Source: Bryobacteraceae bacterium (GTDB lineage: Bacteria > Acidobacteriota > Terriglobia > Bryobacterales > Bryobacteraceae). From it: a DNA stretch of 64,000 nucleotides. The DNA lies in assembly GCA_026129905.1 (NCBI GenBank), contig JAHCHE010000003.1, forward strand, positions 310,001 through 374,000, in the 5' to 3' direction. The position numbers were made by a program, and so were the translations under genes. Under the pieces are notes generated by a model that saw only the letters and a program-made list of their open reading frames with translations, was not told the origin of the DNA and searched no databases. Shown here piece after piece: positions 1 to 64,000 of this stretch; the stretch's first letter is position 1, and the number at the start of each line of letters is the position of its first letter.

Positions 1-452
1 TTCACAAGGCGGTCCCAGACGCGGTGAAACCGGTCGTCGACCGCTTCCATCACCCTGGAGGGGCGCAGGTCGTCGGCCCGGAGCGGGCGGTCGGGAATTC
101 CGGCGAACCGTCCGATCAGCCCGAACGACAGAATCGTCATGGCCATGCCCATCGCGAACCGGGGTTGCAGCGCCGGTTGCATCCAACGGGTAAAAAACGC
201 GCGGAACCCGCTGGGCTTGGCGGGCGCCGGGTTGTTGGAGGCGTGCAGCCACAGCAGCCGGGTAACCAGTTCGTCGGGCGGTTCGATCTCAGGCGCGCGG
301 GCCATGAAGGCGACGGCCGCGGCGGCGTCGGTGGCCAGCGCCGCGCAAGCCGGGCAGGCGGCGAGGTGCTTTTTCACCAGATCCTCGCGTTCCGCGTCGA
401 GCGTACGATCGACGTAGTCGCAGAGCAACGCTTCGAATTCCGCGCACGTCAT
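1..452 (-). CDS. Anti-sigma factor, zinc-finger (zf-HC2) type, C-terminus cut by window edge
   Basis: About 150 residues are visible, reading leftward off the window. Near the N-terminus is an H-x3-C-x2-C motif (KHLAACPAC), the zinc-binding signature of ZAS/zf-HC2 anti-sigma factors. Around residues 95-115 a hydrophobic stretch (MGMAMTILSFGLIG) fits a single membrane span. The ATG at 452 lies 22 bases after the stop of the ECF sigma gene, so the two are probably one operon and this protein probably holds that sigma factor at the membrane. Inference: the C-terminal part outside the window is the sensory part. The true end is not visible. Confidence 0.85.
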   Translation of the reverse strand, partial: MTCAEFEALLCDYVDRTLDAEREDLVKKHLAACPACAALATDAAAAVAFMARAPEIEPPDELVTRLLWLHASNNPAPAKPSGFRAFFTRWMQPALQPRFAMGMAMTILSFGLIGRFAGIPDRPLRADDLRPSRVMEAVDDRFHRVWDRLV

Positions 453-474
453 GACGCCATCTCCCGCTTCGGGC

Positions 475-1077
475 TCATACCAGAACCCTCTGCCTCCGAA
501 GAATCCTGGCCAGTTCCGACCGGCCACGATTCAACCTCGACTTGACCGTGCCTTCCGGCACGCTCAGAACGTTTGCGATGTCGCGATACTCCAAACCCTC
601 CAGGTCGCGCAGTATCACCGTTTCCCGCAGCTCCGGCGACAGCTTTTGCAGCGCCGCCTGTAAGACTTCGTTGGCTTCGCGTCCCGCCAGCGCCGCGTCG
701 GCGCGCGAGTCCGGCGAGGACCGCTCCTCCAGCATCGGGAGCTGGTCCTCAATCGATTCGGTCACCCGGTCGGACTTCGACCGCCGGTAGTGGTCGATCA
801 GCAGGTTTCGCGTCAGCCGGCCGAGCCACACCGTGAACGATCCCTCGCCGGCGCGGTAACTCTTCAGCGACCGGAAAACCCGGAAGAAAACCTCCTGGGC
901 GATGTCCTGGGCGTCGGCCGCGCTGTTGGTGAACCGAAAGCACATGGAATGCACGCGGCGGACGTGGTTTCGCACAAGGTCCTCCCATGCGGCCTCGTCG
1001 CCGCGCAGGCAGCGCTCTACCAGCCTGGCGTCAGGGTCCAACGCGTTTCCCGAACCGGAAGGGCGGGCAACGATCAT
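475..1077 (-). CDS. ECF-type RNA polymerase sigma factor (sigma-70 family, RpoE-like)
   Basis: The product is about 200 residues. It has a sigma-70 region 2 (around DAQDIAQEVFFRVFRSLKSY and the WLGRLTRNLLIDHYRR stretch) and a C-terminal region 4 helix-turn-helix (LEYRDIANVLSVPEGTVKSR), with nothing between them but a short linker, as in ECF sigma factors. I chose ATG 1077 because a GGAG lies six bases upstream; the frame is open to an ATG at 1140, which would add 21 residues but has no clear ribosome site. It is followed by the zf-HC2 anti-sigma gene, its probable cognate inhibitor. The signal it answers is not evident. Confidence 0.9.
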   Translation of the reverse strand: MIVARPSGSGNALDPDARLVERCLRGDEAAWEDLVRNHVRRVHSMCFRFTNSAADAQDIAQEVFFRVFRSLKSYRAGEGSFTVWLGRLTRNLLIDHYRRSKSDRVTESIEDQLPMLEERSSPDSRADAALAGREANEVLQAALQKLSPELRETVILRDLEGLEYRDIANVLSVPEGTVKSRLNRGRSELARILRRQRVLV

Positions 1078-1243
1078 CGGCAGCTCCGCACCGAACATGA
1101 AGGGCGTGATACCTTGAGCAACTGTAGCCAATGCCGCCATATCTCAACCGGATTCGGAAGCCGTCCGAATTCACCTTCCAGTATGAGAAACGAGGAATCG
1201 GCATGCGAAGTTCGCTCGGATTGCGGGCGATGGCCCGCAGACC

Positions 1244-1468
1244 TTATTCTAGCTCTTGCCGGGCCGCTTTCAATGCGAATTCCAGGCGTTTCGGGCCGCC
1301 GATGCCCGAAAGCAGCTTCTGTCCGCGCCGTTCGCGCCGCGCCCCCCGCGCCGGCGACCGGGCCGGGCCTCCGGCGGCCTCGACGGCGATCCGCTCCTGA
1401 GTCTCCCGGGCGTGGAGATCCCACCGAATGACCGAGGAACCCAGCCCGAAGAAGCGCGCCTCGAACAC
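1244..1468 (-). CDS. Possible small basic protein in the sigma/flippase intergenic stretch
   Basis: The stretch 1078-1427 between the divergent ECF sigma and flippase-like genes has no recognised gene. A leftward open frame ending at 1244 has GC-rich third positions and an Arg/Ala-rich, partly helical-looking product (for example GGPKRLEFALKAARQELE). Its only ATG, at 1468, would overlap the start of the rightward gene by 41 bases, and no good internal start exists. It may be real with a non-standard start, or chance. No family recognised. Confidence 0.2.
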   Translation of the reverse strand: MFEARFFGLGSSVIRWDLHARETQERIAVEAAGGPARSPARGARRERRGQKLLSGIGGPKRLEFALKAARQELE

Positions 1469-2495
1469 GCGGAAGTGGCTTGTCGCCGGGGCGGTGGCCG
1501 CCGTGGTGGCCGCGTTCGTGGCTCACCGCTGGCGGGAGTCCGGGTTCGAATGGTCGAAGTTCACCGCGGTGTTCGCGACGCTGAACTTGGCTTGGTTGAC
1601 AGCCGCCGTGGGGTTCGCGCTGCTGACCTACGTAGGCCGGGCGCTCCGTTGGCAGGTGCTGCTGCGGCCAGTCAAAAGCGCATCCAGTTTCTGGAACGTG
1701 CTTTCGGCCACCGTCATCGGCTTCAGCGCGATCGTCCTGTTCGGCCGCGCCGGGGAGGCCTTACGTCCGTACCTGATCGCCGTCAAGGAGAAGGTGCCTT
1801 TCTCGTCCCAGGTCGGCGCTTGGCTGATTGAGCGCATCTGGGACCTTCTGACGGCGCTTCTGATCTTCGGGTTCGCCCTGACGCAGATGAAACGGTCCGG
1901 GGCGGTCGTCGGCCCGCGGCTGGAATGGGTGTTGCGCGCCGGCGGGTGGGTGGCAGGCCTGCTGGCGCTGCTGTGCCTTTTGGTCCTGTTTTTCGTAGGC
2001 CGGTTTTCGGGGAGCATGCGGGAGCGTTTGCTGGCGGCGCTGACGTTCCTGCCGGAACACATATACGATCGGGCTCGAGGCGTGGTCACCGCCTTCACCC
2101 ATGGCATGGGGTCGACCGGCCAGGGGCGATTTCTATGGCTGCTGGCCTTTTACAGCCTGCTGGAATGGTTTCTGATCGTCGGATCCTACGTCTGCCTCTT
2201 TCAGGCGGCGCCTGCCACGGCCTCGCTGAGCTTGACCGACATCCTGATCTTCGTTGGGTTTGCCAGCTTCGGCGCCGTGGTGCAGATTCCGGGGATCGGC
2301 GGCGGTATTCAGCTTACGGTAATCGTGGTGCTGACGGAGTTGTTCGGCATCAGCCTGGAGGCATCCAGCGGGATGGCGGTACTGCTATGGTTGACCACAT
2401 TTGTAGTAATTGCGCCGGTGGGTCTTCTGCTGGCCTGCCACGAAGGCTTCACGATTCGCCGGCTCCGGAAGATGGAGGAGGAGGCCGCGTTATGA
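1428..2495 (+). CDS. Lysylphosphatidylglycerol synthase-like (UPF0104) integral membrane protein
   Basis: The 355-residue protein has a short charged N-terminus and then about eight hydrophobic segments, with the pattern of the LPG_synthase_TM / UPF0104 family (GRALRWQVLLRP, then FGRAGEALRPYLIA, and a late GIGGGIQLTVIVVLTELFG). Family members are flippase-like membrane domains of lipid-modifying enzymes, or stand-alone proteins of unknown substrate. There is no soluble aminoacyl-transferase domain here, so this is the membrane domain alone. Its TGA overlaps the nrdR ATG (ATGA at 2492-2495), so translation of the two is probably coupled, although no functional link is known. Confidence 0.8.
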   Translation: MTEEPSPKKRASNTRKWLVAGAVAAVVAAFVAHRWRESGFEWSKFTAVFATLNLAWLTAAVGFALLTYVGRALRWQVLLRPVKSASSFWNVLSATVIGFSAIVLFGRAGEALRPYLIAVKEKVPFSSQVGAWLIERIWDLLTALLIFGFALTQMKRSGAVVGPRLEWVLRAGGWVAGLLALLCLLVLFFVGRFSGSMRERLLAALTFLPEHIYDRARGVVTAFTHGMGSTGQGRFLWLLAFYSLLEWFLIVGSYVCLFQAAPATASLSLTDILIFVGFASFGAVVQIPGIGGGIQLTVIVVLTELFGISLEASSGMAVLLWLTTFVVIAPVGLLLACHEGFTIRRLRKMEEEAAL

Positions 2496-2953
2496 TCTGC
2501 CCGTTCTGCGCGCACCGGCGTGACCGCGTCCTCGACTCGAGGGAAAGCAAGGAAGGGGATCTGATCCGGCGCCGGAGGCAGTGCCTGGCATGCAAGCGCC
2601 GCTTCACCACCTACGAGCGTATTGACGAAGTCCCTTATATGGTTGTAAAGAAAGATGGAAGGCGGGAGAAGTTTGACAGGCAGAAGGTGCTGAACGGTCT
2701 GCTGCGCGCATGCGAAAAGCGGCCCGTCAGCATGGCGCGTCTGGCCGAACTGGTGGACGAGGTGGAGTCGCGGCTGGCTGACAGCGCAGAACGGGAGATG
2801 ACTACCGCCGCAATCGGGGAACTGCTGATGGACCGCCTGCACGGTCTGGACAAAATCGCGTACGTGCGCTTCGCCTCGGTCTACCGCGACTTTCAGGACG
2901 TCGAGGCGTTCCTGTCGGAACTGGAAAGCCTGATGCGGCAGAAAAGGCCCTGA
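2492..2953 (+). CDS. nrdR: Transcriptional repressor NrdR
   Basis: This is a 153-residue NrdR of normal length. The N-terminal zinc ribbon is complete, with paired cysteines in CPFC near the start and CLAC about 30 residues on, followed by RRFTTYERI. An ATP-cone domain follows from about residue 48 (VVKKDGRREKFDRQKVLNGL). NrdR senses ATP/dATP and represses ribonucleotide reductase genes by binding NrdR boxes; no nrd genes are in the window. The ATG overlaps the upstream stop by four bases, giving a coupled pair with the membrane protein gene. Confidence 0.95.
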   Translation: MICPFCAHRRDRVLDSRESKEGDLIRRRRQCLACKRRFTTYERIDEVPYMVVKKDGRREKFDRQKVLNGLLRACEKRPVSMARLAELVDEVESRLADSAEREMTTAAIGELLMDRLHGLDKIAYVRFASVYRDFQDVEAFLSELESLMRQKRP

Positions 2954-3042
2954 TCGGCTCAAGGGAGCGCTTCGACCAACTGCTCCGGTCCGCAAAATCA
3001 AGTGAATCTTTGAGTTTTTGTCATCATCCCTTAACGTAGGGC

Positions 3043-3071
3043 TTATCAAGCCAAGCTGTTGATGCTATAAT
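3043..3071 (+). promoter_or_regulatory. Probable sigma-70 promoter upstream of rpoD
   Basis: A perfect TATAAT at 3066-3071 is preceded at 17 bases by TTATCA at 3043-3048 (four of six consensus bases). It lies about 140 bases upstream of the rpoD GTG, inside the 255-base gap after nrdR, and so leaves a fairly long leader. The pattern is seen directly; activity is inferred. Confidence 0.6.
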
Positions 3072-3208
3072 ATCCGGGTAGTGTGGGATCTGTGTCCCCG
3101 GAGAAGAGCCGGAATCTGCCGTTGGGACGCCTGATATTGCTTTGAAAACCCAAGCTCCCGTTCTCCCGGCGCAGGTGCGCAGGTTGAGCTTGGCAGGATG
3201 GATGGTAC

Positions 3209-4744
3209 GTGGATCAGTTCGACGATCAATACCTTAGCGACGCCCATGAGCCACTGAGTCTTCCCTTCGACGAGGACTCCAACTTTTTCCACCCCGAAGA
3301 AGTTCACGACGGCGAGGAGTTTCACGCGCATCAGGCGCCGGAGGAGTCGATCTATACCGACGACCCCGTCCGGGTCTACCTCCGGGAGATGGGAGCAGTA
3401 CCATTGCTGACCCGCCAGGGGGAGGTGAGCCTCGCCCGGCGCATGGAGCAAGGCAAATTGCGCATGCAGAAGGCGGTGAGCCGTTCGCCGCTGGTGCAGT
3501 ATATCGTCGTCGACCAGTGCGAGCAGGTGAAGAAGGGCGTCATCGACATCGAGGCGTTCGTGGAATTCGGCAGCGACATCGAGGAAGGCACCGCCGCGGC
3601 CATCAAGCGCCGCGCCGACGTCAAGAAGCAGTTCCTCGATCTGGTCAACTCCCACAAGAAGCTCAACCAATTGGGAGAAAAGGTCGAGGCCCTCTCGCCG
3701 GCGAATAAACGCGCGTATCGCCGATGGAACGGAAAGCTGAATCGTTCCAAGGTGGAGATGTCGCGGGCGATCCGCGCCGTGCCGTTCCGAACGAGCCTCT
3801 GGAAGATGTACGCGGGCGAGATCGAGCGGGCGGCCGAAGAACTATCTCACCTGGACGCCGAACTCCGCCGCGTGGAGGAGCGCGGTGGCCCGGAAAGCGC
3901 CAATCGGGTCCGGGAACTGAAGCGGGAGATTCGCAAGCGCGAGGCGGCGGCCGGCGCCAGCATCACCGAACTCCGGCACACGCTGCAGGTGATCCGGCAT
4001 GGCGAGTGCGAAGCCGAAAGGGCGAAAAAGGACCTTGTGGAAGCCAACCTCCGGCTGGTGGTATCTGTCGCCAAGAAGTACGTGAACCGCGGCCTCCACC
4101 TGCTGGACCTCATCCAGGAAGGCAACATCGGCCTCATGCGCGCCGCGGACAAGTTCGAATACCGGCGCGGATACAAGTTCTCCACCTATGCCACCTGGTG
4201 GATCCGTCAGGCGATCACCCGCGCCATCGCCGACCAGTCCCGCACCATCCGCATCCCCGTTCACATGAACGAGAGCATGAACAAGTTCCTTCGCGCCACC
4301 CGCGAACTGGAGAAGGAACTCGGCCGCGCGCCCACCAACGAAGATATCAGCCGCCGCATGGACATCCCGGTGGAGAAGGTCCAGAAGCTCAAGACCATCT
4401 CCCGCGACCCGGTCTCGCTGGAAACACCGGTGGGCCGCGACGGCGAGTCCGCTCTCGGCGATCTTATTGAAGACAGGTGGGTTGGCTCTCCTGTGGACGC
4501 CGTCATCGACACCAACGTGCGCGACGAGACGGCCAACATTCTTAAGACCTTGTCTCCCAAGGAAGAGAAGGTGATCCGGCTGCGGTTCGGCATCGGCTGC
4601 GAGCGCGAGCACACGCTGGAGGAGATCGGACAAGAGTTCGACGTCACCCGCGAGCGGATTCGGCAGATCGAAGCCAAGGCGCTGCGCCAATTGCGCTCGC
4701 CGGAACGGGCGCGGCATCTCCGGGCGCTTTTGGCGGCTCGCTAG
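3209..4744 (+). CDS. rpoD: RNA polymerase primary sigma factor RpoD (sigma-70)
   Basis: The product is 511 residues from a GTG start; in-frame ATGs nearby are in other frames. Region 1.2 lies at about residues 50-82 ([20 protein letters not shown]). A long non-conserved helical insert follows, then region 2 at about 273-345 with the promoter-melting segment ([15 protein letters not shown]), region 3 ([14 protein letters not shown]), and region 4 at about 445-500 ending in the -35-binding helix-turn-helix ([20 protein letters not shown]). All group 1 landmarks are present, so this is the housekeeping sigma. Region 1.1 appears short and acidic. It is not next to dnaG, unlike in many bacteria. 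Confidence 0.95.
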
Positions 4745-4778
4745 GCGCGGTCTGGTGGGGTGAACCTCCAGGTTTGCG

Positions 4779-4820
4779 AGCCGGTTTCCAACCGGCTTTG
4801 AGCGGGACTAGGAGTCCCGC
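4779..4820. repeat. Two-hairpin dispersed repeat, copy 1
   Basis: Two adjacent perfect palindromes with three-base loops: AGCCGGTT-tcc-AACCGGCT (4779-4797) and, four bases on, GCGGGACT-agg-AGTCCCGC (4802-4820). The second hairpin recurs exactly in its stem at 31856-31874, again just after another 3-base-loop hairpin. It sits just downstream of rpoD, so it may also act as a terminator or mRNA stabiliser. The remainder of the 268-base gap holds the promoter of the next gene. Confidence 0.7.
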
Positions 4821-4947
4821 GCAGCCCTAAGAAACTGCCCGCAGTAGGACTCAGCACCCTAGGACTTCTTCCCACGTCTCCGACGGGCGTTTTCCGCGTT
4901 CAGCAAACATTTTTTGCATTTTTGTTTTACATCGGCGCGATTGGCTG

Positions 4948-4976
4948 TTGACAAACTTAAAGTAAAAGTTTATATT
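4948..4976 (+). promoter_or_regulatory. Near-consensus sigma-70 promoter for the PEP-CTERM gene
   Basis: TTGACA at 4948-4953, a 17-base spacer, and TATATT at 4971-4976, set in an AT-rich island that contrasts with the GC-rich surroundings. The ATG of the PEP-CTERM gene is 36 bases further on. This is the best-matching promoter I found in the window. Confidence 0.75.
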
Positions 4977-5012
4977 TGAAAACACAGAACGCTGACGTAG
5001 AAGCACTAGCCT

Positions 5013-5621
5013 ATGCGCCTACCTAAAGCAATCCAGCAGTCGCACCTGGGAGAGCTTCGTGCAAACACGATCCTGGTAGTCTTGCTGGGGGTCGCGATCG
5101 GGCCTGTGGGGCTTCAAGGCACCCCTTCTCTTGGCAAACGTTCCTCTCCAAACCCCTTCCCTGGTCTCATCGACGTCCGTAGTACTGGTCCTGCTACGGC
5201 GCGCCAGGGGATGACGACGGCGTCGCTGGTGGAGGCGCCTCCGGAGCGCGGCTCCGGGGACGCGGAAGGCGATGCTGCCGCCGCCCAGCCCAAATCGGAG
5301 GGCTGGCGCTGGGAGAAGGCCATCCTGTTCCACTTCACGAATCCGGCCGACCGGCCCGGCATCGGCGCCTCGCGCGCCGGCCAACGGTTGGCCCGGGAAT
5401 TCGAGCCCAACGTCGATCTGTTGGCTGAAAGCCTCGACCCCGATGAACGCGCCTCCGCTTCAGAGCAGGAAAGCTTGGCCGGCCTTGGCGAACACCGTGT
5501 AGGACTTGAAGATATCCCCCTGAATGCTCTCCCGGAACCTCCACCGCTCGTTCTGTTCGCCACCGGCCTCGCTTGCGTTTTTGTCAGCCGCGTCGTGCGC
5601 CGCCTGAGAAAATCCAACTAA
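5013..5621 (+). CDS. Exported protein with PEP-CTERM sorting signal
   Basis: A 202-residue protein of otherwise unknown function. Near the N-terminus (about residues 19-36) is a hydrophobic stretch (TILVVLLGVAIGPVGL) acting as signal sequence or anchor. The C-terminus has the three-part PEP-CTERM pattern: LPEPPPLV, a hydrophobic segment (LFATGLACVFVS), and a basic tail (RVVRRLRKSN). Such tails are recognised by an exosortase in bacteria that make exopolysaccharide. The central part is low complexity and Gly/Ala/Glu-rich with no recognised domain. It is probably expressed from the strong promoter just upstream. No exosortase gene is in the window. Confidence 0.65.
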   Translation: MRLPKAIQQSHLGELRANTILVVLLGVAIGPVGLQGTPSLGKRSSPNPFPGLIDVRSTGPATARQGMTTASLVEAPPERGSGDAEGDAAAAQPKSEGWRWEKAILFHFTNPADRPGIGASRAGQRLAREFEPNVDLLAESLDPDERASASEQESLAGLGEHRVGLEDIPLNALPEPPPLVLFATGLACVFVSRVVRRLRKSN

Positions 5622-5706
5622 GACGCGCTCTCCGCTGCGGGATGTGGTATTTTCGTCTATTGCCAAGGGTATGCCCTGGGCACAGACCAGAAGAGGAGGG
5701 TAGTAT

Positions 5707-7449
5707 TTGAAACATCGATTGCTGTTCAGGATGTTGCCCGCCGCGATGCTCGTCGCCGGCGTGGCCTTGGCGCAACCGGTTTTGCGCACGAACAATCCGG
5801 TTGTCAACGGCGGCAGCTATGCCAACACGATTGCTCCCGGGTCGATCTTCGTCGTTTTCGGAACCAACCTGGCCGGGGACGCGATTCTCCAGGCGCCGTC
5901 GCTTCCACTCGCGACTTCACTCGGCGGAGTCTCCATCCGCTTCACCCCATCCGGAGGAGGTTCGGCGATCGATGCGCTGATGGTCTACACCACGCGGAAC
6001 CAGATTGCCGGCCTGCTTCCGTCGGCGGCGGCGCCCGGCAGGTACACCGTTACGGTCACCTACAACGGCCAGACCTCGCCGCCCGGCTTGGCTAATGTGA
6101 CGGCGCGTAGCCTCGGCATCGTAAGCGCCGACTCCTCCGGCGGGGGACAGGCGCAGGCGCAGATTTACTACTCCGCCACCGCCTGGAGTTTGAACCGCTT
6201 TGCCGGCGGCCGGATCGGCACATTCGACACCGCCGTGGCCCACCCCGGCGAAGCCATGGTATTGTGGCTGACCGGAATCGGGGCGGATCCCGCCTCGGAC
6301 ACGACCGGCGGCTCGAGCGGAGACCGGACCTCCGCGGCCGGCATACGCATCCGGTTGGGCAACAGGGAGATTGTCCCGGCCTTTGCGGGGCGCGCTTCGG
6401 GCTTGCCGGGTACCGATCAGGTTAACTTCACCGTGCCGGCCGACGCCCAGCTCGACTGTGCGGTTCCGCTGCAAATCACCACGGGCGATGGCGGGGGGAG
6501 CAACCAGGTAACGCTGGCGATCGCCGCCGCGGGGCAGAATGCCTGTTCGCACCCGTTCCTGACGGCCGACCAGTTGCGCGCGATGTCTGAGGGCGGAACG
6601 CTGGTCTTCGGCTACTTCAACCTCGGGCGGCAGAACATCAGCACGGAGGTTCCGGGCGTGGGCGGCTTCGACCTTACCACGGAGTCCGTCGGCGGCCAGT
6701 TTGCGCGTTACGGCGTCGGCAACCTGGGCGAGTTCGAGGGCGACTTCTCCGGACTGGCGGGTTCCTGCTTCGTCACCCGTTTCCAGGGCGACGAGTCGCA
6801 ACCCGGGGCTTACACGCCTCCGACTCCACTTGACGCCGGCAACCCCCTCCGACTGAACGGCCCCAATGCGGCCAACGTCGCGGTGGAGCGGCTGGAGGGC
6901 AACTACTATTCGCATACCCTGTACTCGTCCGGCTTCCCTGGCGTACCCGGCAGCGGCAGCGGTTCGCCCACGATTTCCGCCGGCGCCTACACTCTCTCCG
7001 GAACGGGAGGCGTGGATATCGGGGCGTTCAATGCCTCGGTTACCGTGCCATCGCCGCTGACCTGGACCAACCGCGACGCGATCACCGAGATCAACCGCAG
7101 CCAGAATCTGAACCTCACCTGGACGGGCGGCGGCTCCGACCTGGTGTGGATCTTCGGTAGCAGCGCCGTTCGATCCGGAGGCACGGAGGACGACCCGATT
7201 TACGACGGCGCGGTGTTCATTTGTTACCAGAACGCCAACGCGGGCAGCTTTTCAGTACCTTCCGCGATCCTCAGCCAGTTGCCGGCGTCCGGCGATATTC
7301 TCGAAGGAACGGGCGGCATGTTGATGCTTTCGTTGACAGGGCCGGCAAATGGCGGACCCTTCACCGCGCCGCTGACGGCCGGCGGCAACATCGTCCGCGG
7401 CAGCTTCACCTACAGCAACGGTTTCATGAAGACCGTTTCGTACGAGTAG
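5707..7449 (+). CDS. Secreted protein with TIGR03437-like (Solibacter) domain
   Basis: The 580-residue protein starts at TTG, supported by a strong GAGGAGG ribosome site just upstream, and has a signal peptide (MLPAAMLVAGVALAQ). Residues about 25-275 follow the TIGR03437 pattern common in Solibacter: NGGSYANTIAPGSIFVVFGTNL, an SLGGVSI step, then a PGxxxVTV step and a late DQVNFTVPADAQL segment. The remaining 300 residues are Gly/Ser/Thr-rich beta-type sequence without a known domain. Role unknown; members are cell-surface or secreted. Confidence 0.75.
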   Translation: MKHRLLFRMLPAAMLVAGVALAQPVLRTNNPVVNGGSYANTIAPGSIFVVFGTNLAGDAILQAPSLPLATSLGGVSIRFTPSGGGSAIDALMVYTTRNQIAGLLPSAAAPGRYTVTVTYNGQTSPPGLANVTARSLGIVSADSSGGGQAQAQIYYSATAWSLNRFAGGRIGTFDTAVAHPGEAMVLWLTGIGADPASDTTGGSSGDRTSAAGIRIRLGNREIVPAFAGRASGLPGTDQVNFTVPADAQLDCAVPLQITTGDGGGSNQVTLAIAAAGQNACSHPFLTADQLRAMSEGGTLVFGYFNLGRQNISTEVPGVGGFDLTTESVGGQFARYGVGNLGEFEGDFSGLAGSCFVTRFQGDESQPGAYTPPTPLDAGNPLRLNGPNAANVAVERLEGNYYSHTLYSSGFPGVPGSGSGSPTISAGAYTLSGTGGVDIGAFNASVTVPSPLTWTNRDAITEINRSQNLNLTWTGGGSDLVWIFGSSAVRSGGTEDDPIYDGAVFICYQNANAGSFSVPSAILSQLPASGDILEGTGGMLMLSLTGPANGGPFTAPLTAGGNIVRGSFTYSNGFMKTVSYE

Positions 7450-7534
7450 CCACTCTTGCTGAGGCGTTAACCGGAACGGGAGGGTGACATCCGCTCTCCC
7501 GTTTCTCCTGCCAGGCAGCCCCCAGGTTGGCGGC

Positions 7535-7930
7535 TCAGTCGATCAGCCCGAGCCGGCGCAGGTGTTCGAGCAGGTGGGCCTTCACGATCGGCTTCACCAG
7601 GTAAGCGTCGCACTTGGCTTGAAAGGCGGCAATGACGTTCTCTCGGCGTCCGAGAGAAGTGGTCATGACGATTTTTGCCGCCTGGCCGCCATCGAATCCC
7701 TGCTCCCGTTCTATATCGCGAATGCGCTTCAGCGCCGCGTGGCCGGACATTCCAGGCATGACCATGTCGAGGCAGATCAGTTCATACGGAGTCCCGGCAT
7801 CGATCGCGGCAACGACGGCGTCGACGGCCTCTTTGCCGTTGGCGGCAATGTCGGGAGGGCCGTAGCCAGTGAGGAACTGCTCGAGCACCCGCCGACTCAC
7901 CACATCATCGTCCGCAATCAAGGTCCTCAT
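7535..7930 (-). CDS. Single-domain response regulator (CheY-like receiver)
   Basis: 131 residues forming one receiver domain only. The acidic pair is at Asp7-Asp8 (IADDD), the phosphorylatable Asp is Asp55 (ICLDMVMPGMSG), the conserved Thr/Ser is in VMTTS, and the conserved Lys is in YLVKPI. No output domain, so it probably works as a phosphorelay or protein-interaction module. No histidine kinase is nearby, so its partner must be elsewhere. Confidence 0.9.
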   Translation of the reverse strand: MRTLIADDDVVSRRVLEQFLTGYGPPDIAANGKEAVDAVVAAIDAGTPYELICLDMVMPGMSGHAALKRIRDIEREQGFDGGQAAKIVMTTSLGRRENVIAAFQAKCDAYLVKPIVKAHLLEHLRRLGLID

Positions 7931-8065
7931 AGGCTAAAATCCGGCTCGCCGGAATACGCGGGGCGCCGCCATAGCGCCTCTCCCAACTCATCGGCGGAAT
8001 CGCCGGGATTCTTCAATGGGCTCCAGCGTCGCGCCCGGCTCGGCCCTCCCGTGTAGGATGGGACG

Positions 8066-9010
8066 ATGCCTAACATTGTGATTCCGGACGATGAGCCCCC
8101 GGTGATGGCCGCCAGCCGGGCCTATCAAGAACTGTTGGCCCGCGGCGCCGTCGAGTACTACGGCTCGCTGCCCGGTTCGGAGGAAAGACTGGTTGAGCGC
8201 ATCCGCGAGGCCGAAATCGTCATCAACATCCGGTCGTCCTGCCGGTTCACGGAGTCTGTCTTTGCGCGCTGTCCCAGACTGCGCCTCCTCTCCCTTTGGG
8301 GTACCGGTACCGATAACGTCGACCTGCCCGCCGCCGCCCGCCGGGGGATCACGGTCACCAACACCCCGGGCGTCTCCGCCATCTCGATCGCCGAACACTG
8401 CCTGACCCTGATGTTCGCCGCCGTCCGCCGCATTCCCCGGATCGACGCCGAGGTGCGGCAGGGGAGGTGGCCGAAGGCGCAGGTATCACAACTCCACGGC
8501 AAGACGCTTGGCGTGATCGGCCTCGGCGCCATCGGCCGCCGGTTTGCTCATCTCGGACAGGCCATCGGGATGCGAGTTGTCTCCTGGACCATGCATCCCA
8601 AGCCGGAACTCGGCTTCGAGCACGTACCGCTGGAGCGCCTTCTCCGCGAAAGCGATGTCGTGAGCCTGCATCTGAGGTTGTCGCCCGAAACCACCCGAAT
8701 GATCGGCCGGGAGCAGTTCCGCCTGATGAAGCCGTCCGCGGTGTTCATCAACACCGCGCGCGGGGCGATTGTGGACGAAGCGGCGTTGGTCGAGGCGCTC
8801 GAGAAGGGAACCATCGGCGGCGCGGGCCTGGATGTTTTCGAAACCGAACCGCTGCTGGCGGGCCACCCGCTGACGCGGCTGGATAATGTGGTCCTCACGC
8901 CGCATTCGGCGGGCGTGACGCCCGAGGCGCTCGAAGCCGGCCTTCAGCTCGCAGTGGACAACGTCTGGAACTTCCTCAACGGAACTCCGACGAATGCCGT
9001 TGGGAGCTGA
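8066..9010 (+). CDS. D-isomer-specific 2-hydroxyacid dehydrogenase (NAD-dependent)
   Basis: 314 residues, normal for the family. The NAD-binding Rossmann motif is GLGAIG near residue 155, and the active-site trio appears in order: Arg in INTARGAIVDE, Glu in DVFETEPL, His in LTPHSAGVT. The family reduces 2-keto acids or oxidises D-2-hydroxy acids (glyoxylate/hydroxypyruvate reductase, phosphoglycerate dehydrogenase). No ACT domain is present, so it is not a regulated SerA. The 3' end overlaps the convergent aminotransferase gene by 35 bases. Substrate not determinable. Confidence 0.9.
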   Translation: MPNIVIPDDEPPVMAASRAYQELLARGAVEYYGSLPGSEERLVERIREAEIVINIRSSCRFTESVFARCPRLRLLSLWGTGTDNVDLPAAARRGITVTNTPGVSAISIAEHCLTLMFAAVRRIPRIDAEVRQGRWPKAQVSQLHGKTLGVIGLGAIGRRFAHLGQAIGMRVVSWTMHPKPELGFEHVPLERLLRESDVVSLHLRLSPETTRMIGREQFRLMKPSAVFINTARGAIVDEAALVEALEKGTIGGAGLDVFETEPLLAGHPLTRLDNVVLTPHSAGVTPEALEAGLQLAVDNVWNFLNGTPTNAVGS

Positions 9011-10190
9011 CGGACTCGACGACTCGGGCGAGCATTCGCGCGATCCCTTCGCTGAATACATCCGGAGGGACGATTAGGCTGACAACCACGTGCGCGCCGG
9101 CCGTGAAATCGTAGAAGTAGCCGGGCTGCGTCAGGACGTTGTCCCGGTCCAGGAACGTGAGCGCCCACTCCTCCTCCCCCCGCGTTCCGGGCAACCGCAG
9201 AACGGCGTACCAGCCCCCTTCCACAGGTAGCGCGGCGCAGGCGTGCGCACCGCCCAGCGCCTGGCGCAGGAACCGCAGGTTGCGCTCGATGCGGGACATG
9301 GCCTGCTGGTGGAATGCCGCCCGGGTCCCGATGAGGCGCGCTGCCCCGCACTGCGCCGGCGTGGCCACCGACAGGTAGGTATCGGCAATCAGTTCCAGCC
9401 GCTCGATCGCCTGCCGCCGGGCGCGGTCCGGCCCGTCCACCACGATCCATGCGAGCTTCATCTGCGGGAGCCCTCCCATTTTCGACAAGCCGTTCAGGGT
9501 GAAGCACAGTACGCCGTCGTTGCCTACTGTGGAGGCGCCCGCTCCGGGCAGGAGCGCGAAATCGAAGAACACCTCGTCACAGATGAGCGCCAGGCCGCAC
9601 TCGTCGCAGATCCGCGTCAGGGCCGCGAGTTCGCCGCGCTTGAGATAATTGCCCGTCGGATTGTTCGGATTCACCACAATCACCGCTTTCGTCCGCGGGC
9701 CTGCCGCTTCGCGCACCGCTTCGGCGTCGATCCTCCAGGCGCCGTCGAATTCCAGCGGGTAAGATTTGACCCCGACCGATTCCAGTTCGGCGAGGTACTC
9801 AAACAGCGGATAAGAAGGTTGGGGAACGAGGATTTCGTCGCCGGGGTTCGCCAGCAGCTTGAACAGGTAGGCGTAGGCCTCGCTGGTTCCCGGCGCGAGC
9901 ACGATCCGGCCGGCGTCCGTACTCTCGTTTCGACCCGCGTAGTAGCAAACCACCGCTTCCCGCGCCGTTCGCATGCCCGCCCCTTCGGGCCGATAGAGGA
10001 GGGCCTCCGGATCCGAGAGCGCCCCGAGGATGGCCGATTCATCGTAAAGGAAGCCCGCGCGCGTCGGGTTGGATTCCGTGAGGTCGACGAGCGGCGTCCC
10101 GTCCCGGCGCTTCTCCTCGAGGAGGCGGAACAGCGCATTCGGGCGGAAGTCCCACCGAAGGCGCGAGGAGAAGCGCACGTCAACTCTCAA
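8976..10190 (-). CDS. Pyridoxal-phosphate aminotransferase, class I/II
   Basis: 404 residues with fold-type I aspartate aminotransferase motifs: the VNPNNPTGN loop, Asp in the LICDEVFFDF segment, and a probable PLP Schiff-base Lys in NGLSKMGGLPQMK. The N-terminus (DLTESNPTRAG) matches aminotransferases related to alanine/aspartate enzymes. It is last in a leftward run after a cupin gene (14-base gap) and overlaps the dehydrogenase gene on the other strand. Amino donor and acceptor cannot be assigned. Confidence 0.85.
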   Translation of the reverse strand: MRVDVRFSSRLRWDFRPNALFRLLEEKRRDGTPLVDLTESNPTRAGFLYDESAILGALSDPEALLYRPEGAGMRTAREAVVCYYAGRNESTDAGRIVLAPGTSEAYAYLFKLLANPGDEILVPQPSYPLFEYLAELESVGVKSYPLEFDGAWRIDAEAVREAAGPRTKAVIVVNPNNPTGNYLKRGELAALTRICDECGLALICDEVFFDFALLPGAGASTVGNDGVLCFTLNGLSKMGGLPQMKLAWIVVDGPDRARRQAIERLELIADTYLSVATPAQCGAARLIGTRAAFHQQAMSRIERNLRFLRQALGGAHACAALPVEGGWYAVLRLPGTRGEEEWALTFLDRDNVLTQPGYFYDFTAGAHVVVSLIVPPDVFSEGIARMLARVVESVSSQRHSSEFR

Positions 10191-10203
10191 CCCGGACAGG
10201 AGA

Positions 10204-10578
10204 CTAGCCCTGTTGCTTGAGCATGATCAGCGCCATCACTACCGGCGTTTTCGCCACGATGCCGTGCTCGAGCAGCGGCGGCATGTGGACCAGCGCGCCC
10301 GGCCCCGCTTCGTGGAGATCGGTTCCCAGTTTGACCGTAGCCTCGCCCTGGACGAAGTAAAGGATGGCGGGCATCGGCGCGGTGTGCGCCGACAATTCCT
10401 GGCCCGCCGCGAAACCGAAAACGAGCACTTTCGAGCGCTCGTCGTTGTAGAGGGTCCGGCTCAGGATGCCGTTTTCCGGGATCGAGACTTCTTTGACCAG
10501 GTCGGCGATGAACGTGTATTTCCCATGCATGGCTTCATTATGGCCGCCGCGCGGCTGCGGTTCAGTGACCGGAGTCAT
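10204..10578 (-). CDS. Small cupin-domain protein
   Basis: 124 residues from ATG 10578, or 108 from the internal ATG at 10530, where the conserved part begins. The chain shows the cupin pattern: FGFAAGQELSAHTAP (first motif, with one His) and a second motif around GPGALVHMPPLLEHGI (His residues). Such single-domain cupins bind metal and act as small isomerases, dioxygenases or sensors. The gene starts ten bases after the TlpA stop, so it is probably co-transcribed with TlpA and the aminotransferase. Confidence 0.75.
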   Translation of the reverse strand: MTPVTEPQPRGGHNEAMHGKYTFIADLVKEVSIPENGILSRTLYNDERSKVLVFGFAAGQELSAHTAPMPAILYFVQGEATVKLGTDLHEAGPGALVHMPPLLEHGIVAKTPVVMALIMLKQQG

Positions 10579-10588
10579 GCCGGCCGCT

Positions 10589-11515
10589 TCAGCTTCCCGT
10601 CAGCGCCGCTACCTTGGCCGCCAGCGCTTCGTATGGCATCTGTCCGGGGTGGTAAAGGCGGACGATGCCCGCTCGGTCGATCAGCACGAGCGTGGGCGTC
10701 GTGCTGGAACCGTAGTTTTTGAAGTTCTCCTCGCTGACGGGAACCGGCATGTCGCCGATTGCCGAGTAATGCTGGATGCGAACGCCGTCGATGTACTGCA
10801 ACTCCTGGGCAGGCGCCGCGTCCTCCCCGCGGGCCGCGTATCCGTAGCGTTGCGTCGGCGCGACGATGGTCAGGCCCCGCTTGCCGAACTCGGCTTGCAG
10901 CTTCGCCAGGGCCGGCGCCTGAGCTTTGCAGTCGCCGCACCAGTGGGCCCAGAAGAAAAGCAGCACGGTCCTGCCCTTCAGTTCCGAAAGCGGACGCGGA
11001 CGCGGTCCCAGGTGCTCCGAGGTCTCCAGCGGCGGCGCGGGCTTGCCCTCCAGGCTGAGCAGGTGGATATTCTTCTGAATGCGCGCGCGCATCGAGGTCT
11101 GGCGCCACCGGGCCAGTTCCTCGTTCAAGAGCGCGATGGCTTCCGCCCGGGCGCCCTTGCGGGCGAGAACCTGCGCCTGCACCTCGATCGAAGCGCCGAG
11201 GGCGATGGGGAGACGCCGCTCGGCATCCAGCTCCCGGCCCTTGAGCATCTCCAGCGCCAACTCCCGCGTTTCCGCGGCGTAGCGGTCCGCCTCGTCCAAC
11301 TTCTCCGCGCCCAGCGCGCCGCGGCCGAGCCACGACAACGCCTCCAGCATCTCGGGCGTGACGCCGTGGTCGGAGCGGTATTCGGCGATCAGACGCTCGC
11401 CGCCTGCCAGATCGCCGCGCGTCGCCGCCGTCCGGACCTCGCGAACCAGGCTGGGCCGCCCGCTCTGCGCCCATACGAACGCGGCGGCCAGTAATACGCT
11501 GAGAAAGCGGGTCAT
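10589..11515 (-). CDS. Exported TlpA/thioredoxin-like protein with N-terminal helical region
   Basis: 308 residues with a signal peptide (MTRFLSVLLAAAFVWAQ). About residues 20-165 are alpha-helical and TPR-like. The C-terminal 140 residues are a TlpA/AhpC-TSA-type thioredoxin domain with the active-site WCGDC motif, preceded by LLFFWAHWCG, and the cis-Pro region TTPTLVLIDRAG. Probably a periplasmic disulfide reductase. I chose ATG 11515 because the ATG overlaps the upstream isomerase stop (ATGA) and gives a clean signal peptide; a longer open frame exists. Confidence 0.85.
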   Translation of the reverse strand: MTRFLSVLLAAAFVWAQSGRPSLVREVRTAATRGDLAGGERLIAEYRSDHGVTPEMLEALSWLGRGALGAEKLDEADRYAAETRELALEMLKGRELDAERRLPIALGASIEVQAQVLARKGARAEAIALLNEELARWRQTSMRARIQKNIHLLSLEGKPAPPLETSEHLGPRPRPLSELKGRTVLLFFWAHWCGDCKAQAPALAKLQAEFGKRGLTIVAPTQRYGYAARGEDAAPAQELQYIDGVRIQHYSAIGDMPVPVSEENFKNYGSSTTPTLVLIDRAGIVRLYHPGQMPYEALAAKVAALTGS

Positions 11516-12555
11516 GCGGCCATCCCCAAGAGTTCCTGAACGTAGCGGGTGCTGGCTTCCAGGTCCTCCCGCTCGCGCTGCGCGCGCTGCTCCGGCGACG
11601 CCGGGGCCGGCCCTTCCACCTGTTTGCCCTTCTCCACCAGGGCAAGAAAGCGGCTGAATTGCCACGCCGGGACGTTGCGGTATCCGTCCCAGAAATCCGG
11701 CTGAAGATACGGGAACTCGCGCGGTCCGGTGACGATCACTTCCATGGTGCAGGCCTTGCCGGGACACAGCTCCGCGTATTTACGGATCCATTCGTCGATC
11801 TCGACGTTGCCTTCGCCCGTGCGGACCCAGCGCACGATGGCGCCATTCGGCGTCTTCCAGACCGCGCTGTCGCGGACATGGCTGGTCAAGCCGAACGGCG
11901 CGAGCGTTTCCAGGGTCACGTGCGGGTCCTCGATGGTCCACAGCGGGTTGCCCGAATCGATGCAGGCGCCGACGAAGTCCTTGCCCGCTTCCTCGATCAG
12001 CATCTTGAGTTCGCGCCCCTGCATGTCGCCGGCATGGTTCTCGATCGCGATCTTCACGTCCGCGTCCACCGCCCGGGTTTTCACGTTGCGCAGCACGCGG
12101 GCCGTGTTCTCGATGTGGCCCTCGATTCCGATGGGGCTCTTGCGGTCCTCCATCGTCCCCAGGTAGGCGCGCACCAGCGGCGAGCCGGCGACCCTGGCGG
12201 CCTCGATGACGCGGGAAAGCTGCTCCTCCGCTGTACCGTCCTCGGCGCGAAACCGGGTCGAGCTGGGGCAGATGGAACTCATGCCGATCTCCAACTCGAT
12301 GTTCAGCTTTCTGGCGTAATCGCTCACCTTCTTGACGTGCGCCGGATCGAGGCTGCCAAGAAAGCGCACTTCGGAAAAATGCACGACGTTGGCTTTCCAC
12401 TTCGCGCAGTAGTCCAGGTACTCGAACGGCGAATAGTTGGAAGAGCGGATGCTGAACAGGTCGATCCCGAGCTTGACCGGCTGCTTCGCTTGCGAATTCG
12501 CCGCCTGCGGAACGGCCGCGGCGGACCCCAGGGCCAGGAACTCTCTGCGGCGCAT
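11512..12555 (-). CDS. Tat-exported sugar phosphate isomerase/epimerase-like TIM-barrel protein
   Basis: 347 residues with a twin-arginine-type leader (MRRREFLALGSAAAVPQAA). The rest matches the xylose isomerase-like TIM barrel (AP_endonuc_2) family: metal-site segments are IENHAGDMQG, ACIDSGNPLW and TSHVRDSAVW. Family members isomerise or epimerise sugars and inositols. Co-transcribed with TlpA (4-base overlap) and follows galU by 54 bases. A Tat leader implies a folded, possibly metal-loaded export. Substrate unknown. Confidence 0.8.
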   Translation of the reverse strand: MRRREFLALGSAAAVPQAANSQAKQPVKLGIDLFSIRSSNYSPFEYLDYCAKWKANVVHFSEVRFLGSLDPAHVKKVSDYARKLNIELEIGMSSICPSSTRFRAEDGTAEEQLSRVIEAARVAGSPLVRAYLGTMEDRKSPIGIEGHIENTARVLRNVKTRAVDADVKIAIENHAGDMQGRELKMLIEEAGKDFVGACIDSGNPLWTIEDPHVTLETLAPFGLTSHVRDSAVWKTPNGAIVRWVRTGEGNVEIDEWIRKYAELCPGKACTMEVIVTGPREFPYLQPDFWDGYRNVPAWQFSRFLALVEKGKQVEGPAPASPEQRAQREREDLEASTRYVQELLGMAA

Positions 12556-12609
12556 TCCTGTATTATCGCGGAATCGCCGGCGCGCCGATGGAGACGGCGG
12601 CTGCCGCGA

Positions 12610-13497
12610 TCAGCCGAGATCCAGCGATTTGAGGTACTCGCGGAACGGGCCGCCCATGTCCTCCCGGCGGAGCGCGTACTCGACCGTGGCCTGGAGGAAA
12701 CCGAGCTTGTCGCCGGCGTCGTAGCGCTTTCCTTCGAAACGCAACCCGTAGATCGGCCGGCTGCGCAGCAGGTGCTTCAGCGCGTCGGTGAGCTGGATCT
12801 CGCCGCCCGCGCCCGGGTCGATCGCCTCGATTGAGCCGAAGATCTCCGGCGTCAGCACGTAGCGTCCGATGATCGCCAGCCGCGAGGGCGCCGCTTCCGG
12901 TTTGGGCTTCTCCACCATGTTGCGGATGCGGTAGACGCGGTCGTTGACGCCGTTGTGCGCGATCGGTTCGGCGTCGACAATTCCGTAGGCGGGGATGGCC
13001 TGTTCGGGCACTTCGAGCAGCGCGACGACGGACGCGCCGAAATACTGGTAGACATCGAGCAACTGCGCCAGGCACGGTTTCTCGGAATGGATTACGTCAT
13101 CGGAGAGGACGACGGCGAAGGGCTCCGTACCGACCAGGTCGCGGGCGCGCAGCACCGCGTGGCCCAACCCCAGCGCCTCTTTCTGACGGACGTACGCGAC
13201 GTCGATCAGTTCCGAGATCTCGCGGACCAGCTTTAACAGGTCGGTCTTGCCCTTGTCTTCGAGCAGACTTTCGAGTTCGAAGCTGACGTCGAAGTGGTCC
13301 TCGATGCTGCTCTTGTTTCGTCCTGTAACGATGATGATGTTCTGCACGCCCGAATGGATGGCCTCTTCCACGCCGTACTGGATCAGGGGCTTGTCCACCA
13401 GCGGAAGCATCTCCTTCGGCTGCGCTTTGGTCGCCGGAAGGAAACGCGTGCCCAGGCCGGCCGCCGGGAAAACCGCTTTGCGGACTTTCGGTATCAT
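12610..13497 (-). CDS. galU: UTP-glucose-1-phosphate uridylyltransferase
   Basis: 295 residues, the usual GalU length. The nucleotidyltransferase signature is intact (AAGLGTRFLPATKAQPKEML), with VDKPLIQYGVEEA and the VLSDDVIH Asp motif. It makes UDP-glucose from UTP and glucose-1-phosphate in the cytoplasm, feeding cell envelope glycans and exopolysaccharide. It heads the leftward series that includes the isomerase, TlpA and cupin genes, though the 54-base gap leaves the linkage uncertain. Confidence 0.95.
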   Translation of the reverse strand: MIPKVRKAVFPAAGLGTRFLPATKAQPKEMLPLVDKPLIQYGVEEAIHSGVQNIIIVTGRNKSSIEDHFDVSFELESLLEDKGKTDLLKLVREISELIDVAYVRQKEALGLGHAVLRARDLVGTEPFAVVLSDDVIHSEKPCLAQLLDVYQYFGASVVALLEVPEQAIPAYGIVDAEPIAHNGVNDRVYRIRNMVEKPKPEAAPSRLAIIGRYVLTPEIFGSIEAIDPGAGGEIQLTDALKHLLRSRPIYGLRFEGKRYDAGDKLGFLQATVEYALRREDMGGPFREYLKSLDLG

Positions 13498-13566
13498 GCC
13501 TACATATTGTATGGATAACCGCGCCGGATGTTACGCTTAACACGATATCGAGGCTGGTGAAGACCA

Positions 13567-13767
13567 ATGGCCAAACGCAAAGATCAGGCTCAGGAACCGA
13601 AAACGGCGGACGAGGCGGCAGCCAAAAGCCCCCCCGCCCCGTCCGGCGCGCCGCAGCCCGGCGCCAAGGCTCGCAAGCGAGCCGGCAGACTGCCCAAGAA
13701 GAACAAGCAACGGATGCCGCGCAAGCTCAAGAAGCGGCTCGGCAAGCAGGCGCCGCCGGCCGAGTGA
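13567..13767 (+). CDS. Small Lys/Ala/Pro-rich basic protein
   Basis: 66 residues, strongly basic in its second half (KARKRAGRLPKKNKQRMPRK) and low complexity. It starts at ATG 13567 with a GA-rich stretch (GAAGA) about six bases upstream. The composition suggests a nucleic-acid- or ribosome-associated small protein, but no family is recognised. It lies between the divergent galU gene and an SDR gene 31 bases downstream. Confidence 0.5.
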   Translation: MAKRKDQAQEPKTADEAAAKSPPAPSGAPQPGAKARKRAGRLPKKNKQRMPRKLKKRLGKQAPPAE

Positions 13768-13798
13768 GCCGTCGTCCGACCCTTCCAGCAACGTTGCG

Positions 13799-14572
13799 AT
13801 GAAACTCGAGAACCGCGTCGCCGTCGTCACCGGCGCCGGGGCCGGCATCGGCCGCGCCTGCGCCATCGAGTTCGCGAAGCAGGGCGCGCGCGTCGTCGCG
13901 GCCGACATTAACCAGGAAGGCGCCGCGGCAACGGCGCGCGAGATCGAGGCCGCCGGCGGAACCTGCCTGGCCGAGTACGCCGACGTCTCGCTCCCCGAGT
14001 CGGTGCAGGCCCTCGTCTCCTCGACGCTGCGGGCTTTCTCCGCCGTGCACGTCCTGGTGAACAACGCCGCCATCCAGGTCAGTAAGACCGTCGAAGAGAC
14101 CACCGTCGAGGAATGGAACGCCCAAATGGCGGTGAACGTGGGCGGCGTGTTTCTGTGCTCGAAGTACTTCCTGCCGCACCTGCGCGCCACGCGCGGCTCA
14201 ATCGTCAACATGGCCAGCGTCAACGGCTTCTTCGTCGAGCCCATGTGCGCCGGCTACTGCGCGACCAAGGCCGCCATCATCGGGCTGACCAAGGCCATGG
14301 CCATCGACCACGGCAAGGAAGGCATTCGGGTAAATAGCATCTGCCCCGGCTACATCGACGCGGGTTTGGCCGAAAGCTACTTTCAGGCGCAGCCCGACCC
14401 GGCCGCCGCCCGCGCCTCGGCGGGCAAGCTCCACGCGCTGTGGCGCATCGGGCGGCCCGAGGAAGTCGCCCGAACCGCGGTTTTTCTGGCCAGCGACGAC
14501 GCGTCGTTTGTCACCGGAGCGGCGATGGTGGTCGATGGCGGCTTCGGCTCGGGCCTGCCGCCTGGGGTGTAG
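13799..14572 (+). CDS. Short-chain dehydrogenase/reductase (SDR)
   Basis: 257 residues, a classical SDR. Cofactor motif VTGAGAGIGRA is at residues 10-20, the NNAA motif is near residue 85, the catalytic Ser is in NMASVNGFF, and the YCATK motif gives Tyr and Lys. The C-terminus ends in the usual VDGGF segment. Cofactor may be NAD(H), since the residue after strand 2 is Asp (AADINQEG). Substrate unknown: FabG-like, glucose or sugar-alcohol dehydrogenases look alike. Confidence 0.9.
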   Translation: MKLENRVAVVTGAGAGIGRACAIEFAKQGARVVAADINQEGAAATAREIEAAGGTCLAEYADVSLPESVQALVSSTLRAFSAVHVLVNNAAIQVSKTVEETTVEEWNAQMAVNVGGVFLCSKYFLPHLRATRGSIVNMASVNGFFVEPMCAGYCATKAAIIGLTKAMAIDHGKEGIRVNSICPGYIDAGLAESYFQAQPDPAAARASAGKLHALWRIGRPEEVARTAVFLASDDASFVTGAAMVVDGGFGSGLPPGV

Positions 14573-14593
14573 CGTTCGCGCCGCGCGTATCCG

Positions 14594-16321
14594 CTATCTC
14601 TTCACCACCGCCGTCGCGCTGCCGGAGACCGACGGGGCAGCCTTGCTGACGGCCGTGATGCGAAACGTGCCCGCCGTTCCGGGAGCGGTGTAGAGTCCGC
14701 CGGAGGTTATCGTGCCCGTAGCGGCGCTTCCGCCGGTAACGCCGTTCACTTTCCAGACGACCGCTTTGTTGGACGTGTTCCGGACCGCAGCGGTGAACTG
14801 GGCCGTCCGGCGAACCTTAACGGTAGCGCTCGTGGGCGTTACCGACACGGTCACCGGCGCGTTGACGACGGCGACGGTTACCGTGTTGGAGACGTTTCCG
14901 TCCGGGTTCTTCACCGAGACCGGGACAGACGGATTCGCCGCGGCGGCCTTGCCGGCCGCCGTCAGCCGCGCCGCCGAGACGAACGTGGTGGCGAGCGCAA
15001 CGCCGTTGAGGCGCACTACCGCCCCCTTCTGAAAGCCCGCGCCGTTGATGGTCAGCGTGAAGCTGCCCACCGGGATCGGCGAAGGACTCACGGAAGCGAT
15101 GGCCGGAGGCGCGACGATGGTCACGTCCGCGCCCCCGACCGCCCCCGGATCAGCGGCGCTCCGCGCCTGTACTCGCACCGTGGACGGTGATGGAACGGCA
15201 AGCGGCGCCTGGTACGTTCCGTTGGCGTCGATCCAGCCGAGCGCAGCGCTTCCGCCCGCGACGCCGTTCACCAGCCACGTCACGGAGGGATTGGCGGCGC
15301 CGCTGACCGTCGCGGTGAACCCGGCGAAAGCTCCCGTGAGCAAGGTGGCCGAAGCCGGGCCGACCGTGACGGCCACGCCCGACTGCCGCGCCTGCGCCGA
15401 GTTCGCATCGATCATCAGCGAGGATTCGTCCACCGCCTCGAAGGCCGAGCCCAGCACGTTGCCAAGCTGGTGCAGGTCGTCGTTGTTCCAGCGCGAATCG
15501 GGCGCTCCCGACATGTACCAGGCGGAGCCGTTATCGGCCAGGATCATGCCGTACTTCTTCAACGCGCGGAGAATCACCTGGTTGGTTGCGGAAAACTTCG
15601 AGATGTCGACTCCCGCTTTCAGCCGGAACCGCTGGCCCATGGGCGGATACTGGGACCCGGTGAGGCTGGAGGCCTTGTGGCGCGCCGGCCAGATATACGC
15701 GCTCCGGGTCCGCGGAGCGGTGAACCGGATGGCATGCCGGATCTCGCCCGCCAGGATCTCCTCGTAGCGGACCAGCCCCGCGAAGATGGGCAGCCCGGCG
15801 GCGTCGGCGGAGGTCCAGCCGGCCGGCCGCAGCTTGTGCGAGCGCAGATCGAAGATCGCCCCCGAGTCCGCCTTCCAACTCGCGCTTTGCGGAAAGGCGC
15901 GGTAAAGCTCGTACAGGACGCAGTTGCCGGTATCGATGGAGATGGCGTGACGGTCGCCGTCGCTCTGGCTGCCGCCCTCGATCGGGGCGGTGAGCGGCAC
16001 GGCGTACGGGCCGGGATCGCTCTCGTCGCGGTACAGGAATGTGGCCGGATACCAGGCTTGGCTTCCGGGCACGGCAATAAACGGAATCCCGATGGGGCCG
16101 CCATTCCATAATCCGGCCCCAAAATCCGCTTTCAGGCGCGCCGAGATCCCGATCGATTCCACGTAAGCGTTGGAGTTCGAATCGACAGGGAGCTTGTCGA
16201 TGGGCGTGTTCCAGACGTAGTCGGCCGGGAAGACTGGACAGGAACCGATGGCCGGAGGCTGTCCGGCAAGCATCGCGGCGAAGAGCAAAACAGCGCAGAA
16301 AGAAAGGGCAACGGTCTTCAT
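14594..16321 (-). CDS. Secreted multidomain protein with Ig-like and IPT/TIG repeats
   Basis: 575 residues with a signal peptide (VALSFCAVLLFAAMLAGQ). Residues about 25-300 form an unassigned globular domain containing FPADYVWNTPIDKLPVDSNS and many Trp/Asp/Asn motifs (WNNDDLHQLG). The C-terminal half is beta-rich Ig-like sequence: a VTWLVNGVAGGSA repeat recurs as VVWKVNGVTGGSA about 150 residues later, flanking an IPT/TIG-type segment (SPSPIPVGSFTLTINGAGFQ). Probably cell-surface or extracellular; enzymatic role unknown. Confidence 0.75.
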   Translation of the reverse strand: MKTVALSFCAVLLFAAMLAGQPPAIGSCPVFPADYVWNTPIDKLPVDSNSNAYVESIGISARLKADFGAGLWNGGPIGIPFIAVPGSQAWYPATFLYRDESDPGPYAVPLTAPIEGGSQSDGDRHAISIDTGNCVLYELYRAFPQSASWKADSGAIFDLRSHKLRPAGWTSADAAGLPIFAGLVRYEEILAGEIRHAIRFTAPRTRSAYIWPARHKASSLTGSQYPPMGQRFRLKAGVDISKFSATNQVILRALKKYGMILADNGSAWYMSGAPDSRWNNDDLHQLGNVLGSAFEAVDESSLMIDANSAQARQSGVAVTVGPASATLLTGAFAGFTATVSGAANPSVTWLVNGVAGGSAALGWIDANGTYQAPLAVPSPSTVRVQARSAADPGAVGGADVTIVAPPAIASVSPSPIPVGSFTLTINGAGFQKGAVVRLNGVALATTFVSAARLTAAGKAAAANPSVPVSVKNPDGNVSNTVTVAVVNAPVTVSVTPTSATVKVRRTAQFTAAVRNTSNKAVVWKVNGVTGGSAATGTITSGGLYTAPGTAGTFRITAVSKAAPSVSGSATAVVKR

Positions 16322-16559
16322 CGTCGCTTCACTCTAGCCTGTTCCCCCATACCCTTCAATCGGGTTTCCGCCCGATAAACTGCTGGGATTTCACGGCAGG
16401 CGGCCGGTTCCGTTGCAGCCGCGCAGCCTTTTTTCGCATCCGCGGCGCGCGAATGTAACTGAAGACGGGTGCGGCTCACTTAGTGGCATACGGCCGTTTT
16501 GACGTCACGTCTGGGCGGCCGCTGCGCTAGCTGGGAACATGGAACGGAAGGAGGGTGGA

Positions 16560-16847
16560 ATGGCGAAAGTATCGCATTTCTTCAGCGGCTGGGCTTCGTC
16601 CGGTCCCGGGAACGACATGGCGCCGGGACAGGCGCACGGCTGGATCATGTGGGGCTTCGGGTACGGGGATGCCGTCTCGGTAAGCGTGCATCCGGTTGTC
16701 GGCGCGCCGGTGGAGCGGTTCCTCCAGGTGGAAAACGTCCGCATCCAGGGCGATCCTGCCGGCCGCCGTCTGTTCTTCACCGTGCGGAACGTCGGGAACA
16801 GCTTTGTGCCGGGCTACGGCATGGGCTTCGGGTGGATATCGGCGTGA
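16560..16847 (+). CDS. Unrecognised small Gly/Trp/Phe-rich protein, first of a pair
   Basis: 95 residues from ATG 16560, chosen because a GGAAGGAGGG ribosome site is just upstream; an in-frame ATG at 16539 is weaker. The sequence is Gly/Trp/Phe-rich and beta-like (QAHGWIMWGFGYGD, FVPGYGMGFGWISA) with no signal peptide and no recognised family. A second small gene follows 10 bases later with its own AGGAGGGG site, so they look like a two-gene operon. Confidence 0.55.
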   Translation: MAKVSHFFSGWASSGPGNDMAPGQAHGWIMWGFGYGDAVSVSVHPVVGAPVERFLQVENVRIQGDPAGRRLFFTVRNVGNSFVPGYGMGFGWISA

Positions 16848-16857
16848 AGGAGGGGTC

Positions 16858-17100
16858 ATGAAGATCTACGCTCACTACGACTCTGACGGAAACATCCGGT
16901 CTATGGTGACGGTGGAGGGGCCGGAAGGCGCAGGCGTGATGCTGACGCCCGACACCGGTCTTTCCGTGGCGGAAATCGAAGGGCTGACGCTCAAGGGCGG
17001 CATGGAGGACGTCGAGGAGTTGCGCAACATCGCCGCCAACTACAAGGTGAAGGCGCCGGCGCAACGCGCCACGCTCGAAAAGAAGGGGAAGGCCGGTTAG
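16858..17100 (+). CDS. Unrecognised small acidic/basic-mixed protein, second of a pair
   Basis: 80 residues, ATG 16858 preceded by AGGAGGGGTC. It begins with a beta-like stretch (KIYAHYDSDGNIRSMVTVEG) and ends in a helical, charged tail (EDVEELRNIAANYKVK, then basic KKGKAG). No family recognised. It follows the preceding small gene closely and probably shares its transcript. Confidence 0.55.
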   Translation: MKIYAHYDSDGNIRSMVTVEGPEGAGVMLTPDTGLSVAEIEGLTLKGGMEDVEELRNIAANYKVKAPAQRATLEKKGKAG

Positions 17101-17118
17101 CGCCGGCCAATCCTCAGC

Positions 17119-18447
17119 CTACGCGCGGGCCAGTTTCTTCTCCATCTCCTCGAGCGAAACGCCTTTGGTCTCCGGGTACATCGCCAACACCACCACGAAT
17201 TGCACCGCCATCATCGCCGAAAAGAACACAAATGGGGCCGCCTTCGACGACGCGGCGACGACCGGAAATCCCCAGGAAATGATGGCGTTCATCAGCCAGT
17301 GGGTGAAGCTGCCGAGGCTCTGGCCCTTGGCCCGCACGGAAGTCGGAAACACTTCGCTGAGATAGACCCAGATCACCGCGCCTTGCGAGAAGGCAAAGGA
17401 CGCGATGAACGCGATCAGCAGCCAGACCAGCAGGTGTTCGCGGGCGCCGGTCCAGAATATGTAAGCGACGCCCGCCAGCGACAGGGCCGTCCCGACGGAG
17501 CCGATCAGCAGCAGCGTCTTGCGGCCGAAGCGGTCGATCACCGACATCGCCAGGATGGTGAAAACCAGGTTCGTGAAACCGATCGCCACGGCCTGCACGT
17601 CGCTCGACACCTTGGTGAAGCCGGCGCGGGCGAAGATGTCGTTCAGGTAATAAAGAATGGCGTTAATCCCGGATAATTGGTTGAACATCCCGATGGAAAC
17701 GGCGAGAAATACCGGAAATTTGTGACGCGCCGAGAAGAGCCGCTCCCCGCCGTACCGCCGCTCTTCCTCGATGGACGCCACGATGTCGGCCAGAGCGGCG
17801 TCCACGTTCTGTTCTCCGGTCAGTTGCAGCACCGCGCGGGCTTCATCGAGCTTCCCTCGGGCCGCTAGCCATCGCGGGCTGCGCGGTATCGCCAGCAGCA
17901 TCGCCAGAAACAGCGCCGCCGGGAAAGCGGCGACCCCAAGCTTCCAGCGCCACTCCGTCTCGCCCAACGACAGCAGACCCAACAGGTAGTTGGAAAAGTA
18001 CGCCAGCAGTATCCCAGCGACGACGTTGAACTGAAACAGTCCCACCAGGCGGCCGCGCCATTTGGCGGGAGCGATTTCCGCGATGTACATCGGCCCGAGC
18101 ACGGATGAGCCGCCAATCGCCAGCCCGCCGATGAAGCGGAAGAAGAGCAGCGAGTACCAGTCCCAGGCGAAGGCGCAGCCCACCGCGGAAACCAGGTAGA
18201 ATACGGCCAGCCCGCGCAGGCTGTTGCGGCGGCCGTAGCGGTCGCCCGGGAAGCCCGCGAGCATGGCGCCGAGAATCGTTCCCCACAGCGCGCTGGCGAC
18301 CGTGAGGCCAAGGCTGTACGGGGTGAGCGCGAAGGTTTGCGTCAGGGCTTCGGTGGTTCCGGCTATGACGGCCGTGTCGAAGCCGAACAGCAGGCCGCCA
18401 AGCGCGGCGACGATGCTGGCTTTGATTAGGGACGCGGTGAGCTTCAT
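17119..18447 (-). CDS. MFS sugar porter (sugar/proton symporter)
   Basis: 442 residues from ATG 18447 (the frame is open to 18486), with twelve hydrophobic segments. Sugar-porter signatures are present: GDRYGRRN after TM2, RFGRKTLLLIG between TM8 and 9, PRSPRWLAARG after TM6, and PETKGVSLEEME at the C-terminus. Members import xylose, arabinose, galactose, inositol or glucose with protons. It stands alone, divergent from the DUF3738-like gene. Confidence 0.9.
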   Translation of the reverse strand: MKLTASLIKASIVAALGGLLFGFDTAVIAGTTEALTQTFALTPYSLGLTVASALWGTILGAMLAGFPGDRYGRRNSLRGLAVFYLVSAVGCAFAWDWYSLLFFRFIGGLAIGGSSVLGPMYIAEIAPAKWRGRLVGLFQFNVVAGILLAYFSNYLLGLLSLGETEWRWKLGVAAFPAALFLAMLLAIPRSPRWLAARGKLDEARAVLQLTGEQNVDAALADIVASIEEERRYGGERLFSARHKFPVFLAVSIGMFNQLSGINAILYYLNDIFARAGFTKVSSDVQAVAIGFTNLVFTILAMSVIDRFGRKTLLLIGSVGTALSLAGVAYIFWTGAREHLLVWLLIAFIASFAFSQGAVIWVYLSEVFPTSVRAKGQSLGSFTHWLMNAIISWGFPVVAASSKAAPFVFFSAMMAVQFVVVLAMYPETKGVSLEEMEKKLARA

Positions 18448-18614
18448 CGGTTGTTGTTCCGCCGTACGGGAGAATGGGGCCGGCATCCTTCGGAGCGCGC
18501 GCGGGAGCTTTCAAGAGGCGGCATACGATTTACCGCGCAAGATACCACAGCCGGCAGGAGGCGGGGCGACCGCGGCGACGCCCGGTTGTACCATGGAATC
18601 GGAGCGAAGCGGCT

Positions 18615-19967
18615 GTGAGTGTGCTTCTGCTTGCCGTTGCCTTGGTCGCCCTTGCGTCCGCGCAACCGTCCGTCTCGATCGCGTTGCCCGGCAAGGACAC
18701 GCTTCCGGCCACCCCGCGGCCCGGCCTGTTCGTTAGGCCGAACGGGCGCGTGATCGACGCCGTCTCCTGGGCTTACAAGACCGAACCGCTCCGCATCGTG
18801 GCGCCGGAGTGGTTTCTCGAAGCGCGGTACGATTTCGTTGTCGACGCCGGCGACGGCGCTCCCGAACCGGCGCTGCGACAGGCGCTGGAGGAGAAGTTCG
18901 CCATCGTCGGCGGATGGGAAACCCGCCCTGTCGACACGTGGATCCTGGAGCGATCACCGCAAGGCGCCGCGTTGAGGTTGGCTGACGGCGAGCGGCGGGG
19001 ACTGGAGGGGAGATCGGGATCAATCCGGGGAGCAGCCGAACCGTCAGTCCTCGCGCGCGTGCTGCGAATGCTGCTCCAGCGGGAGGTCCTGGACGAAACC
19101 GGCATCGGAGGCGCTTTCCAGATCTCCATCTCCTGGCGTCCCGGCGATGAGGATTCGATGATTCGAGCGTTCCGCGAGGCGGGCTTCGACCTGCGGCGGG
19201 AGTATCGGGACACGAAGGTTCTGGTTGTCTATTCCGCCTGGTGGCCCGATGCGCCGAAGCCGCCCCGCTACGCCTGCGAGCCGAACCCGGCGGTGAAGGG
19301 CGCGATCGAGGCGCTGTCTTCTTACGATGTCTCCTTGCCCTTCGAGCAGCGTTTCGCCTCGCGCAGAGAACTCGTGGAGGAGTATCCGGAGGATATCTTC
19401 GCCGGGATGGCGGCGCAGGAGGTTGTTCGCGGCCAGCCGGACCTGAACGCGGAGCGGGAGTGGGCGCTGCGCCATTACGAACGGATGCAGGACAGGACGG
19501 CCGCCGATTTCCTTCACGCCCGGCTGTTGGGTAAGGTCGACCCCGCGGGGTCGCGCGCGCTGTTGCGCAAGGTCATCGAGCGGGAGCCCGACTTCGCATG
19601 GGCGCACCTGGCCTTGGCCGAAGCGGCCGGAACGGCATCCGAGGCCGAGGGCGCCCTCCGCCGTTTCCGCGAACGCTGTCCCTCGAGCCTCGCGGACGCG
19701 CCCCTGTACGAGCGCGTGACGGACCCCGAGTTGTTGCGGGCCGCTAGCGACGCCTTTCAGCGCAGCCTGGCTGGTCCCATCGACGCCGCGTCGCTCGCGG
19801 CATTTCCGCACTACTGGCGCATACGGCGCCGGGCGGGGACGCCGAATTGGCCCGCCAACTGGCTGGCGCTGGATCTGGCGCGCATTCGGGCCATGGCGCG
19901 CCCGTCCGACCCGGCCTGGGTGGCGGCGCTCGAAGCCGGGCGTGAATTGGCGGCCGCCGCGCGCTAA
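18615..19967 (+). CDS. Secreted DUF3738/TIGR03435-like protein with helical C-terminal region
   Basis: 450 residues from a GTG start that begins the signal peptide (SVLLLAVALVALASA). I rejected an earlier ATG at 18474 because it precedes the leader with 47 Arg-rich residues. Residues about 45-150 resemble the DUF3738 module of Solibacter proteins (VSWAYKTEPLRIVAPEWFLE, then a YDF segment and VDTWILERSP). The second half is helical and TPR-like (WAHLALAEAAGTASEAEG). Similarity to DUF3738 is judged by eye, so moderate. Function unknown; exported. Confidence 0.65.
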   Translation: MSVLLLAVALVALASAQPSVSIALPGKDTLPATPRPGLFVRPNGRVIDAVSWAYKTEPLRIVAPEWFLEARYDFVVDAGDGAPEPALRQALEEKFAIVGGWETRPVDTWILERSPQGAALRLADGERRGLEGRSGSIRGAAEPSVLARVLRMLLQREVLDETGIGGAFQISISWRPGDEDSMIRAFREAGFDLRREYRDTKVLVVYSAWWPDAPKPPRYACEPNPAVKGAIEALSSYDVSLPFEQRFASRRELVEEYPEDIFAGMAAQEVVRGQPDLNAEREWALRHYERMQDRTAADFLHARLLGKVDPAGSRALLRKVIEREPDFAWAHLALAEAAGTASEAEGALRRFRERCPSSLADAPLYERVTDPELLRAASDAFQRSLAGPIDAASLAAFPHYWRIRRRAGTPNWPANWLALDLARIRAMARPSDPAWVAALEAGRELAAAAR

Positions 19968-20044
19968 CCGCACGCGGAAACGTGCTTTCCTTGACAGGCG
20001 TCACACGGTAGAGCAAGGATATGCTTAAGGAGAGGAGGAGTGTT

Positions 20045-21058
20045 ATGATCTCCGGTCGGTTATCCGCATTCGCTATCGGAGTGGCAGTCTTGGCCTTCGC
20101 CATGGGCGCCTGGGCGCAGTCGATCGTTTCGGCGAAATCGGGAGCGATCCACCACGTCGAAGGTCAGGCGTTCATTGACGACAAGGAGATCCAGATCAAG
20201 GCGACCGAGTTCCCCAACCTCCAGGAAGGCAGCGTCCTCCGCACGGAACTTGGCCGCGTCGAGATGCTGCTGACGCCGGGCGTGATTGTCCGGCTGGGCG
20301 AGCACAGCGCCGTCCGCATGGTCGCCAACCGCCTCTCCGACACGCGGATCGAGGTCCTGGACGGTTCGGCCCTGATCGAAGCCATGGAGATCCTCCAGGA
20401 CAACGCGGTGACCTTCCATTATAAGGACGCGACGATCCAGGTCCTGAAGGAAGGCCTGTACCGTATCGATTCCGACTCCTCCGAACTGCGCGTTTACGAC
20501 GGCCGCGCCGAGGTCACCGCCGGCGGCAAGACGCTCACCGCTAAGAAAGGCAGGCTGGTCGAGCTTGGCGAGCCCGTGCTGGCGGCGGCCAAGTTCGACA
20601 GCAAGACCGGCGATTCCCTCTACCGCTGGAGCTACCGGCGCTCCGGCTACCTGGCGATGGCGAACCTGTCGGCGGCCAAGTCCATCAGCGACTGGCAGAC
20701 TCCCTGGTATTCGCGCGGCGGCTGGTACTGGAATCCGTACTTCGGCATGTTCACGTTCATTCCCGGCAGCGGCGTATTCTACAGCCCGTTCGGCTTTTCC
20801 TACTGGAGCCCGATGGACGTTTACTACGCCTACGCCCCGCAATACCGCCCGAACTGGGGTGGAAGCCGCGGCGGTAGCGGCGGCATGGGGACCTTCAACC
20901 CCGACCGCGGCTACGTCACGGTCGGTGGCCGGAGCGCGGGCGGCGGCCTGAGTTCGGCGCCCTCTACTTCCGCGCCTTCCGCTGCGCCCGCAGCCAGCCC
21001 GCGAACCAGTTCCGGGGCCGCGTCCCGAGGCGACGCCGGCGGCGGCCGGGGCCGGTAA
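20045..21058 (+). CDS. Exported FecR-domain protein with Gly/Ser-rich tail
   Basis: 337 residues; ATG 20045 follows an AGAGGAGGAG ribosome site. Signal peptide (VAVLAFAMGAWAQ). Residues about 40-200 show a FecR-like beta domain (GSVLRTELGRVEMLLTPGVI, LGEHSAVRMV, then LVEL). Around 215-275 it is Tyr/Trp-rich (YWNPYFGMFTFIPGSGVFY). The last 60 residues are Gly/Ser/Ala-rich and likely disordered. It is FecR-like without a sigma partner nearby. TTGACA at 19991-19996 is a possible -35 with only a weak -10. Confidence 0.75.
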   Translation: MISGRLSAFAIGVAVLAFAMGAWAQSIVSAKSGAIHHVEGQAFIDDKEIQIKATEFPNLQEGSVLRTELGRVEMLLTPGVIVRLGEHSAVRMVANRLSDTRIEVLDGSALIEAMEILQDNAVTFHYKDATIQVLKEGLYRIDSDSSELRVYDGRAEVTAGGKTLTAKKGRLVELGEPVLAAAKFDSKTGDSLYRWSYRRSGYLAMANLSAAKSISDWQTPWYSRGGWYWNPYFGMFTFIPGSGVFYSPFGFSYWSPMDVYYAYAPQYRPNWGGSRGGSGGMGTFNPDRGYVTVGGRSAGGGLSSAPSTSAPSAAPAASPRTSSGAASRGDAGGGRGR

Positions 21059-21069
21059 TTCGCGCGCGG

Positions 21070-21609
21070 CTACTTCCCCTTCGGGGGCATCGTCCAAAGG
21101 TAGATCTTCCGGCCGTCCTTCTCCAGAAGGGTGTCCGGCTTCCAATCGCCCACTGGAAACGCGTGTGAGACGATGCGGCTGCCCGGCCGCAGCTCCTTCA
21201 GGAATTTCGGCCGCAGCCCGTCGTTCACCGCCGGCAGCAGAAACAGCGCGACCACCGTCGCCGGGCGGAGATCGGTTTTAAACACGTCCTCCCGGATGAA
21301 CCGGACCCGGTCGCTCACCCCGGCCATGCGCGCGTTGTGGTTCGCCAGGCTGACCAGCTCGGGCCGGAGTTCGACGCCCACGCCCCGCGCTCCGAATTTC
21401 CGCGCCGCCGTGATCACGATCCGCCCGTCGCCGCAGCCGAGGTCGTAGACGACGTCGTCTTTGGTAACCCGCGCCAGCCGGAGCATCTCGTCCACCACCC
21501 ACTGCTCAGAAGGGACGTAAGGGACTTCCTCGTAGTTGGACGCCTGCGGCAACGCGAGCGGGGCCAGCGCCACGGCCGCAAGCAGCAGGCGATCGACCCC
21601 GAACCGCAC
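21070..21609 (-). CDS. Exported class I SAM-dependent methyltransferase-like protein
   Basis: 179 residues. The Rossmann SAM motif is clear (VVYDLGCGDGRIVITAARKF, then GVGVELRPEL as the acidic motif II), and FIREDVFKTD follows. The N-terminus is a signal-peptide-like stretch (MRFGVDRLLLAAVALAPLALPQA), which is odd because SAM is cytoplasmic. The leader may instead be a membrane anchor. It is near the size of small exported methyltransferases in related genomes. Substrate unknown. Confidence 0.75.
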   Translation of the reverse strand: MRFGVDRLLLAAVALAPLALPQASNYEEVPYVPSEQWVVDEMLRLARVTKDDVVYDLGCGDGRIVITAARKFGARGVGVELRPELVSLANHNARMAGVSDRVRFIREDVFKTDLRPATVVALFLLPAVNDGLRPKFLKELRPGSRIVSHAFPVGDWKPDTLLEKDGRKIYLWTMPPKGK

Positions 21610-21618
21610 CAGCCCGCC

Positions 21619-22032
21619 CTAGGGAAGCCGCGTCGTCTGGTGCGCCGCCAGCCGCCAGCGCCCGCCCTGCTTCACCCAAACGTGCATCATCATCAGCCGG
21701 TTGTCGAAAGGACCGTCTTTGTTGCTGCCGGTCATCCTGACCATCGAGTGCGCCACCGCCGCGTCGCCGTACGTCCTCGCGGTGACGCTCTGGTGCTCGA
21801 TCCGGTCGTATTTCGCCGCCCCCGTCTTCAGGTTCGACAGGTACTTGGCCTTGTCCTCGATCACGCCGGTGGAATGCGCGTAGATCAGGTCGTCGCTGAG
21901 AATCTGCCCCAGCGCGCGCTGATCCTGCGCCATCACCGCCGCCGCCCAGTCTTTTTCCGCCTTCTGAACTTCCGCGTCGGAAGCCGCCAGCGCTAGCGCG
22001 CCGGCCACCGCAAAAAGAAGGATTACTTTCAT
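21619..22032 (-). CDS. Exported SnoaL/DUF4440-like (NTF2-fold) protein
   Basis: 137 residues with a signal peptide (MKVILLFAVAGALALAAS). The rest fits the DUF4440/SnoaL-like NTF2 fold: AEKDWAAAVMAQDQRALGQILSD, the YAHSTGVIEDKAKYL segment, and VWVKQGGRWRLAAHQTT near the end. Family members are small-molecule-binding proteins of mixed function. It ends 9 bases before the methyltransferase start, so the two are probably one transcript. Confidence 0.8.
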   Translation of the reverse strand: MKVILLFAVAGALALAASDAEVQKAEKDWAAAVMAQDQRALGQILSDDLIYAHSTGVIEDKAKYLSNLKTGAAKYDRIEHQSVTARTYGDAAVAHSMVRMTGSNKDGPFDNRLMMMHVWVKQGGRWRLAAHQTTRLP

Positions 22033-22088
22033 CCTGACCGCCTTTCAAGAATCAGTCATGTTACCGCAGCCGGACCGCGCGGACGCCC

Positions 22089-23294
22089 CTACGCGCCGAA
22101 CTTCTGAAGGCGGCCCGCGTGCGCCAGGGCGAGCGGCAGCAGGTATTTCGCCTCCACCTGCCCAAGCCCGCCCAGCAGGCACTCCCGCTCGCCGAACGAT
22201 GTCGCCCGGTCCGGCCGGCACATCCGCGCCGCCAGCAGCGTCGGCACCGGGTGCCAGCTATGGCTGCGGTGGAAACACGGCGTGCTGTGGTCGCCCGTGA
22301 CGATCAGCACGTCCGGCTTCAGCGCGGCAATCTCCGGAATACGGGCATCCAATTCTTCGATTCGCTTGACTTTTTCCTCGAAGTTCCCGTCTTCTCCGGT
22401 GCTGTCGGTGTACTTAAAATGCACGAAAAAGAAATCGAAGGATCCCCAGTTGTCGCGGAGCGAACCGATCTGCTGCTCGAGGTTCGCCACCGGCGGAAGC
22501 ACCGTCATTCCCACCAGCCTCGCCAAGCCCCGGTACATCGGGTACACCGCGATCGCGGCCGCGCGCAATCCGTACAGCTCTTGCATCGAAGGAACCGGTG
22601 GGCGGCTGGCGAAGCCCCGCAGCGTGAGCATATTGGCCGGCCGGTCGTCTTTCAGAATGCCGCGCGCCTGTTCGATGAACTCCGCCGCGATGCCGGCCAT
22701 GCGCTCCGACGCCGCATCCCGCGCCCGCGGCGCGAGCGTTGGCACGCCCGTCACCTGCGGATCGGTGTCGTCCACCTCGCCATGCAGGCCTTCGCCACGG
22801 AAAATCACCGCGAAGCGGTATTCGCGCACCGGCTCGACGATCAATTCGACCCCTTCGATCCTGATCCCGCGCAGTTTCTCCACCAGCCGGACGCAGATTT
22901 CGGTCGGGATCCGCCCTGCCCGCCGGTCCGTGATCTTCCCTTCGTCGTCCACTGTGCAGAAATTGCCCCGCGCGGCGACGTCTCCCGGACCCAGGTCCAT
23001 GTCAACCCCGAGCGCCTCCAGAACGCCCCGGCCGATCGTATATTCCAGCGGATCGTAGCCGAACAGCCCCAGGTGCCCCGGCCCGCTGCCCGGAGTGATT
23101 CCCGGCAGCACCGGCACCGACAGGCCGCAGATATTCTTCGCCACCAGGTCGTCCATGTTCGGCGTTTGCGCCGCTTCCAGTTCGGTGGGGCCGCCCGGCT
23201 CCATCGGCAGCCCGCCCAGCCCGTCGGAGACCACCATCACAATCTTGGAACCGTTGTCGGTTTTCAGGGTTCGCGTCAAATCGTGGATCTTCAT
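22089..23294 (-). CDS. apgM: Cofactor-independent phosphoglycerate mutase, archaeal type
   Basis: 401 residues of the alkaline-phosphatase-superfamily ApgM type. Metal/catalytic motifs include the start IVMVVSDGLGGLP, the GPGHLGLFGYDPLEY segment, and DVLIVTGDHSTPCFHRSHSW near the C-terminus. It interconverts 3- and 2-phosphoglycerate in glycolysis/gluconeogenesis. Divergent from the nitrilase gene, 70 bases away. Confidence 0.9.
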   Translation of the reverse strand: MKIHDLTRTLKTDNGSKIVMVVSDGLGGLPMEPGGPTELEAAQTPNMDDLVAKNICGLSVPVLPGITPGSGPGHLGLFGYDPLEYTIGRGVLEALGVDMDLGPGDVAARGNFCTVDDEGKITDRRAGRIPTEICVRLVEKLRGIRIEGVELIVEPVREYRFAVIFRGEGLHGEVDDTDPQVTGVPTLAPRARDAASERMAGIAAEFIEQARGILKDDRPANMLTLRGFASRPPVPSMQELYGLRAAAIAVYPMYRGLARLVGMTVLPPVANLEQQIGSLRDNWGSFDFFFVHFKYTDSTGEDGNFEEKVKRIEELDARIPEIAALKPDVLIVTGDHSTPCFHRSHSWHPVPTLLAARMCRPDRATSFGERECLLGGLGQVEAKYLLPLALAHAGRLQKFGA

Positions 23295-23364
23295 AAGCTC
23301 GTAAAAACGAGGATTCTATCGCAGGCTGGATCTAGCGGACAACAGGATATGATGATAGTTCATC

Positions 23365-24339
23365 ATGCGGCGGATCAAGGTTGCGGCGGTCCAGTTCGAG
23401 GCGCGGGACGCCGATAAACGGTATAACCTCGATGTCATCGAGCGGCTGGCCGGGCAGGCCCGCGCGCAGGGCGCGGAACTCGCTTCGTTTCACGAGTGCT
23501 CGATCGGCGGTTACACGTTCCTCGAGAACCTGACGCGCGAACAGTTGTGCGCCCTGGCCGAACCCGTCCCCGGCGGCCCCTCCACCGAAGCGCTCGTCGC
23601 CATCGCCCGCCGCGTGGGCCTCACCGTCGCAGCCGGTCTCGTCGAGCGGGACGGCGACAAGCTCTACAACTGCTACGTCGTGGCCGGCGAAGACGGGTTT
23701 GTCGCCAAACACCGCAAGATTCACGCCTTTATCCACGACGCGCTCACCTGCGGCGACCGCTATACCGTCTTCGACCACCTCGGTTGCCGCTTCGGCATCC
23801 TCACCTGCTACGACAACAACCTTCCGGAGAACGTCCGCCTCACCGCCATGATGGGCGCGGAGATCGTCCTCATGCCGCACGTCACCGGCTGCCTGCCGTC
23901 GCCCATGCCCGGCCGCGGCATCGTCGAGCGCGAGATCTGGGAGAACCGCGAACTCGATCCCGTCCGCTGCCGCCAGGAGTTCGACGGCCCGAAAGGGCGC
24001 GGCTGGATCATGCGCTGGCTGCCGGCGCGCGCCTACGAAAACGGCGTCTACGCCATCTACACGAACGTCATCGGCATGGATGGCGACACCGTCAAACCGG
24101 GCGGATCGATGATCCTGGATCCGTTCGGCGAGATCCTCGCCGAGTGCCGCAGCCTCGGCGACGAAGTGGTGGTTGCCACGCTGGACCCCGCGAAAATCGA
24201 GGTCGCCTCCGGGCAGGGCTACATCCGCGCCCGGCGGCCGGAACTCTACGCCAAGATGGTTGAACCGAATCCCGCCATCGGGCCGGATGGCCGCCCGGAA
24301 GTCTGGTGGAAGAAAATACGAAAGAAGAAGCAATCATGA
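23365..24339 (+). CDS. Carbon-nitrogen hydrolase (nitrilase superfamily)
   Basis: 324 residues. The catalytic triad segments are in place: Glu in SFHECSIGGYTFLENL, Lys in AKHRKIHAFIHD, Cys in GILTCYDNNLPENV. The family cleaves amides or nitriles; an N-carbamoyl or omega-amide substrate is possible. It leads an operon with an oxidoreductase (4-base overlap) and a DUF1080 protein, so the real substrate may be an amide of a sugar or uronic acid (inference). Confidence 0.85.
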   Translation: MRRIKVAAVQFEARDADKRYNLDVIERLAGQARAQGAELASFHECSIGGYTFLENLTREQLCALAEPVPGGPSTEALVAIARRVGLTVAAGLVERDGDKLYNCYVVAGEDGFVAKHRKIHAFIHDALTCGDRYTVFDHLGCRFGILTCYDNNLPENVRLTAMMGAEIVLMPHVTGCLPSPMPGRGIVEREIWENRELDPVRCRQEFDGPKGRGWIMRWLPARAYENGVYAIYTNVIGMDGDTVKPGGSMILDPFGEILAECRSLGDEVVVATLDPAKIEVASGQGYIRARRPELYAKMVEPNPAIGPDGRPEVWWKKIRKKKQS

Positions 24340-25466
24340 CTCATCAACCGAATCGAAGACATTTCATGTTTGGATCGCTGGCCGCCGCCGGACTCTCGAA
24401 AGCGGCCCTGGGACAAACCGCCGCCGGCGCCATTCGCACGGGCATGATCGGCGTCGGCAATCGGGGCTACTACCTCATGGAGTCCGTCCTCCGGCAGCCC
24501 AACGCGAAGGTGACCGCGATCTGCGACATCAAGCCCGACCGGCTCGACAAGGCCGCCACCACAGCCGCGGACCACAAGCCGTTCACCACCACGGACTATA
24601 AGAAGCTCCTGGAGCGCGACGACGTCGACGCCGTCTACATCGCCACCCCCTGCGACCTCCACGTCGAGATGGCGATCGCCGCCCTCGAAGCCGGTAAGCA
24701 CGTCTACTGCGAGAAGCCCGTGGGCATCGAGGCCCGCTCCATCGGCAAGCTGGTCAAAGTGGCCAAGGCGTCGAAGCAGGTCTTCCAGGTGGGCCAGCAG
24801 ATGCGCGCCGTGACGCGACTCCGGCAGACGATCGAGAAGATCCACCAGGGCGAGGCCGGCGACGTGGTGATGGTGAAGGCGCAGCGTCATGCCGGCGACG
24901 ATCTCGACCACAACGGACCTTCCGCCGACTGGTTTTTCAACGCCAGCCGCTCCGGCGACGTGCTGGTCGAGATGTCGGTGCACAATCTCGACGTCTGCAA
25001 CTGGGTGATCAACAGCCTCCCCGAGCGGGCGGCCGGCTTCGGCGGCGCGCTGGTGTGGAAGAACGATCCCCCGGGGCGCACCAACATGGACGGTTACACG
25101 CTCAGCTACGAGTACGGCAACGGCGTCAAGCTCTCCTACACGCAGGTCTTCTTCCATCCGCGCGACCTGCCCGGCGGAGGCCAGTACACCTACGTCTACA
25201 CCACCACCGGCGCTGTGGATCTGGACACCGCCACCTACTATCCGCGGGAGCGCAAGCCCGGCAATCGCACTCGCGTCCTCACCGAACCGGTGAAAGAGGA
25301 CCGCGACGCCGCCATCAAAGCCTTCTATGAATCCATCCGCACCGGCAAGGAGCCTCCGGCCGACATCGTCGTGGGCGCCACCGGCGCTTTGACGGCTATT
25401 CTCGGCCGCGAAGCGATCTACCAAAAGAAAGTGATGGAGTGGCGCAACTTCGGCGTGGAACTCTGA
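24336..25466 (+). CDS. Tat-exported Gfo/Idh/MocA-family oxidoreductase
   Basis: 376 residues from ATG 24336, which overlaps the nitrilase TGA (ATGA). The Tat leader has NRRHFMFGSLAAAGLSKAA. A Rossmann motif (IGVGNRGYYLM) follows, then the ALEAGKHVYCEKPVG segment typical of this family. It oxidises or reduces sugar-like substrates using NAD(P). The short overlap with DUF1080 suggests 3-keto-sugar chemistry: Gfo/Idh oxidoreductases and DUF1080 hydrolases act together on glycosides in soil bacteria (established for other genomes; inference here). Confidence 0.9.
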   Translation: MTHQPNRRHFMFGSLAAAGLSKAALGQTAAGAIRTGMIGVGNRGYYLMESVLRQPNAKVTAICDIKPDRLDKAATTAADHKPFTTTDYKKLLERDDVDAVYIATPCDLHVEMAIAALEAGKHVYCEKPVGIEARSIGKLVKVAKASKQVFQVGQQMRAVTRLRQTIEKIHQGEAGDVVMVKAQRHAGDDLDHNGPSADWFFNASRSGDVLVEMSVHNLDVCNWVINSLPERAAGFGGALVWKNDPPGRTNMDGYTLSYEYGNGVKLSYTQVFFHPRDLPGGGQYTYVYTTTGAVDLDTATYYPRERKPGNRTRVLTEPVKEDRDAAIKAFYESIRTGKEPPADIVVGATGALTAILGREAIYQKKVMEWRNFGVEL

Positions 25467-26146
25467 TGCGAAAGCTGGTTCTGATTCCTCTGCTCTGCGC
25501 CGCTTTTGTTCTGGCGCAGCGAATCAACGACTACCGCGACCCCGACTGGACCTATGACGAGGGCTGGATCAGCCTGTTCAATGGCAAGGACCTCAAGGGT
25601 TGGACGCCCGTGCTGAAGCCTGAAGGCGGAAAGCTCAAGCGATATCTCGAAAACGAGGTCGGCGAACAATCGACGTTCTACGTTGAAGGCGGCCTCCTCA
25701 AGACCACCGGTACGCCCAACGGCTACGTCCGCACCAGCGACGTTTACGATAACTTCGTTTTCCACGTCGAGGTGCGGTTTTCCCAGGCGGGCAACAGCGG
25801 CGTGTTGATCTACGTCCAGCGCGACGAAGTATGGCCCAAGGGCGTCGAGTGCCAGCTCTACCAGGCGCACATGGGCCGCATTTTCCCCATCCAGGGCGCG
25901 ACCATGGATGGCGGCGAAATGATCCACGAATCGGCCAAGCCACCCGGCCAGTGGAACACGTACGAAGTGTATTCGGAAGAAGGCCGCGTGGCCACCGTGC
26001 TGAACGGCGTCCTCGTCGGCCTCGGCTCCAACGCCGACCCGAAGGTAGGCTACATCTGCCTACAATCGGAAGGCGTTCCGGCCGAATTCCGCAACATCAA
26101 AGTGAAGCGGTACACCCCCGCGCACCACCTGCGGCCGAAAAACTAA
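25466..26146 (+). CDS. Exported DUF1080 (3-keto-disaccharide hydrolase) protein
   Basis: 226 residues starting at ATG 25466, which shares one base with the upstream TGA. It has a signal peptide (LVLIPLLCAAFVLAQ), then the DUF1080 opening EGWISLFNGKDLKGW. Further conserved pieces are FYVEGGLLKTTG, NFVFHVEVRFS and GNSGVLIYVQ. DUF1080 proteins are jelly-roll glycoside hydrolases, some active on 3-keto glucosides. Third gene of a tight operon with the nitrilase and oxidoreductase. Confidence 0.85.
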   Translation: MRKLVLIPLLCAAFVLAQRINDYRDPDWTYDEGWISLFNGKDLKGWTPVLKPEGGKLKRYLENEVGEQSTFYVEGGLLKTTGTPNGYVRTSDVYDNFVFHVEVRFSQAGNSGVLIYVQRDEVWPKGVECQLYQAHMGRIFPIQGATMDGGEMIHESAKPPGQWNTYEVYSEEGRVATVLNGVLVGLGSNADPKVGYICLQSEGVPAEFRNIKVKRYTPAHHLRPKN

Positions 26147-26249
26147 CGCGCCGCCTGATGAGCGGTCAGGCCGCCATATATATGACAGATCCCGCCCCCG
26201 GGTTGTATCCCATACTCAGCATCCAGCCGGAATGGGTGCTGCAGCCGGA

Positions 26250-26523
26250 AGCGCAGCAGCAAGGTGCGCATTGCCGAGTACGGTCCGGCGCGCGGCCTCG
26301 GCGCATCCCGAGACGTTCCGCCTGCCGCTGCAACGGCTCGATCATCTGGAAAGAGAGGGGCTTCGGCAGATCGTGGAGCGGGCGCCGGAGGGCTGGATGA
26401 CCGAGACCTCGCGCTCCTTTGTTGCCCGCGCCGTCCAAACAGCGCTTGCTGGTGGAGCTGTCCGGGAACTGGCCCGATTACGAGCCGATGTCGAGAGGCG
26501 ATTTCGAGCCGCTCGTTCACTGA
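26250..26523 (+). pseudogene. Degenerate coding remnant, frame broken once
   Basis: The 417-base gap 26147-26563 contains no intact gene but carries protein-like sequence in two frames: one with RLDHLEREGLRQIVERAPEGW through TETSRSFVARAV, then after about 26430 a shift of one frame to SKQRLLVELSGNWPDYEP and FEPLVH before TGA at 26521. The join suggests one protein, broken by a small indel. It loosely resembles the end of HipA-like kinases, but that is a guess. No start is visible. It stands between two convergent genes. Confidence 0.35.
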
Positions 26524-26563
26524 GCGCCTGTCACAAATTGATTCCAAGAACCGGGGGAGGGAG

Positions 26564-28207
26564 CTAACGCTTCTTCCGCCGGAAAATGTCGCGGTAGTCC
26601 GTCCAGTTCGCGGCTACCATGTAGATGCCGAAGGCGAGCGCCGCGAAGGCCAGCAGCGCCACCATCGTCACCGCGGCGTAGTGTACGCCGAGCCATTCCT
26701 GGTCAGGCTCGAAAAACAGGCGCGCAAATCCCCGGCCGAAATTCATGCCGAAAAAGCCGGTGAGCACCGCGCCCGCGCCAAGGATCAGGCTCAGCATCGC
26801 CAGGCGGTTCACGGCCTCCGTGTTGCGCATCTGGTTGTAGTTGTGCAGCGACGCGTCGAGCTTTTCCAGCTCGGCCTCGATGTGGTTCTTCATCGGCTCG
26901 ATGCGGTACTGCTGGCATTGCAGCGTGAAGTGCTCCAGTTCCTCGTCCTTGTTCGCCAGTTCGTCGAAATACCAGTAGTTGGCGAAGTGTAGGAACTCGG
27001 CGCGCAGGCCGGCCGCCAGCCGTATGTTATCCAGCGTCAGCCTGCCGTCCTCCTGGTCCAGGTACAGGCGCTTCGACACCAGCGCCGTGCGCTCGTTGAA
27101 ATTCAGCAGCGTGGCGCGGTAGAACAGCGCGACGATCGCCATCAGGTAATACCGCGTTTCAAACATGCGGTGAATCAGGAAGCCCTCGCGCAACTGGTGC
27201 TCGTCACAATCGAATGCGCCGATCGCGCCGCTGATATTGCTGTAGCTGGTGCAGCCGTACCAGGTACCCTGGTGCGCCCAGCGCGGGTACATCTGCTGCC
27301 GCATCTGTTCGCGGGTGAAATCCGGGTTGTACCGGTAGCCGTTGCCGGCGCGGTCCACGTAAAGAAACCGGCTCAGCAGCACCTGGTATTCCTCGCTCCC
27401 GACGAACCTTTCGGGAAGCGCGTTGGGATCGACGGCGAAGTACGTGTACACGATCATGCGGTCGTCGAGAACCGGTTCGTACTCCTGCCGCGCGTAGTCG
27501 GCGAAATAGATCAGCGAGGTGATCGTTTTCGCCAGCGGCGGCAGGAAGCCGGTCATCTCGCACCGCTCGAACCGTTCTTCCACCACCGTCTCCGGCGTTC
27601 CGTTCCGCTGGAGCACCATGGCCATCCGGCTCGGAATCCGCCCTTCGCGGATCTGCCGTCCACTCGAGGGGTACGTCTTGCGCATCGATTCGTTGATCCA
27701 GAGCGCTTCGGCGGCGGGCAGGCTGAAGGCTTCCACGCCGATCGACAGAATCCCGATTCCATTCGCGAATAAAAACAAACGCAAATCTGTGATTTGCGCT
27801 GTAATACGTCTTCCTTTCGCATCGTCGGCGGAGAAATACAGATCCTTGCCGTCTTCGATCGGAATCGCGTACGTCCGCAGCAGCGACTCTTTTTCGCCCG
27901 CGACGTCGAGTTCTTCCCGGGTGTCGAAAAACACCCGCCGGACAAACGGATGGAAGAACACCATGTCCTGGTAGGCCTGCGCATTCATGTCGAAGCGCGT
28001 ATACGCCGCGCGCCGCCATGCCCCGATCTTCTGAACCACGTGCGAGGTCCGCGGCGAATTGTGCGCCGCGATCCACTCGTCCAGCCCGTCGATCCAGTGC
28101 TCGTGCCGGGCCCAGATGTCCCGGTGCTCGGCGAGCACAACCGTCTTGTCGACGCTGAACGGGAAGAAGAAGTACGTGTGCAAATGGGCGATGTCCGGAT
28201 GACTCAT
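26564..28207 (-). CDS. CorA-like divalent cation transporter with large N-terminal region
   Basis: 547 residues. The C-terminus has the CorA pattern: a long helix (NHIEAELEKLDASLHNYNQM), TM1 ending with GMN (AGAVLTGFFGMNFGR), a short loop, and TM2 (VTMVALLAFAALAFGIYMVA) with a basic tail (IFRRKKR). CorA family members conduct Mg2+, Co2+ or Ni2+ as pentamers. The N-terminal 420 residues are unusually long for CorA (usually about 240-260) and hold beta-rich segments. Follows the enolase-superfamily gene by 7 bases. Confidence 0.7.
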   Translation of the reverse strand: MSHPDIAHLHTYFFFPFSVDKTVVLAEHRDIWARHEHWIDGLDEWIAAHNSPRTSHVVQKIGAWRRAAYTRFDMNAQAYQDMVFFHPFVRRVFFDTREELDVAGEKESLLRTYAIPIEDGKDLYFSADDAKGRRITAQITDLRLFLFANGIGILSIGVEAFSLPAAEALWINESMRKTYPSSGRQIREGRIPSRMAMVLQRNGTPETVVEERFERCEMTGFLPPLAKTITSLIYFADYARQEYEPVLDDRMIVYTYFAVDPNALPERFVGSEEYQVLLSRFLYVDRAGNGYRYNPDFTREQMRQQMYPRWAHQGTWYGCTSYSNISGAIGAFDCDEHQLREGFLIHRMFETRYYLMAIVALFYRATLLNFNERTALVSKRLYLDQEDGRLTLDNIRLAAGLRAEFLHFANYWYFDELANKDEELEHFTLQCQQYRIEPMKNHIEAELEKLDASLHNYNQMRNTEAVNRLAMLSLILGAGAVLTGFFGMNFGRGFARLFFEPDQEWLGVHYAAVTMVALLAFAALAFGIYMVAANWTDYRDIFRRKKR

Positions 28208-28214
28208 CGCGGCA

Positions 28215-29396
28215 TCAGCCTTTAAGGACCAGGTCCGGATCGATCTCGACGCCCAGCCCGGCGCCCTGCGGCATCTCGACCGCGCCGTCGGCGCCCACCA
28301 GCGGCGGATTCCGGAATATCGCGAACGCCGGACGGTAGTCGCCGATGGGAGGATCGTGCAGCACCTCGAGATAGCGGGCGTGCGGCCACGAGGCGATCAG
28401 GTGCAGGTGCGCCACCACGCCGATATACCGGCCCCCGTTGTGCGGCGCCATTTCCTTGCCGTACAGCTCCGCCAGGGCCCCGATCTTCCGCAGGCCGGTG
28501 ATGCCCTCCGCTACCAGGCACTCCGGCTGGAGGATGTCGTATGCGCCCTTTTCCAGCATCTGCCGGAACTCGTGCAGGCCCGGATTGTTCTCGCCGCCGG
28601 CGATGGCGATTTCCACCTTCGAGTTCAGCTCGGCCAAATGGTCGAATGCGTATCGCGGCAGCGGCTCCTCCAGCCAGTAACAGTCCAGCCGCTCCAGTTC
28701 CCGCGCCGTCTCGATCGCCCGGCGCAAATCCCACAGCACGCCCGGCTGCCAGTTCCCGCTCGCCTGCGCCTGGTTGGCGTCGGTCATGATGACCATCCCG
28801 TCGCCCACCGCCTTGCGAACCGCTTCCACCGTCCGGATGTCCTCTCGCAGCGTCTCGTGGTGCAGCCGGAGCTTGATCGCCTTCCAGCCCTCGGCTTTCA
28901 GTTTCCGGGCGAGTTCGGCCCGCTCTTCCGGCGTCGAGAGCCTGATCATGCTGGCGTAAGCTGTCACCTTGTCTTTCGCGCCGCCGAACAGCTTGTACAG
29001 CGGCTGGCCGCACGCCTTGCCGATCAGGTCCCAGAGCGCGATGTCCACGCACGCGCTGCCGCGATAGGCCATCCCGCGCGCGTAATAGCGCAGCCGCGCC
29101 GCGTGCTGCTCGGTGTCGAATGGGTCTTTCCCTACAAGCTGCGCTTTCACGGCGGGCAACACGTCAGGCGCGATGCCGGGGCCAATGCCGGTCAATCCCT
29201 GGTCCGTCGTCACCTCGATGAACGACCCGCCGCCTTCGGTGAACGCCATTTCGCCGCCGGGATTCCAGGCCGGCTCCAGCGTCCCCAACGTCCGGACGGT
29301 TCGCAGCCCCGTCACCCGCACGTCCGTAATCTTCAGGCGTCCGGCGAAAGCTCGCTTGAGCGCCAGCGGTAATAGAAGGAAACTCCGGCGATCCAT
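28215..29396 (-). CDS. Enolase-superfamily enzyme (mandelate racemase/muconate lactonizing)
   Basis: 393 residues; ATG 29396 is favoured by a GGAGGAG site just upstream. A short leader (MDRRSFLLLPLALKRAFAG, Tat-like) precedes the domain. Metal ligands are in order: Asp in IMTDANQAQ, Glu in YWLEEPLPRY, Glu in IAGGENNPG. A catalytic-type base is the KLRLHHE segment, and His in MAPHNGGRY. Members dehydrate or racemise sugar acids. The specificity is not readable. Followed by a CorA-like gene. Confidence 0.85.
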   Translation of the reverse strand: MDRRSFLLLPLALKRAFAGRLKITDVRVTGLRTVRTLGTLEPAWNPGGEMAFTEGGGSFIEVTTDQGLTGIGPGIAPDVLPAVKAQLVGKDPFDTEQHAARLRYYARGMAYRGSACVDIALWDLIGKACGQPLYKLFGGAKDKVTAYASMIRLSTPEERAELARKLKAEGWKAIKLRLHHETLREDIRTVEAVRKAVGDGMVIMTDANQAQASGNWQPGVLWDLRRAIETARELERLDCYWLEEPLPRYAFDHLAELNSKVEIAIAGGENNPGLHEFRQMLEKGAYDILQPECLVAEGITGLRKIGALAELYGKEMAPHNGGRYIGVVAHLHLIASWPHARYLEVLHDPPIGDYRPAFAIFRNPPLVGADGAVEMPQGAGLGVEIDPDLVLKG

Positions 29397-29519
29397 CACT
29401 CCTCCGGCGAGTGAGCTTATCACATCGTCGCCGGCCCGATCTCAAGGCGGTTCCGGCCCTGTTCTAGCTCGTCGTGGGCTGGTCGGCGCCGAGCGCGCGC
29501 CTCGGGTCAGTGCTTGCGG

Positions 29520-29669
29520 CGCGTCGAGCGGCAGATTCACGGCGAGCGCCGCGGATGTCACGCCTGGAACGCCTCGCGCGCGCTTCAGGATTTCGTCGAA
29601 GAATGCGCTCGTTTTCAGCCCGCGTTCCCGCCTCTCGTCGGGATCCACGCGCATGGCGATCATCTGGTC
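29520..29669 (-). pseudogene. ADOP-type ABC permease fragment (remnant)
   Basis: A 50-residue stretch (DQMIAMRVDPDERR to VNLPLDA), with a helical FDEILKRARGVPGVTSAAL core, matches the periplasmic part of acidobacterial ADOP-type ABC permeases, whose members have a variant of the DxxxPGVxSA pattern. Nothing before or after continues the homology; it terminates in non-homologous sequence and a stop at 29442. It overlaps the tail of the secreted repeat gene on the same strand, so this is debris from a past rearrangement. Confidence 0.55.
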
Positions 29670-30787
29670 AGGCTTCGGCTCCTCCACAGCGAGACCGATC
29701 CCGGCCCGACGCCTACAATGTCCGGCGTGGAATCTCCATTCACGTCCGCAATCCAGGCATTGAGCAGTCCGGCCGTGGTTCCGATGACCGACGGAGAGAA
29801 CCTCCCGCCGCCTTCGTTGCGCAGCAGGATGAGCCGCGAACCGGCGCCGTTCGCCTCGCCCACGACGATATCGGGCCGGCGGTCCCCGTCGAGGTTTCCG
29901 GCGGCCAGCGCCCTGGGATAGCGCAGCCGCAGCGCGCCCTCGAGCCGGCGCTCCGTCCAGAGGCCCTCCGGATTGGCGGGCTTGGCGAACCACGCCAGCC
30001 GCGCGTCTTCCATGTCCGTTTGGACGGAGACAAGATCGGGAAACGCGCCGCCCGAGATGTTCGCCAGCGCCAGCCTGCTCATCGCGGAGCGCGGCCCCTC
30101 GAACCACAGGTTGATCGCGAACAGGCGCCATGGAAGCTCGAATCGCTCGGGACTGCGGATCCAGTAGTTGCCGCAGAGAATGTCCGGGAATCCGTCGCCG
30201 TTGACGTCCTCCAACAGCAGGCCTCCCTGGTCCGACGGCGTGTAGATGGAATAGATCTCGCGGTAGGGCCAGCGGCGCCGCGGCTCTTCCGGAGGCATGT
30301 AGAAGCGCGCCTGCATCCGGCGGTGCAGGACCAGGATGCCGCGCCGGCCGTGCAACGTCGCCGGCAGGCAATCGCGGAAGTCGGCGCCGCTGTCGATCTC
30401 GTGCGCTTCCCACTGTGGCGCCTCCAGCCACGTCATGCGCCCGCTGCCGCCCGCCATCCCTGGCTGGAGCACGACAAGGTCTTCCGCGCCGTCGAGGTTG
30501 ACGTCCATCGGACAGCCGCCCTCCCCGTAGGCAGGCCCGGGCGCGCCCAGCGTTTTGGAGGTTCCATCCGGCAGGTTCCACAGCCTGACGCGATCGCCCC
30601 AGGTGAACAAGCGGGGAACGGGGCCGGCAGAGGCAAGCGCCGCGCCGCGAATCTGTTCGTCGCCAGGGAGGGCGTATTCGACGGGTGAGAAGCCGCCGGT
30701 TTGGGCGAAAGCGGCCGCGCACAGCAATAGCGCCGCGGCGCCCGGCAGCGGGGCGCCAGCTCCGCGTTTGAGCGCGGCTGTCGTCAG
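29660..30787 (-). CDS. Secreted FG-GAP/VCBS-type repeat protein
   Basis: About 375 residues. No good ATG is available. A CTG at 30787 gives a leader (TTAALKRGAGAPLPGAAALLLCAAAFAQ) and overlaps the upstream gene's TGA as CTGA, mirroring ATGA coupling. Many repeats with D-x-D/N-x-D pattern follow, such as MDVNLDGAEDLVV, EDVNGDGFPDILC, GNLDGDRRPDIVV and DVNGDSTPDIVG, i.e. calcium-binding FG-GAP beta-propeller blades. Extracellular; role unknown. Tail overlaps the ADOP remnant. Confidence 0.7.
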   Translation of the reverse strand: MTTAALKRGAGAPLPGAAALLLCAAAFAQTGGFSPVEYALPGDEQIRGAALASAGPVPRLFTWGDRVRLWNLPDGTSKTLGAPGPAYGEGGCPMDVNLDGAEDLVVLQPGMAGGSGRMTWLEAPQWEAHEIDSGADFRDCLPATLHGRRGILVLHRRMQARFYMPPEEPRRRWPYREIYSIYTPSDQGGLLLEDVNGDGFPDILCGNYWIRSPERFELPWRLFAINLWFEGPRSAMSRLALANISGGAFPDLVSVQTDMEDARLAWFAKPANPEGLWTERRLEGALRLRYPRALAAGNLDGDRRPDIVVGEANGAGSRLILLRNEGGGRFSPSVIGTTAGLLNAWIADVNGDSTPDIVGVGPGSVSLWRSRSLTR

Positions 30788-31746
30788 CGTTTCGGCTTGG
30801 CGATCTCCCGGATCAGCTTGTCCCACGACGCCTGTTCCCGCTCGGGCCGGAACAGCCGGGCCAGCAATGCGCAACTGGTTTTCAGCTCCTGGTAGAAGTA
30901 CGGGTCGGTCTCCGCCCGTTGGAGCAGGCACGCCAGCGTCTCGGTATCGCCCGGCGGGTAATAACCGGGGAAATCCTCGCCGAGCAGGCCCACATTCCCG
31001 GGTATTTTGGTAGCCAGGACGGGAATGTAATCGACGATCGCCTCGGAAATCACGTTCGGCCCGCTCTCCACGAGCGAACTCAGCACCAGCAGGTGGCTGC
31101 TGGCGATCAACCGCCTTACCTTCCACCGAGGGATGGAGCCGATATAGCGGTAACGGGGATTCTTCAGCGCCTCTTCGCGCGCTTGCGTGACGATGCCCGC
31201 CCCATTGGCGTCGCCGGCGTGAACGATGCGAATGCGGGACTGCGACGGCAACTGCCGCGCGGCCAGCGCCGGCCGGAGCGGGTCCTTCACCTGGTGAAGA
31301 TGGCCGACCACGCTGATGACAAAGGCATTCCTCTCCGGCGGATCCTTCACCAGCGTCGGCTCCGCGGACTGGTAAATCAACCGCACCTTGGGGCGGAATT
31401 CTTCGGGGACGGCCTCGATGGCCAGCGGCTGAAACGTAACCAGGCGGTCGGCGATCCGCATCGATTCGTGCGCTTTGGCCGGGTCCGCCCCGTCGCGGTA
31501 GACGTCGGTGCCGGTCAGCACCAAAACGATCCGCTTATCCGGGTGGCGCTTATGGAACTGGAGGACGGCGTCGCAGGTCTGATCGGCGTGCATCGCGACC
31601 AGCAGGTCGCTGATCGTGCCTCCGTAATGCTGCGAGCACTCGACGCTGTGGCCAAGGTCGTGAAACATCTTCGACCACCGCTCTGCTGTGATCCGGTTTC
31701 CGTAGACACTTTGCGGCGGCGAAGTGCAAATGATGTGAATCCGCAT
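30784..31746 (-). CDS. senB: SenB-like glycosyltransferase (TIGR04348 family)
   Basis: 320 residues with a GT-B glycosyltransferase architecture. The run of motifs (IICTSPPQSVYGNRITAERW, VLTGTDVYRD, GHLHQVKDPLRPALAARQLP, SIPRWKVRRLIASSHLLVLSS, GPNVISEAIVDY, LLGEDFPGYYPPGDTETL) matches the TIGR04348 family from memory. The characterised member, SenB, is selenosugar synthase in selenoneine biosynthesis. However, no EgtB-like SenA or SelD-like SenC gene is near, so the symbol is tentative. Coupled to the FG-GAP gene by a four-base overlap. Confidence 0.7.
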   Translation of the reverse strand: MRIHIICTSPPQSVYGNRITAERWSKMFHDLGHSVECSQHYGGTISDLLVAMHADQTCDAVLQFHKRHPDKRIVLVLTGTDVYRDGADPAKAHESMRIADRLVTFQPLAIEAVPEEFRPKVRLIYQSAEPTLVKDPPERNAFVISVVGHLHQVKDPLRPALAARQLPSQSRIRIVHAGDANGAGIVTQAREEALKNPRYRYIGSIPRWKVRRLIASSHLLVLSSLVESGPNVISEAIVDYIPVLATKIPGNVGLLGEDFPGYYPPGDTETLACLLQRAETDPYFYQELKTSCALLARLFRPEREQASWDKLIREIAKPKR

Positions 31747-31838
31747 GTCTATTGAAGCAGCAGGTTGTTCCCTACGCTTCTATTATCGCTCAGAATGAAA
31801 TTATCTGCTTTTTCGACCGCCGCGGGCCTGGCTGTGGG

Positions 31839-31874
31839 GCAGCCTCGCAGGCTGCGCGGGACTCCCAGTCCCGC
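31839..31874. repeat. Two-hairpin dispersed repeat, copy 2
   Basis: GCAGCCT-cgc-AGGCTGC at 31839-31855 directly followed by GCGGGACT-ccc-AGTCCCGC at 31856-31874. The second hairpin stem is the same as in copy 1 at 4802-4820. It sits in the 180-base gap between the SenB-like gene and the radical SAM gene. The first hairpin differs in sequence but not in shape. Confidence 0.7.
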
Positions 31875-31926
31875 CAAGACGGCCTGAGAGACGCCGCCGG
31901 AAGCGCGCGATTGGCGGCCGCGGCGG

Positions 31927-33141
31927 TTAGTACGGGCTCAGCCCGGCGCCGGCGGCGCTCCGGCCCAGCAGCTTCTGCACTTCGTTTCGCAGCGGCTCGA
32001 CGGACTTCGAGTAAATCATTTTGTACGACTGGCAGAAGTAATCCAGGTCCTCGAATCTCCTCCCCGGCGCATGCCGGAACTTGGGGCAGCCCTGATGGCA
32101 AATGGATTGCCACTGGCATTTCAGACATTCCTGGTGCGGCAACGCTTTCTTGCCCGCGAACTCGCGCCGGCGGCGGCGGCGGGCGATCTCCGGCCAGGAA
32201 TCCTCATTCACGTTGCCCAGTTTCCAGCCACCTTCAACGAAGAAATCGCAGGGATAAACGTCGCCGTTGAATTCGACGACGGCATAGCTGTCGCAACTTT
32301 CGTGCAGCGTGCAACTACCTGGCTTCATGCCCGCCAGCGATTCCGCCAGATTGTCGAAAAACCGGATGCGCACCTTCCTACGGTCGGGCCACCACAGGTC
32401 GAAAGTTTCGCACAAAAAGCGGCCGTACTGTTCCGGCGTGACGGTGAACGGCATGGGCTCGCCTGAGGGGTGGAACTCCGAGAGCGGGATGTACTGGATA
32501 TTGTCCACGCCGATGCTGCGGAAGAACCTGTAGATTTGCCGCGGCTGTTCCACGTTCGCCTGGCTGAGGACGCAGAGGATGTTGAACTCAACCTTGTTCC
32601 TCTGGAGAACCTCGACGCCCTTCATCACCTGCTTCCACGTGCCGCGGCCGCCCTTGTTGAAGCGGTAGAGGTCGTGGACCGGTTCCGGTCCGTCCACCGA
32701 GACGCCCAGCAGCCAGTTGTACTCGCGGAACAAGTCGCACCAGTCTTCGGTGATCAGCATGGCGTTGGTTTGCAGCGCGTTGCTGACGTTCTGTCCGTTC
32801 CGCCCGTACTCGGTTTGGAGGCGTACGAGTTTTTCGAAGAACTTCAGCCCGGCCAGCGTCGGCTCGCCTCCCTGGAACGCGAACACCGACTCGGGATACG
32901 AGTAGAAGAGATACGTGTCCACCAGCCGCTCGAGGGTCTCGAACGACATCTGGCGCCCGGGCAGCGATTGATAGGGATCCGCTTCGCGGTCCAGGTAGAA
33001 ACAGTAGGCGCAATCCAGGTTGCAGACCGCGGAAACCGGCTTGATCAGTAGGGAAGTGATGCGCGGGACGGGACCCTCCGCCGCGCTCCAACCCGGGACG
33101 CTGGCCGTTCCCACGATCGGGAAGAGGGAACCGTTGCCCAT
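31927..33141 (-). CDS. Radical SAM enzyme, anaerobic sulfatase-maturase (anSME) type
   Basis: 404 residues. Radical SAM cluster motif C-x3-C-x2-C is CNLDCAYC near residue 40, followed by FQGGEPTLAG. The C-terminal SPASM region has many cysteines (SCTLHESC, VYPCDFF, CLKCQWQSICHQGCPKF), which bind two extra Fe-S clusters. Enzymes of this type convert Cys or Ser in sulfatases to formylglycine. No sulfatase gene is in the window, so either the target lies elsewhere or this SPASM protein modifies something else. Starts with ATG 33141. Confidence 0.85.
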   Translation of the reverse strand: MGNGSLFPIVGTASVPGWSAAEGPVPRITSLLIKPVSAVCNLDCAYCFYLDREADPYQSLPGRQMSFETLERLVDTYLFYSYPESVFAFQGGEPTLAGLKFFEKLVRLQTEYGRNGQNVSNALQTNAMLITEDWCDLFREYNWLLGVSVDGPEPVHDLYRFNKGGRGTWKQVMKGVEVLQRNKVEFNILCVLSQANVEQPRQIYRFFRSIGVDNIQYIPLSEFHPSGEPMPFTVTPEQYGRFLCETFDLWWPDRRKVRIRFFDNLAESLAGMKPGSCTLHESCDSYAVVEFNGDVYPCDFFVEGGWKLGNVNEDSWPEIARRRRRREFAGKKALPHQECLKCQWQSICHQGCPKFRHAPGRRFEDLDYFCQSYKMIYSKSVEPLRNEVQKLLGRSAAGAGLSPY

Positions 33142-33220
33142 GCCTTCACCTTAACATCGACGCCGGAAGCGCATTCCAGGGACCCGACCAACCGAGCGGC
33201 TCGGACCGTTCCGGCGCTCC

Positions 33221-34096
33221 TCAAGCGCCGTGCTTTTTGAAGAACGCGAGCAGCCGCTTCCATCCGTCCTGAGCGGATTCCTTGTCATAGCTCGGGCGGT
33301 AGTCGGCGTGGAAACCATGCTGCGCGCCAGGGTAGACGATGATTTCCGACTCCGTTTTGCCGGCGGCTTTCAAAGCCTGGCGCATCTTCTCGACGGTATC
33401 GAGCGGAATTCCGCCGTCTTTTTCCCCGTACAGACCGAGTACCGGCGCTTTCAACTCCGAGGCGACGTCCACCGGATGCCGGGGCGTCATTTCACTGGCC
33501 TGCCCCACCAGCCTGCCGTACCATGCCACGCCTGCCTTCAGCTCCGGATTGTGGGCTGCATAGAGCCAGACGATGCGCCCGCCCCAGCAGAACCCGGTGA
33601 CGCCGAGCCGCGAGGCGTCCGCGCGGCTCGATTTCGCCGCGTAGGCCGCCGCGGCGTCCAGGTCCGACATCACCTGCTTGTCGGGAACTTTCGAAACCAC
33701 GCTGCCGATGATCCCCTGTATGTCTGTCATGTTCGAGACGTCGCCCTGCCGCGCGTACAACTCGGGCGCGATGGCGAAGTACCCCTCCTTGGCGAACCGG
33801 CGGCAGATGTCCTTGATGTGCTCGTGCACCCCGAAGATCTCCTGGACCACCAGGGCCACGGGAAAGCGCGAGCCTTTGGCCGGCATGGCGCGGTACCCGG
33901 GGATCTCGCCGTCCGCCACCGGGATCTTCACCTCCCCGGCCTCGAGGCCGTCCGTCGGGGTCGTGATCGTCTGCGGAGTGACGGGTTGCACGGCCAAGGC
34001 GAAACCGGTGGCCAGCTTCGTCACCAGAAACTGCCGCCGGTTTTGCTCCGGGACCGGCGGTTCCAGACTGAGGATATCGGGATTCGTGCCCAGCAT
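33221..34096 (-). CDS. Dienelactone hydrolase-family protein, exported
   Basis: 291 residues. Start at ATG 34096 (a much longer open frame extends upstream but is not conserved-looking). A twin-Arg leader ([19 protein letters not shown]) precedes the alpha/beta-hydrolase domain: nucleophile Cys in GFCWGGRIV, Asp in [11 protein letters not shown], His in [10 protein letters not shown]. The family hydrolyses dienelactones and related esters. Exported by Tat, which is common for the enzyme in this lineage. Confidence 0.85.
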
Positions 34097-34213
34097 AGGC
34101 GCATTGTAACGCGGAGGCGCGCCCGCGTTGTGGGATCCCGCTTCACGATGCCCCAGGGGGCCTAGGCGCGAGCGCGGCGACAGGAGCCGCGCTGGTAAGC
34201 TCAGACAGAGAAC

Positions 34214-34915
34214 ATGGATCAGGATCAGCTTGCACTGGGAGCGCTGTGGTACGTGGTGTTTCTGTTGTCCACCACTTGTCATGAGGCAGCCCACGCGCTC
34301 GTGGCGAAACTCGGCGGCGACCTTACCGCGTTCCACGGCGGCCAGGTTTCGCTCCATCCGCTGCCGCACATCCGGCGCGAGCCGTTCGGGATGGTGTTGT
34401 TTCCGATTCTTTCGTTTGTCACGGCGGGGTGGATGATGGGCTGGGCCAGCGCGCCCTACGACCCGCAGTGGTCGCTGCGTTATCCGCGGCGGTCGGCCAT
34501 CATGGCGCTGGCGGGGCCGGCGGCGAACCTGACGCTGGCGTTGGTGGCGGCGGTGGGAATCCATCTCGGGCTGGCGTTTGTTTTTTTCCGCCCGCCGGAG
34601 TTCGTCCGCTTCGCGCAAATCGTGCAACCGGCGTCGGCGGGTGCGGCGGAAGCGGCCGCCGCCGTACTCAGCATTCTGTTCTCGCTAAACATCCTGCTGG
34701 CCGCGTTCAATCTTCTTCCTGTACCGCCCCTGGACGGCTGGAGCGCGGCCGGCCTATTCCTGCCGGAAGCAGCGGCGCGAAGAATGAAGCTATGGGGCTT
34801 CCAGGCCGGCGCCTTCAGCCTCCTCGGGCTGATTGTGGCGTGGCAGCTTTTCGGGCGCATCTACCCGCCGATCTTCCATTTCTCCCTGCGCGCTCTGTAC
34901 GGCTCGTTCTTCTGA
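34214..34915 (+). CDS. Site-2-protease-like M50 membrane metallopeptidase
   Basis: 233 residues, five or six hydrophobic segments. The zinc site is HEAAH near residue 23 and the second ligand region is [11 protein letters not shown]. There are no PDZ domains. Members cut membrane-embedded substrates; a regulatory target is not identifiable, though an ECF/anti-sigma pair is elsewhere in the window. Stands alone. Confidence 0.85.
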
Positions 34916-34916
34916 C

Positions 34917-35014
34917 AATAGCGATCAGCGATCAGCCGTCGGCGTTCAGCTTCTGAAGGAGTGCTGTCGGCAGTAGACTGATCGCTAAGCTGACGGCTGA
35001 ATGCTGATTGCTGA
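34917..35014. repeat. Imperfect inverted repeat with GATCAGC/GCTGATC motifs
   Basis: Left arm about 34920-34952 (AGCGATCAGCGATCAGCCGT region) and right arm about 34976-35014 (CTGATCGCTAAGCTGACGGC region) are near reverse complements with a central loop of about 25 bases. It lies right after the M50 gene and could form a strong stem as a transcription end, or be a dispersed element; I could not check for other copies. Confidence 0.5.
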
Positions 35015-35063
35015 GAGTTTGCAATGAGAGCTTGCAGCAGGGATGGGGAACGGCTAGGCTCGG

Positions 35064-35402
35064 CTAGGCTTCCTCGTCCACCGAAATCTTCAGTGCTCGC
35101 AGAAACTTCTGATCCTGCGACGTCCAGCGGATGCGTCCGGCCGTTTCGGAGATATGCGCGACTTCCGGAGCCCTTTTGTCACTCCCGGATTCACGCCGCT
35201 TGTTGAAGCCGATGGTGGCCTCCAGCACCAGGAAGACGTCGTAGCCGGCGCGTTTTATCTCCCCGATGGCGGCCGCAATCCGATCCGAATCGGACAGGGA
35301 CTCGTTAATGGCATTACCGAGTTCCTGCATGAGTTGTTTCAGATTATCGTCCAAGTCGTGCCACCTTCTCTTGGCCACTTTCAGGATACCACCCCATCGC
35401 AA
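35064..35402 (-). CDS. Hypothetical cytoplasmic protein, 112 residues
   Basis: 112 residues, helical, with no signal peptide or membrane segment. The central stretch (AAAIGEIKRAGYDVFLVLEATIGF) looks like a small conserved domain and is followed by a charged, less ordered tail. Family not recognised. Starts at ATG 35402; the TAG end is at 35064. It stands alone between the inverted repeat and the TIM-barrel gene. Confidence 0.6.
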   Translation of the reverse strand: MRWGGILKVAKRRWHDLDDNLKQLMQELGNAINESLSDSDRIAAAIGEIKRAGYDVFLVLEATIGFNKRRESGSDKRAPEVAHISETAGRIRWTSQDQKFLRALKISVDEEA

Positions 35403-35533
35403 GATTTCCCATCCGCTACCCGGCCGGAGCTGGAGGCGCTTGGCAGAGACCCGTTGCCGGTCAAATCAGCCGCTGCCGTCGATCAGGACGGCTTTCCTTC
35501 TCACTCTTTCATCGGCAGGATTCGTCGCCGGCT

Positions 35534-36466
35534 TCACAGTTGGGCGACGTCGAGCCCCAGCTTTTCCTCGAGATAGCGCCTGCTGATGCCGGCGCTTTCC
35601 TTGGGCGGGCGCTGCGGCGACGAGTCCAGTTCCACCGTCAGCCAGCCCTGCCAACCGATGCGGTCCAGGTGCGACTTGATGGCGGGAAAGTCCACCCCGC
35701 CCGAGCCCAGCGCGAAGAATGGGGGATCGTTCATCACGTCGGGCCGGTCCAGCCGCGTTTTAGCGCCGCCAAGGTTCTCCGGCTTCACATCCTTCACGTG
35801 AAACTCAGCGATGCGGTGGCCGAGGGTCCTGGTGAGTTCCACCGGGTCGATGCCGGCCAACGTGATGTGTCCGGTGTCGAGCACAAACTTGATGCCGTCC
35901 GGATCGGTCCGGCCGAGCACGAAATCGATCTCCTTTCGGTTTTCGAACTGCGACCACATGTGGGCGTGGATGGCAAGCTCGACCTCTTCTTCCTTTTTCA
36001 TCCGCGGGCCGAGCGCCGCTAAGACCTCGACGATGTTCTTCAGGTCTTCGTCGGTGGTTCCTTCGGGACGGCGCGGTCCCAGGTTGATCTTGAGGTGCTT
36101 GCAGTCGAACTCGCGGATGAAACGCGCCAGCCGCAGATGGTCGTCGATCAGTTTGGCATGTTTGGCCGGATCTTCGAAATGCATCTCCATCGGCCCACTG
36201 TTGGAGATGGTCACAAAGCGGACATCGATCTCGTCGATCTTCTTCTTCAGATCGCCCGGCCGGTTCGCGTAGTCCACGAAGTAGTGAAAGAACGATTCGA
36301 CGTAGCGGTAGCCGACCTCGCGCGCCTCGCGAAACGACAGGAAGACGTCCTTCTCCCAGCCGCCTCGCGTGTTCGTGGTGATGCCCACGCGGTAGCGTGG
36401 CGACGCCGCGGCGGCCCCGGCGACAGCCGCGCCCGCCCAGAGGAATTGCCTGCGTGTCAGTCCCAT
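35534..36466 (-). CDS. Tat-exported sugar phosphate isomerase/epimerase-like TIM barrel
   Basis: 310 residues with a Tat-like leader (RRQFLWAGAAVAGAAAASP). TIM-barrel metal-site segments: LAIHAHMWSQFENRKE, FVLDTGHITLAGIDP, and EFHVKDVKPENLGG with the final ELDSSPQRPPKE. It is the third such xylose isomerase-like gene of this kind in the window, with a RhaI-type enzyme counted. First of a leftward cluster followed by an amidohydrolase and a RhaI-type isomerase upstream. Substrate unknown. Confidence 0.8.
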   Translation of the reverse strand: MGLTRRQFLWAGAAVAGAAAASPRYRVGITTNTRGGWEKDVFLSFREAREVGYRYVESFFHYFVDYANRPGDLKKKIDEIDVRFVTISNSGPMEMHFEDPAKHAKLIDDHLRLARFIREFDCKHLKINLGPRRPEGTTDEDLKNIVEVLAALGPRMKKEEEVELAIHAHMWSQFENRKEIDFVLGRTDPDGIKFVLDTGHITLAGIDPVELTRTLGHRIAEFHVKDVKPENLGGAKTRLDRPDVMNDPPFFALGSGGVDFPAIKSHLDRIGWQGWLTVELDSSPQRPPKESAGISRRYLEEKLGLDVAQL

Positions 36467-36508
36467 GCCCCTGTCCCCCCTATGGCCCGCCGTCGGCGGC
36501 GGGTTCGA

Positions 36509-37822
36509 TTAGTTCGCCCGGTTGCCCGCGATCCAAACCGACTCGATGGACCGCGTGTTCCGGATGTTATCGAGCGGGTTCTTTCCCAGCACCACCAGGT
36601 CCGCCCACTTGCCGCGCTCGAGCGATCCAAGGTCTTTCGATGCGCCGAGAAACTCCGCCGACTGCGACGTGGCCGCGCGGATGACCTGCGCCGGGGTCAT
36701 GCCGGCCTCGACCATCAGCTCCATTTCGAGCTGTTCGAAAAAGCCGGAGAAGCGGGCGGGCGGACCCGTATCGGTGCCGAAACCCGTACGCACGCCGGCG
36801 TCGAACATCGTCTTCAGGTTCTTCTTGGCCATCTCCAGCCACTGCTCGTACTTCGGCAGATCCGGATCGGCCTGGAGCTTGCTCCGATATCCTTCGCTCT
36901 TCAGCGCCGCCAGCACGTCCGGCGAGACGGACTTGGTGAAGAACGGGTCGTCCAGGAAGGAATCCGGCTTGGCGTAGATGAAGGTGGACAGTTCCCGCGT
37001 CATGGTCGCCGCCGCCTGCCACGCGCCGCGCTTCTTCATCAGCGCGATCAGTTCGGCGTCCACCGGCTTGTCCCGGACGCTGTGCGCCAAACCATCGAGC
37101 CCCGCATCCACAAGCTGCCTGGCGTCCTCGAGGTAAAAGATGTGCGCCGACACTTTCAGCCCGTGCGCATGCGCGTTCTCGATGATGGCCCGGCACAGAT
37201 CCATCGAGATCTTGTTTTCCTTGCCGAGGTGATCGTCCACCCAGATCTTCACCATATCGACGCGCTTATCGGCCAACTCCGCGACCGCCTTCTTCACCGC
37301 GGCCGCCGTTTTCACCTCGTAAGGCACGCCCTTCATGCCCGGTGCGGAGGTCGGATACCCCGCTTCGCTCGTGAACCCGCGGCCCGCGGTGAAGATCCGC
37401 GTCAGCGAGGGCCGTCCCGAGCGCTGTTCGGCGCGCACCTGGTAGACGAGATCCGCATCCGAGCCCATGCTCAGCACAGAGGTCACGCCGTACGAGGTGA
37501 AGGTCTGAAGCTGGGCGTTGAGATTGTCGCGGGTGAAATTCTTCGGGTCCTGCGCCAGGCCCTTCACGTTGCCGAGGTGGCAGTGAAGGTTGATGATGCC
37601 CGGCATGACGTACTTGCCGGCGAGGTCGATCCGCTCCGCCCCGGCGGGCGCTTTCATCCCGCTCATAGGGCCGGCGTAGACGATCCGCCCGTCCGTGATC
37701 ACCAGGGCCGCCGCCGCCACCGGAGGCTTGCCCGTTCCGTCGATCAGGGTGAAGTTCTCGAGGACCTTCGTTTCGGCGAACGCCAGAGAACATCCCAGCG
37801 CGAAAACCAAAGCAATCCGCAT
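36509..37822 (-). CDS. Exported amidohydrolase-superfamily enzyme
   Basis: 437 residues with a leader (MRIALVFALGCSLAFA). Amidohydrolase metal motifs: INLHCHLGNVKG (HxH), His in VSAHIFYL, His in DGLAHSVRD, Asp in GFGTDTGPPA. The final segment (GKWADLVVLGKNPLDNI) is the usual beta-sandwich end. Likely acts on a cyclic amide, or a prolidase-like or imidazolone-like substrate. Located outside the cytoplasm and adjacent to the two TIM-barrel genes. Confidence 0.85.
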   Translation of the reverse strand: MRIALVFALGCSLAFAETKVLENFTLIDGTGKPPVAAAALVITDGRIVYAGPMSGMKAPAGAERIDLAGKYVMPGIINLHCHLGNVKGLAQDPKNFTRDNLNAQLQTFTSYGVTSVLSMGSDADLVYQVRAEQRSGRPSLTRIFTAGRGFTSEAGYPTSAPGMKGVPYEVKTAAAVKKAVAELADKRVDMVKIWVDDHLGKENKISMDLCRAIIENAHAHGLKVSAHIFYLEDARQLVDAGLDGLAHSVRDKPVDAELIALMKKRGAWQAAATMTRELSTFIYAKPDSFLDDPFFTKSVSPDVLAALKSEGYRSKLQADPDLPKYEQWLEMAKKNLKTMFDAGVRTGFGTDTGPPARFSGFFEQLEMELMVEAGMTPAQVIRAATSQSAEFLGASKDLGSLERGKWADLVVLGKNPLDNIRNTRSIESVWIAGNRAN

Positions 37823-37858
37823 GCACTCTCCCGGTGTCGGGATTTTAGCACAGGCCGC

Positions 37859-39049
37859 TCAGGCGTAGCTGGCGACGGCGCCGCGGTTCCTCTCGCCGCG
37901 TTCGCGGGCCGCCCGCTCCAGATAGCCGCTCGCGCGGAACTCCGCCAGGGGTTCCTCCGGCAGTCCTTTCGTGCGCCGCCACAGCCGGAGCGCCGGGCGC
38001 ACGTCAACGGCGAACGCCGACTTCAGGCACTCTTCGGCTTCGATGAGGTCGCGCGCCTCCTGGCGCCGCGCCAGTTCGGCGTGATCCACCAGCGCCGCCT
38101 TGGCGAACAGTTCCTGCGCGGTGGCGGCGGTCTGGATCATTTCCTCGATTTTCGGCTTCAGATTGTGCGACTGGTCGATGGTGTACGCCACCGGCGGACG
38201 CCGCCGCGTTTCCCACTGAAAGAACAGGATCTCATGGAAGATGCGGAAGACCTGGTAAGGATCGATGGAGCCGAGGGTGAGGTCGTCGTCGGCATACCGC
38301 CGGTCGTTAAAGTGAAACCCGCCGAGCATATCCTCGGCCAGCAGCCACGCTACGATCTGTTCGATGTTCTGCGCCTGGTAATGATGCCCCGTATCGACGA
38401 GCACCTTCGCTTTCGGCCCAGCCGCCCGGGCCAGCAGGAGAGCCATGCCCCAGTCGGCGATATCGGTGTGATAGAAGGCGGGCTCGAACGGCTTGTACTC
38501 CACCAGCAGCCGCTGGGAGTCCGAGAGCCGCTCGTGCGCCGCCCGCAGCCCTTCCTCGAACAGGCCTTTTCTTCGCCTGATATTGGCGGTCCCGGGATAG
38601 TTCGAGCCGTCGGTAAACCAAAGTGAGATATCGCGGCTGCCGGTCTGCTTGGCGATCTCGATCGAATCCAGGATGTGATCGAGGGCCGCCCGGCGCGCCT
38701 CCGGCAGCGGACTGGCGAGGGAGCCGTACCTGTAAATCTGGTCCTGAAACACGTTGGGATTGATGGCGCCGATGCGAACGCCGTGCCGGTCCGCGGCTTC
38801 CGCGACCTCGCGCGCGGACGCGCCGCCGTCCGGGAAATCCCACAGCACGTGGACGGCGACAGTGGGGCAGCAGCCCGTGAACCGGTGGACCTGCCCGGCG
38901 TCGCTGAGCTTCTCTTCCGTGGTTGTCGCCGCGGCCGGCTGCACGAACTTGCCGAACCGCGTTCCGGTGTTCGCGAAACCCCAGGACGGGATCTCGATTT
39001 CGAAGCCGTCTAGCGCATTCCAGATAATTTCTTCCTGTTTTACGGGCAT
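37859..39049 (-). CDS. rhaI: L-rhamnose isomerase, RhaI type
   Basis: 396 residues with the P. stutzeri/Rhizobium-type L-rhamnose isomerase pattern: VHVLWDFPDGGASA near residue 65, then metal-ligand segments LLVEYKPFEPAFYHTD, KVLVDTGHHYQ and GFHFNDRRYADDDL. No leader, so cytoplasmic. It isomerises L-rhamnose to L-rhamnulose, and related enzymes take other aldoses. Neither RhaD-like aldolase nor a kinase is in this window. Confidence 0.75.
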   Translation of the reverse strand: MPVKQEEIIWNALDGFEIEIPSWGFANTGTRFGKFVQPAAATTTEEKLSDAGQVHRFTGCCPTVAVHVLWDFPDGGASAREVAEAADRHGVRIGAINPNVFQDQIYRYGSLASPLPEARRAALDHILDSIEIAKQTGSRDISLWFTDGSNYPGTANIRRRKGLFEEGLRAAHERLSDSQRLLVEYKPFEPAFYHTDIADWGMALLLARAAGPKAKVLVDTGHHYQAQNIEQIVAWLLAEDMLGGFHFNDRRYADDDLTLGSIDPYQVFRIFHEILFFQWETRRRPPVAYTIDQSHNLKPKIEEMIQTAATAQELFAKAALVDHAELARRQEARDLIEAEECLKSAFAVDVRPALRLWRRTKGLPEEPLAEFRASGYLERAARERGERNRGAVASYA

Positions 39050-39151
39050 AATGAGGATCTCCTAAAGAAATGCCTCTGCCATGATACGCCGGGATCGGGC
39101 GCCGCGGAGGCTTGCGCTTCAAGGTCACAGGATCGACTACACTGAACGCGT

Positions 39152-39292
39152 ATGGAGAAGCGAGTGCGGGCCGTGTATAAGGACGGCGTGCTCCATCCGC
39201 TGGAGGCCCTCCCGCTTCAAGACAAGCAGCAAGTAACCGTGATCATAAGCTGCCCAACGGTTGCGGGGCAGGAGGACTGGGGAGATCGATGA
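39152..39292 (+). CDS. DUF104 (AF2212-like) antitoxin, no toxin alongside
   Basis: 46 residues from ATG 39152. The chain follows the DUF104 antitoxin consensus closely (RVRAVYKDGVLHPLEALPLQ, then VTVII). It ends early at TGA 39290 after QEDWGDR; the next frame continues plausibly as EIDERALQIAGV, so a one-base indel may have cut its tail. DUF104 genes usually precede a PIN toxin; none follows. Too short for many gene finders. Confidence 0.6.
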   Translation: MEKRVRAVYKDGVLHPLEALPLQDKQQVTVIISCPTVAGQEDWGDR

Positions 39293-39456
39293 GCGGGCGC
39301 TGCAAATCGCCGGCGTCGATTCCGCGCCGACATTGCCCGGCAGCGCCTCATGGTTTTTCCGCCTGTCCACGAACGACACTTTCATAACGCAAGGAGACTG
39401 GATCTCATCCTGCGCAGCGGTTCCCAACCGCCGCCCGCCCGATGGCTGATCGGCCC

Positions 39457-39552
39457 GCAGGTTGCCTTTGGCAAACCTGCCCCGCAGAGCAGCATAGCCG
39501 CAACCAAATTTTCCTCATGCGGATGCGACTTGTTCGCGGCTATGCTGCTCTG
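39457..39552. repeat. Two adjacent hairpins in non-coding stretch
   Basis: The 272-base gap 39293-39564 contains no gene. It has a short hairpin GCAGGTT...AACCTGC (39457-39480) and, five bases on, a 17-base perfect inverted repeat (39485-39501 against 39536-39552, with CAGAGCAGC at the start of the left arm) around a 34-base AT-richer loop. The large stem is perfect. It lies downstream of the antitoxin and directly after the four-helix-bundle gene end, so it may be its terminator or a boundary of an inserted element. Confidence 0.6.
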
Positions 39553-39564
39553 GGCTGTCAGCGA

Positions 39565-39918
39565 TCATTCAAACAGCTTTTGCAGCAATGCCGCGAGCAT
39601 ACGTTTGATTTCCGTCGTGGCTTCCGTCAGAGCTGGGTATTGCTCAGCCGTAAGCAACTGAAGATCCCGAGCCAGGAGTAACAGATATTCCAACTCGCTA
39701 GCCGATCCCATCGCCATCCAGCAGAAGCGCGCGAAGTCGCTGTCACCGCTTCGGCCACATCCTTCAGCCAGATTGTTGGGAATCGAAAAACTCGCGCGGC
39801 GCAATTGGCTGGTCAAGCCGTACCGTTCTTCGGGTGGAAAGCCGCGGGTTGCTGCATACACCGCTAAGGTCAACCGGTGCGCCTTCTGCCATACCTTCAG
39901 CTCACGGAAATCCTTCAT
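39565..39918 (-). CDS. Four-helix-bundle protein (23S rRNA intervening-sequence protein family)
   Basis: 117 residues from ATG 39918. The opening (MKDFRELKVWQKAHRLTLAV), the RRASFSIPNNLAEGCGR loop and the C-terminal AEQYPALTEATTEIKRMLAALL helix are characteristic of the IVP/bAvd-like family. Members are tied to 23S rRNA inserts and, in one branch, to diversity-generating retroelements; no reverse transcriptase is nearby. Divergent from the frameshifted gene. Longer upstream ATGs in frame are unlikely. Confidence 0.85.
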   Translation of the reverse strand: MKDFRELKVWQKAHRLTLAVYAATRGFPPEERYGLTSQLRRASFSIPNNLAEGCGRSGDSDFARFCWMAMGSASELEYLLLLARDLQLLTAEQYPALTEATTEIKRMLAALLQKLFE

Positions 39919-40006
39919 CGGGTCCTGCCCGTGGGGGGAAGTGGCGTTCCCCGGCTTCTCGTACCCTGTGGTTATTGAGGCCGATGGCACGAGAAAGAGA
40001 AACGCC

Positions 40007-41406
40007 ATGAACGAGTTTATCTCCAGATACCAACCCCAGCTCAGCGGAGTTCTCGCCGGTTTCGACCGGCTGGTATTCCGCGGGCAGCTCGCCTTGAATC
40101 ACGACACTGGAAGGAAGGGGTATTTGTGGGCCAACGGAATCGCTTGGAAGGATTACGCCCAACACGTGGCCCAGGTTAGCCAACGCGTGAAGGAGGCCTC
40201 CTTGGTCCCCATGAACGCCGCTCATCGGCCGGTCCGCTATTTATCCAACGGCCACGACAGCAAAGAGGAACTGGCGCGTGAGAGCGCGCGCCTCCAGACC
40301 TGGTTCCCTTTCACGCTGTACGTGTACGTCAACGGCCGCGAGTGGTTGGCGCGACAGATGGATGCGGCTGGCATCGCCTATAACAGGCACGACAACTGCT
40401 TCAGTTGGATCCAGGACTTTGCGCGCGCCCAGGCGCTGATGGACCAACAGTTGACCACGGACTGGCGCCGCGCCTTGAATACCTCGCCGAGCGTATTCAT
40501 CCGCTGTTTTCCGAACTGTTCGCGCATTATCCAGTGAGTTACTATTGGACCGCGTTTCAGAGTGAATGGGCCATGGATATCGTGTTTCGCGATCCGGATC
40601 AACTCCGGCGCCTGTTTCCGCAGTTGGTTCACTTGGGCCTGGTCAGTTTCTCCAGCCCCGACGTGATGCGCTTTATGGGCAAACAGGTCTCTCCGCAGGG
40701 CCGCCCCTATGGACCCCACATGCCGGCTGTCGTCAGTGATCGGAAGGTGCGCAACGAGGGTGTGCGCATCAAGCACCGCTACGGGAAGAATTCCATCAAG
40801 ATCTACGATAAAGCGTACTCGGAACGGGGCGCTGTGCTGCGCCCGGAATTTACCCTGAATGCGCCGGGCCAGTTCCGCGTCTTCCGCCACAAGACTGGGC
40901 AGGATGAAGGACCTATGCAGTGGCGGGTTCTGCGAGCGGGAATCGCCGATTTACATCGCAGGGCCGAGGTTTCCCAAAAGGCCCTCGATCGTTACTGCAC
41001 CGCGCTAGCCGCCGTGGATGATAGCGCCTGCTTGCGGGAACTGACCGAGTCCATTGAAAAACGCGTGCGCTGGAACGGCCAGTGGGTTCGCGCTCTGCAT
41101 CCGTTTGAACCCGCGGATCTGATGTTGCTCACCGCCGTCAACCGCGGTGAATTCACCATCAACGGACTGCGCAATCGCGACCTGCAGGCCCTGCTGTTTT
41201 CCCGTCAGCCCGCCAGTAAAACGGAAGCACGTCGGCGCTCCGCCGCCGTGAGCCGCAAGCTGCGCATGTTACGCGCTCACGGCATCCTACAAAAACTGCC
41301 GCATACCCACCGCTATCAAGTCAGCGAGCACAGCCGTCTCATTCTCAACGCGGTGACCTCGGCTCAACGCATTACCACTCAGCAGCTTATAGTCCTCGCG
41401 GCGTGA
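40007..41406 (+). pseudogene. Frameshifted gene of unknown multi-domain family
   Basis: An opening ORF from ATG 40007 (MNEFISRYQPQLSGVLAGFD) runs in one frame to about 40465 with AQALMDQQLTTDW, then coding continues in another frame as LEYLAERIHPLFSELFAHYP, YYWTAFQSEWAMDIVFRD, and finally SAAVSRKLRMLRAHGILQKL, a winged-helix-like end. The two halves clearly make one protein of about 465 residues with one frameshift, needing a one-base deletion or two-base insertion in the genome, or an error. Family not identified. No DDE, HUH or recombinase motif recognised. Confidence 0.7.
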
Positions 41407-41460
41407 ATCTTCGCGCGCCGAAAAGAATTCAGACTCTAGTAGTACATGCCTGGTGACAGA

Positions 41461-42750
41461 TCAGGGAGCGTCGGCTTTCTGGCGCCTAAGGCCGGCAGTT
41501 GTGACGACGGGCGCTTCTTCCCGCCGGTGGCGGGGCAGTAATGCGATGGCGAGGGCGCCAAGCATGGCGAGGCCGAAGACCGCCATCATCGCCACGTAGT
41601 AGTTGCCGCTCATGAAGTCGCGAAGGCGGGCGACGAAATTCGGGACCCAGAATTGGGCGATCGTGTCGGTGGGGAGGATGGCCGACATCGCGCGAGCCAG
41701 GGTCGAGAGGCCGAACTGGTCCGCAGCCATCAGCGGAATCAGCATGTAGTCGGCGCCCATCGCGAATCCGAAGACCAGCGCGAACAGGTAGATCGGGCCG
41801 GTGTGGCCGGGCTTGACCAGAAACAGCGTCGGGATCGCCAGCGCCACCACCAGGTACGTCACCAGCATCACGTATTTGCGCGGCAGTTTGTCCGCCAGGT
41901 AGCCGGCCAGCAAACGTCCGGCGATGCTCGACCAGAGCACCCAGAAGGAGGCCGTGCTCCAGATGCTGTCGCGGGCGGCCTGGTCGGTGAAGCCCTGCGA
42001 CTCGAAGACGAACTTCATGTGGAAGTTGACGGCGGCAATGGAGCCGATGGAGGCCGCGCTGCCCACCAGCAGGAGCCAGAAGGGCGACTGCCGCAGGAGG
42101 TAGGCGAAACTGCGCGGGGGCTCGATGGCCGCGGGGGCCGCCGTAACGGCCGGCTGTTCCGCTCCGTCGGGGAGTTGGCCCTTGTCGGAGGGCTTGTCCC
42201 GGAGCACGAAAATCGCCAGCGGCCACGCGACGAGGAGCAGGAATCCCATGTACTGAAGGGCGTCCGTGTAAGGCAATTTGGACGCGAGGTAGGGGCCGAG
42301 CTTGTTGCCGATGGAACCGACCACCGCGACGCCGACGTAGGTGATGCCCATGGCCCGCCCGCGTTTCGCCTTAAACCAGTTCGAAATGATGATCTGGTGC
42401 GGAATGGGCCCCGACAGAAAGTACCCGATCATGTAGAGGCACCAGACGGCGTAGTATTCCCACCGGGCGCCGCTCAGGCGGGCGAACCACTGAAAGGCGA
42501 TGAACGTGACGCCGGTGCCGACGACGATGAGAAGCCGCGGGCTCACGCGCGGGACGATCACCGGCCCGGCCCAGATTGTCAGCAACACCGCGATCGGAGC
42601 GCCCATCGTGATGAAGCTGATCGGCCAGCCATGGTGGTCGCGGAAGTAGTCGAAGAAGAAAGCGATGTTGTAGTACGGAAAGCCGGTCGAGATGCCGAAC
42701 GTCAGGAAACATGCGGCGACAATCCAGCCGCCGTAGAATTTTTTTGTCAT
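41461..42750 (-). CDS. MFS transporter, oxalate/formate-antiporter-like
   Basis: 429 residues from ATG 42750 (the first of two in-frame ATGs at 42786 lacks conservation). It has about 12 hydrophobic segments. The opening (KKFYGGWIVAACFLTFGIS) and the RLLAGYLADKLPRK segment fit the MCT/OFA-like group, which moves monocarboxylates and other organic acids. It ends the long leftward gene run. Confidence 0.8.
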   Translation of the reverse strand: MTKKFYGGWIVAACFLTFGISTGFPYYNIAFFFDYFRDHHGWPISFITMGAPIAVLLTIWAGPVIVPRVSPRLLIVVGTGVTFIAFQWFARLSGARWEYYAVWCLYMIGYFLSGPIPHQIIISNWFKAKRGRAMGITYVGVAVVGSIGNKLGPYLASKLPYTDALQYMGFLLLVAWPLAIFVLRDKPSDKGQLPDGAEQPAVTAAPAAIEPPRSFAYLLRQSPFWLLLVGSAASIGSIAAVNFHMKFVFESQGFTDQAARDSIWSTASFWVLWSSIAGRLLAGYLADKLPRKYVMLVTYLVVALAIPTLFLVKPGHTGPIYLFALVFGFAMGADYMLIPLMAADQFGLSTLARAMSAILPTDTIAQFWVPNFVARLRDFMSGNYYVAMMAVFGLAMLGALAIALLPRHRREEAPVVTTAGLRRQKADAP

Positions 42751-42828
42751 TCGAGGGCGCGCTCCTGCCGAGGATGGGCGAATCACTACTTTATAACACA
42801 GGCCGCGCTGACGGCCGCCGCGGCGACG

Positions 42829-43572
42829 CTACAGCGTGCGGAGATGAAACCCTCCGTCGACGTCGATGACCGTTCCCGCCGAGTAGTCGAGGAGGCCATC
42901 GGCGATGGCGCGGACGACGCGGGCGACATCGGCGGGTTCGCCCATCCGCCGCTGCGGCAGAAGGCCGCCGGCGATCCGCTCTTCGTAGGCCGCCTGCACT
43001 TTCGCAATCATGTCCGTGCGGACGATGCCGGGCCGGATCTCAAAGACCAAGACGCCATCGGGGGCGAGGCGGGCGGCGAAAAGCGCGGCGCTCATGCTGA
43101 GAGCCGCTTTGGAGACGCAGTACTCGGCGCGGTTCACCGAGGCCGTGTAGGACGAGATGGAGGTAACGAAAACGATCCTTCCGCCGCCCTGCTCGACCAT
43201 CGCCCGCGCCGCGGCCTGGGTGAGAAAGTGCGGCCCCTTCAAGTTCGTCGTAAGCAGCTCGTCGAAACTCTCCTCGGTGGCTTCGAGGATGTCCCGGCGC
43301 TCGCGGGGCGCGATGCCGGCGTTGTTCACCAGCAGGTCCAGGCGGCCGAAGCGCTCGCGGGCGAAGGTCATCAAGGCCGCGCGGTCCGAGGGCGACGAGA
43401 TGTCGCACTGGGCAATCTCGGCGCCGCACTCCTCGCGCAGCGATTCGGCCGCGTCGCGGCGGCCGCGATACGTGGCCACGACGCGATGGGTCCGGGTCAA
43501 CTCGCTGGCGATGCCCCGGCCGATGCCGCGGCTGGCGCCGGTGACGATGGCTACAGGCCGGAGGTCGTTCAT
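42829..43572 (-). CDS. Short-chain dehydrogenase/reductase
   Basis: 247 residues from ATG 43572, which overlaps the preceding gene's stop (ATGA). Cofactor motif VTGASRGIGRGIA near the start, LLVNNAGIAPRERRD, catalytic Ser in VTSISSY and Tyr/Lys in YCVSKAAL. The residues RGRR after strand 2 favour NADP. Related to FabG-like ketoreductases. Substrate unknown. Coupled to the DUF697-like gene. Confidence 0.9.
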   Translation of the reverse strand: MNDLRPVAIVTGASRGIGRGIASELTRTHRVVATYRGRRDAAESLREECGAEIAQCDISSPSDRAALMTFARERFGRLDLLVNNAGIAPRERRDILEATEESFDELLTTNLKGPHFLTQAAARAMVEQGGGRIVFVTSISSYTASVNRAEYCVSKAALSMSAALFAARLAPDGVLVFEIRPGIVRTDMIAKVQAAYEERIAGGLLPQRRMGEPADVARVVRAIADGLLDYSAGTVIDVDGGFHLRTL

Positions 43573-44456
43573 CCGCCAGCCTGGTTCCGCAATTGCCGCC
43601 GCTCTTTGAGATTCTCCAGAACGGTGGCCGCCAGTTTCTTGCCGCGCTCGAAGGCTTCTCCGTATGCCTGCCGGCGCTCTTCGCGGGTGTAGCCGTAGCC
43701 GATGCGGTAGAGCCGTTCCGCGGAACGGCCGATCACGTAGGTTCCAGCGAAAGCGATCGCGGCCTTTGGTATCAGGCCGCCGCCGAATGGAACCTTGCCC
43801 GCCAGTTCGCGGGCGAGAGCGCGCCATCCGAACGCGCCGGCGATTACCGAGGCGATTTCCGCCCGCTGCTGCCGATAGCCCAGATGACGGTCGCTGGCGC
43901 CCGCCAGCAGAAAGAGCATCCGAACCTGGTTGACCGTAAGGAAGACGGTGTCCGAACCGAATTCGCCGAGCGCCCAAGGCAACTCGAGGAGACTGGGGGC
44001 GATGTTGGGAAGGGCCGTCGCCACGGAAAAGAGGGCGTTCTCTTTCCCCACCCGCTGGATCACCTGGCCGGTGACCGCCTCCCGGAACGGCGGGAAGCGG
44101 CGAGCCAGCGGCAAGCCCAGTTCTTCGCGCGTCTCGAGGATGTCGCGGACCAACCGCTCCGGCGCCTCCGGGTAGAAGGTGAAGGCCGTGGCAGGCCGGT
44201 TTAGGCCGGCTTCGAAAATCTCGATGTCATAGGCTGCGCCAGGAGGGTGGGGCGCCGTCCGGTGAAACTCCAACAGTTGCTCGTGCCGCCTGGCGGGCGT
44301 GAGGTCGGCCGGCAGCAGGAAGCGCTCGATGGCGCGGAATCCGTCGTCCGACGAGGCCGCCAGCCGGATGGAAACGGGGCGGTCCGCGGTGGCGCGGACG
44401 TCGTTTGGATTCAGGTTGGCGAGCGCCTGACGGACCTGCTTGAGTACCGGGACCAT
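43569..44456 (-). CDS. DUF697/YcjF-like membrane-associated protein
   Basis: 295 residues. The middle (ALFSVATALPNIAPSLLELP, FLTVNQVRMLFLLAGASD) and the GGGLIPKAAIAFAGTYVIGRSAERLYRIG stretch match the DUF697-like C-terminal domain found with small GTPases, but no GTPase domain is present. Partly hydrophobic, so it may contact the membrane. Its stop overlaps the SDR start. Confidence 0.6.
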   Translation of the reverse strand: MVPVLKQVRQALANLNPNDVRATADRPVSIRLAASSDDGFRAIERFLLPADLTPARRHEQLLEFHRTAPHPPGAAYDIEIFEAGLNRPATAFTFYPEAPERLVRDILETREELGLPLARRFPPFREAVTGQVIQRVGKENALFSVATALPNIAPSLLELPWALGEFGSDTVFLTVNQVRMLFLLAGASDRHLGYRQQRAEIASVIAGAFGWRALARELAGKVPFGGGLIPKAAIAFAGTYVIGRSAERLYRIGYGYTREERRQAYGEAFERGKKLAATVLENLKERRQLRNQAGG

Positions 44457-44477
44457 TCCTGACAGCGGCGCCGCCGT

Positions 44478-45491
44478 TTAAGGCTGGCTCTCGCCTGTTC
44501 CTCCGGGGACCTCGGACTGATCTTTGATGAAGCGCTCCACGTTGGACTTGTCGATCAGCACCGATCCGATGTTCACGAACTCGGGTACGGTCGCCAAGGT
44601 GGAACCGGCCGCCATCTTGGCTGGCGGATACCGGTGAAGATCGGCCAGCATCCTGGCGCCGACGTAAGCCATCGTATAGGGTCTCTGGGCCACCGTGGCC
44701 TGAATCAGTCCGCGCTGGATCCAGTCCAACGTACGGTCGCCCGCGTCCATGGCGATGATCACTTTGTCCTTGATGTTATTGCGGCTGAGGACCTCGGCGA
44801 CTTCGGCGCAGGCAATCGCTTCCAGGCACACGAAGGCATCCATGCGGGTCCGGTCCTTGGCAATCATTTCCTTAGTGCGGTCGAAGGCGATGGTGGCCTG
44901 ACCTTTGATGTCCACGGTCTCGATGATCTTGACCGCAGGGTAATTCACGAAAACGTCTCGATAGCCGCGCAAGCGATCTTCGATGTTCGTCTGGCCGCTG
45001 ATGGCATAGACAATCACGGTTCCGGCGCGGTTGAGTTTCTTCACCGTGTAGTTGGCCGACTCGACGCCCACGTCGTAGTTCGCGCTGCCGACGAAGAACA
45101 GCCGCTTGCTTTCGGGCGAGTCGGAGTCGATGGTGATGGTATTGATGCCCATACCGATCGCCTGGTCGATGGCATCTTTCATCAAGTGCGCGTCCGCGGC
45201 GGAGACAAGTATGCCGGCGGGCTTCTTTTCGGCGTGGATCAGCTTGAGGAACTCTTCCTTTTCGGCGTTTGTGTCGTAGGTCTCCGGCCCCACCATTTCG
45301 GCGCTCACCCCCACCTCCGCGGCCGCCCGCAGCAAGCCGGCGCGCGCCTGCTGCCAGTACGGCAGGCTTGTGTTGGCGGCGACCAGGTAGTACATCTCCT
45401 GTTTGCGGTAGTCGTCGCCGCCGCAGGACGCCAGCGAGAGTAGCAGGAAGGCAGCAGTGGGAAGGATCAGCGCGCATCGATACCTGAACAT
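44478..45491 (-). CDS. Sugar-binding lipoprotein of ABC transporter (RbsB-like)
   Basis: 337 residues. A lipoprotein leader ends with LASC at residue 23. The rest has the periplasmic-binding type 1 fold of sugar ABC transporters (YYLVAANTSLPYWQQARAGL, GILVSAADAHLMKDAIDQA, INTITIDSDSP). Members carry ribose, galactose or similar sugars. No permease or ATPase gene is nearby, so either those lie elsewhere or it senses sugar. Confidence 0.85.
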   Translation of the reverse strand: MFRYRCALILPTAAFLLLSLASCGGDDYRKQEMYYLVAANTSLPYWQQARAGLLRAAAEVGVSAEMVGPETYDTNAEKEEFLKLIHAEKKPAGILVSAADAHLMKDAIDQAIGMGINTITIDSDSPESKRLFFVGSANYDVGVESANYTVKKLNRAGTVIVYAISGQTNIEDRLRGYRDVFVNYPAVKIIETVDIKGQATIAFDRTKEMIAKDRTRMDAFVCLEAIACAEVAEVLSRNNIKDKVIIAMDAGDRTLDWIQRGLIQATVAQRPYTMAYVGARMLADLHRYPPAKMAAGSTLATVPEFVNIGSVLIDKSNVERFIKDQSEVPGGTGESQP

Positions 45492-45536
45492 GCTTTCGAA
45501 TTTCTCCTAGTCAAGCAGTATAAGTCAAGAGTCCGT

Positions 45537-46616
45537 TCATATGAGAGCGGTCCGGCCGCGTTTTTCGAGCAGTTTGGGCGCCTGGCCCACCTGCTGCGCC
45601 GAGGCGCGGCCGGCGATCAGCAGAGCGTCGGGGGTATCGACGATGACAAGGTTGTCGACGCCCACCAGCGCGACCAGTTTTCCCGGCGCATCGACGTAGT
45701 TGCCGGCGCTCGACAGGGCCACGGAGTCGGTGCGAAGCACGTTGCCGTCGCGGTCCGCCGGCAGCAGTTCGCACAGCGCGTTCCAACTGCCCAAGTCGTT
45801 CCACCCGATATCGCCGGCCGCCAGCCCGATCACGTTGTCCGCCTTCTCGAGCACCGCGTAATCGACGGAGATGTTCTCGGCGCGGCGGTAGACTTCCTTC
45901 AGGCGGGCGTTGAAGCCGGGGTCGGAAAACTCGGGCAGAGCCGCCAGCAGCGCGGCCGTCCGCGGCAGGTGCCGCCGCAGTGCGCTCACGAAGACGCCGG
46001 CTCGCCAGAAAAACATGCCGGAATTCCAGTAGAAGCGTCCGGCGGCGACGAACCGGCGGGCGGTTTTCAGGTCCGGCTTTTCACGGAAGCGTTTCACCCG
46101 CGCCGGCTCGAAGCTTTCGGTTCGCGGCTTGTCCGGGAATTCGATGTAGCCGTAGCCGGTTTCCGGCCACCGCGGCTCGATGCCCAACACCACCAGTCCT
46201 CCGCTTTCCGCCGCGCGGAAGGCCGCGCGCAACAGCCGCCGAAATCGAGCGGGCCGGCCGATCAGGTGATCGGAGGGGAAAACGCCCAGCACCGCGTCCG
46301 GATCCTGGCGCTGGACGATCTGGGCGGCCAGTCCCAGGCAAGGCGCGGTATTGCGCTGTTCGGGCTCGGCCAGCACCTGGAGCTCGGGAACCTCGGGAAG
46401 CTGCGTGCGGATCTCCTCGCGAAGCGCGTCGCTGGTGAGAATCCAGGTTCGCTCCGGCGGAATCTCCGGGCGAAGCCGCTCCAGCGTCTCCTGGAGGAGG
46501 CTGCGGTCGCCGAAGAAAGGAAGCAACTGTTTCGGCCGGGATCGCCGGCTGCGCGGCCAGAACCGCGTGCCGCTGCCGCCCGCCAGGATGAGGGCGTGTC
46601 GATTCTGCTTGGCCAT
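45537..46616 (-). CDS. manC: Mannose-1-phosphate guanylyltransferase
   Basis: 359 residues. The nucleotidyltransferase opening (LAGGSGTRFWPRSRRSRPKQLL) and VFPSDHLIG are typical of GDP-mannose synthesis, but the C-terminal phosphomannose isomerase domain of bifunctional ManC is missing, so this is the single-function type. It supplies GDP-mannose for envelope glycans or exopolysaccharide. Confidence 0.85.
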   Translation of the reverse strand: MAKQNRHALILAGGSGTRFWPRSRRSRPKQLLPFFGDRSLLQETLERLRPEIPPERTWILTSDALREEIRTQLPEVPELQVLAEPEQRNTAPCLGLAAQIVQRQDPDAVLGVFPSDHLIGRPARFRRLLRAAFRAAESGGLVVLGIEPRWPETGYGYIEFPDKPRTESFEPARVKRFREKPDLKTARRFVAAGRFYWNSGMFFWRAGVFVSALRRHLPRTAALLAALPEFSDPGFNARLKEVYRRAENISVDYAVLEKADNVIGLAAGDIGWNDLGSWNALCELLPADRDGNVLRTDSVALSSAGNYVDAPGKLVALVGVDNLVIVDTPDALLIAGRASAQQVGQAPKLLEKRGRTALI

Positions 46617-46637
46617 TGCGTGTGCCGGGATCGCGAC

Positions 46638-47444
46638 TCAGGGCGACTGGATCTCGTAGCCGTGAATCAGCATGAAGGTGCGGCGCCACCGGGTTTTCGT
46701 GAAGAAGTTCTGAGCCAGGTCGAGCAGGTGATCGAGTCCGATCGTCGGGCTCACCAGCCGCTCGGTGGGCGCGTCGTAGGACCAATAAATGATCAGCGGC
46801 TTGCCGATGATGTTCTCGCGCGGGACAAATCCCCAGTAACGGCTGTCGAGCGAAGAGTCGCGGTTATCGCCCATCGCGAAGTAGCTTCTGGGCGGGATCA
46901 CAACCTCGCCGTTCTGCACATGGCTCTCCAGCATCTCCTGCGCCGGCTCGTACAATCGCACGTTCGGCTCGCTGGGGAAGTTGTCGCGGTAGGAATCCAC
47001 GTAGTCGGTCTTGTGATACTTGTAGGGCTCTTCGAGAGGCTTTCCGTTGAGATACACCTGCTTGTTGACCAGCCGCAGACGGTCGCCCGGCACGCCGATG
47101 ACGCGCTTCACAAAAGTCTGTTTGATGTCGATGGGATAACGGAAAACGATGATGTCGCCGCGCTCGACCTCCTGGTAGGGCAACAGGTGCTTGCTGATGG
47201 CGCCGGCGGGGGCGTAGCTGAGCTTGTCGACCAGCAGGTGGTCGCCGATCAACAACGTGTCTTCCATCGATCCGGTCGGGATCACGAACGCCTGCACCAG
47301 GGTCGTCGTGCCGAACAGCAGCAGCAGGATGGTTACGGTCCACTCGGCGATCGTGCCGCGCGGGGGTTCAGCCTTCCTGGCCTTGGCGTCCGGCGCCGGC
47401 GGCGGGGCCGCGGGTTCGGTGGTTACCGCTTTCTCGTCGTTCAC
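46638..47444 (-). CDS. lepB: Signal peptidase I
   Basis: 268 residues from GTG 47444. An N-terminal membrane anchor (VTILLLLFGTTTLVQAFVI) is followed by catalytic Ser in PTGSMEDTLLIGD and Lys in FVKRVIGVPGDRL; the last box is YFAMGDNRDSS. It cleaves signal peptides outside the membrane. It lies after the small membrane gene and the ribosomal cluster, consistent with the secretion role. Confidence 0.95.
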   Translation of the reverse strand: MNDEKAVTTEPAAPPPAPDAKARKAEPPRGTIAEWTVTILLLLFGTTTLVQAFVIPTGSMEDTLLIGDHLLVDKLSYAPAGAISKHLLPYQEVERGDIIVFRYPIDIKQTFVKRVIGVPGDRLRLVNKQVYLNGKPLEEPYKYHKTDYVDSYRDNFPSEPNVRLYEPAQEMLESHVQNGEVVIPPRSYFAMGDNRDSSLDSRYWGFVPRENIIGKPLIIYWSYDAPTERLVSPTIGLDHLLDLAQNFFTKTRWRRTFMLIHGYEIQSP

Positions 47445-47485
47445 AACTGTTCCAGACCTTTCATTGTAGCGGCTTTGTCGCCATG

Positions 47486-47812
47486 TTACCGTTCCGGCGA
47501 CGAAGGGCCGCTGGGGTGGAGCCGCAGCGCTTCCAGCAAGGACAGGTAGAGATTGACGAAACCCAGGCCGCTCACGCCGCCGCGGAAGTAAGGGCTGAGC
47601 CAGACGGTACGCCACTCCGGGCCGAGCCAGGAGAAGAAATTCGAACTCCAGTAGGAGGACCATGGAAAGGCGACCAGGAAGATGCCGATCTCGAAACACA
47701 GGATCGCCAGCAACAGGCTCGCCACCCGGCTACGGCGCCGCGCGCCGGCATCGGGCTCGCGCGGCAGCGCCGGCGCGGCATGCGCCAGGTCTTGCCGGCC
47801 GGCTAGTGGCAT
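47486..47812 (-). CDS. Small membrane protein, unknown function
   Basis: 108 residues with one membrane span (SLLLAILCFEIGIFLVAFPW) near the middle and a C-terminal hydrophobic patch. ATG 47812 lies inside the 3' end of rnhB, overlapping by 10 bases. No family recognised. Placed between rnhB and lepB in a run that continues to manC. Confidence 0.7.
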   Translation of the reverse strand: MPLAGRQDLAHAAPALPREPDAGARRRSRVASLLLAILCFEIGIFLVAFPWSSYWSSNFFSWLGPEWRTVWLSPYFRGGVSGLGFVNLYLSLLEALRLHPSGPSSPER

Positions 47813-48537
47813 TCGGGAACTTCGTCCTCCGGGAATAGAGCTAGTTGATTCCCAAGCCGTACCGGCGCGAATGTCGCGCGGTGCTCGGGCGTAGGGCCAA
47901 AGACGCGCAGGGCATGAAGGTGCTCCGGCGTGGCGTAGCCCTTATGCCGCCGGAAGCCATATTGCGGGTAAACGGCGTCCCATTCCTGCATTCGCCGGTC
48001 GCGCGCCACCTTGGCGAGTATCGAGGCCGCGGCGATCGAGCGGCAGCGGGCGTCGCCGTGAATCAGCGCGCGCTGTGGGGCGGCGTAATCCACGGTCAAG
48101 GCGTCCACCAGCAAGTAGTCCGGCGCCGGAAAGAGCTGATCCACCGCCTTCTTCATAGCGAGCCGCGACGCCTGATAGACGTTGAACCGGTCCACTTCGT
48201 GAGCCTCCACCGAGGCCACGGCCCAGGCTTCCGCCCGCGTTTGAATGCGAGCCGCGAGTTCTTCCCGCTCTTCCGCTTCCAACTGTTTACTGTCGCGTAT
48301 ACCGCGAATCGGCCGGTCGGCGCACAACACCACTGCGGCAGCGTACAAGGGGCCGAACAGAGATCCCCGCCCCGCTTCGTCGAGCCCGGCGATGCGAGAG
48401 AATCCCAGCGCCCGGGCCAGCGTCTCAAAATGCCTCGTGCAGCGAAGCGTGCGCGCGAGGGGCGTCTCGCCGGCGGGCGGCGGGATTTCCGCCCGTTCCA
48501 GCTCTGAGCGCGCTCCACGTCTTCGCGGTCGAAGCAT
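47803..48537 (-). CDS. rnhB: Ribonuclease HII
   Basis: 244 residues. Catalytic DExxG motif is GLDEAGRGSLFGP, followed by the IRDSKQLEAEEREEL and the VDALTVDY segments. Cleaves RNA of DNA-RNA hybrids and removes misincorporated ribonucleotides. Starts 3 bases after the rplS stop. A short basic N-terminal extension precedes the conserved part. Confidence 0.95.
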   Translation of the reverse strand: MLRPRRRGARSELERAEIPPPAGETPLARTLRCTRHFETLARALGFSRIAGLDEAGRGSLFGPLYAAAVVLCADRPIRGIRDSKQLEAEEREELAARIQTRAEAWAVASVEAHEVDRFNVYQASRLAMKKAVDQLFPAPDYLLVDALTVDYAAPQRALIHGDARCRSIAAASILAKVARDRRMQEWDAVYPQYGFRRHKGYATPEHLHALRVFGPTPEHRATFAPVRLGNQLALFPEDEVPECH

Positions 48538-48540
48538 GGG

Positions 48541-48915
48541 TCAGGATGCCCGCGCCTGGCTCCCCTTCTCGGGCCGCTCGCGCAACCGCGCCGCCTTGCC
48601 GCGCAGGCCGCGGAGATAATACAGTTTCGCCCGCCGGACCTTTCCGGTCCGCACAATCTCGATGCGGTCGATCACCGGAGCGTGCACCGGGAAGATCCTT
48701 TCCACCCCGTGCCCGAAGCTCATTTTACGAACGGTGATCGTTTCGCTAACGCCCTTATTGTTGCGGGCAATCATCGTGCCCTCGAAAGCCTGGAGGCGTT
48801 CCTTCTCGCCCTCCCTGATCCGCACGTGTACGCGGATTGTGTCACCCGGCCGAAAGTCCGGCAAGTTCTTCTTCAGCAGGTTCTGCGTCGATTTTTCCAG
48901 CAGCGCGCTTGTCAT
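48541..48915 (-). CDS. rplS: 50S ribosomal protein L19
   Basis: 124 residues, normal length. The L19 pattern is unmistakable ([69 protein letters not shown]). Sits at the 30S-50S interface. Part of the rimM-trmD-rplS cluster, order conserved in bacteria. Confidence 0.98.
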
Positions 48916-48960
48916 GGTATCACTTCCCTGTAATCGTTCAACAAAACTCTTCGTCCGGCG

Positions 48961-49695
48961 TCATGCCCGCGGTTCCCCGGCGGCGGCCCGGCCGGTCAAG
49001 AGATCGGGCCGCGACCGTTGCGTCTTGTCGATCGCCGCCCGGAGGCGCCAGCGCCGGATCTCCTCGTGGTTGCCGCTCAACAGCGTCTCGGGGACCTTCC
49101 AGCCGCGAAAATCCGCCGGGCGGGTGTAGTGCGGAGCGTCGAAAAAACCAAGGGGGCGGGGATCGCCCTCCGGCGGGGCCGCGAACGATTCGGCCACCGC
49201 GGAACGCGCGTTGCCGAGCACCCCGGGTAGGAGACGCGATACCGCGTCAATCACCACCGCCGCCGCCAGTTCGCCTCCGCTCAACACAAAATTTCCAATC
49301 GATAATTCTTCATCCGCCAGGTGTTCCGCTACCCGCTCGTCCACGCCTTCATAGCGGCCGCAGATCAGAAGCAGTTCGGCGCAGCCGCTGAGCCGGCGCG
49401 CCGCGTCCTGGTCGAAAAGCCGGCCCTGCGCCGACAGGAGGATGACCCGCCGGCCGGGGGAGCGCCCCGGCCAAATGTCCTCGACGGCGCGGAAGATCGG
49501 CTCCGGTTTCAGCACCATCCCTTCGCCGCCGCCGAAGGGGCGGTCGTCGACGGTCCGATGCCGGTCAAAAGTCCAGTTTCGCAGATCGTGGATCCGGATT
49601 TCGACCTGGCCGGCGGTGGCCGCTCGTCCGACGACGCCGTAGTCGAACGGGCCGCGGAAAAAATCCGGAAAGATCGTAAGCACATGGAAGACCAT
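48961..49695 (-). CDS. trmD: tRNA (guanine-N1)-methyltransferase
   Basis: 244 residues from ATG 49695, where the ATG shares a base with the rimM TGA. SPOUT knot features: FHVLTIFPDFFRGPFDYGV, the HRTVDDRPFGGGEGMV loop, LLICGRYEGVDERV, and IGNFVLSGGELAAAVVIDA. It methylates G37 of tRNAs, guarding against +1 frameshifting. An upstream in-frame extension exists but overlaps rimM. Confidence 0.98.
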   Translation of the reverse strand: MVFHVLTIFPDFFRGPFDYGVVGRAATAGQVEIRIHDLRNWTFDRHRTVDDRPFGGGEGMVLKPEPIFRAVEDIWPGRSPGRRVILLSAQGRLFDQDAARRLSGCAELLLICGRYEGVDERVAEHLADEELSIGNFVLSGGELAAAVVIDAVSRLLPGVLGNARSAVAESFAAPPEGDPRPLGFFDAPHYTRPADFRGWKVPETLLSGNHEEIRRWRLRAAIDKTQRSRPDLLTGRAAAGEPRA

Positions 49696-50264
49696 CAGGC
49701 ATCGATATCCTTGAGGCCTTGCGGAAGGTCGACCACGATGCGCCGGCCCGTGACGTCGATTTCGACGCAGATGGCATTGGCGAACGGCGCCAAGAATTTC
49801 CTGCCCGTATCCTTCATCGTCACTTCCAGGCTGAGCGCGCCGCCGGCCTCCAGCCAGCCCGTCACCGTGCCCAAGGGCTCCGAGCGGCCGCGCTCGAAAA
49901 CCGCGCAGCCCTCCAGGTCGGAAACGTAATACTCGCCTTCGGGGAGCGAGACGCGCTGAGACGCGGGAATCTGCACGGCTGCGCCTTCCAGCCGCTCGGC
50001 CTCGGAGATCGAATCGACGCCCCGAAACTTGAAGATCGGGCGGCCGTCGTGTTCCCATACCCGCTCGACCTGAAACCCATGTGGAGTTGGGGGCAAACCT
50101 CTCCCCCCCGCCAGCCGGACCTCGCCTAATTCTTCAAAACGCCCCGGCTGGTTGCTCAACGAAATCGCCGCTAATTCGCCCTTGTTTCCCCTCGTCCGCG
50201 TAAGGCGAGCGATGGTAACCCACTCTTCCTCCGACGGATCGCGGGACGGGAATTCCGAGACCAC
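49695..50264 (-). CDS. rimM: 16S rRNA processing protein RimM
   Basis: 189 residues. Begins with WVTIARLTRTRGNKGELAA, the RimM opening, and the PRC-type barrel end (YYVSDLEGCAVFE). Helps mature the 30S subunit head with S19. Placed ten bases after the KH gene and overlapping trmD by one base. Confidence 0.93.
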   Translation of the reverse strand: MVSEFPSRDPSEEEWVTIARLTRTRGNKGELAAISLSNQPGRFEELGEVRLAGGRGLPPTPHGFQVERVWEHDGRPIFKFRGVDSISEAERLEGAAVQIPASQRVSLPEGEYYVSDLEGCAVFERGRSEPLGTVTGWLEAGGALSLEVTMKDTGRKFLAPFANAICVEIDVTGRRIVVDLPQGLKDIDA

Positions 50265-50273
50265 CCGGCGATG

Positions 50274-50513
50274 TTACTCCAGAATTTCGAGCGTAAATCG
50301 CCGGTTCAACTTCATTCCCGCGGCGCCTAGTAGCGTCCGTATTGACCGCGCTGTTCGCCCCTGTTTGCCGATGACCTTGCCCAAATCACTTGGCGCAACG
50401 CGTAGTTCGAGGACCGTAACCTGCTCCCCTTGCACCTCGCGCACACTGACTTGATCCGGGATGTCCACGAGAGCCTTCGCGATCTCTTCGACTAGTTCCT
50501 TCATCCCTGCCAT
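50274..50513 (-). CDS. khpA: KH-domain RNA-binding protein (KhpA/YlqC)
   Basis: 79 residues. The KH fold signature is [20 protein letters not shown], with the GxxG loop GKQG. In other bacteria KhpA acts with KhpB on small RNAs and cell-division control. It sits in the standard place between rpsP and rimM. Confidence 0.9.
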
Positions 50514-50638
50514 GACGGCCTCTCCTGTTTCTGCCTTGATGATAGCACTGACGACCTCGCCGTTACTCTCGAAACGGCGCGACCGAATGGCAGGGCGGCA
50601 AACGGGGCGCGATCGATTCCCGAGCGCAACGGGGGCGA

Positions 50639-50899
50639 TTACCGCGGCTGGACCTCCGTCTCCGGCTTGGGATGGCTCTTCAGCAGGCGGGTCACCGTAT
50701 CCGACGGTTGCGCGCCGACGCTCACCCAGTGCTCCAGCCGGTCATATTTGATGTCGGCAACGGCCGGGTCCGCCACCGGGTTGTAATGGCCGACGACCTC
50801 GACGCAATCGCTGTCGCGGCCGTTTCTTTTGTCAATCACCACCCGCCGGTAGGTCGGCTTTTTCTTGGCCCCGAACCGGGCCAGACGAATTCGCAACAT
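50639..50899 (-). CDS. rpsP: 30S ribosomal protein S16
   Basis: 86 residues. Begins with [20 protein letters not shown], the S16 signature, then [14 protein letters not shown]. Binds 16S rRNA early in 30S assembly. Follows ffh by 37 bases, as in many bacteria. Confidence 0.98.
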
Positions 50900-50936
50900 A
50901 TCTCCGATTACTCCTGAACTTGCCTCCGGCGCCGTC

Positions 50937-52304
50937 TTAGGAAAGGCCTCCGGGAAACGACGGCAGGCCGAACTTGCCCATTTTTTTGGCCAATTTCTTG
51001 CCCATGAAGCCGCCGGTAAGGTTTTTCATCATTTTTCGCGCCTGGGTATACTGCTTCAGCAACTGGTTCACCTGTTGGACGGTGACGCCGCTGCCGCGGG
51101 CGATCCGGCGGCGCCTCGACCCGTTGATGATCATGTGGTTGCGCCGCTCCTTGGGCGTCATCGAGTCGATGATCGCCACCACGCGCGTAATCTCGTTTTC
51201 GTCGACGTCGACATCCTTCATGCCCTTGAGCGGTCCGATCTCGGGCATCAGCTTCAGGATGGAGTCAAGCGGGCCGATCTTGCGAAGCTGCCGGAGCTGA
51301 TCGCGGAAGTCTTCCAAGGTGAAATCGTTGTCGAGCAGCTTCTCCTGCATCCGCTCGGCCTGCTTGCGATCGATGGTTTCTTCCACCTTTTCGATCAGCG
51401 ACAGCACGTCGCCCATCCCGAGAATGCGGGAGGCCATGCGGTCCGGGTGGAACGGCTCGAGCGCGTCGAATTTCTCGCCGACGCCGACGAACTTCAGCGG
51501 CTGCCCGGTCACGGTCCGGACCGACAAGGCCGCGCCGCCACGAGCGTCGCCGTCCATCTTGGTGAGAATCACGCCGGTGATTCCCAGCCGGCGGTGAAAT
51601 TCCTCGGCCGACTTCACCGCGTCCTGCCCGGTCATGGCGTCGGCAACAAACAGCAGTTCCACCGGCGAGAAGGCGGTCTTCAGCTCCGTCAGCTCGGTCA
51701 TGAGCTGATCGTCGATGTGCAGGCGGCCCGCCGTGTCCACCAGCACCACGTCCCGCCCGGTCTGCACCGCCTCTTTCCGGGCCCCCAGGGCCAACTGGAG
51801 CGGCGACTTTTCCTCCGCCGAGCCTTCGTAGACCGGAAGGTTGACGTCCCGGCCAATCACGCTCAGTTGCTTGCGCGCCGCCGGCCGGTAGACGTCCACC
51901 GACACCATCATGGGACTATGGCCGTTCCGGGACAGCCAGCGGGCGAGTTTGCCTGTGCTGGTCGTCTTGCCGGAACCCTGAAGACCCACGATCAACATGA
52001 CGCTGGGCGGTTCCGAGGCGAAGCGCAACCGCGACTGGTGGCTGCCCAGCGTCTTGATCAGCTCGTCACGGACGATCTTGACCACCTGCTGGGAGGGCGA
52101 CAGCGCCGTCAGCACTTCCTCGCCCATCGCCTTCTCGCGGATGTCGGCAATCAGTTGCTTGACGACCTTGAAATGGACGTCGGCCTCAAGCAGCGCCATG
52201 CGGATCTCCCGCAGCGCCGCTTCCATGTTTTCAGCAGTCAGTTTGCCTTCGCCGCGCAGGTTCTTGAAGACCCGCTGCAGCTTTTCGCTGAGATTCTCGA
52301 ACAT
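50937..52304 (-). CDS. ffh: Signal recognition particle protein Ffh
   Basis: 455 residues from ATG 52304. NG-domain motifs: G1 GLQGSGKTTSTGKLA, VLVDTAGRLHID (G3), ILTKMDGDARGGAAL (G4/G5). The M domain ends with methionine-rich helices (KMMKNLTGGFMGKKLAKKMG). It targets membrane proteins with SRP RNA; I saw no SRP RNA gene nearby. Longer open frame upstream is not conserved. Confidence 0.98.
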   Translation of the reverse strand: MFENLSEKLQRVFKNLRGEGKLTAENMEAALREIRMALLEADVHFKVVKQLIADIREKAMGEEVLTALSPSQQVVKIVRDELIKTLGSHQSRLRFASEPPSVMLIVGLQGSGKTTSTGKLARWLSRNGHSPMMVSVDVYRPAARKQLSVIGRDVNLPVYEGSAEEKSPLQLALGARKEAVQTGRDVVLVDTAGRLHIDDQLMTELTELKTAFSPVELLFVADAMTGQDAVKSAEEFHRRLGITGVILTKMDGDARGGAALSVRTVTGQPLKFVGVGEKFDALEPFHPDRMASRILGMGDVLSLIEKVEETIDRKQAERMQEKLLDNDFTLEDFRDQLRQLRKIGPLDSILKLMPEIGPLKGMKDVDVDENEITRVVAIIDSMTPKERRNHMIINGSRRRRIARGSGVTVQQVNQLLKQYTQARKMMKNLTGGFMGKKLAKKMGKFGLPSFPGGLS

Positions 52305-52459
52305 TACGATTGCCGGCCTTACATTCGGTTGAGGGAGGGCGTGCGCACACACCCCTTCCGCGGCAGTTCTACTCATTATAGCAACGTCCGCCGCGCTTCC
52401 CTCGGGCTGCCGGCGCGGGCGGGGGTGCGCGACGGCGGCCGGGACGCGGCGCAGCGGCC

Positions 52460-52981
52460 TTGTTGACCCTGGCTTTGTCGGCCGCGATGGCGATGGCGAA
52501 GACGAGCGGAGGTATGAGCGCCGAGTCGGCCCGCAGGACACTTCAGGAGATTGAGACGCTGGCCCGGTCGTCGTCCTACGACGCCGACGTGCTCACGCGC
52601 ATGATCGAGAATCCGAGCTCGAGTTCGGACTCGCAGATGAGCCAGTTGATGAATCGGAAGACCGAGATCAACAAGATGGGCAACGATTTGGCGATGCTGG
52701 AGAACGAGCGGGATACGCCGACGCCGTGGGAACGGGAGGCGGTGGACAAAGTGCATCCGCTGCTGAAGGAGGCGGCCGAGGATACGAGCAACGCGATCCG
52801 CCACTTTGACGAAAACAGGAACTTCCTCTGGGCGCGGCAGTACAGAAACAACGCCAAGGGCGTCGCTCACGACAGCCAGCGGATCGCATCAACGCTGGGA
52901 GATTACCTGAAGTACGAGAAGCTGCGCGACCGGGAGGCGCGGATCGAAAGCGAAATGCCGGAGATCGCCAAGACGAATTAG
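52460..52981 (+). CDS. Exported helical protein, unknown
   Basis: 173 residues. The start is a TTG (52460 or the adjacent TTG at 52463). A signal peptide is followed by a mostly helical, charged chain (SAESARRTLQEIETLARSSS, EDTSNAIRHFDENRNFLWAR). No family recognised. Divergent from ffh with 155 bases between; its possible promoter was not resolved. Confidence 0.6.
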   Translation: MLTLALSAAMAMAKTSGGMSAESARRTLQEIETLARSSSYDADVLTRMIENPSSSSDSQMSQLMNRKTEINKMGNDLAMLENERDTPTPWEREAVDKVHPLLKEAAEDTSNAIRHFDENRNFLWARQYRNNAKGVAHDSQRIASTLGDYLKYEKLRDREARIESEMPEIAKTN

Positions 52982-53171
52982 GCGCACGCGGACTTCGGCG
53001 CTGGAGGCGACAACTCTTGAAGGCGCCCTGGGGCCCTGTTGACGACCGCGGCCGGTTGGGGACTTTCCTTGCGGGCCGCGGCCATTTTTGTCCACAGCGA
53101 GCCGGGTGAGCCGGGGTGAGCCGCAGGCGACTGGAAACGCCGGGGCGGCCTGTGTTATGGATGGTTGCGCC

Positions 53172-55136
53172 ATGAGGAAGTGGAGCGCGGTTGTTCTTCT
53201 GGCCGCGGCGGCGTGCGCGCCGGCGGCGGGCCAGCGGCAGTGGTGGATGGAGGAGCCGGTCCGCCTGATTCAAACGAACCTGCGCGAGAGCGACACGTCG
53301 CTCGATCCCCAGCGGCTCGTGCGGCAACTCGAGGAGTTCCGGGCCAACACGCTGCTGTTCGGCATGGGCGGCATCGTGGCTCATTACCCGACCGAGGTCG
53401 AGTTCCACTATCGCAGCGCCGCGCTGCCGGCGGATCGCGACACGTTCGGCGACGTTATGAAAGCAGCCCACGCGCGCCGCATCCGCGTCATCGGCCGGTT
53501 CGATTTCAGCAAGACGCAGAAGCCCGCCTACGACGCGCATCCCGACTGGTTCTTCCAGGGCACGGACGGCCGCCCGGCCATCTACAACGGGCTGTACTCC
53601 ACCTGCATCAACGGCGGCTACTATCGCGAGCACATCTTCAAGATCCTTTCCGAGGCGCTCACCCGGTACGAGGTGGACGGGCTGTTCTTCAACATGTTCG
53701 GAAATCCGCGGTCGGACTACAGCGGCAATCGCATGGGGCCGTGCCACTGCGCAAGCTGCAAGCGCATTTACCGCGAGCGCTACGGGCGCGACCTCCCGGA
53801 AGACGACGGCGACCCGCAGTACCGCGCGTTCATGGACCAGTGCGCGCGCGACGTGGCCGGCGAGATCGGCAAGCTGATCCGCAAGCTGCGGCCGGAGGCC
53901 GCGTTCAACACCTACATTCACGAACACGTCACCGGCATCATGTCGGAGTCGAACACGTCGGTGACCCGGCCGCTGCCGCTGTGGCTCTATTCGGCGAGCG
54001 ACAACGTCAATTACGCGCGCGGCTCCGAGCCGGAGAAGATGGCGTTCAACCTGTCGATGAGCTTCATCGACTATGCGTGGCGCTTCGCGGCCGTTCCGCC
54101 GAACGAGATCCGCGTCCGGCTGGCCCAGGCGATGGCGCACGGCGGCGCGTTGTGCCAGAACATGCACGGCACGATGGACCAGGAGGACCGCACGTTCCTC
54201 AACGCCGCCCGGCCGCTGTTCGCCTGGCACGCGGAGCATGAGCAACTGTACGCGGGGCAGGAGAACGCCGGGCGCGTGATGCTGATCGGCCCTCGCGACA
54301 ACGGGTACCGCGGCATGTTCCGCCTGTTGAGCGAGCGGCACATTCCTTTCGTCGCCGCGAGCAATGCGCGGATGCTGGCGGCTCGGCCGCGCGACTACGA
54401 CCTGGCGATCACGCCGGGACCTCCGCCGGCGGAGCTGGAAGCGTGGGTACGCGATGGAGGCCGGCTGCTGGTCACCGGTCCGCGGCCACCCTTCGGCGCG
54501 CCGGCGCCGGTGAAGCGCTGGGAAAACGTCAGCGGCTATTTCCGGGTTCGCGACCGTTCCCTGTTCCCGTCGCTGAAAGAGACTGATGTGGTGTTCCTCT
54601 ACGGCGACTACGCCGAACCGCCGCCGCAGCCGAAGCCGGCGCTGACCTTGATTCCACCGGCGATGTTCGGCCCGCCGGAGAAAGTGTGGGCGGACAAGGT
54701 GGAGACGGACAAGCCCGGTCTGCTCATCCAGGATCTTGGTAAGGGAAAGATCGCGTACCTGCCGTGGGACGCGGCCGGGCTCTACTACCGCTACAGCTCC
54801 CACGCTCACTCCGCGCTGCTGTCTGACCTGATTGACCATCTGCTTCCGTCCGGACGACAGTTGACGACGAACGCGCACCCGCTGGTGGAGATCACCGTGA
54901 TGCGCCAGCCGAAGCGCAACCGCACGCTGGTGCATTTCGTGAATCTCTCCGGCCACTCACAGACGGCCTACTTCGATCCGGTTCCGATGCGAGGGATTGA
55001 AGTGGAACTGGCGGCGGACTTCCGCCGGGCGCGGCTGGCACGGGACGGGCGAGCGCTGCCGGTGAAGCGGGAAGGGCGCGCCGGAACGTTCACGCTTCTG
55101 GAACTCGGCGGTTACGAGGTGGTGGAACTGGAGTAG
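53172..55136 (+). CDS. Secreted GHL6-like glycoside hydrolase (alpha-galactosidase/beta-galactosidase trimerisation architecture)
   Basis: 654 residues from ATG 53172 with a leader (VVLLAAAACAPAAGQ). A TIM-barrel domain at about residues 25-345 resembles hypothetical glycosyl hydrolase 6 (TNLRESDTSLDPQRLVRQLE, RVIGRFDFSKTQKP, VDGLFFNMFGNPRSDYSG). A second domain at about 350-500 looks like a beta-galactosidase trimerisation (glutamine amidotransferase-like) domain, followed by a beta-sandwich. Likely acts on plant or microbial glycans outside the cell. Its last 112 bases are duplicated at 55955-56070. Confidence 0.7.
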   Translation: MRKWSAVVLLAAAACAPAAGQRQWWMEEPVRLIQTNLRESDTSLDPQRLVRQLEEFRANTLLFGMGGIVAHYPTEVEFHYRSAALPADRDTFGDVMKAAHARRIRVIGRFDFSKTQKPAYDAHPDWFFQGTDGRPAIYNGLYSTCINGGYYREHIFKILSEALTRYEVDGLFFNMFGNPRSDYSGNRMGPCHCASCKRIYRERYGRDLPEDDGDPQYRAFMDQCARDVAGEIGKLIRKLRPEAAFNTYIHEHVTGIMSESNTSVTRPLPLWLYSASDNVNYARGSEPEKMAFNLSMSFIDYAWRFAAVPPNEIRVRLAQAMAHGGALCQNMHGTMDQEDRTFLNAARPLFAWHAEHEQLYAGQENAGRVMLIGPRDNGYRGMFRLLSERHIPFVAASNARMLAARPRDYDLAITPGPPPAELEAWVRDGGRLLVTGPRPPFGAPAPVKRWENVSGYFRVRDRSLFPSLKETDVVFLYGDYAEPPPQPKPALTLIPPAMFGPPEKVWADKVETDKPGLLIQDLGKGKIAYLPWDAAGLYYRYSSHAHSALLSDLIDHLLPSGRQLTTNAHPLVEITVMRQPKRNRTLVHFVNLSGHSQTAYFDPVPMRGIEVELAADFRRARLARDGRALPVKREGRAGTFTLLELGGYEVVELE

Positions 55137-55140
55137 CTCA
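55025..55140. repeat. 116-bp direct repeat, copy 1 (3' end of GHL6-like gene)
   Basis: Identical at 115 of 116 positions to 55955-56070; the single mismatch is T at 55099 against C at 56029. It covers the final 37 codons and stop of the glycoside hydrolase and four more bases. The two copies are 930 bases apart and flank the gene at 55158-55898. Confidence 0.95.
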
Positions 55141-55157
55141 AAATAGCAGCCGGCAGT

Positions 55158-55898
55158 TTATCGTTGTCTGCCCTTCCAGTACCGCTCTTCGACAATCTTG
55201 ACTCCCGCGGATCCGAAGAACGGATGACCTGGGTACTTCGCCGCATACGCTGCCTCAGCCTGTGAAGGAGACACTTCAATGTAGCCTTGGGGAATCTCGA
55301 ACATAGAATCCGGCGGCTCCACTTCCTCCACCTTTATAGCTGTGTGCTGACTATAGGAACCTCGACTCGACGTAATTTTCTTCTGGAGAGGATAGCAGTC
55401 CAGGTCAGGCGCGATCCACTTTTCCGATGTGACGTTGGTTCCAGCCTGTCTCACCTGTCTCACCTCGCGCCCCAGCATCTCGTCAGCCGGCGTGTAAGCG
55501 AGCGATCCTTCGCCATGCCGCAAGCCATTGCTGGCGCACGTTTCCTGGTGCTCAAGCTCCTCCGAAATATCGGCTGGGTAGAAAGTGATCGCCGATTTGG
55601 TGAAGGGTTCCAGGACGACCACCCGCCGCTTCTGGAGATCGATGATCTCCGCCGTATACCCCTTCTCACCATGAGGCGACGTAGTTTCCCGCAGGTTCAC
55701 GAATGAGCCGTCTCCGCGGCGCGCGAAAACGTTGTTCTGAACGGCAGACGCGGCCTTCGCCGATCTACCGAAATGAAGGACCTGCTCGTGAATGACAAGC
55801 GACTTCCACTGCTTCTGCGTAAGCGGAGACTGAGAATACGTTTGATATCCCAGCATGGTTGCCATGCCGAATACCCCGAGTGTGACTACAATCCGCAT
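55158..55898 (-). CDS. Exported protein of unknown function in a duplicated segment
   Basis: 246 residues from ATG 55898 (a GTG at 55910 is possible). A leader-like hydrophobic N-terminus (VTLGVFGMATMLGYQ) precedes a beta-rich chain with EKGYTAEIIDLQKRRVVVLE and a C-terminal MFEIPQGYIEVSPSQAEAAY. No family recognised. It lies, on the opposite strand to the gene it interrupts, entirely between two copies of a 116-bp direct repeat, so it was probably inserted after the host gene. Confidence 0.7.
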   Translation of the reverse strand: MRIVVTLGVFGMATMLGYQTYSQSPLTQKQWKSLVIHEQVLHFGRSAKAASAVQNNVFARRGDGSFVNLRETTSPHGEKGYTAEIIDLQKRRVVVLEPFTKSAITFYPADISEELEHQETCASNGLRHGEGSLAYTPADEMLGREVRQVRQAGTNVTSEKWIAPDLDCYPLQKKITSSRGSYSQHTAIKVEEVEPPDSMFEIPQGYIEVSPSQAEAAYAAKYPGHPFFGSAGVKIVEERYWKGRQR

Positions 55899-55954
55899 GC
55901 TTTCGGACACCTCGCTTTATTGTAAGCCTTGATTTCAGCGGCCTCGGTTCTGCC

Positions 55955-56070
55955 CCGGGCGCGGCTGGCACGGGACGGGCGAGCGCTGCCGGTGAAGCGG
56001 GAAGGGCGCGCCGGAACGTTCACGCTTCCGGAACTCGGCGGTTACGAGGTGGTGGAACTGGAGTAGCTCA
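55955..56070. repeat. 116-bp direct repeat, copy 2
   Basis: Second copy of 55025-55140. It ends within the stop codon of the next, leftward gene, whose TCA is at 56068-56070. This tie suggests the copy keeps the original junction between the glycoside hydrolase and the enolase-superfamily gene, and that the unknown gene was added between the copies. Confidence 0.95.
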
Positions 56071-57348
56071 GCTCCATTCCACGCGGGACTGTTTCTCGAT
56101 CGCGGATTCGTCCAACTCGATGCCGAAGCCGGGGCGCTCCGGCAGCGCGATCTTGCCGTGCTCCGGACGCGGGACGTTCTTCTCGAACTGGTAATACGAG
56201 CGCATCTTGGTGATGAGGTATTCCACCAGCGGGCAGGTCATCGGCGACTGGCTGGCGACGACGTGCAGCGCGGCGTGCAGGCTGTGGCCATGCGGGATCA
56301 CCTGCGCGTCGAACAGCGAAGCGACCGCGCAGATGCGGACCAGTTCGGTGACGCCGCCGCACCATTCCGGGTCGGCTTGCACCACGCTGACGGCGCCGGC
56401 TTTCAGGTTGTCGTGCACTTCCCAGCGGTTGTAGAAATGCTCGCCGCTGGCCACCGGCACGGACGTGCTGCGGCGAAGCTGGGCGAAGGCTTCGATCTTG
56501 TCGGGCGCGAACGCTTCCTCAATCCAGCGCGGCCGGTATTGCTCCACCTGCTTTGCCCAGGCGATGGCGTAATCGAGGTTCCAGCCCATGAAGGCGTCGA
56601 ACATGATGTCGACATCGTCGCCCAGCGACTCGCGGAGGTTACGTACCAGCTCGACGTTTTTCTTCAAGCCTTCGGCGCCGTCGCCCGGACCGTAGGCGAT
56701 GAACCATTTCTGGTGGACGAAACCCTGGTTCTTCAGCTCGACGCACTTGCGGCGAACGGGCTCCGGCTCGACGCTGAAGCCGAGGCAGCTTCCATACGCC
56801 TGAACCGCCGGGCGCGTCGGGCCGCCGAGCAGGCGGTAGACGGGCGCCTTGAAGTAGCGGCCCCGCAGGTCCCACAAGGCGTTGTCGACGGCGCTGATGC
56901 CCATCATGAAATGCCCACGCCGCGCATGGCGGTTCAGGCGGGCCATTTTGTCCCAGAGCGCTTCGCCGGCGAGGGGATCCTGGCCGATGAGGAACGGGCG
57001 CAACTGGCGGTCCACCACGAACGCGGCTTCGAAGTCGATCGGGCCGTAGAGGCCTTCCAGTCCGCTGTCCGTCTTGATCCTCAGGTACAGCGCGCTGGTC
57101 CGCGCGGTTTCCTTCGTGGGATTGGGATCGTCGCGGTAGGGCTTGGGGCGATGCTCGTCGTAGATGTGAAGGGGCTGCGCCTGGTGCTGGCGGTCGACGC
57201 CGCGCAGCAGTTCCCTTTGTCCCTCAAGGCGCCACATTTCCACGGCGCTGATCTTCAGCTTGTCCGAAGGAGACGGCCGCGCGGTCTGGGCCAGGGCCGC
57301 CGGGGCGGATGCCGCCGCGAGGGAGGAGAAGAAACTTCGCCGGCGCAT
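56068..57348 (-). CDS. Tat-exported enolase-superfamily enzyme (mandelate racemase group)
   Basis: 426 residues with a Tat leader (MRRRSFFSSLAAASAPAALAQ). Enolase-superfamily site: a catalytic-type Lys in GFVHQKWFIAYG, then Asp in IMFDAFMGWN, Glu in WIEEAFAPD, Glu in PVASGEHFYN, and His in VIPHGHSLH. Members process sugar acids and mandelate-like compounds. The second such enzyme in the window. Convergent with the GHL6-like gene. Confidence 0.85.
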   Translation of the reverse strand: MRRRSFFSSLAAASAPAALAQTARPSPSDKLKISAVEMWRLEGQRELLRGVDRQHQAQPLHIYDEHRPKPYRDDPNPTKETARTSALYLRIKTDSGLEGLYGPIDFEAAFVVDRQLRPFLIGQDPLAGEALWDKMARLNRHARRGHFMMGISAVDNALWDLRGRYFKAPVYRLLGGPTRPAVQAYGSCLGFSVEPEPVRRKCVELKNQGFVHQKWFIAYGPGDGAEGLKKNVELVRNLRESLGDDVDIMFDAFMGWNLDYAIAWAKQVEQYRPRWIEEAFAPDKIEAFAQLRRSTSVPVASGEHFYNRWEVHDNLKAGAVSVVQADPEWCGGVTELVRICAVASLFDAQVIPHGHSLHAALHVVASQSPMTCPLVEYLITKMRSYYQFEKNVPRPEHGKIALPERPGFGIELDESAIEKQSRVEWS

Positions 57349-57366
57349 TCCCGGATTCTAACAGCT

Positions 57367-58164
57367 TCACTCGCGACGGACGGCGATGGCGGCCCAGCCG
57401 TCGCGCTCCTGTTCCTCGAGCAGCGAAAAGGGACCGCGGGCAAGGGCCTCACGGACGGCGGCCGTCGCGTGCGGCTCGAACCCGCTGAGGGCCGCCGCGC
57501 CGCCGGGCGCGAGAACGCGCGCGATTTCCGAAGTCAGTTCGACAATCGCGGGAGCGCTGATGTTGGCCGCGAGGAAATCGGCCGCGCCGCGCGCAACGGC
57601 GTCGAGCGAGCCGGTGAACAGCAGCGCAGGCACGCTCGCGCGCGCGAAGTTCTCGGCCGCCGATTCGGTCGCCTGGGGATCCGTGTCGCACGCGACAATG
57701 CGGCCTGCGCCGAGCAGAGCGGCGGCCTGGGAGAGGATTCCGGCGCCGGTTCCGAGATCGAGGAAACGGCCGCCCACGCCCAGCCATCGCTCCATCATTT
57801 CCAGGCACATTTGCGTGGTGGGATGGTAGCCGGTGCCCAACGCGAGGCCGGGATGCGTTTCCAGCCGCAGGCGCCCTTCCGGCGTCAGGTCGTCGCGCCA
57901 GTCCGGCACGACGAAGAAGCGCTCGCCCACGAGGATCGGCGGCCAGGATTCCATCGTGATGCGGGCCCAGTTGACGTCCTCAACCTCTTCCCACCGCGAG
58001 GCGGGAAACGCCGCCGCGTCGAAGGGGTCGCGAAAGAAGGCCTGAAGCTCGACGCGGCCGCCGGCGAGTTCCCGCTCGACGATGCCGGCCGTGCCGCGTT
58101 CCCACAGGTCGGCCACCAGCCGGTCGCGCTCGGGCTCCGAGCACTCGACAACCAGCGCGCGCAT
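57367..58164 (-). CDS. prmA: Ribosomal protein L11 methyltransferase PrmA
   Basis: 265 residues. The SAM motif is FLDLGTGAGILSQAAALLGA, with a GLALGTGYHPTTQMCLEMM segment and IVACDTDPQATESA. The LGTG.HPTTQ arrangement is PrmA-type. Trimethylates L11. Ends with SLLEEQERDGWAAIAV. Start follows the acyl-CoA synthetase stop directly. Confidence 0.85.
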   Translation of the reverse strand: MRALVVECSEPERDRLVADLWERGTAGIVERELAGGRVELQAFFRDPFDAAAFPASRWEEVEDVNWARITMESWPPILVGERFFVVPDWRDDLTPEGRLRLETHPGLALGTGYHPTTQMCLEMMERWLGVGGRFLDLGTGAGILSQAAALLGAGRIVACDTDPQATESAAENFARASVPALLFTGSLDAVARGAADFLAANISAPAIVELTSEIARVLAPGGAAALSGFEPHATAAVREALARGPFSLLEEQERDGWAAIAVRRE

Positions 58165-59754
58165 TCAGCCCTGGACCCGCTTCTCTTTTCCCGCCCAGTA
58201 ACTTTCCTTGAGTTCCACTTTGCGTATCTTGCCCGTGCCCGTTTTTGGGAGCGCCTCGCCGCGGAACTCGACGCGCCGGGGCAGCTTGAATTTCGCGAGT
58301 TTGCCGGAGAGGAATTCGATGAGCGCTTCGGTGGTGAGCTGCTGGCCGGGCTTCAGCACAACGATGGCGGCCGGGACCTCGCCCCACTGGTCGTCCGGCG
58401 CGGCCACCACGGCGCATTCGAACACGGCGGGATGCGCGGCGATGGCTTTCTCGATCTCGAGCGAGGAGACGTTTTCGCCGCCGCTGACGATGATCTCCTT
58501 CTTGCGGTCGACAATCAGGATGTCGCCCTCTTCATTCCAGACGGCCATGTCGCCGGTGAGAAACCAGCCGTCGCGAAACGCCGCCGTAGTTCGCTCCGGC
58601 TCGTTGTAGTAGCCCTCCATGATGTGGTCGCCGCGGGCGACGATCTCGCCGATCGTCTTCATGTCGCGCGGAACGTCGCTCATCGTCGAGTCCACCACGC
58701 GCACTTCGTTGCCGATTACGGGCCAGCCGGTCATCGCCTGGCGGCGGTAACGGTCCTGTTCGGAGCCGTAGGCCGCATCGCGCCTGGGGAGCGCGGCCGT
58801 CAGGACGGGCGCGGTTTCGGTGAGGCCGTAGCCGGAAATGCAAAGGCCGCCAAGATTGGCCTCGACCTTTTCGGTCAGGGCCGGCGAAGAGGCCGCGCCC
58901 CCGAGGAAGATCCTGCGGAGGGACGACAGGTCGTACTGGGGGCGATCGGGCGCATTGATCAGCGCGTTGGCCATGGTCGGCACCAGGTACATGTCGGTGG
59001 CCCGGTGCTGCTGGATCAGGCGGAAAACCGTCGCCGGCTCGAAGCGCCGCACCATCACCTGCTTGATGCCGAGGTAGGTGAGCGCCTGCGGGCCGCCCCA
59101 TCCGTTGGCGTGGAAGAAGGGGATGGTGTGCAGGTACGCCATCGACTCGATCTGCACGTAAAGGGTGGTGACGGCCAGGGCGTGCAGGTAAAGCGTGCGA
59201 TGGCTGAGCATCACGCCCTTGGGCACGCCGGTGCTGCCGCTGGTATAGAACAGCTCGGCGATGGCGTTCTCATCCACTTTGTAGATGTCGGCGCGCTCGG
59301 GCCGGCCGCCGGCGACGAGTTCCTCGTAGGTCATCTGCGCCGGGCCGGCCTTGTCGCCCAGCGATGCGTAACGCTCGATGCCGGGGCAGGACGCGGAGAG
59401 TTGTTCGGCCACGGGCGCGAAATCGTTCTCGAAGACGAGCATGCGAGCCCCGGCGTGGTTGAGAATCGCGGCGAGTTCGGCCGGCGTAAGCCGGACGTTC
59501 AACGGCAGGACGATGGCGCCGGACTGCACGACGCCGAAGTAGCCTTCGAGAAGCTGATGGTTGTTGAAGCTGAGATACGCGACGCGGTCGCCGGGCTGAA
59601 TGCCCAGGCGGGTCAGCGCCGAGGCAAGCCGCTGGCAGCGCTCGCCGAACTGGCCGTAGGTGAACCTCCGCTCGCCGCAGACGACGCCGAGCGAATCCGG
59701 GAATATGTCGATGGCGCGATGAAGACAGCGGATCGGCGTCAGCGGCGTAAACAT
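58165..59754 (-). CDS. Long-chain acyl-CoA synthetase (AMP-binding enzyme)
   Basis: 529 residues from ATG 59754 (the open frame extends 118 codons upstream, not conserved). AMP-binding motif LFYTSGSTGVPKGVML is complete, followed by GYGLTETAPVL and the GDMAVWNEEGDILIVDRKKEII segment; the C-terminal Lys region is LPKTGTGKIRKVELK. Activates fatty or other carboxylic acids with CoA. Stop is next to the prmA ATG. Substrate not set. Confidence 0.9.
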   Translation of the reverse strand: MFTPLTPIRCLHRAIDIFPDSLGVVCGERRFTYGQFGERCQRLASALTRLGIQPGDRVAYLSFNNHQLLEGYFGVVQSGAIVLPLNVRLTPAELAAILNHAGARMLVFENDFAPVAEQLSASCPGIERYASLGDKAGPAQMTYEELVAGGRPERADIYKVDENAIAELFYTSGSTGVPKGVMLSHRTLYLHALAVTTLYVQIESMAYLHTIPFFHANGWGGPQALTYLGIKQVMVRRFEPATVFRLIQQHRATDMYLVPTMANALINAPDRPQYDLSSLRRIFLGGAASSPALTEKVEANLGGLCISGYGLTETAPVLTAALPRRDAAYGSEQDRYRRQAMTGWPVIGNEVRVVDSTMSDVPRDMKTIGEIVARGDHIMEGYYNEPERTTAAFRDGWFLTGDMAVWNEEGDILIVDRKKEIIVSGGENVSSLEIEKAIAAHPAVFECAVVAAPDDQWGEVPAAIVVLKPGQQLTTEALIEFLSGKLAKFKLPRRVEFRGEALPKTGTGKIRKVELKESYWAGKEKRVQG

Positions 59755-59800
59755 GGGCCCTCCGTCGGAAGTTACAACCGCGCATTTTACGATAGTCGTG

Positions 59801-60496
59801 ATGACCGCCGTGGGTCTGACGCTCTGCCACCTGGTGATTGCGCTGATTGTCGCCGTGGTTGCGTACGCGGTGCGCGAGGTTCGCCGGCGGCGAATGGCGG
59901 TGAGGCCGAGGCGGCCCGACCTGACGATGGATGAGGCGTGGGGACTGGCGACCGCGCCCGGCGCGTTTAGTCCGGATGCCGGCCTGATTCGCCCGCCGAT
60001 GCCGGACGAGGTGCGCGCCGAGGCCGAGCGGGTGACGCGCGAAGCGGAGCAGTTCAGCCTGGGCGCCGACAATCCGCGGCTGGCGATCCGGCAGGCGATT
60101 CTGGGCAACGCGACGCTGGCGCTGCAACTGGCCGCTATCGCGGAGCATGACGAAGCGGCGCGCCAGGCGCTCGTGCAGGGCTACGAACCAGGCATGGACG
60201 ACCTGCTGCGGCTGGCGGCGGCATCGCGCGAATGGGCCTGGTTTACCCTCCGCGTCTATGCCCGGTGGAAGTTCGACGACGCTGTCGCCGACGACTGGTT
60301 TCACAATTACGTGCGGGTGGCGCGGCCGTACATCCGGGAAAAGGTGCGCCTGGCGAAAGAGCACGTGATGCGGATGGATTCCAGCGCCGGGCGGTTCGCG
60401 GAGATCTACGACGCGCTGCTGGCCCAATTGCAGGCGAACATGGCGAAAGCGCGTCCCAAGGAGCGCTTCGTGCGGCCGGACCTGCCTTGGAACTGA
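59801..60496 (+). CDS. Membrane-anchored protein of unknown function
   Basis: 231 residues from ATG 59801 (an earlier ATG at 59753 would overlap the divergent gene's start). A single N-terminal membrane span (LTLCHLVIALIVAVVAYAV) precedes a cytoplasmic, helical domain with many charged residues (LRLAAASREWAWFTLRVYARWKF). No family recognised. Ends before the dehydrogenase operon. Confidence 0.6.
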   Translation: MTAVGLTLCHLVIALIVAVVAYAVREVRRRRMAVRPRRPDLTMDEAWGLATAPGAFSPDAGLIRPPMPDEVRAEAERVTREAEQFSLGADNPRLAIRQAILGNATLALQLAAIAEHDEAARQALVQGYEPGMDDLLRLAAASREWAWFTLRVYARWKFDDAVADDWFHNYVRVARPYIREKVRLAKEHVMRMDSSAGRFAEIYDALLAQLQANMAKARPKERFVRPDLPWN

Positions 60497-60582
60497 CGGC
60501 GGTCTGAAGGCGGCGCGGCTCCCCCTCTGGCGCGGCGGACCACCGGGCAACCCGTAGTATGATAGGCACGGGAGGAATCAGG

Positions 60583-61101
60583 ATGAAAATATCCAGAAAT
60601 CCTGATCGGCGCCGTTTCCTGCGCACGGCCGCGGGCGTGGCCGCGATACCGGCGGCTTCGTGCACGCGGGCAGGACGGCGGTGGCGGTTTCTGACCGACG
60701 AGCAGGCCGACACGATCGGCGCCATTTGCGATCAGATCATCCCGCCGGATCAGGACCCCGGCGCGGTCTCGGCCGGCGTGGTGCACTTCATCGACCGGCA
60801 GTTGAAGGGGCACTACGCCTACCTTCAGGACGCCTACATCAAGGGCGTCGTCGAGATCGAGCAGGCCGCCCAGGAGAAATTCGGGAAGCGCTTTTCCGCG
60901 CTGGCTTCCGAGCAACAACTGGACCTGCTGAGAGAGCGCGAGAAGACCGCATTCTTCCGCATGATCGCCGACCATGCGATGCAGGGCTTCTACGGCGACC
61001 CGCGCCACGGCGGCAACCGCGACTTCGCGAGCTGGAAAATGATGGGCATCCCGAATCCCCCCGTTCGCGGCCGCCAGCAGCACGACCTGACGAAGAGTTA
61101 A
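60583..61101 (+). CDS. Gluconate 2-dehydrogenase subunit 3-family protein
   Basis: 172 residues from ATG 60583 with a GGAGG ribosome site 12 bases upstream. A Tat leader (DRRRFLRTAAGVAAIPAAS) precedes the domain beginning FLTDEQADTIGAICDQIIPP, matching the small subunit of membrane sugar dehydrogenases. The Tat leader on this subunit probably carries the folded flavin partner across by hitchhiking, since the GMC subunit shows no leader of its own (established for related enzymes, inference here). Confidence 0.85.
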   Translation: MKISRNPDRRRFLRTAAGVAAIPAASCTRAGRRWRFLTDEQADTIGAICDQIIPPDQDPGAVSAGVVHFIDRQLKGHYAYLQDAYIKGVVEIEQAAQEKFGKRFSALASEQQLDLLREREKTAFFRMIADHAMQGFYGDPRHGGNRDFASWKMMGIPNPPVRGRQQHDLTKS

Positions 61102-61110
61102 GGAGAGCGC

Positions 61111-62751
61111 ATGGCACTCGAACACGTCAACGCGGTGGTGATCGGCTCGGGGGCGGGTGGCGGCATCGTGGCGAAGGAGTTGGCCGCGGCCGGGATGAAG
61201 GTCGCGCTGCTGGAGCGGGGGCGCTGGATCTCGCCGTACGAGTGCGCCAAGGACGACCTGCGCAACCAGCGGACGTCGGTTCTCGGCGCGTCCTTCGGAC
61301 CGGACGACGAGGAGCGTAACCCGCGCGTGAAGGTGGAAAAAGACGGGAGCGAACAGATCGTCTATCCGAGCCGCGGCGCCTACAACAACAACGCGATGTG
61401 CGTCGGAGGCGGGACGGCGAGCTATGGAGCGATGGCGTGGCGCTTCATGCCGCAGGACTTCCGGCTGAAGACCACGTACGGCGCGGTGGAAGGAAGCACG
61501 CTAGAAGACTGGCCGATCACTTACGACGATCTCGAGCCGTTCTACGAGCAGGCCGAGTACGAAATCGGCGTCTCGGGCGACGTGGTGCCGGACCCCTTCA
61601 AAGGCCCGAGGAGAAAGCCGCTACCGATGCCGCCGCTTCCTCCGAACCGGGAATACGCGGTCCTGAGACCGGCGGCGCTGCGGCTGGGGCTGCACCCGTT
61701 CGACATTCCGATGCTGCGCAACAGCGTCCCGTACGGCGGGCGGCAGGCGTGCATGCGGTGCCGATGGTGCGTCGGGTTCGCCTGCGAGGTGAACGCCAAG
61801 TGCGGGACGCAGAACACGGTGATTCCGGCGGCGCTCGCCAGCGGCAACTGCGAACTGCGGACGGAGGCGATCGTCAAGGAGATCGTCCTGGACGCGGGCG
61901 GCAAGGCGCGCGGCGTGAAGTATATCGACGAGAAGGAGCGGCTGCGGGAGCAGACGGCGGACGTCGTTATCGTAAGCTGCGGCGCGATCGAATCGGCGCG
62001 GCTGCTGCTGAATTCGAAGAGCCGGCTGTTTCCGAACGGCATCGGCAACAACCACGACTGGGTGGGCCGCAATCTTCAGGGCCACGCCTACACCGGCGCC
62101 AACGGACTGATGCCGTTCGACTGCTACGACGACGTCGGCCCGGGGGCGGGCGTGGCCATCTGCGACTACAACCACGGCAATAAGGGCCTGGTGGGCGGCG
62201 GGATGCTGTGCAACGAGTTCATCCGTCTGCCGTACCAGTTCCTGGGCCGCATGCCGCCATGGATACCGGCCTGGGGCAAGGAGCACAAGGATTTCGTGCG
62301 GACGTGGTACCGGCGCGCCGTCAACGTGCAGGGGCCCGTGCAGGAGATGCCGGTGTTCCATGCGCGCGTGGAAGCGGACCCCAAGGTGAAAGACTACTGG
62401 GGCGTTCCGGTGGCGCGGATGTCGGGCAACAAGCACCCGCACACCCTCGAGATCGCCGACTTCATGTCGCGGCGGGCGGAGGAGTGGCTGAAAGAAGCGG
62501 GCGCGACCCGGACGTGGCGCCGCGTGCCGGGCGACGACCTCAGCGCCGGCCAGCACCAGGCCGGAACCTGCCGCATGGGGAACGATCCGAAGACGTCGGT
62601 GGTGGACAAGCACTGTCGCGTGCACGACGTCGACAACCTCTACGTGGTGGACGCAAGCGTTCACGTCACCAACGGCGGATTCAATCCGGTCCTCACGATC
62701 ATGGCGATCGCGTATTGGGCGTCGCATCACCTGCTGAAAGCGCGGAGCTAG
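61111..62751 (+). CDS. GMC-family FAD oxidoreductase (sugar/alcohol dehydrogenase large subunit)
   Basis: 546 residues without a leader. FAD-binding motif GSGAGGGIVAKELAAAGMKV at about residues 12-31; the ALLERG segment ends it. Active-site pair: His in HQAGTCRMG and Asn in HVTNGGFNPV near the end. Cysteine-rich CMRCRWCVGFACEVNAKCG around residue 215 suggests an iron-sulfur cluster, as in FAD-glucose dehydrogenase-type enzymes (family knowledge; not proved). It follows subunit 3 by 9 bases and precedes the cytochrome by 6. Confidence 0.9.
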   Translation: MALEHVNAVVIGSGAGGGIVAKELAAAGMKVALLERGRWISPYECAKDDLRNQRTSVLGASFGPDDEERNPRVKVEKDGSEQIVYPSRGAYNNNAMCVGGGTASYGAMAWRFMPQDFRLKTTYGAVEGSTLEDWPITYDDLEPFYEQAEYEIGVSGDVVPDPFKGPRRKPLPMPPLPPNREYAVLRPAALRLGLHPFDIPMLRNSVPYGGRQACMRCRWCVGFACEVNAKCGTQNTVIPAALASGNCELRTEAIVKEIVLDAGGKARGVKYIDEKERLREQTADVVIVSCGAIESARLLLNSKSRLFPNGIGNNHDWVGRNLQGHAYTGANGLMPFDCYDDVGPGAGVAICDYNHGNKGLVGGGMLCNEFIRLPYQFLGRMPPWIPAWGKEHKDFVRTWYRRAVNVQGPVQEMPVFHARVEADPKVKDYWGVPVARMSGNKHPHTLEIADFMSRRAEEWLKEAGATRTWRRVPGDDLSAGQHQAGTCRMGNDPKTSVVDKHCRVHDVDNLYVVDASVHVTNGGFNPVLTIMAIAYWASHHLLKARS

Positions 62752-62757
62752 AGAACC

Positions 62758-63855
62758 ATGCCGAAACTGAGAAACATTTTTCTGGCGGCGGGACTGTTCG
62801 TCGTCGCGGCGCTGCTGATCGCGCCCGGCGGGAGTCTTCTCTACTACCGGTCGACGAAAGGCGAAGGCTGCGCGCGCTGTCATGAGATCCGGCCTTCGTT
62901 CGACATGTGGGCGGCCTCGACGCACCGGACAATCTCCTGCAACGACTGTCATGGCGGCCTCCTCACGCCGGACGCCGACTTCCATGCGTCGAATCTGAGG
63001 CGGCTGGTCCGCCACGTTCGGGACGACGCGCCGCAGCAGATCCTGATGTCGGGCCAGGGAGAGATCGAGAGACTCACCGCGCGGTGCCAGGAGTGCCATC
63101 AGCGCGAGTACGCGGCCTGGAAGGCCGGGCCGCACAGCGCGACCTACGCCGATATTTTCACCGACGCCGAGCACAACCGCAAACGGCTGCTGATGGACGA
63201 TTGCCTGCGCTGCCACGGCATGCACTTCCAGGGCGGCATCGAGGACCTGGTAACGCCGGTGGCGACCGAAGGACCGTGGAAGCTGGTGCGGGAGGAGATG
63301 GCCGGCAAGCCGACCATGCCGTGCGTGACGTGCCACGAGGTGCACAAGAAAGGGCAGCCGCTGGGACCGCGCGCTCCGCGAAAGCAGCCTGTGTCGTCGG
63401 CGCGGCAGGCCGTGGCGCCCGCCTCGCTCGGCTTGTTCGACCGCCGCACCAAGGTTCACGTGGCGGTGGACCTGATGCCGGTTCCGCAAATCTACGAAGG
63501 CGGCCGGCCCGTGAAAATGAGCCCGGACCCGCGCCAGGCGCTCTGCTACCAGTGCCACGCGCCCGAAGCGGGCGGGCAGGCGTGGAGCGGGGACGATCGC
63601 ACGGGGCTCGGCGTGCATGAGGGTATCAGTTGCCTGGCGTGCCACGACCCGCACACGCAGCAGACGCGCGCCTCCTGCGCCACCTGCCACCCACGCCTGT
63701 CGAACTGCGGCCTCGATGTGGAGAAGATGGACACCACGTTCAAAGATCCGGCGAGTAAGCACAACGTTCACACGGTCAAATGCGCGGACTGTCATCCCAA
63801 AGGGGTTCCGCCGAAGCGAAATCGCGGCCTGAGTATCGTATCAAGTCTGCGGTGA
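62758..63855 (+). CDS. Membrane-anchored multihaem cytochrome c (nine CXXCH)
   Basis: 365 residues. N-terminal anchor (IFLAAGLFVVAALLIAPGG). Nine CXXCH haem sites are visible: CARCH, CNDCH, CQECH, CLRCH, CVTCH, CYQCH, CLACH, CATCH, CADCH. Arrangement resembles NapC/NrfH-type and decahaem electron-transfer proteins more than the three-haem cytochrome of gluconate dehydrogenase. It probably takes electrons from the GMC subunit, or passes them on to reductases. Six bases after the GMC gene. Confidence 0.85.
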   Translation: MPKLRNIFLAAGLFVVAALLIAPGGSLLYYRSTKGEGCARCHEIRPSFDMWAASTHRTISCNDCHGGLLTPDADFHASNLRRLVRHVRDDAPQQILMSGQGEIERLTARCQECHQREYAAWKAGPHSATYADIFTDAEHNRKRLLMDDCLRCHGMHFQGGIEDLVTPVATEGPWKLVREEMAGKPTMPCVTCHEVHKKGQPLGPRAPRKQPVSSARQAVAPASLGLFDRRTKVHVAVDLMPVPQIYEGGRPVKMSPDPRQALCYQCHAPEAGGQAWSGDDRTGLGVHEGISCLACHDPHTQQTRASCATCHPRLSNCGLDVEKMDTTFKDPASKHNVHTVKCADCHPKGVPPKRNRGLSIVSSLR

Positions 63856-63961
63856 CCCTGGTCGGCGCGGATTCCGGAACCTGCGCCGTCGGGGGGATCT
63901 GCTCGATGCGCCGAGCGATGAGGCTTACGGGGCAGTATGTCCAAGCCAATGAAGGAGACCT

Positions 63962-64000
63962 GTGAACGCGAGGTCGAACAGCCAGACCTCACCGCGAGCT
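63962..64000 (+). CDS. Possible start of a further gene, cut by window edge
   Basis: A GTG at 63962 follows an AAGGAGA four bases upstream, in the gap after the cytochrome, and would encode at least 13 residues (NARSNSQTSPRA). An in-frame alternative for another frame (ATG 63937) also exists. Too short to tell. Confidence 0.2.
   Translation, partial: MNARSNSQTSPRA

Follow-up and report, generated by a model that had tools for sequence, protein, structure and literature searches.

In the window, by which we mean the whole 64-kb stretch of DNA that was analysed, two convergent resident genes are separated by an inserted gene and a long direct repeat. Gene X (53088..55136, plus strand) is an open reading frame of 682 aa from a TTG start, with a possible later start near 53172, and encodes a glycoside-hydrolase-like protein with a GHL6 domain. 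Gene Y (56068..57348, minus strand) encodes a dehydratase-like protein of the mandelate racemase/enolase superfamily. The repeat consists of two copies of 116 bp (55025-55140 and 55955-56070) that start 930 bp apart and are identical at 115 of 116 positions, the sole mismatch being T at 55099 versus C at 56029. No other direct repeat of at least 40 bp was reported in the window. Copy 1 (R1, 55025..55140, plus strand) comprises the final 112 nt of X, including its stop codon, plus 4 nt. Copy 2 (R2, 55955..56070, plus strand) is an orphan 3' end of X and ends on the stop codon of Y. Neither resident gene is truncated, because the duplicated stretch includes the stop of X and its last bases are the stop of Y.

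The insert between the copies measures 814 bp (55141..55954) and looks foreign; its GC content is 0.56 compared to 0.65 in the 5-kb flanks. It contains one plausible gene of 246 aa (55158..55898, minus strand) with a hydrophobic N-terminus; its only other long open reading frame overlaps this gene on the opposite strand. An earlier sequence-only reading had described a 116-bp duplication with one mismatch around an opposite-strand gene, and had noted that copy 2 joins straight into the stop of the next gene. Both descriptions were confirmed, the next gene being the convergent dehydratase-like gene.

The same reading had proposed that copy 2 preserves the old junction and that relatives with the un-inserted locus should be sought. 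One such relative was found, an uncultured Bryobacteraceae bacterium of another genus (contig CALKXJ010000006.1, G055:C6, which appears as loci L037/L215). Its X ortholog, 73 percent identical, runs straight into convergent Y with no insert. Among the 72 named loci around Y homologues, X lies beside Y only in L215, so the empty state rests on this one relative. Since this relative from a different genus lacks the insert at the junction, the insert is probably the derived state. Furthermore, residue 671 of X is Pro in all 17 ortholog rows (16 genomes), whereas the in-frame copy 1 has Leu (CTG) and the orphan copy 2 keeps a Pro codon at the matching position. Copy 2 is the copy that retains both the old X-Y junction and the old base, in line with the earlier proposal.

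The inserted gene belongs to an undescribed family. Its protein had no match in Pfam or PHROGs and one NCBIfam match far below the cut-off. Its predicted structure was too poor for use (mean pLDDT 40.9), and comparison with solved structures returned one match only, at chance level. A single-sequence scan of genome contigs with the inserted gene gave no relative, and in a phylum sample of 396 genomes at E <= 1e-20 only its own genome matched. Among 101 related genomes, 14 encode relatives of about 25-35 percent identity, and a family profile at E <= 1e-10 matched 50 of a class-wide sample of 399 genomes, the own genome being included in both counts. Features conserved in the family include the hydrophobic N-terminus and two motifs, DGS and, close to the C-terminus, ERSPS. 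A short Cys-rich open reading frame of roughly 90-140 aa lies upstream of the family gene in L003, L079, and L081.

The flanks of the family members were compared to those of the resident genes in 79 loci with about 1.5 kb of flanking sequence. Direct repeats of at least 60 bp on both sides were present at 5 of 21 family-member loci versus 0 of 58 loci of hydrolase or dehydratase homologues, some of which cover the same place twice (P ~0.0009, calculated by hand). The five were the own locus (L004), L075, L079, L080, and L081. The sequence-only reading had suggested a search for the inserted gene elsewhere with similar flanks: in L075, L080, and L081, from three other genomes, the repeated sequence comes from the 3' end of an adjacent gene and the layout is the same. 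L079, overlapped by L083, may be a tandem cassette duplication.

The recurrence of such structures was surveyed in 2.60 Mb of the 8.57-Mb genome of this soil bacterium (about 30 percent, window included), counting repeats of at least 40 bp and 80 percent identity, 300-12000 bp apart, with no frame open across the gap. The own genome yielded 29 direct-repeat loci versus 1 inverted. Non-acidobacterial controls of 1.21 Mb yielded 2 direct and 0 inverted loci (S. meliloti pSymB, 700 kb, 2 direct; 26 other loci, 358 kb, 0; E. coli, 150 kb, 0). The 46 loci counted as acidobacterial (764 kb) yielded 4 direct and 1 inverted; they include L228 and L250, labelled Planctomycetota, and L239, labelled Acidimicrobiia, which were counted here because of close matches. 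The acidobacterial density is below that of the own genome, and therefore the excess may be partly genome-specific or may come from the conserved region sampled.

At 16 of the 29 own loci, assigned by eye, the 3' part of an intact resident gene is copied beyond the insert; gene calls came from a simple, self-written codon-score finder. In these assigned cases the repeats range from 41 to 1749 bp and the targets differ. The other 13 loci were left out of the codon test, a selection also made by eye, for lack of an assignable intact target, for copies of a 5' end (C1:101326), for an island-like place, or for a contig edge. Besides C1:101326, they are C12:26686, C12:278779, C15:4503, C23:53011, C23:55357, C23:56865, C23:126632, C3:131367, C45:985, C6:3040, C6:33689, and C8:1. 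The GC content of the insert is below that of its flanks at 27 of 29 loci, with a mean difference of -0.039 compared to a minimum of -0.010 in 200 random draws. The cargo at other loci is varied and includes an M48 peptidase, a PemK-like toxin, and a phosphatase. At locus c1, the repeat does not reach the stop codon of the gene, ending 233 nt before it. A composite at C10:102448-106601 (L170:2448-6601) carries, in order, gene X1, cargo A, a selD-like 3'-end fragment, an X1 3'-end fragment, a PemK/MazF-like toxin gene, and selD; it gives the impression that two alleles, each with its own cargo, were joined. These recurrent scars are pointing to repeated gene acquisition without a recognisable transposon.

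The recurrence also bears on the assembly itself. An assembly artefact or a strain chimera could be suspected in a metagenome-type assembly of 71 contigs with 4.38 percent contamination, the more so as the locus is known from the assembly alone. However, the two copies differ by one base, the cargo is a complete gene from a family of the lineage, and similar structures with copy divergences of 1 to 17 percent recur here and in independent assemblies. Since the structure recurs in the genome and around cargo relatives elsewhere, a local assembly artefact becomes less likely, and we consider this explanation very improbable.

The positions of the repeat boundaries were compared to the predicted stop codons. 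Of 58 insert-side boundaries, 5 are no more than 6 nt away from a predicted stop (expected 1.16, P 0.0075), and of 58 far boundaries, 3 are (expected 0.90, P 0.06). A predicted stop lies inside a copy at 13 of 29 loci (expected 7.2, P 0.003), and a start at 10 of 29 (expected 7.5). Such duplications leave the gene intact, so survival bias can explain part of the stop excess.

Copying of resident 3' ends above the random level is what would be expected if the cargo were a small mobile element with an enzyme that duplicates a gene's 3' end or brings it along, as islands integrating at gene ends do, and the recurrence of the cargo family inside such repeats also agrees with this. However, the cargo protein here has no transposase, integrase, or phage-family match, the cargo at other loci is varied, and both the targets and the repeat lengths differ. 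The 20-nt ends of 20 inserts showed no common ends and no terminal inverted repeats. Site-specific or transposon insertion is therefore very unlikely. At the window locus, a transposon or integrase was rejected, with no family match for the cargo and no shared termini. Terminal inverted repeats and a short target duplication of fixed length (here 116 bp, and variable over the class), as expected of transposons and IS elements, are absent, and neither their transposase nor the integrase expected of a site-specific integrative element was matched in the insert. The earlier statement that this is not a normal transposon target-site duplication therefore holds, with no shared termini, no terminal inverted repeats, and no transposase match in Pfam, NCBIfam, or PHROG.

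The differences between intact and orphan copies were pooled over the assigned cases. They fall 59/55/188 on codon positions 1/2/3, and 173 are synonymous and 129 are not; these totals include the c23cY row, and c10, c23c, and c45a each enter as two pieces. The third-position share was 0.62 compared to 0.43-0.50 in simulations of a free orphan beside a constrained gene, and the synonymous share was 0.57 compared to 0.39-0.47. Free decay of the orphan was rejected as a full account of the class, since the codon shares exceed the simulation. The excess is uneven: it is strong at c45b, c2, c23b, L080, and c12a, and absent at c45a, c45c, c10a, and c5, which resemble free orphan decay. At c23c the repeat is a mosaic, with 0 differences in the X part and 38 in the Y part. 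This pattern suggests that some of the repeat pairs derive from two functional alleles, as would be the case if incoming DNA came with a gene end of its own. Later allele exchange at X could be an alternative source of the synonymous excess. The codon argument is inapplicable at the window locus because its one copy difference is nonsynonymous.

We favour homology-anchored one-sided integration, with one homologous exchange and one illegitimate closure, and would give it about an even chance. The ancestral order would have been X running into convergent Y, and the derived order X with R1, the 814-bp insert, R2, and Y. The incoming DNA, presumably from a near relative, would have included the cargo attached to the 3' end of an X allele, and a single homologous recombination with resident X, probably a single crossover, would have followed. 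The other end would have been closed illegitimately: the fragment may have become a circle that integrated by a single crossover, or its free end may have been joined to the sister copy of X. The structure with its empty junction, the 29 direct-repeat loci versus 1 inverted, the third-position and synonymous excess, the boundaries near stops, and the c23c mosaic speak for this route, and the one ComEC match in the genome was counted for it. In E. coli, according to the available part of PMC3240628, a shortened circle and lacZ underwent unintended single crossovers, from which duplications of 109 to 950 bp resulted.

Several results speak against the homology route. Repeats of 41-116 bp are short for a homologous crossover, the far boundaries also lean towards stops, and several cases resemble free orphan decay. 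The 4 nt shared past the stop of X end exactly on the stop of Y, and this fits an insertion into the X-Y junction itself. For the inserted gene, the donor arrangement (X beside the cargo with no orphan) was not found in 101 genomes, of which the nearest relatives compared belong to other genera. Cargo adjoining X was likewise not seen for c45b among the matches listed from 61 genomes, nor in the c10 relatives among the matches listed; in seven genomes checked, again among the matches listed, X1 and selD lie on different contigs.

The strongest competing explanation is that DNA was captured at a staggered break: two nicks about 116 nt apart would have opened the X-Y junction, the overhangs would have been filled, and a stray fragment would have been ligated by Ku-dependent end joining. 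DNA capture at staggered double-strand breaks is known mainly from eukaryotes. It leaves an unrelated insert flanked by a tandem target copy, so that the exact layout is obtained without donor homology, and it implies that R1 and R2 were identical at birth; the copies here are 99 percent identical and no sequence is common to the insert ends. In copy 1 the derived state is a C to T change, like single-stranded DNA damage, although this is a weak argument. Three Ku-family matches over the cut-off, two of them adjacent, lie at C45:247566-248883 and C42:2917-3456, and therefore end joining is available; Ku was matched in 1 of 14 control genomes. However, staggered-break capture does not predict the third-position excess, the c23c mosaic, or the repeat ends near stops; it expects no donor homology and leaves the class-wide codon-position bias unexplained. 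S. meliloti has several Ku genes, and the 2 loci in 700 kb of its pSymB also count against this rival. We regard it as a serious possibility, with a somewhat less than even chance. At the window locus it is inseparable from the homology route because there is one nonsynonymous difference and a boundary exactly on the stop of Y.

Two copies of one stretch would likewise be left if the X-Y junction had been duplicated in tandem and the middle then replaced. However, this scenario requires two events; the ancestral junction is preserved exactly in R2-Y, and the sequence between the copies showed no trace of a longer duplication. We consider it highly improbable. Of the mechanisms offered by the sequence-only reading, repair-type or homology-based insertion remains the best reading, and tandem duplication with replacement is not needed.

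The pattern resembles the "insertion with long target duplication" (ILTD) named in Helicobacter (Nobusato, Uchiyama, Ohashi and Kobayashi 2000, Gene 259:99, as relayed in the available parts of PMC1643837, PMC4978471, PMC3031569, and PMC3874152). As those excerpts describe it, ILTD has no recognisable element, long and variable direct target copies of the order of 100 bp, and an empty allele in a relative. Here the direct copies are long and variable (116 bp, and 41 to 1749 bp at the other assigned cases), and an empty allele exists in one relative of another genus. In Helicobacter pylori, the cargo in the same excerpts consists mostly of restriction-modification genes, which were frequent in the original reports and are not strictly required. 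In contrast, the cargo here is an undescribed gene, with unrelated accessory genes at other loci. Restriction-modification cargo was rejected, with no Pfam or NCBIfam match above the cut-off here and none among six cargo proteins tested from other loci. The usual target also differs from the ILTD reports, being the 3' part of a resident gene in at least 16 cases, assigned by eye, in about 30 percent of the genome. Our literature search found no report of an ILTD-like pattern in Acidobacteria, or of the pattern under other wording. The available part of the Solibacter genome paper (PMC3174227) describes small-scale duplications and phage and plasmid transfer, and does not mention "direct repeat".

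Homology-facilitated illegitimate recombination (HFIR) is similar in having one homologous and one illegitimate junction, as set out in the available part of PMC3240628. Classical HFIR inserts with a deletion, whereas a duplication with both neighbours intact is seen here. Microhomology of 3-10 bp at the illegitimate junction is a further feature of HFIR. Another is donor homology at one end. The class-wide codon bias points towards donor alleles; no donor was found for the inserted gene in 101 genomes, nor for c45b among the matches listed from 61 genomes. A Campbell-type single crossover starts from a circular donor with the shared segment and leaves that segment in direct orientation on both sides of the insert, which is the same layout as here.

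The entry of single genes into chromosomes without a transposon, phage, or plasmid is mostly unexplained. Long target duplications are birth scars of such entries, in which the old junction is kept, so that the anatomy of the event is visible. With repeated scars and several kinds of cargo in one genome, the question can be tested by analysing alleles and codons and through scar counts in close strains; the scars also bear on how large acidobacterial genomes gain genes. A much broader and speculative proposal, which we consider rather unlikely, is that members of this acidobacterial lineage obtain accessory genes through a pathway that is general and element-free, in which DNA docks on resident 3' ends and leaves a copy of 40-500 bp, and which acts frequently enough to be a main source of single-gene additions. 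If this were true, the left-behind copies would be a readable record of the alleles and donors involved.

Two further structures were observed. In another acidobacterial assembly (L284:6255-7306, JAPKYX010000265.1), a homologue of the same dehydratase is adjacent to an insert of 916 bp enclosed by 69-bp direct repeats. In the own genome, 51-bp direct repeats at C12:26686-35287 surround 8.5 kb with several short genes, and this could be an integrative element.
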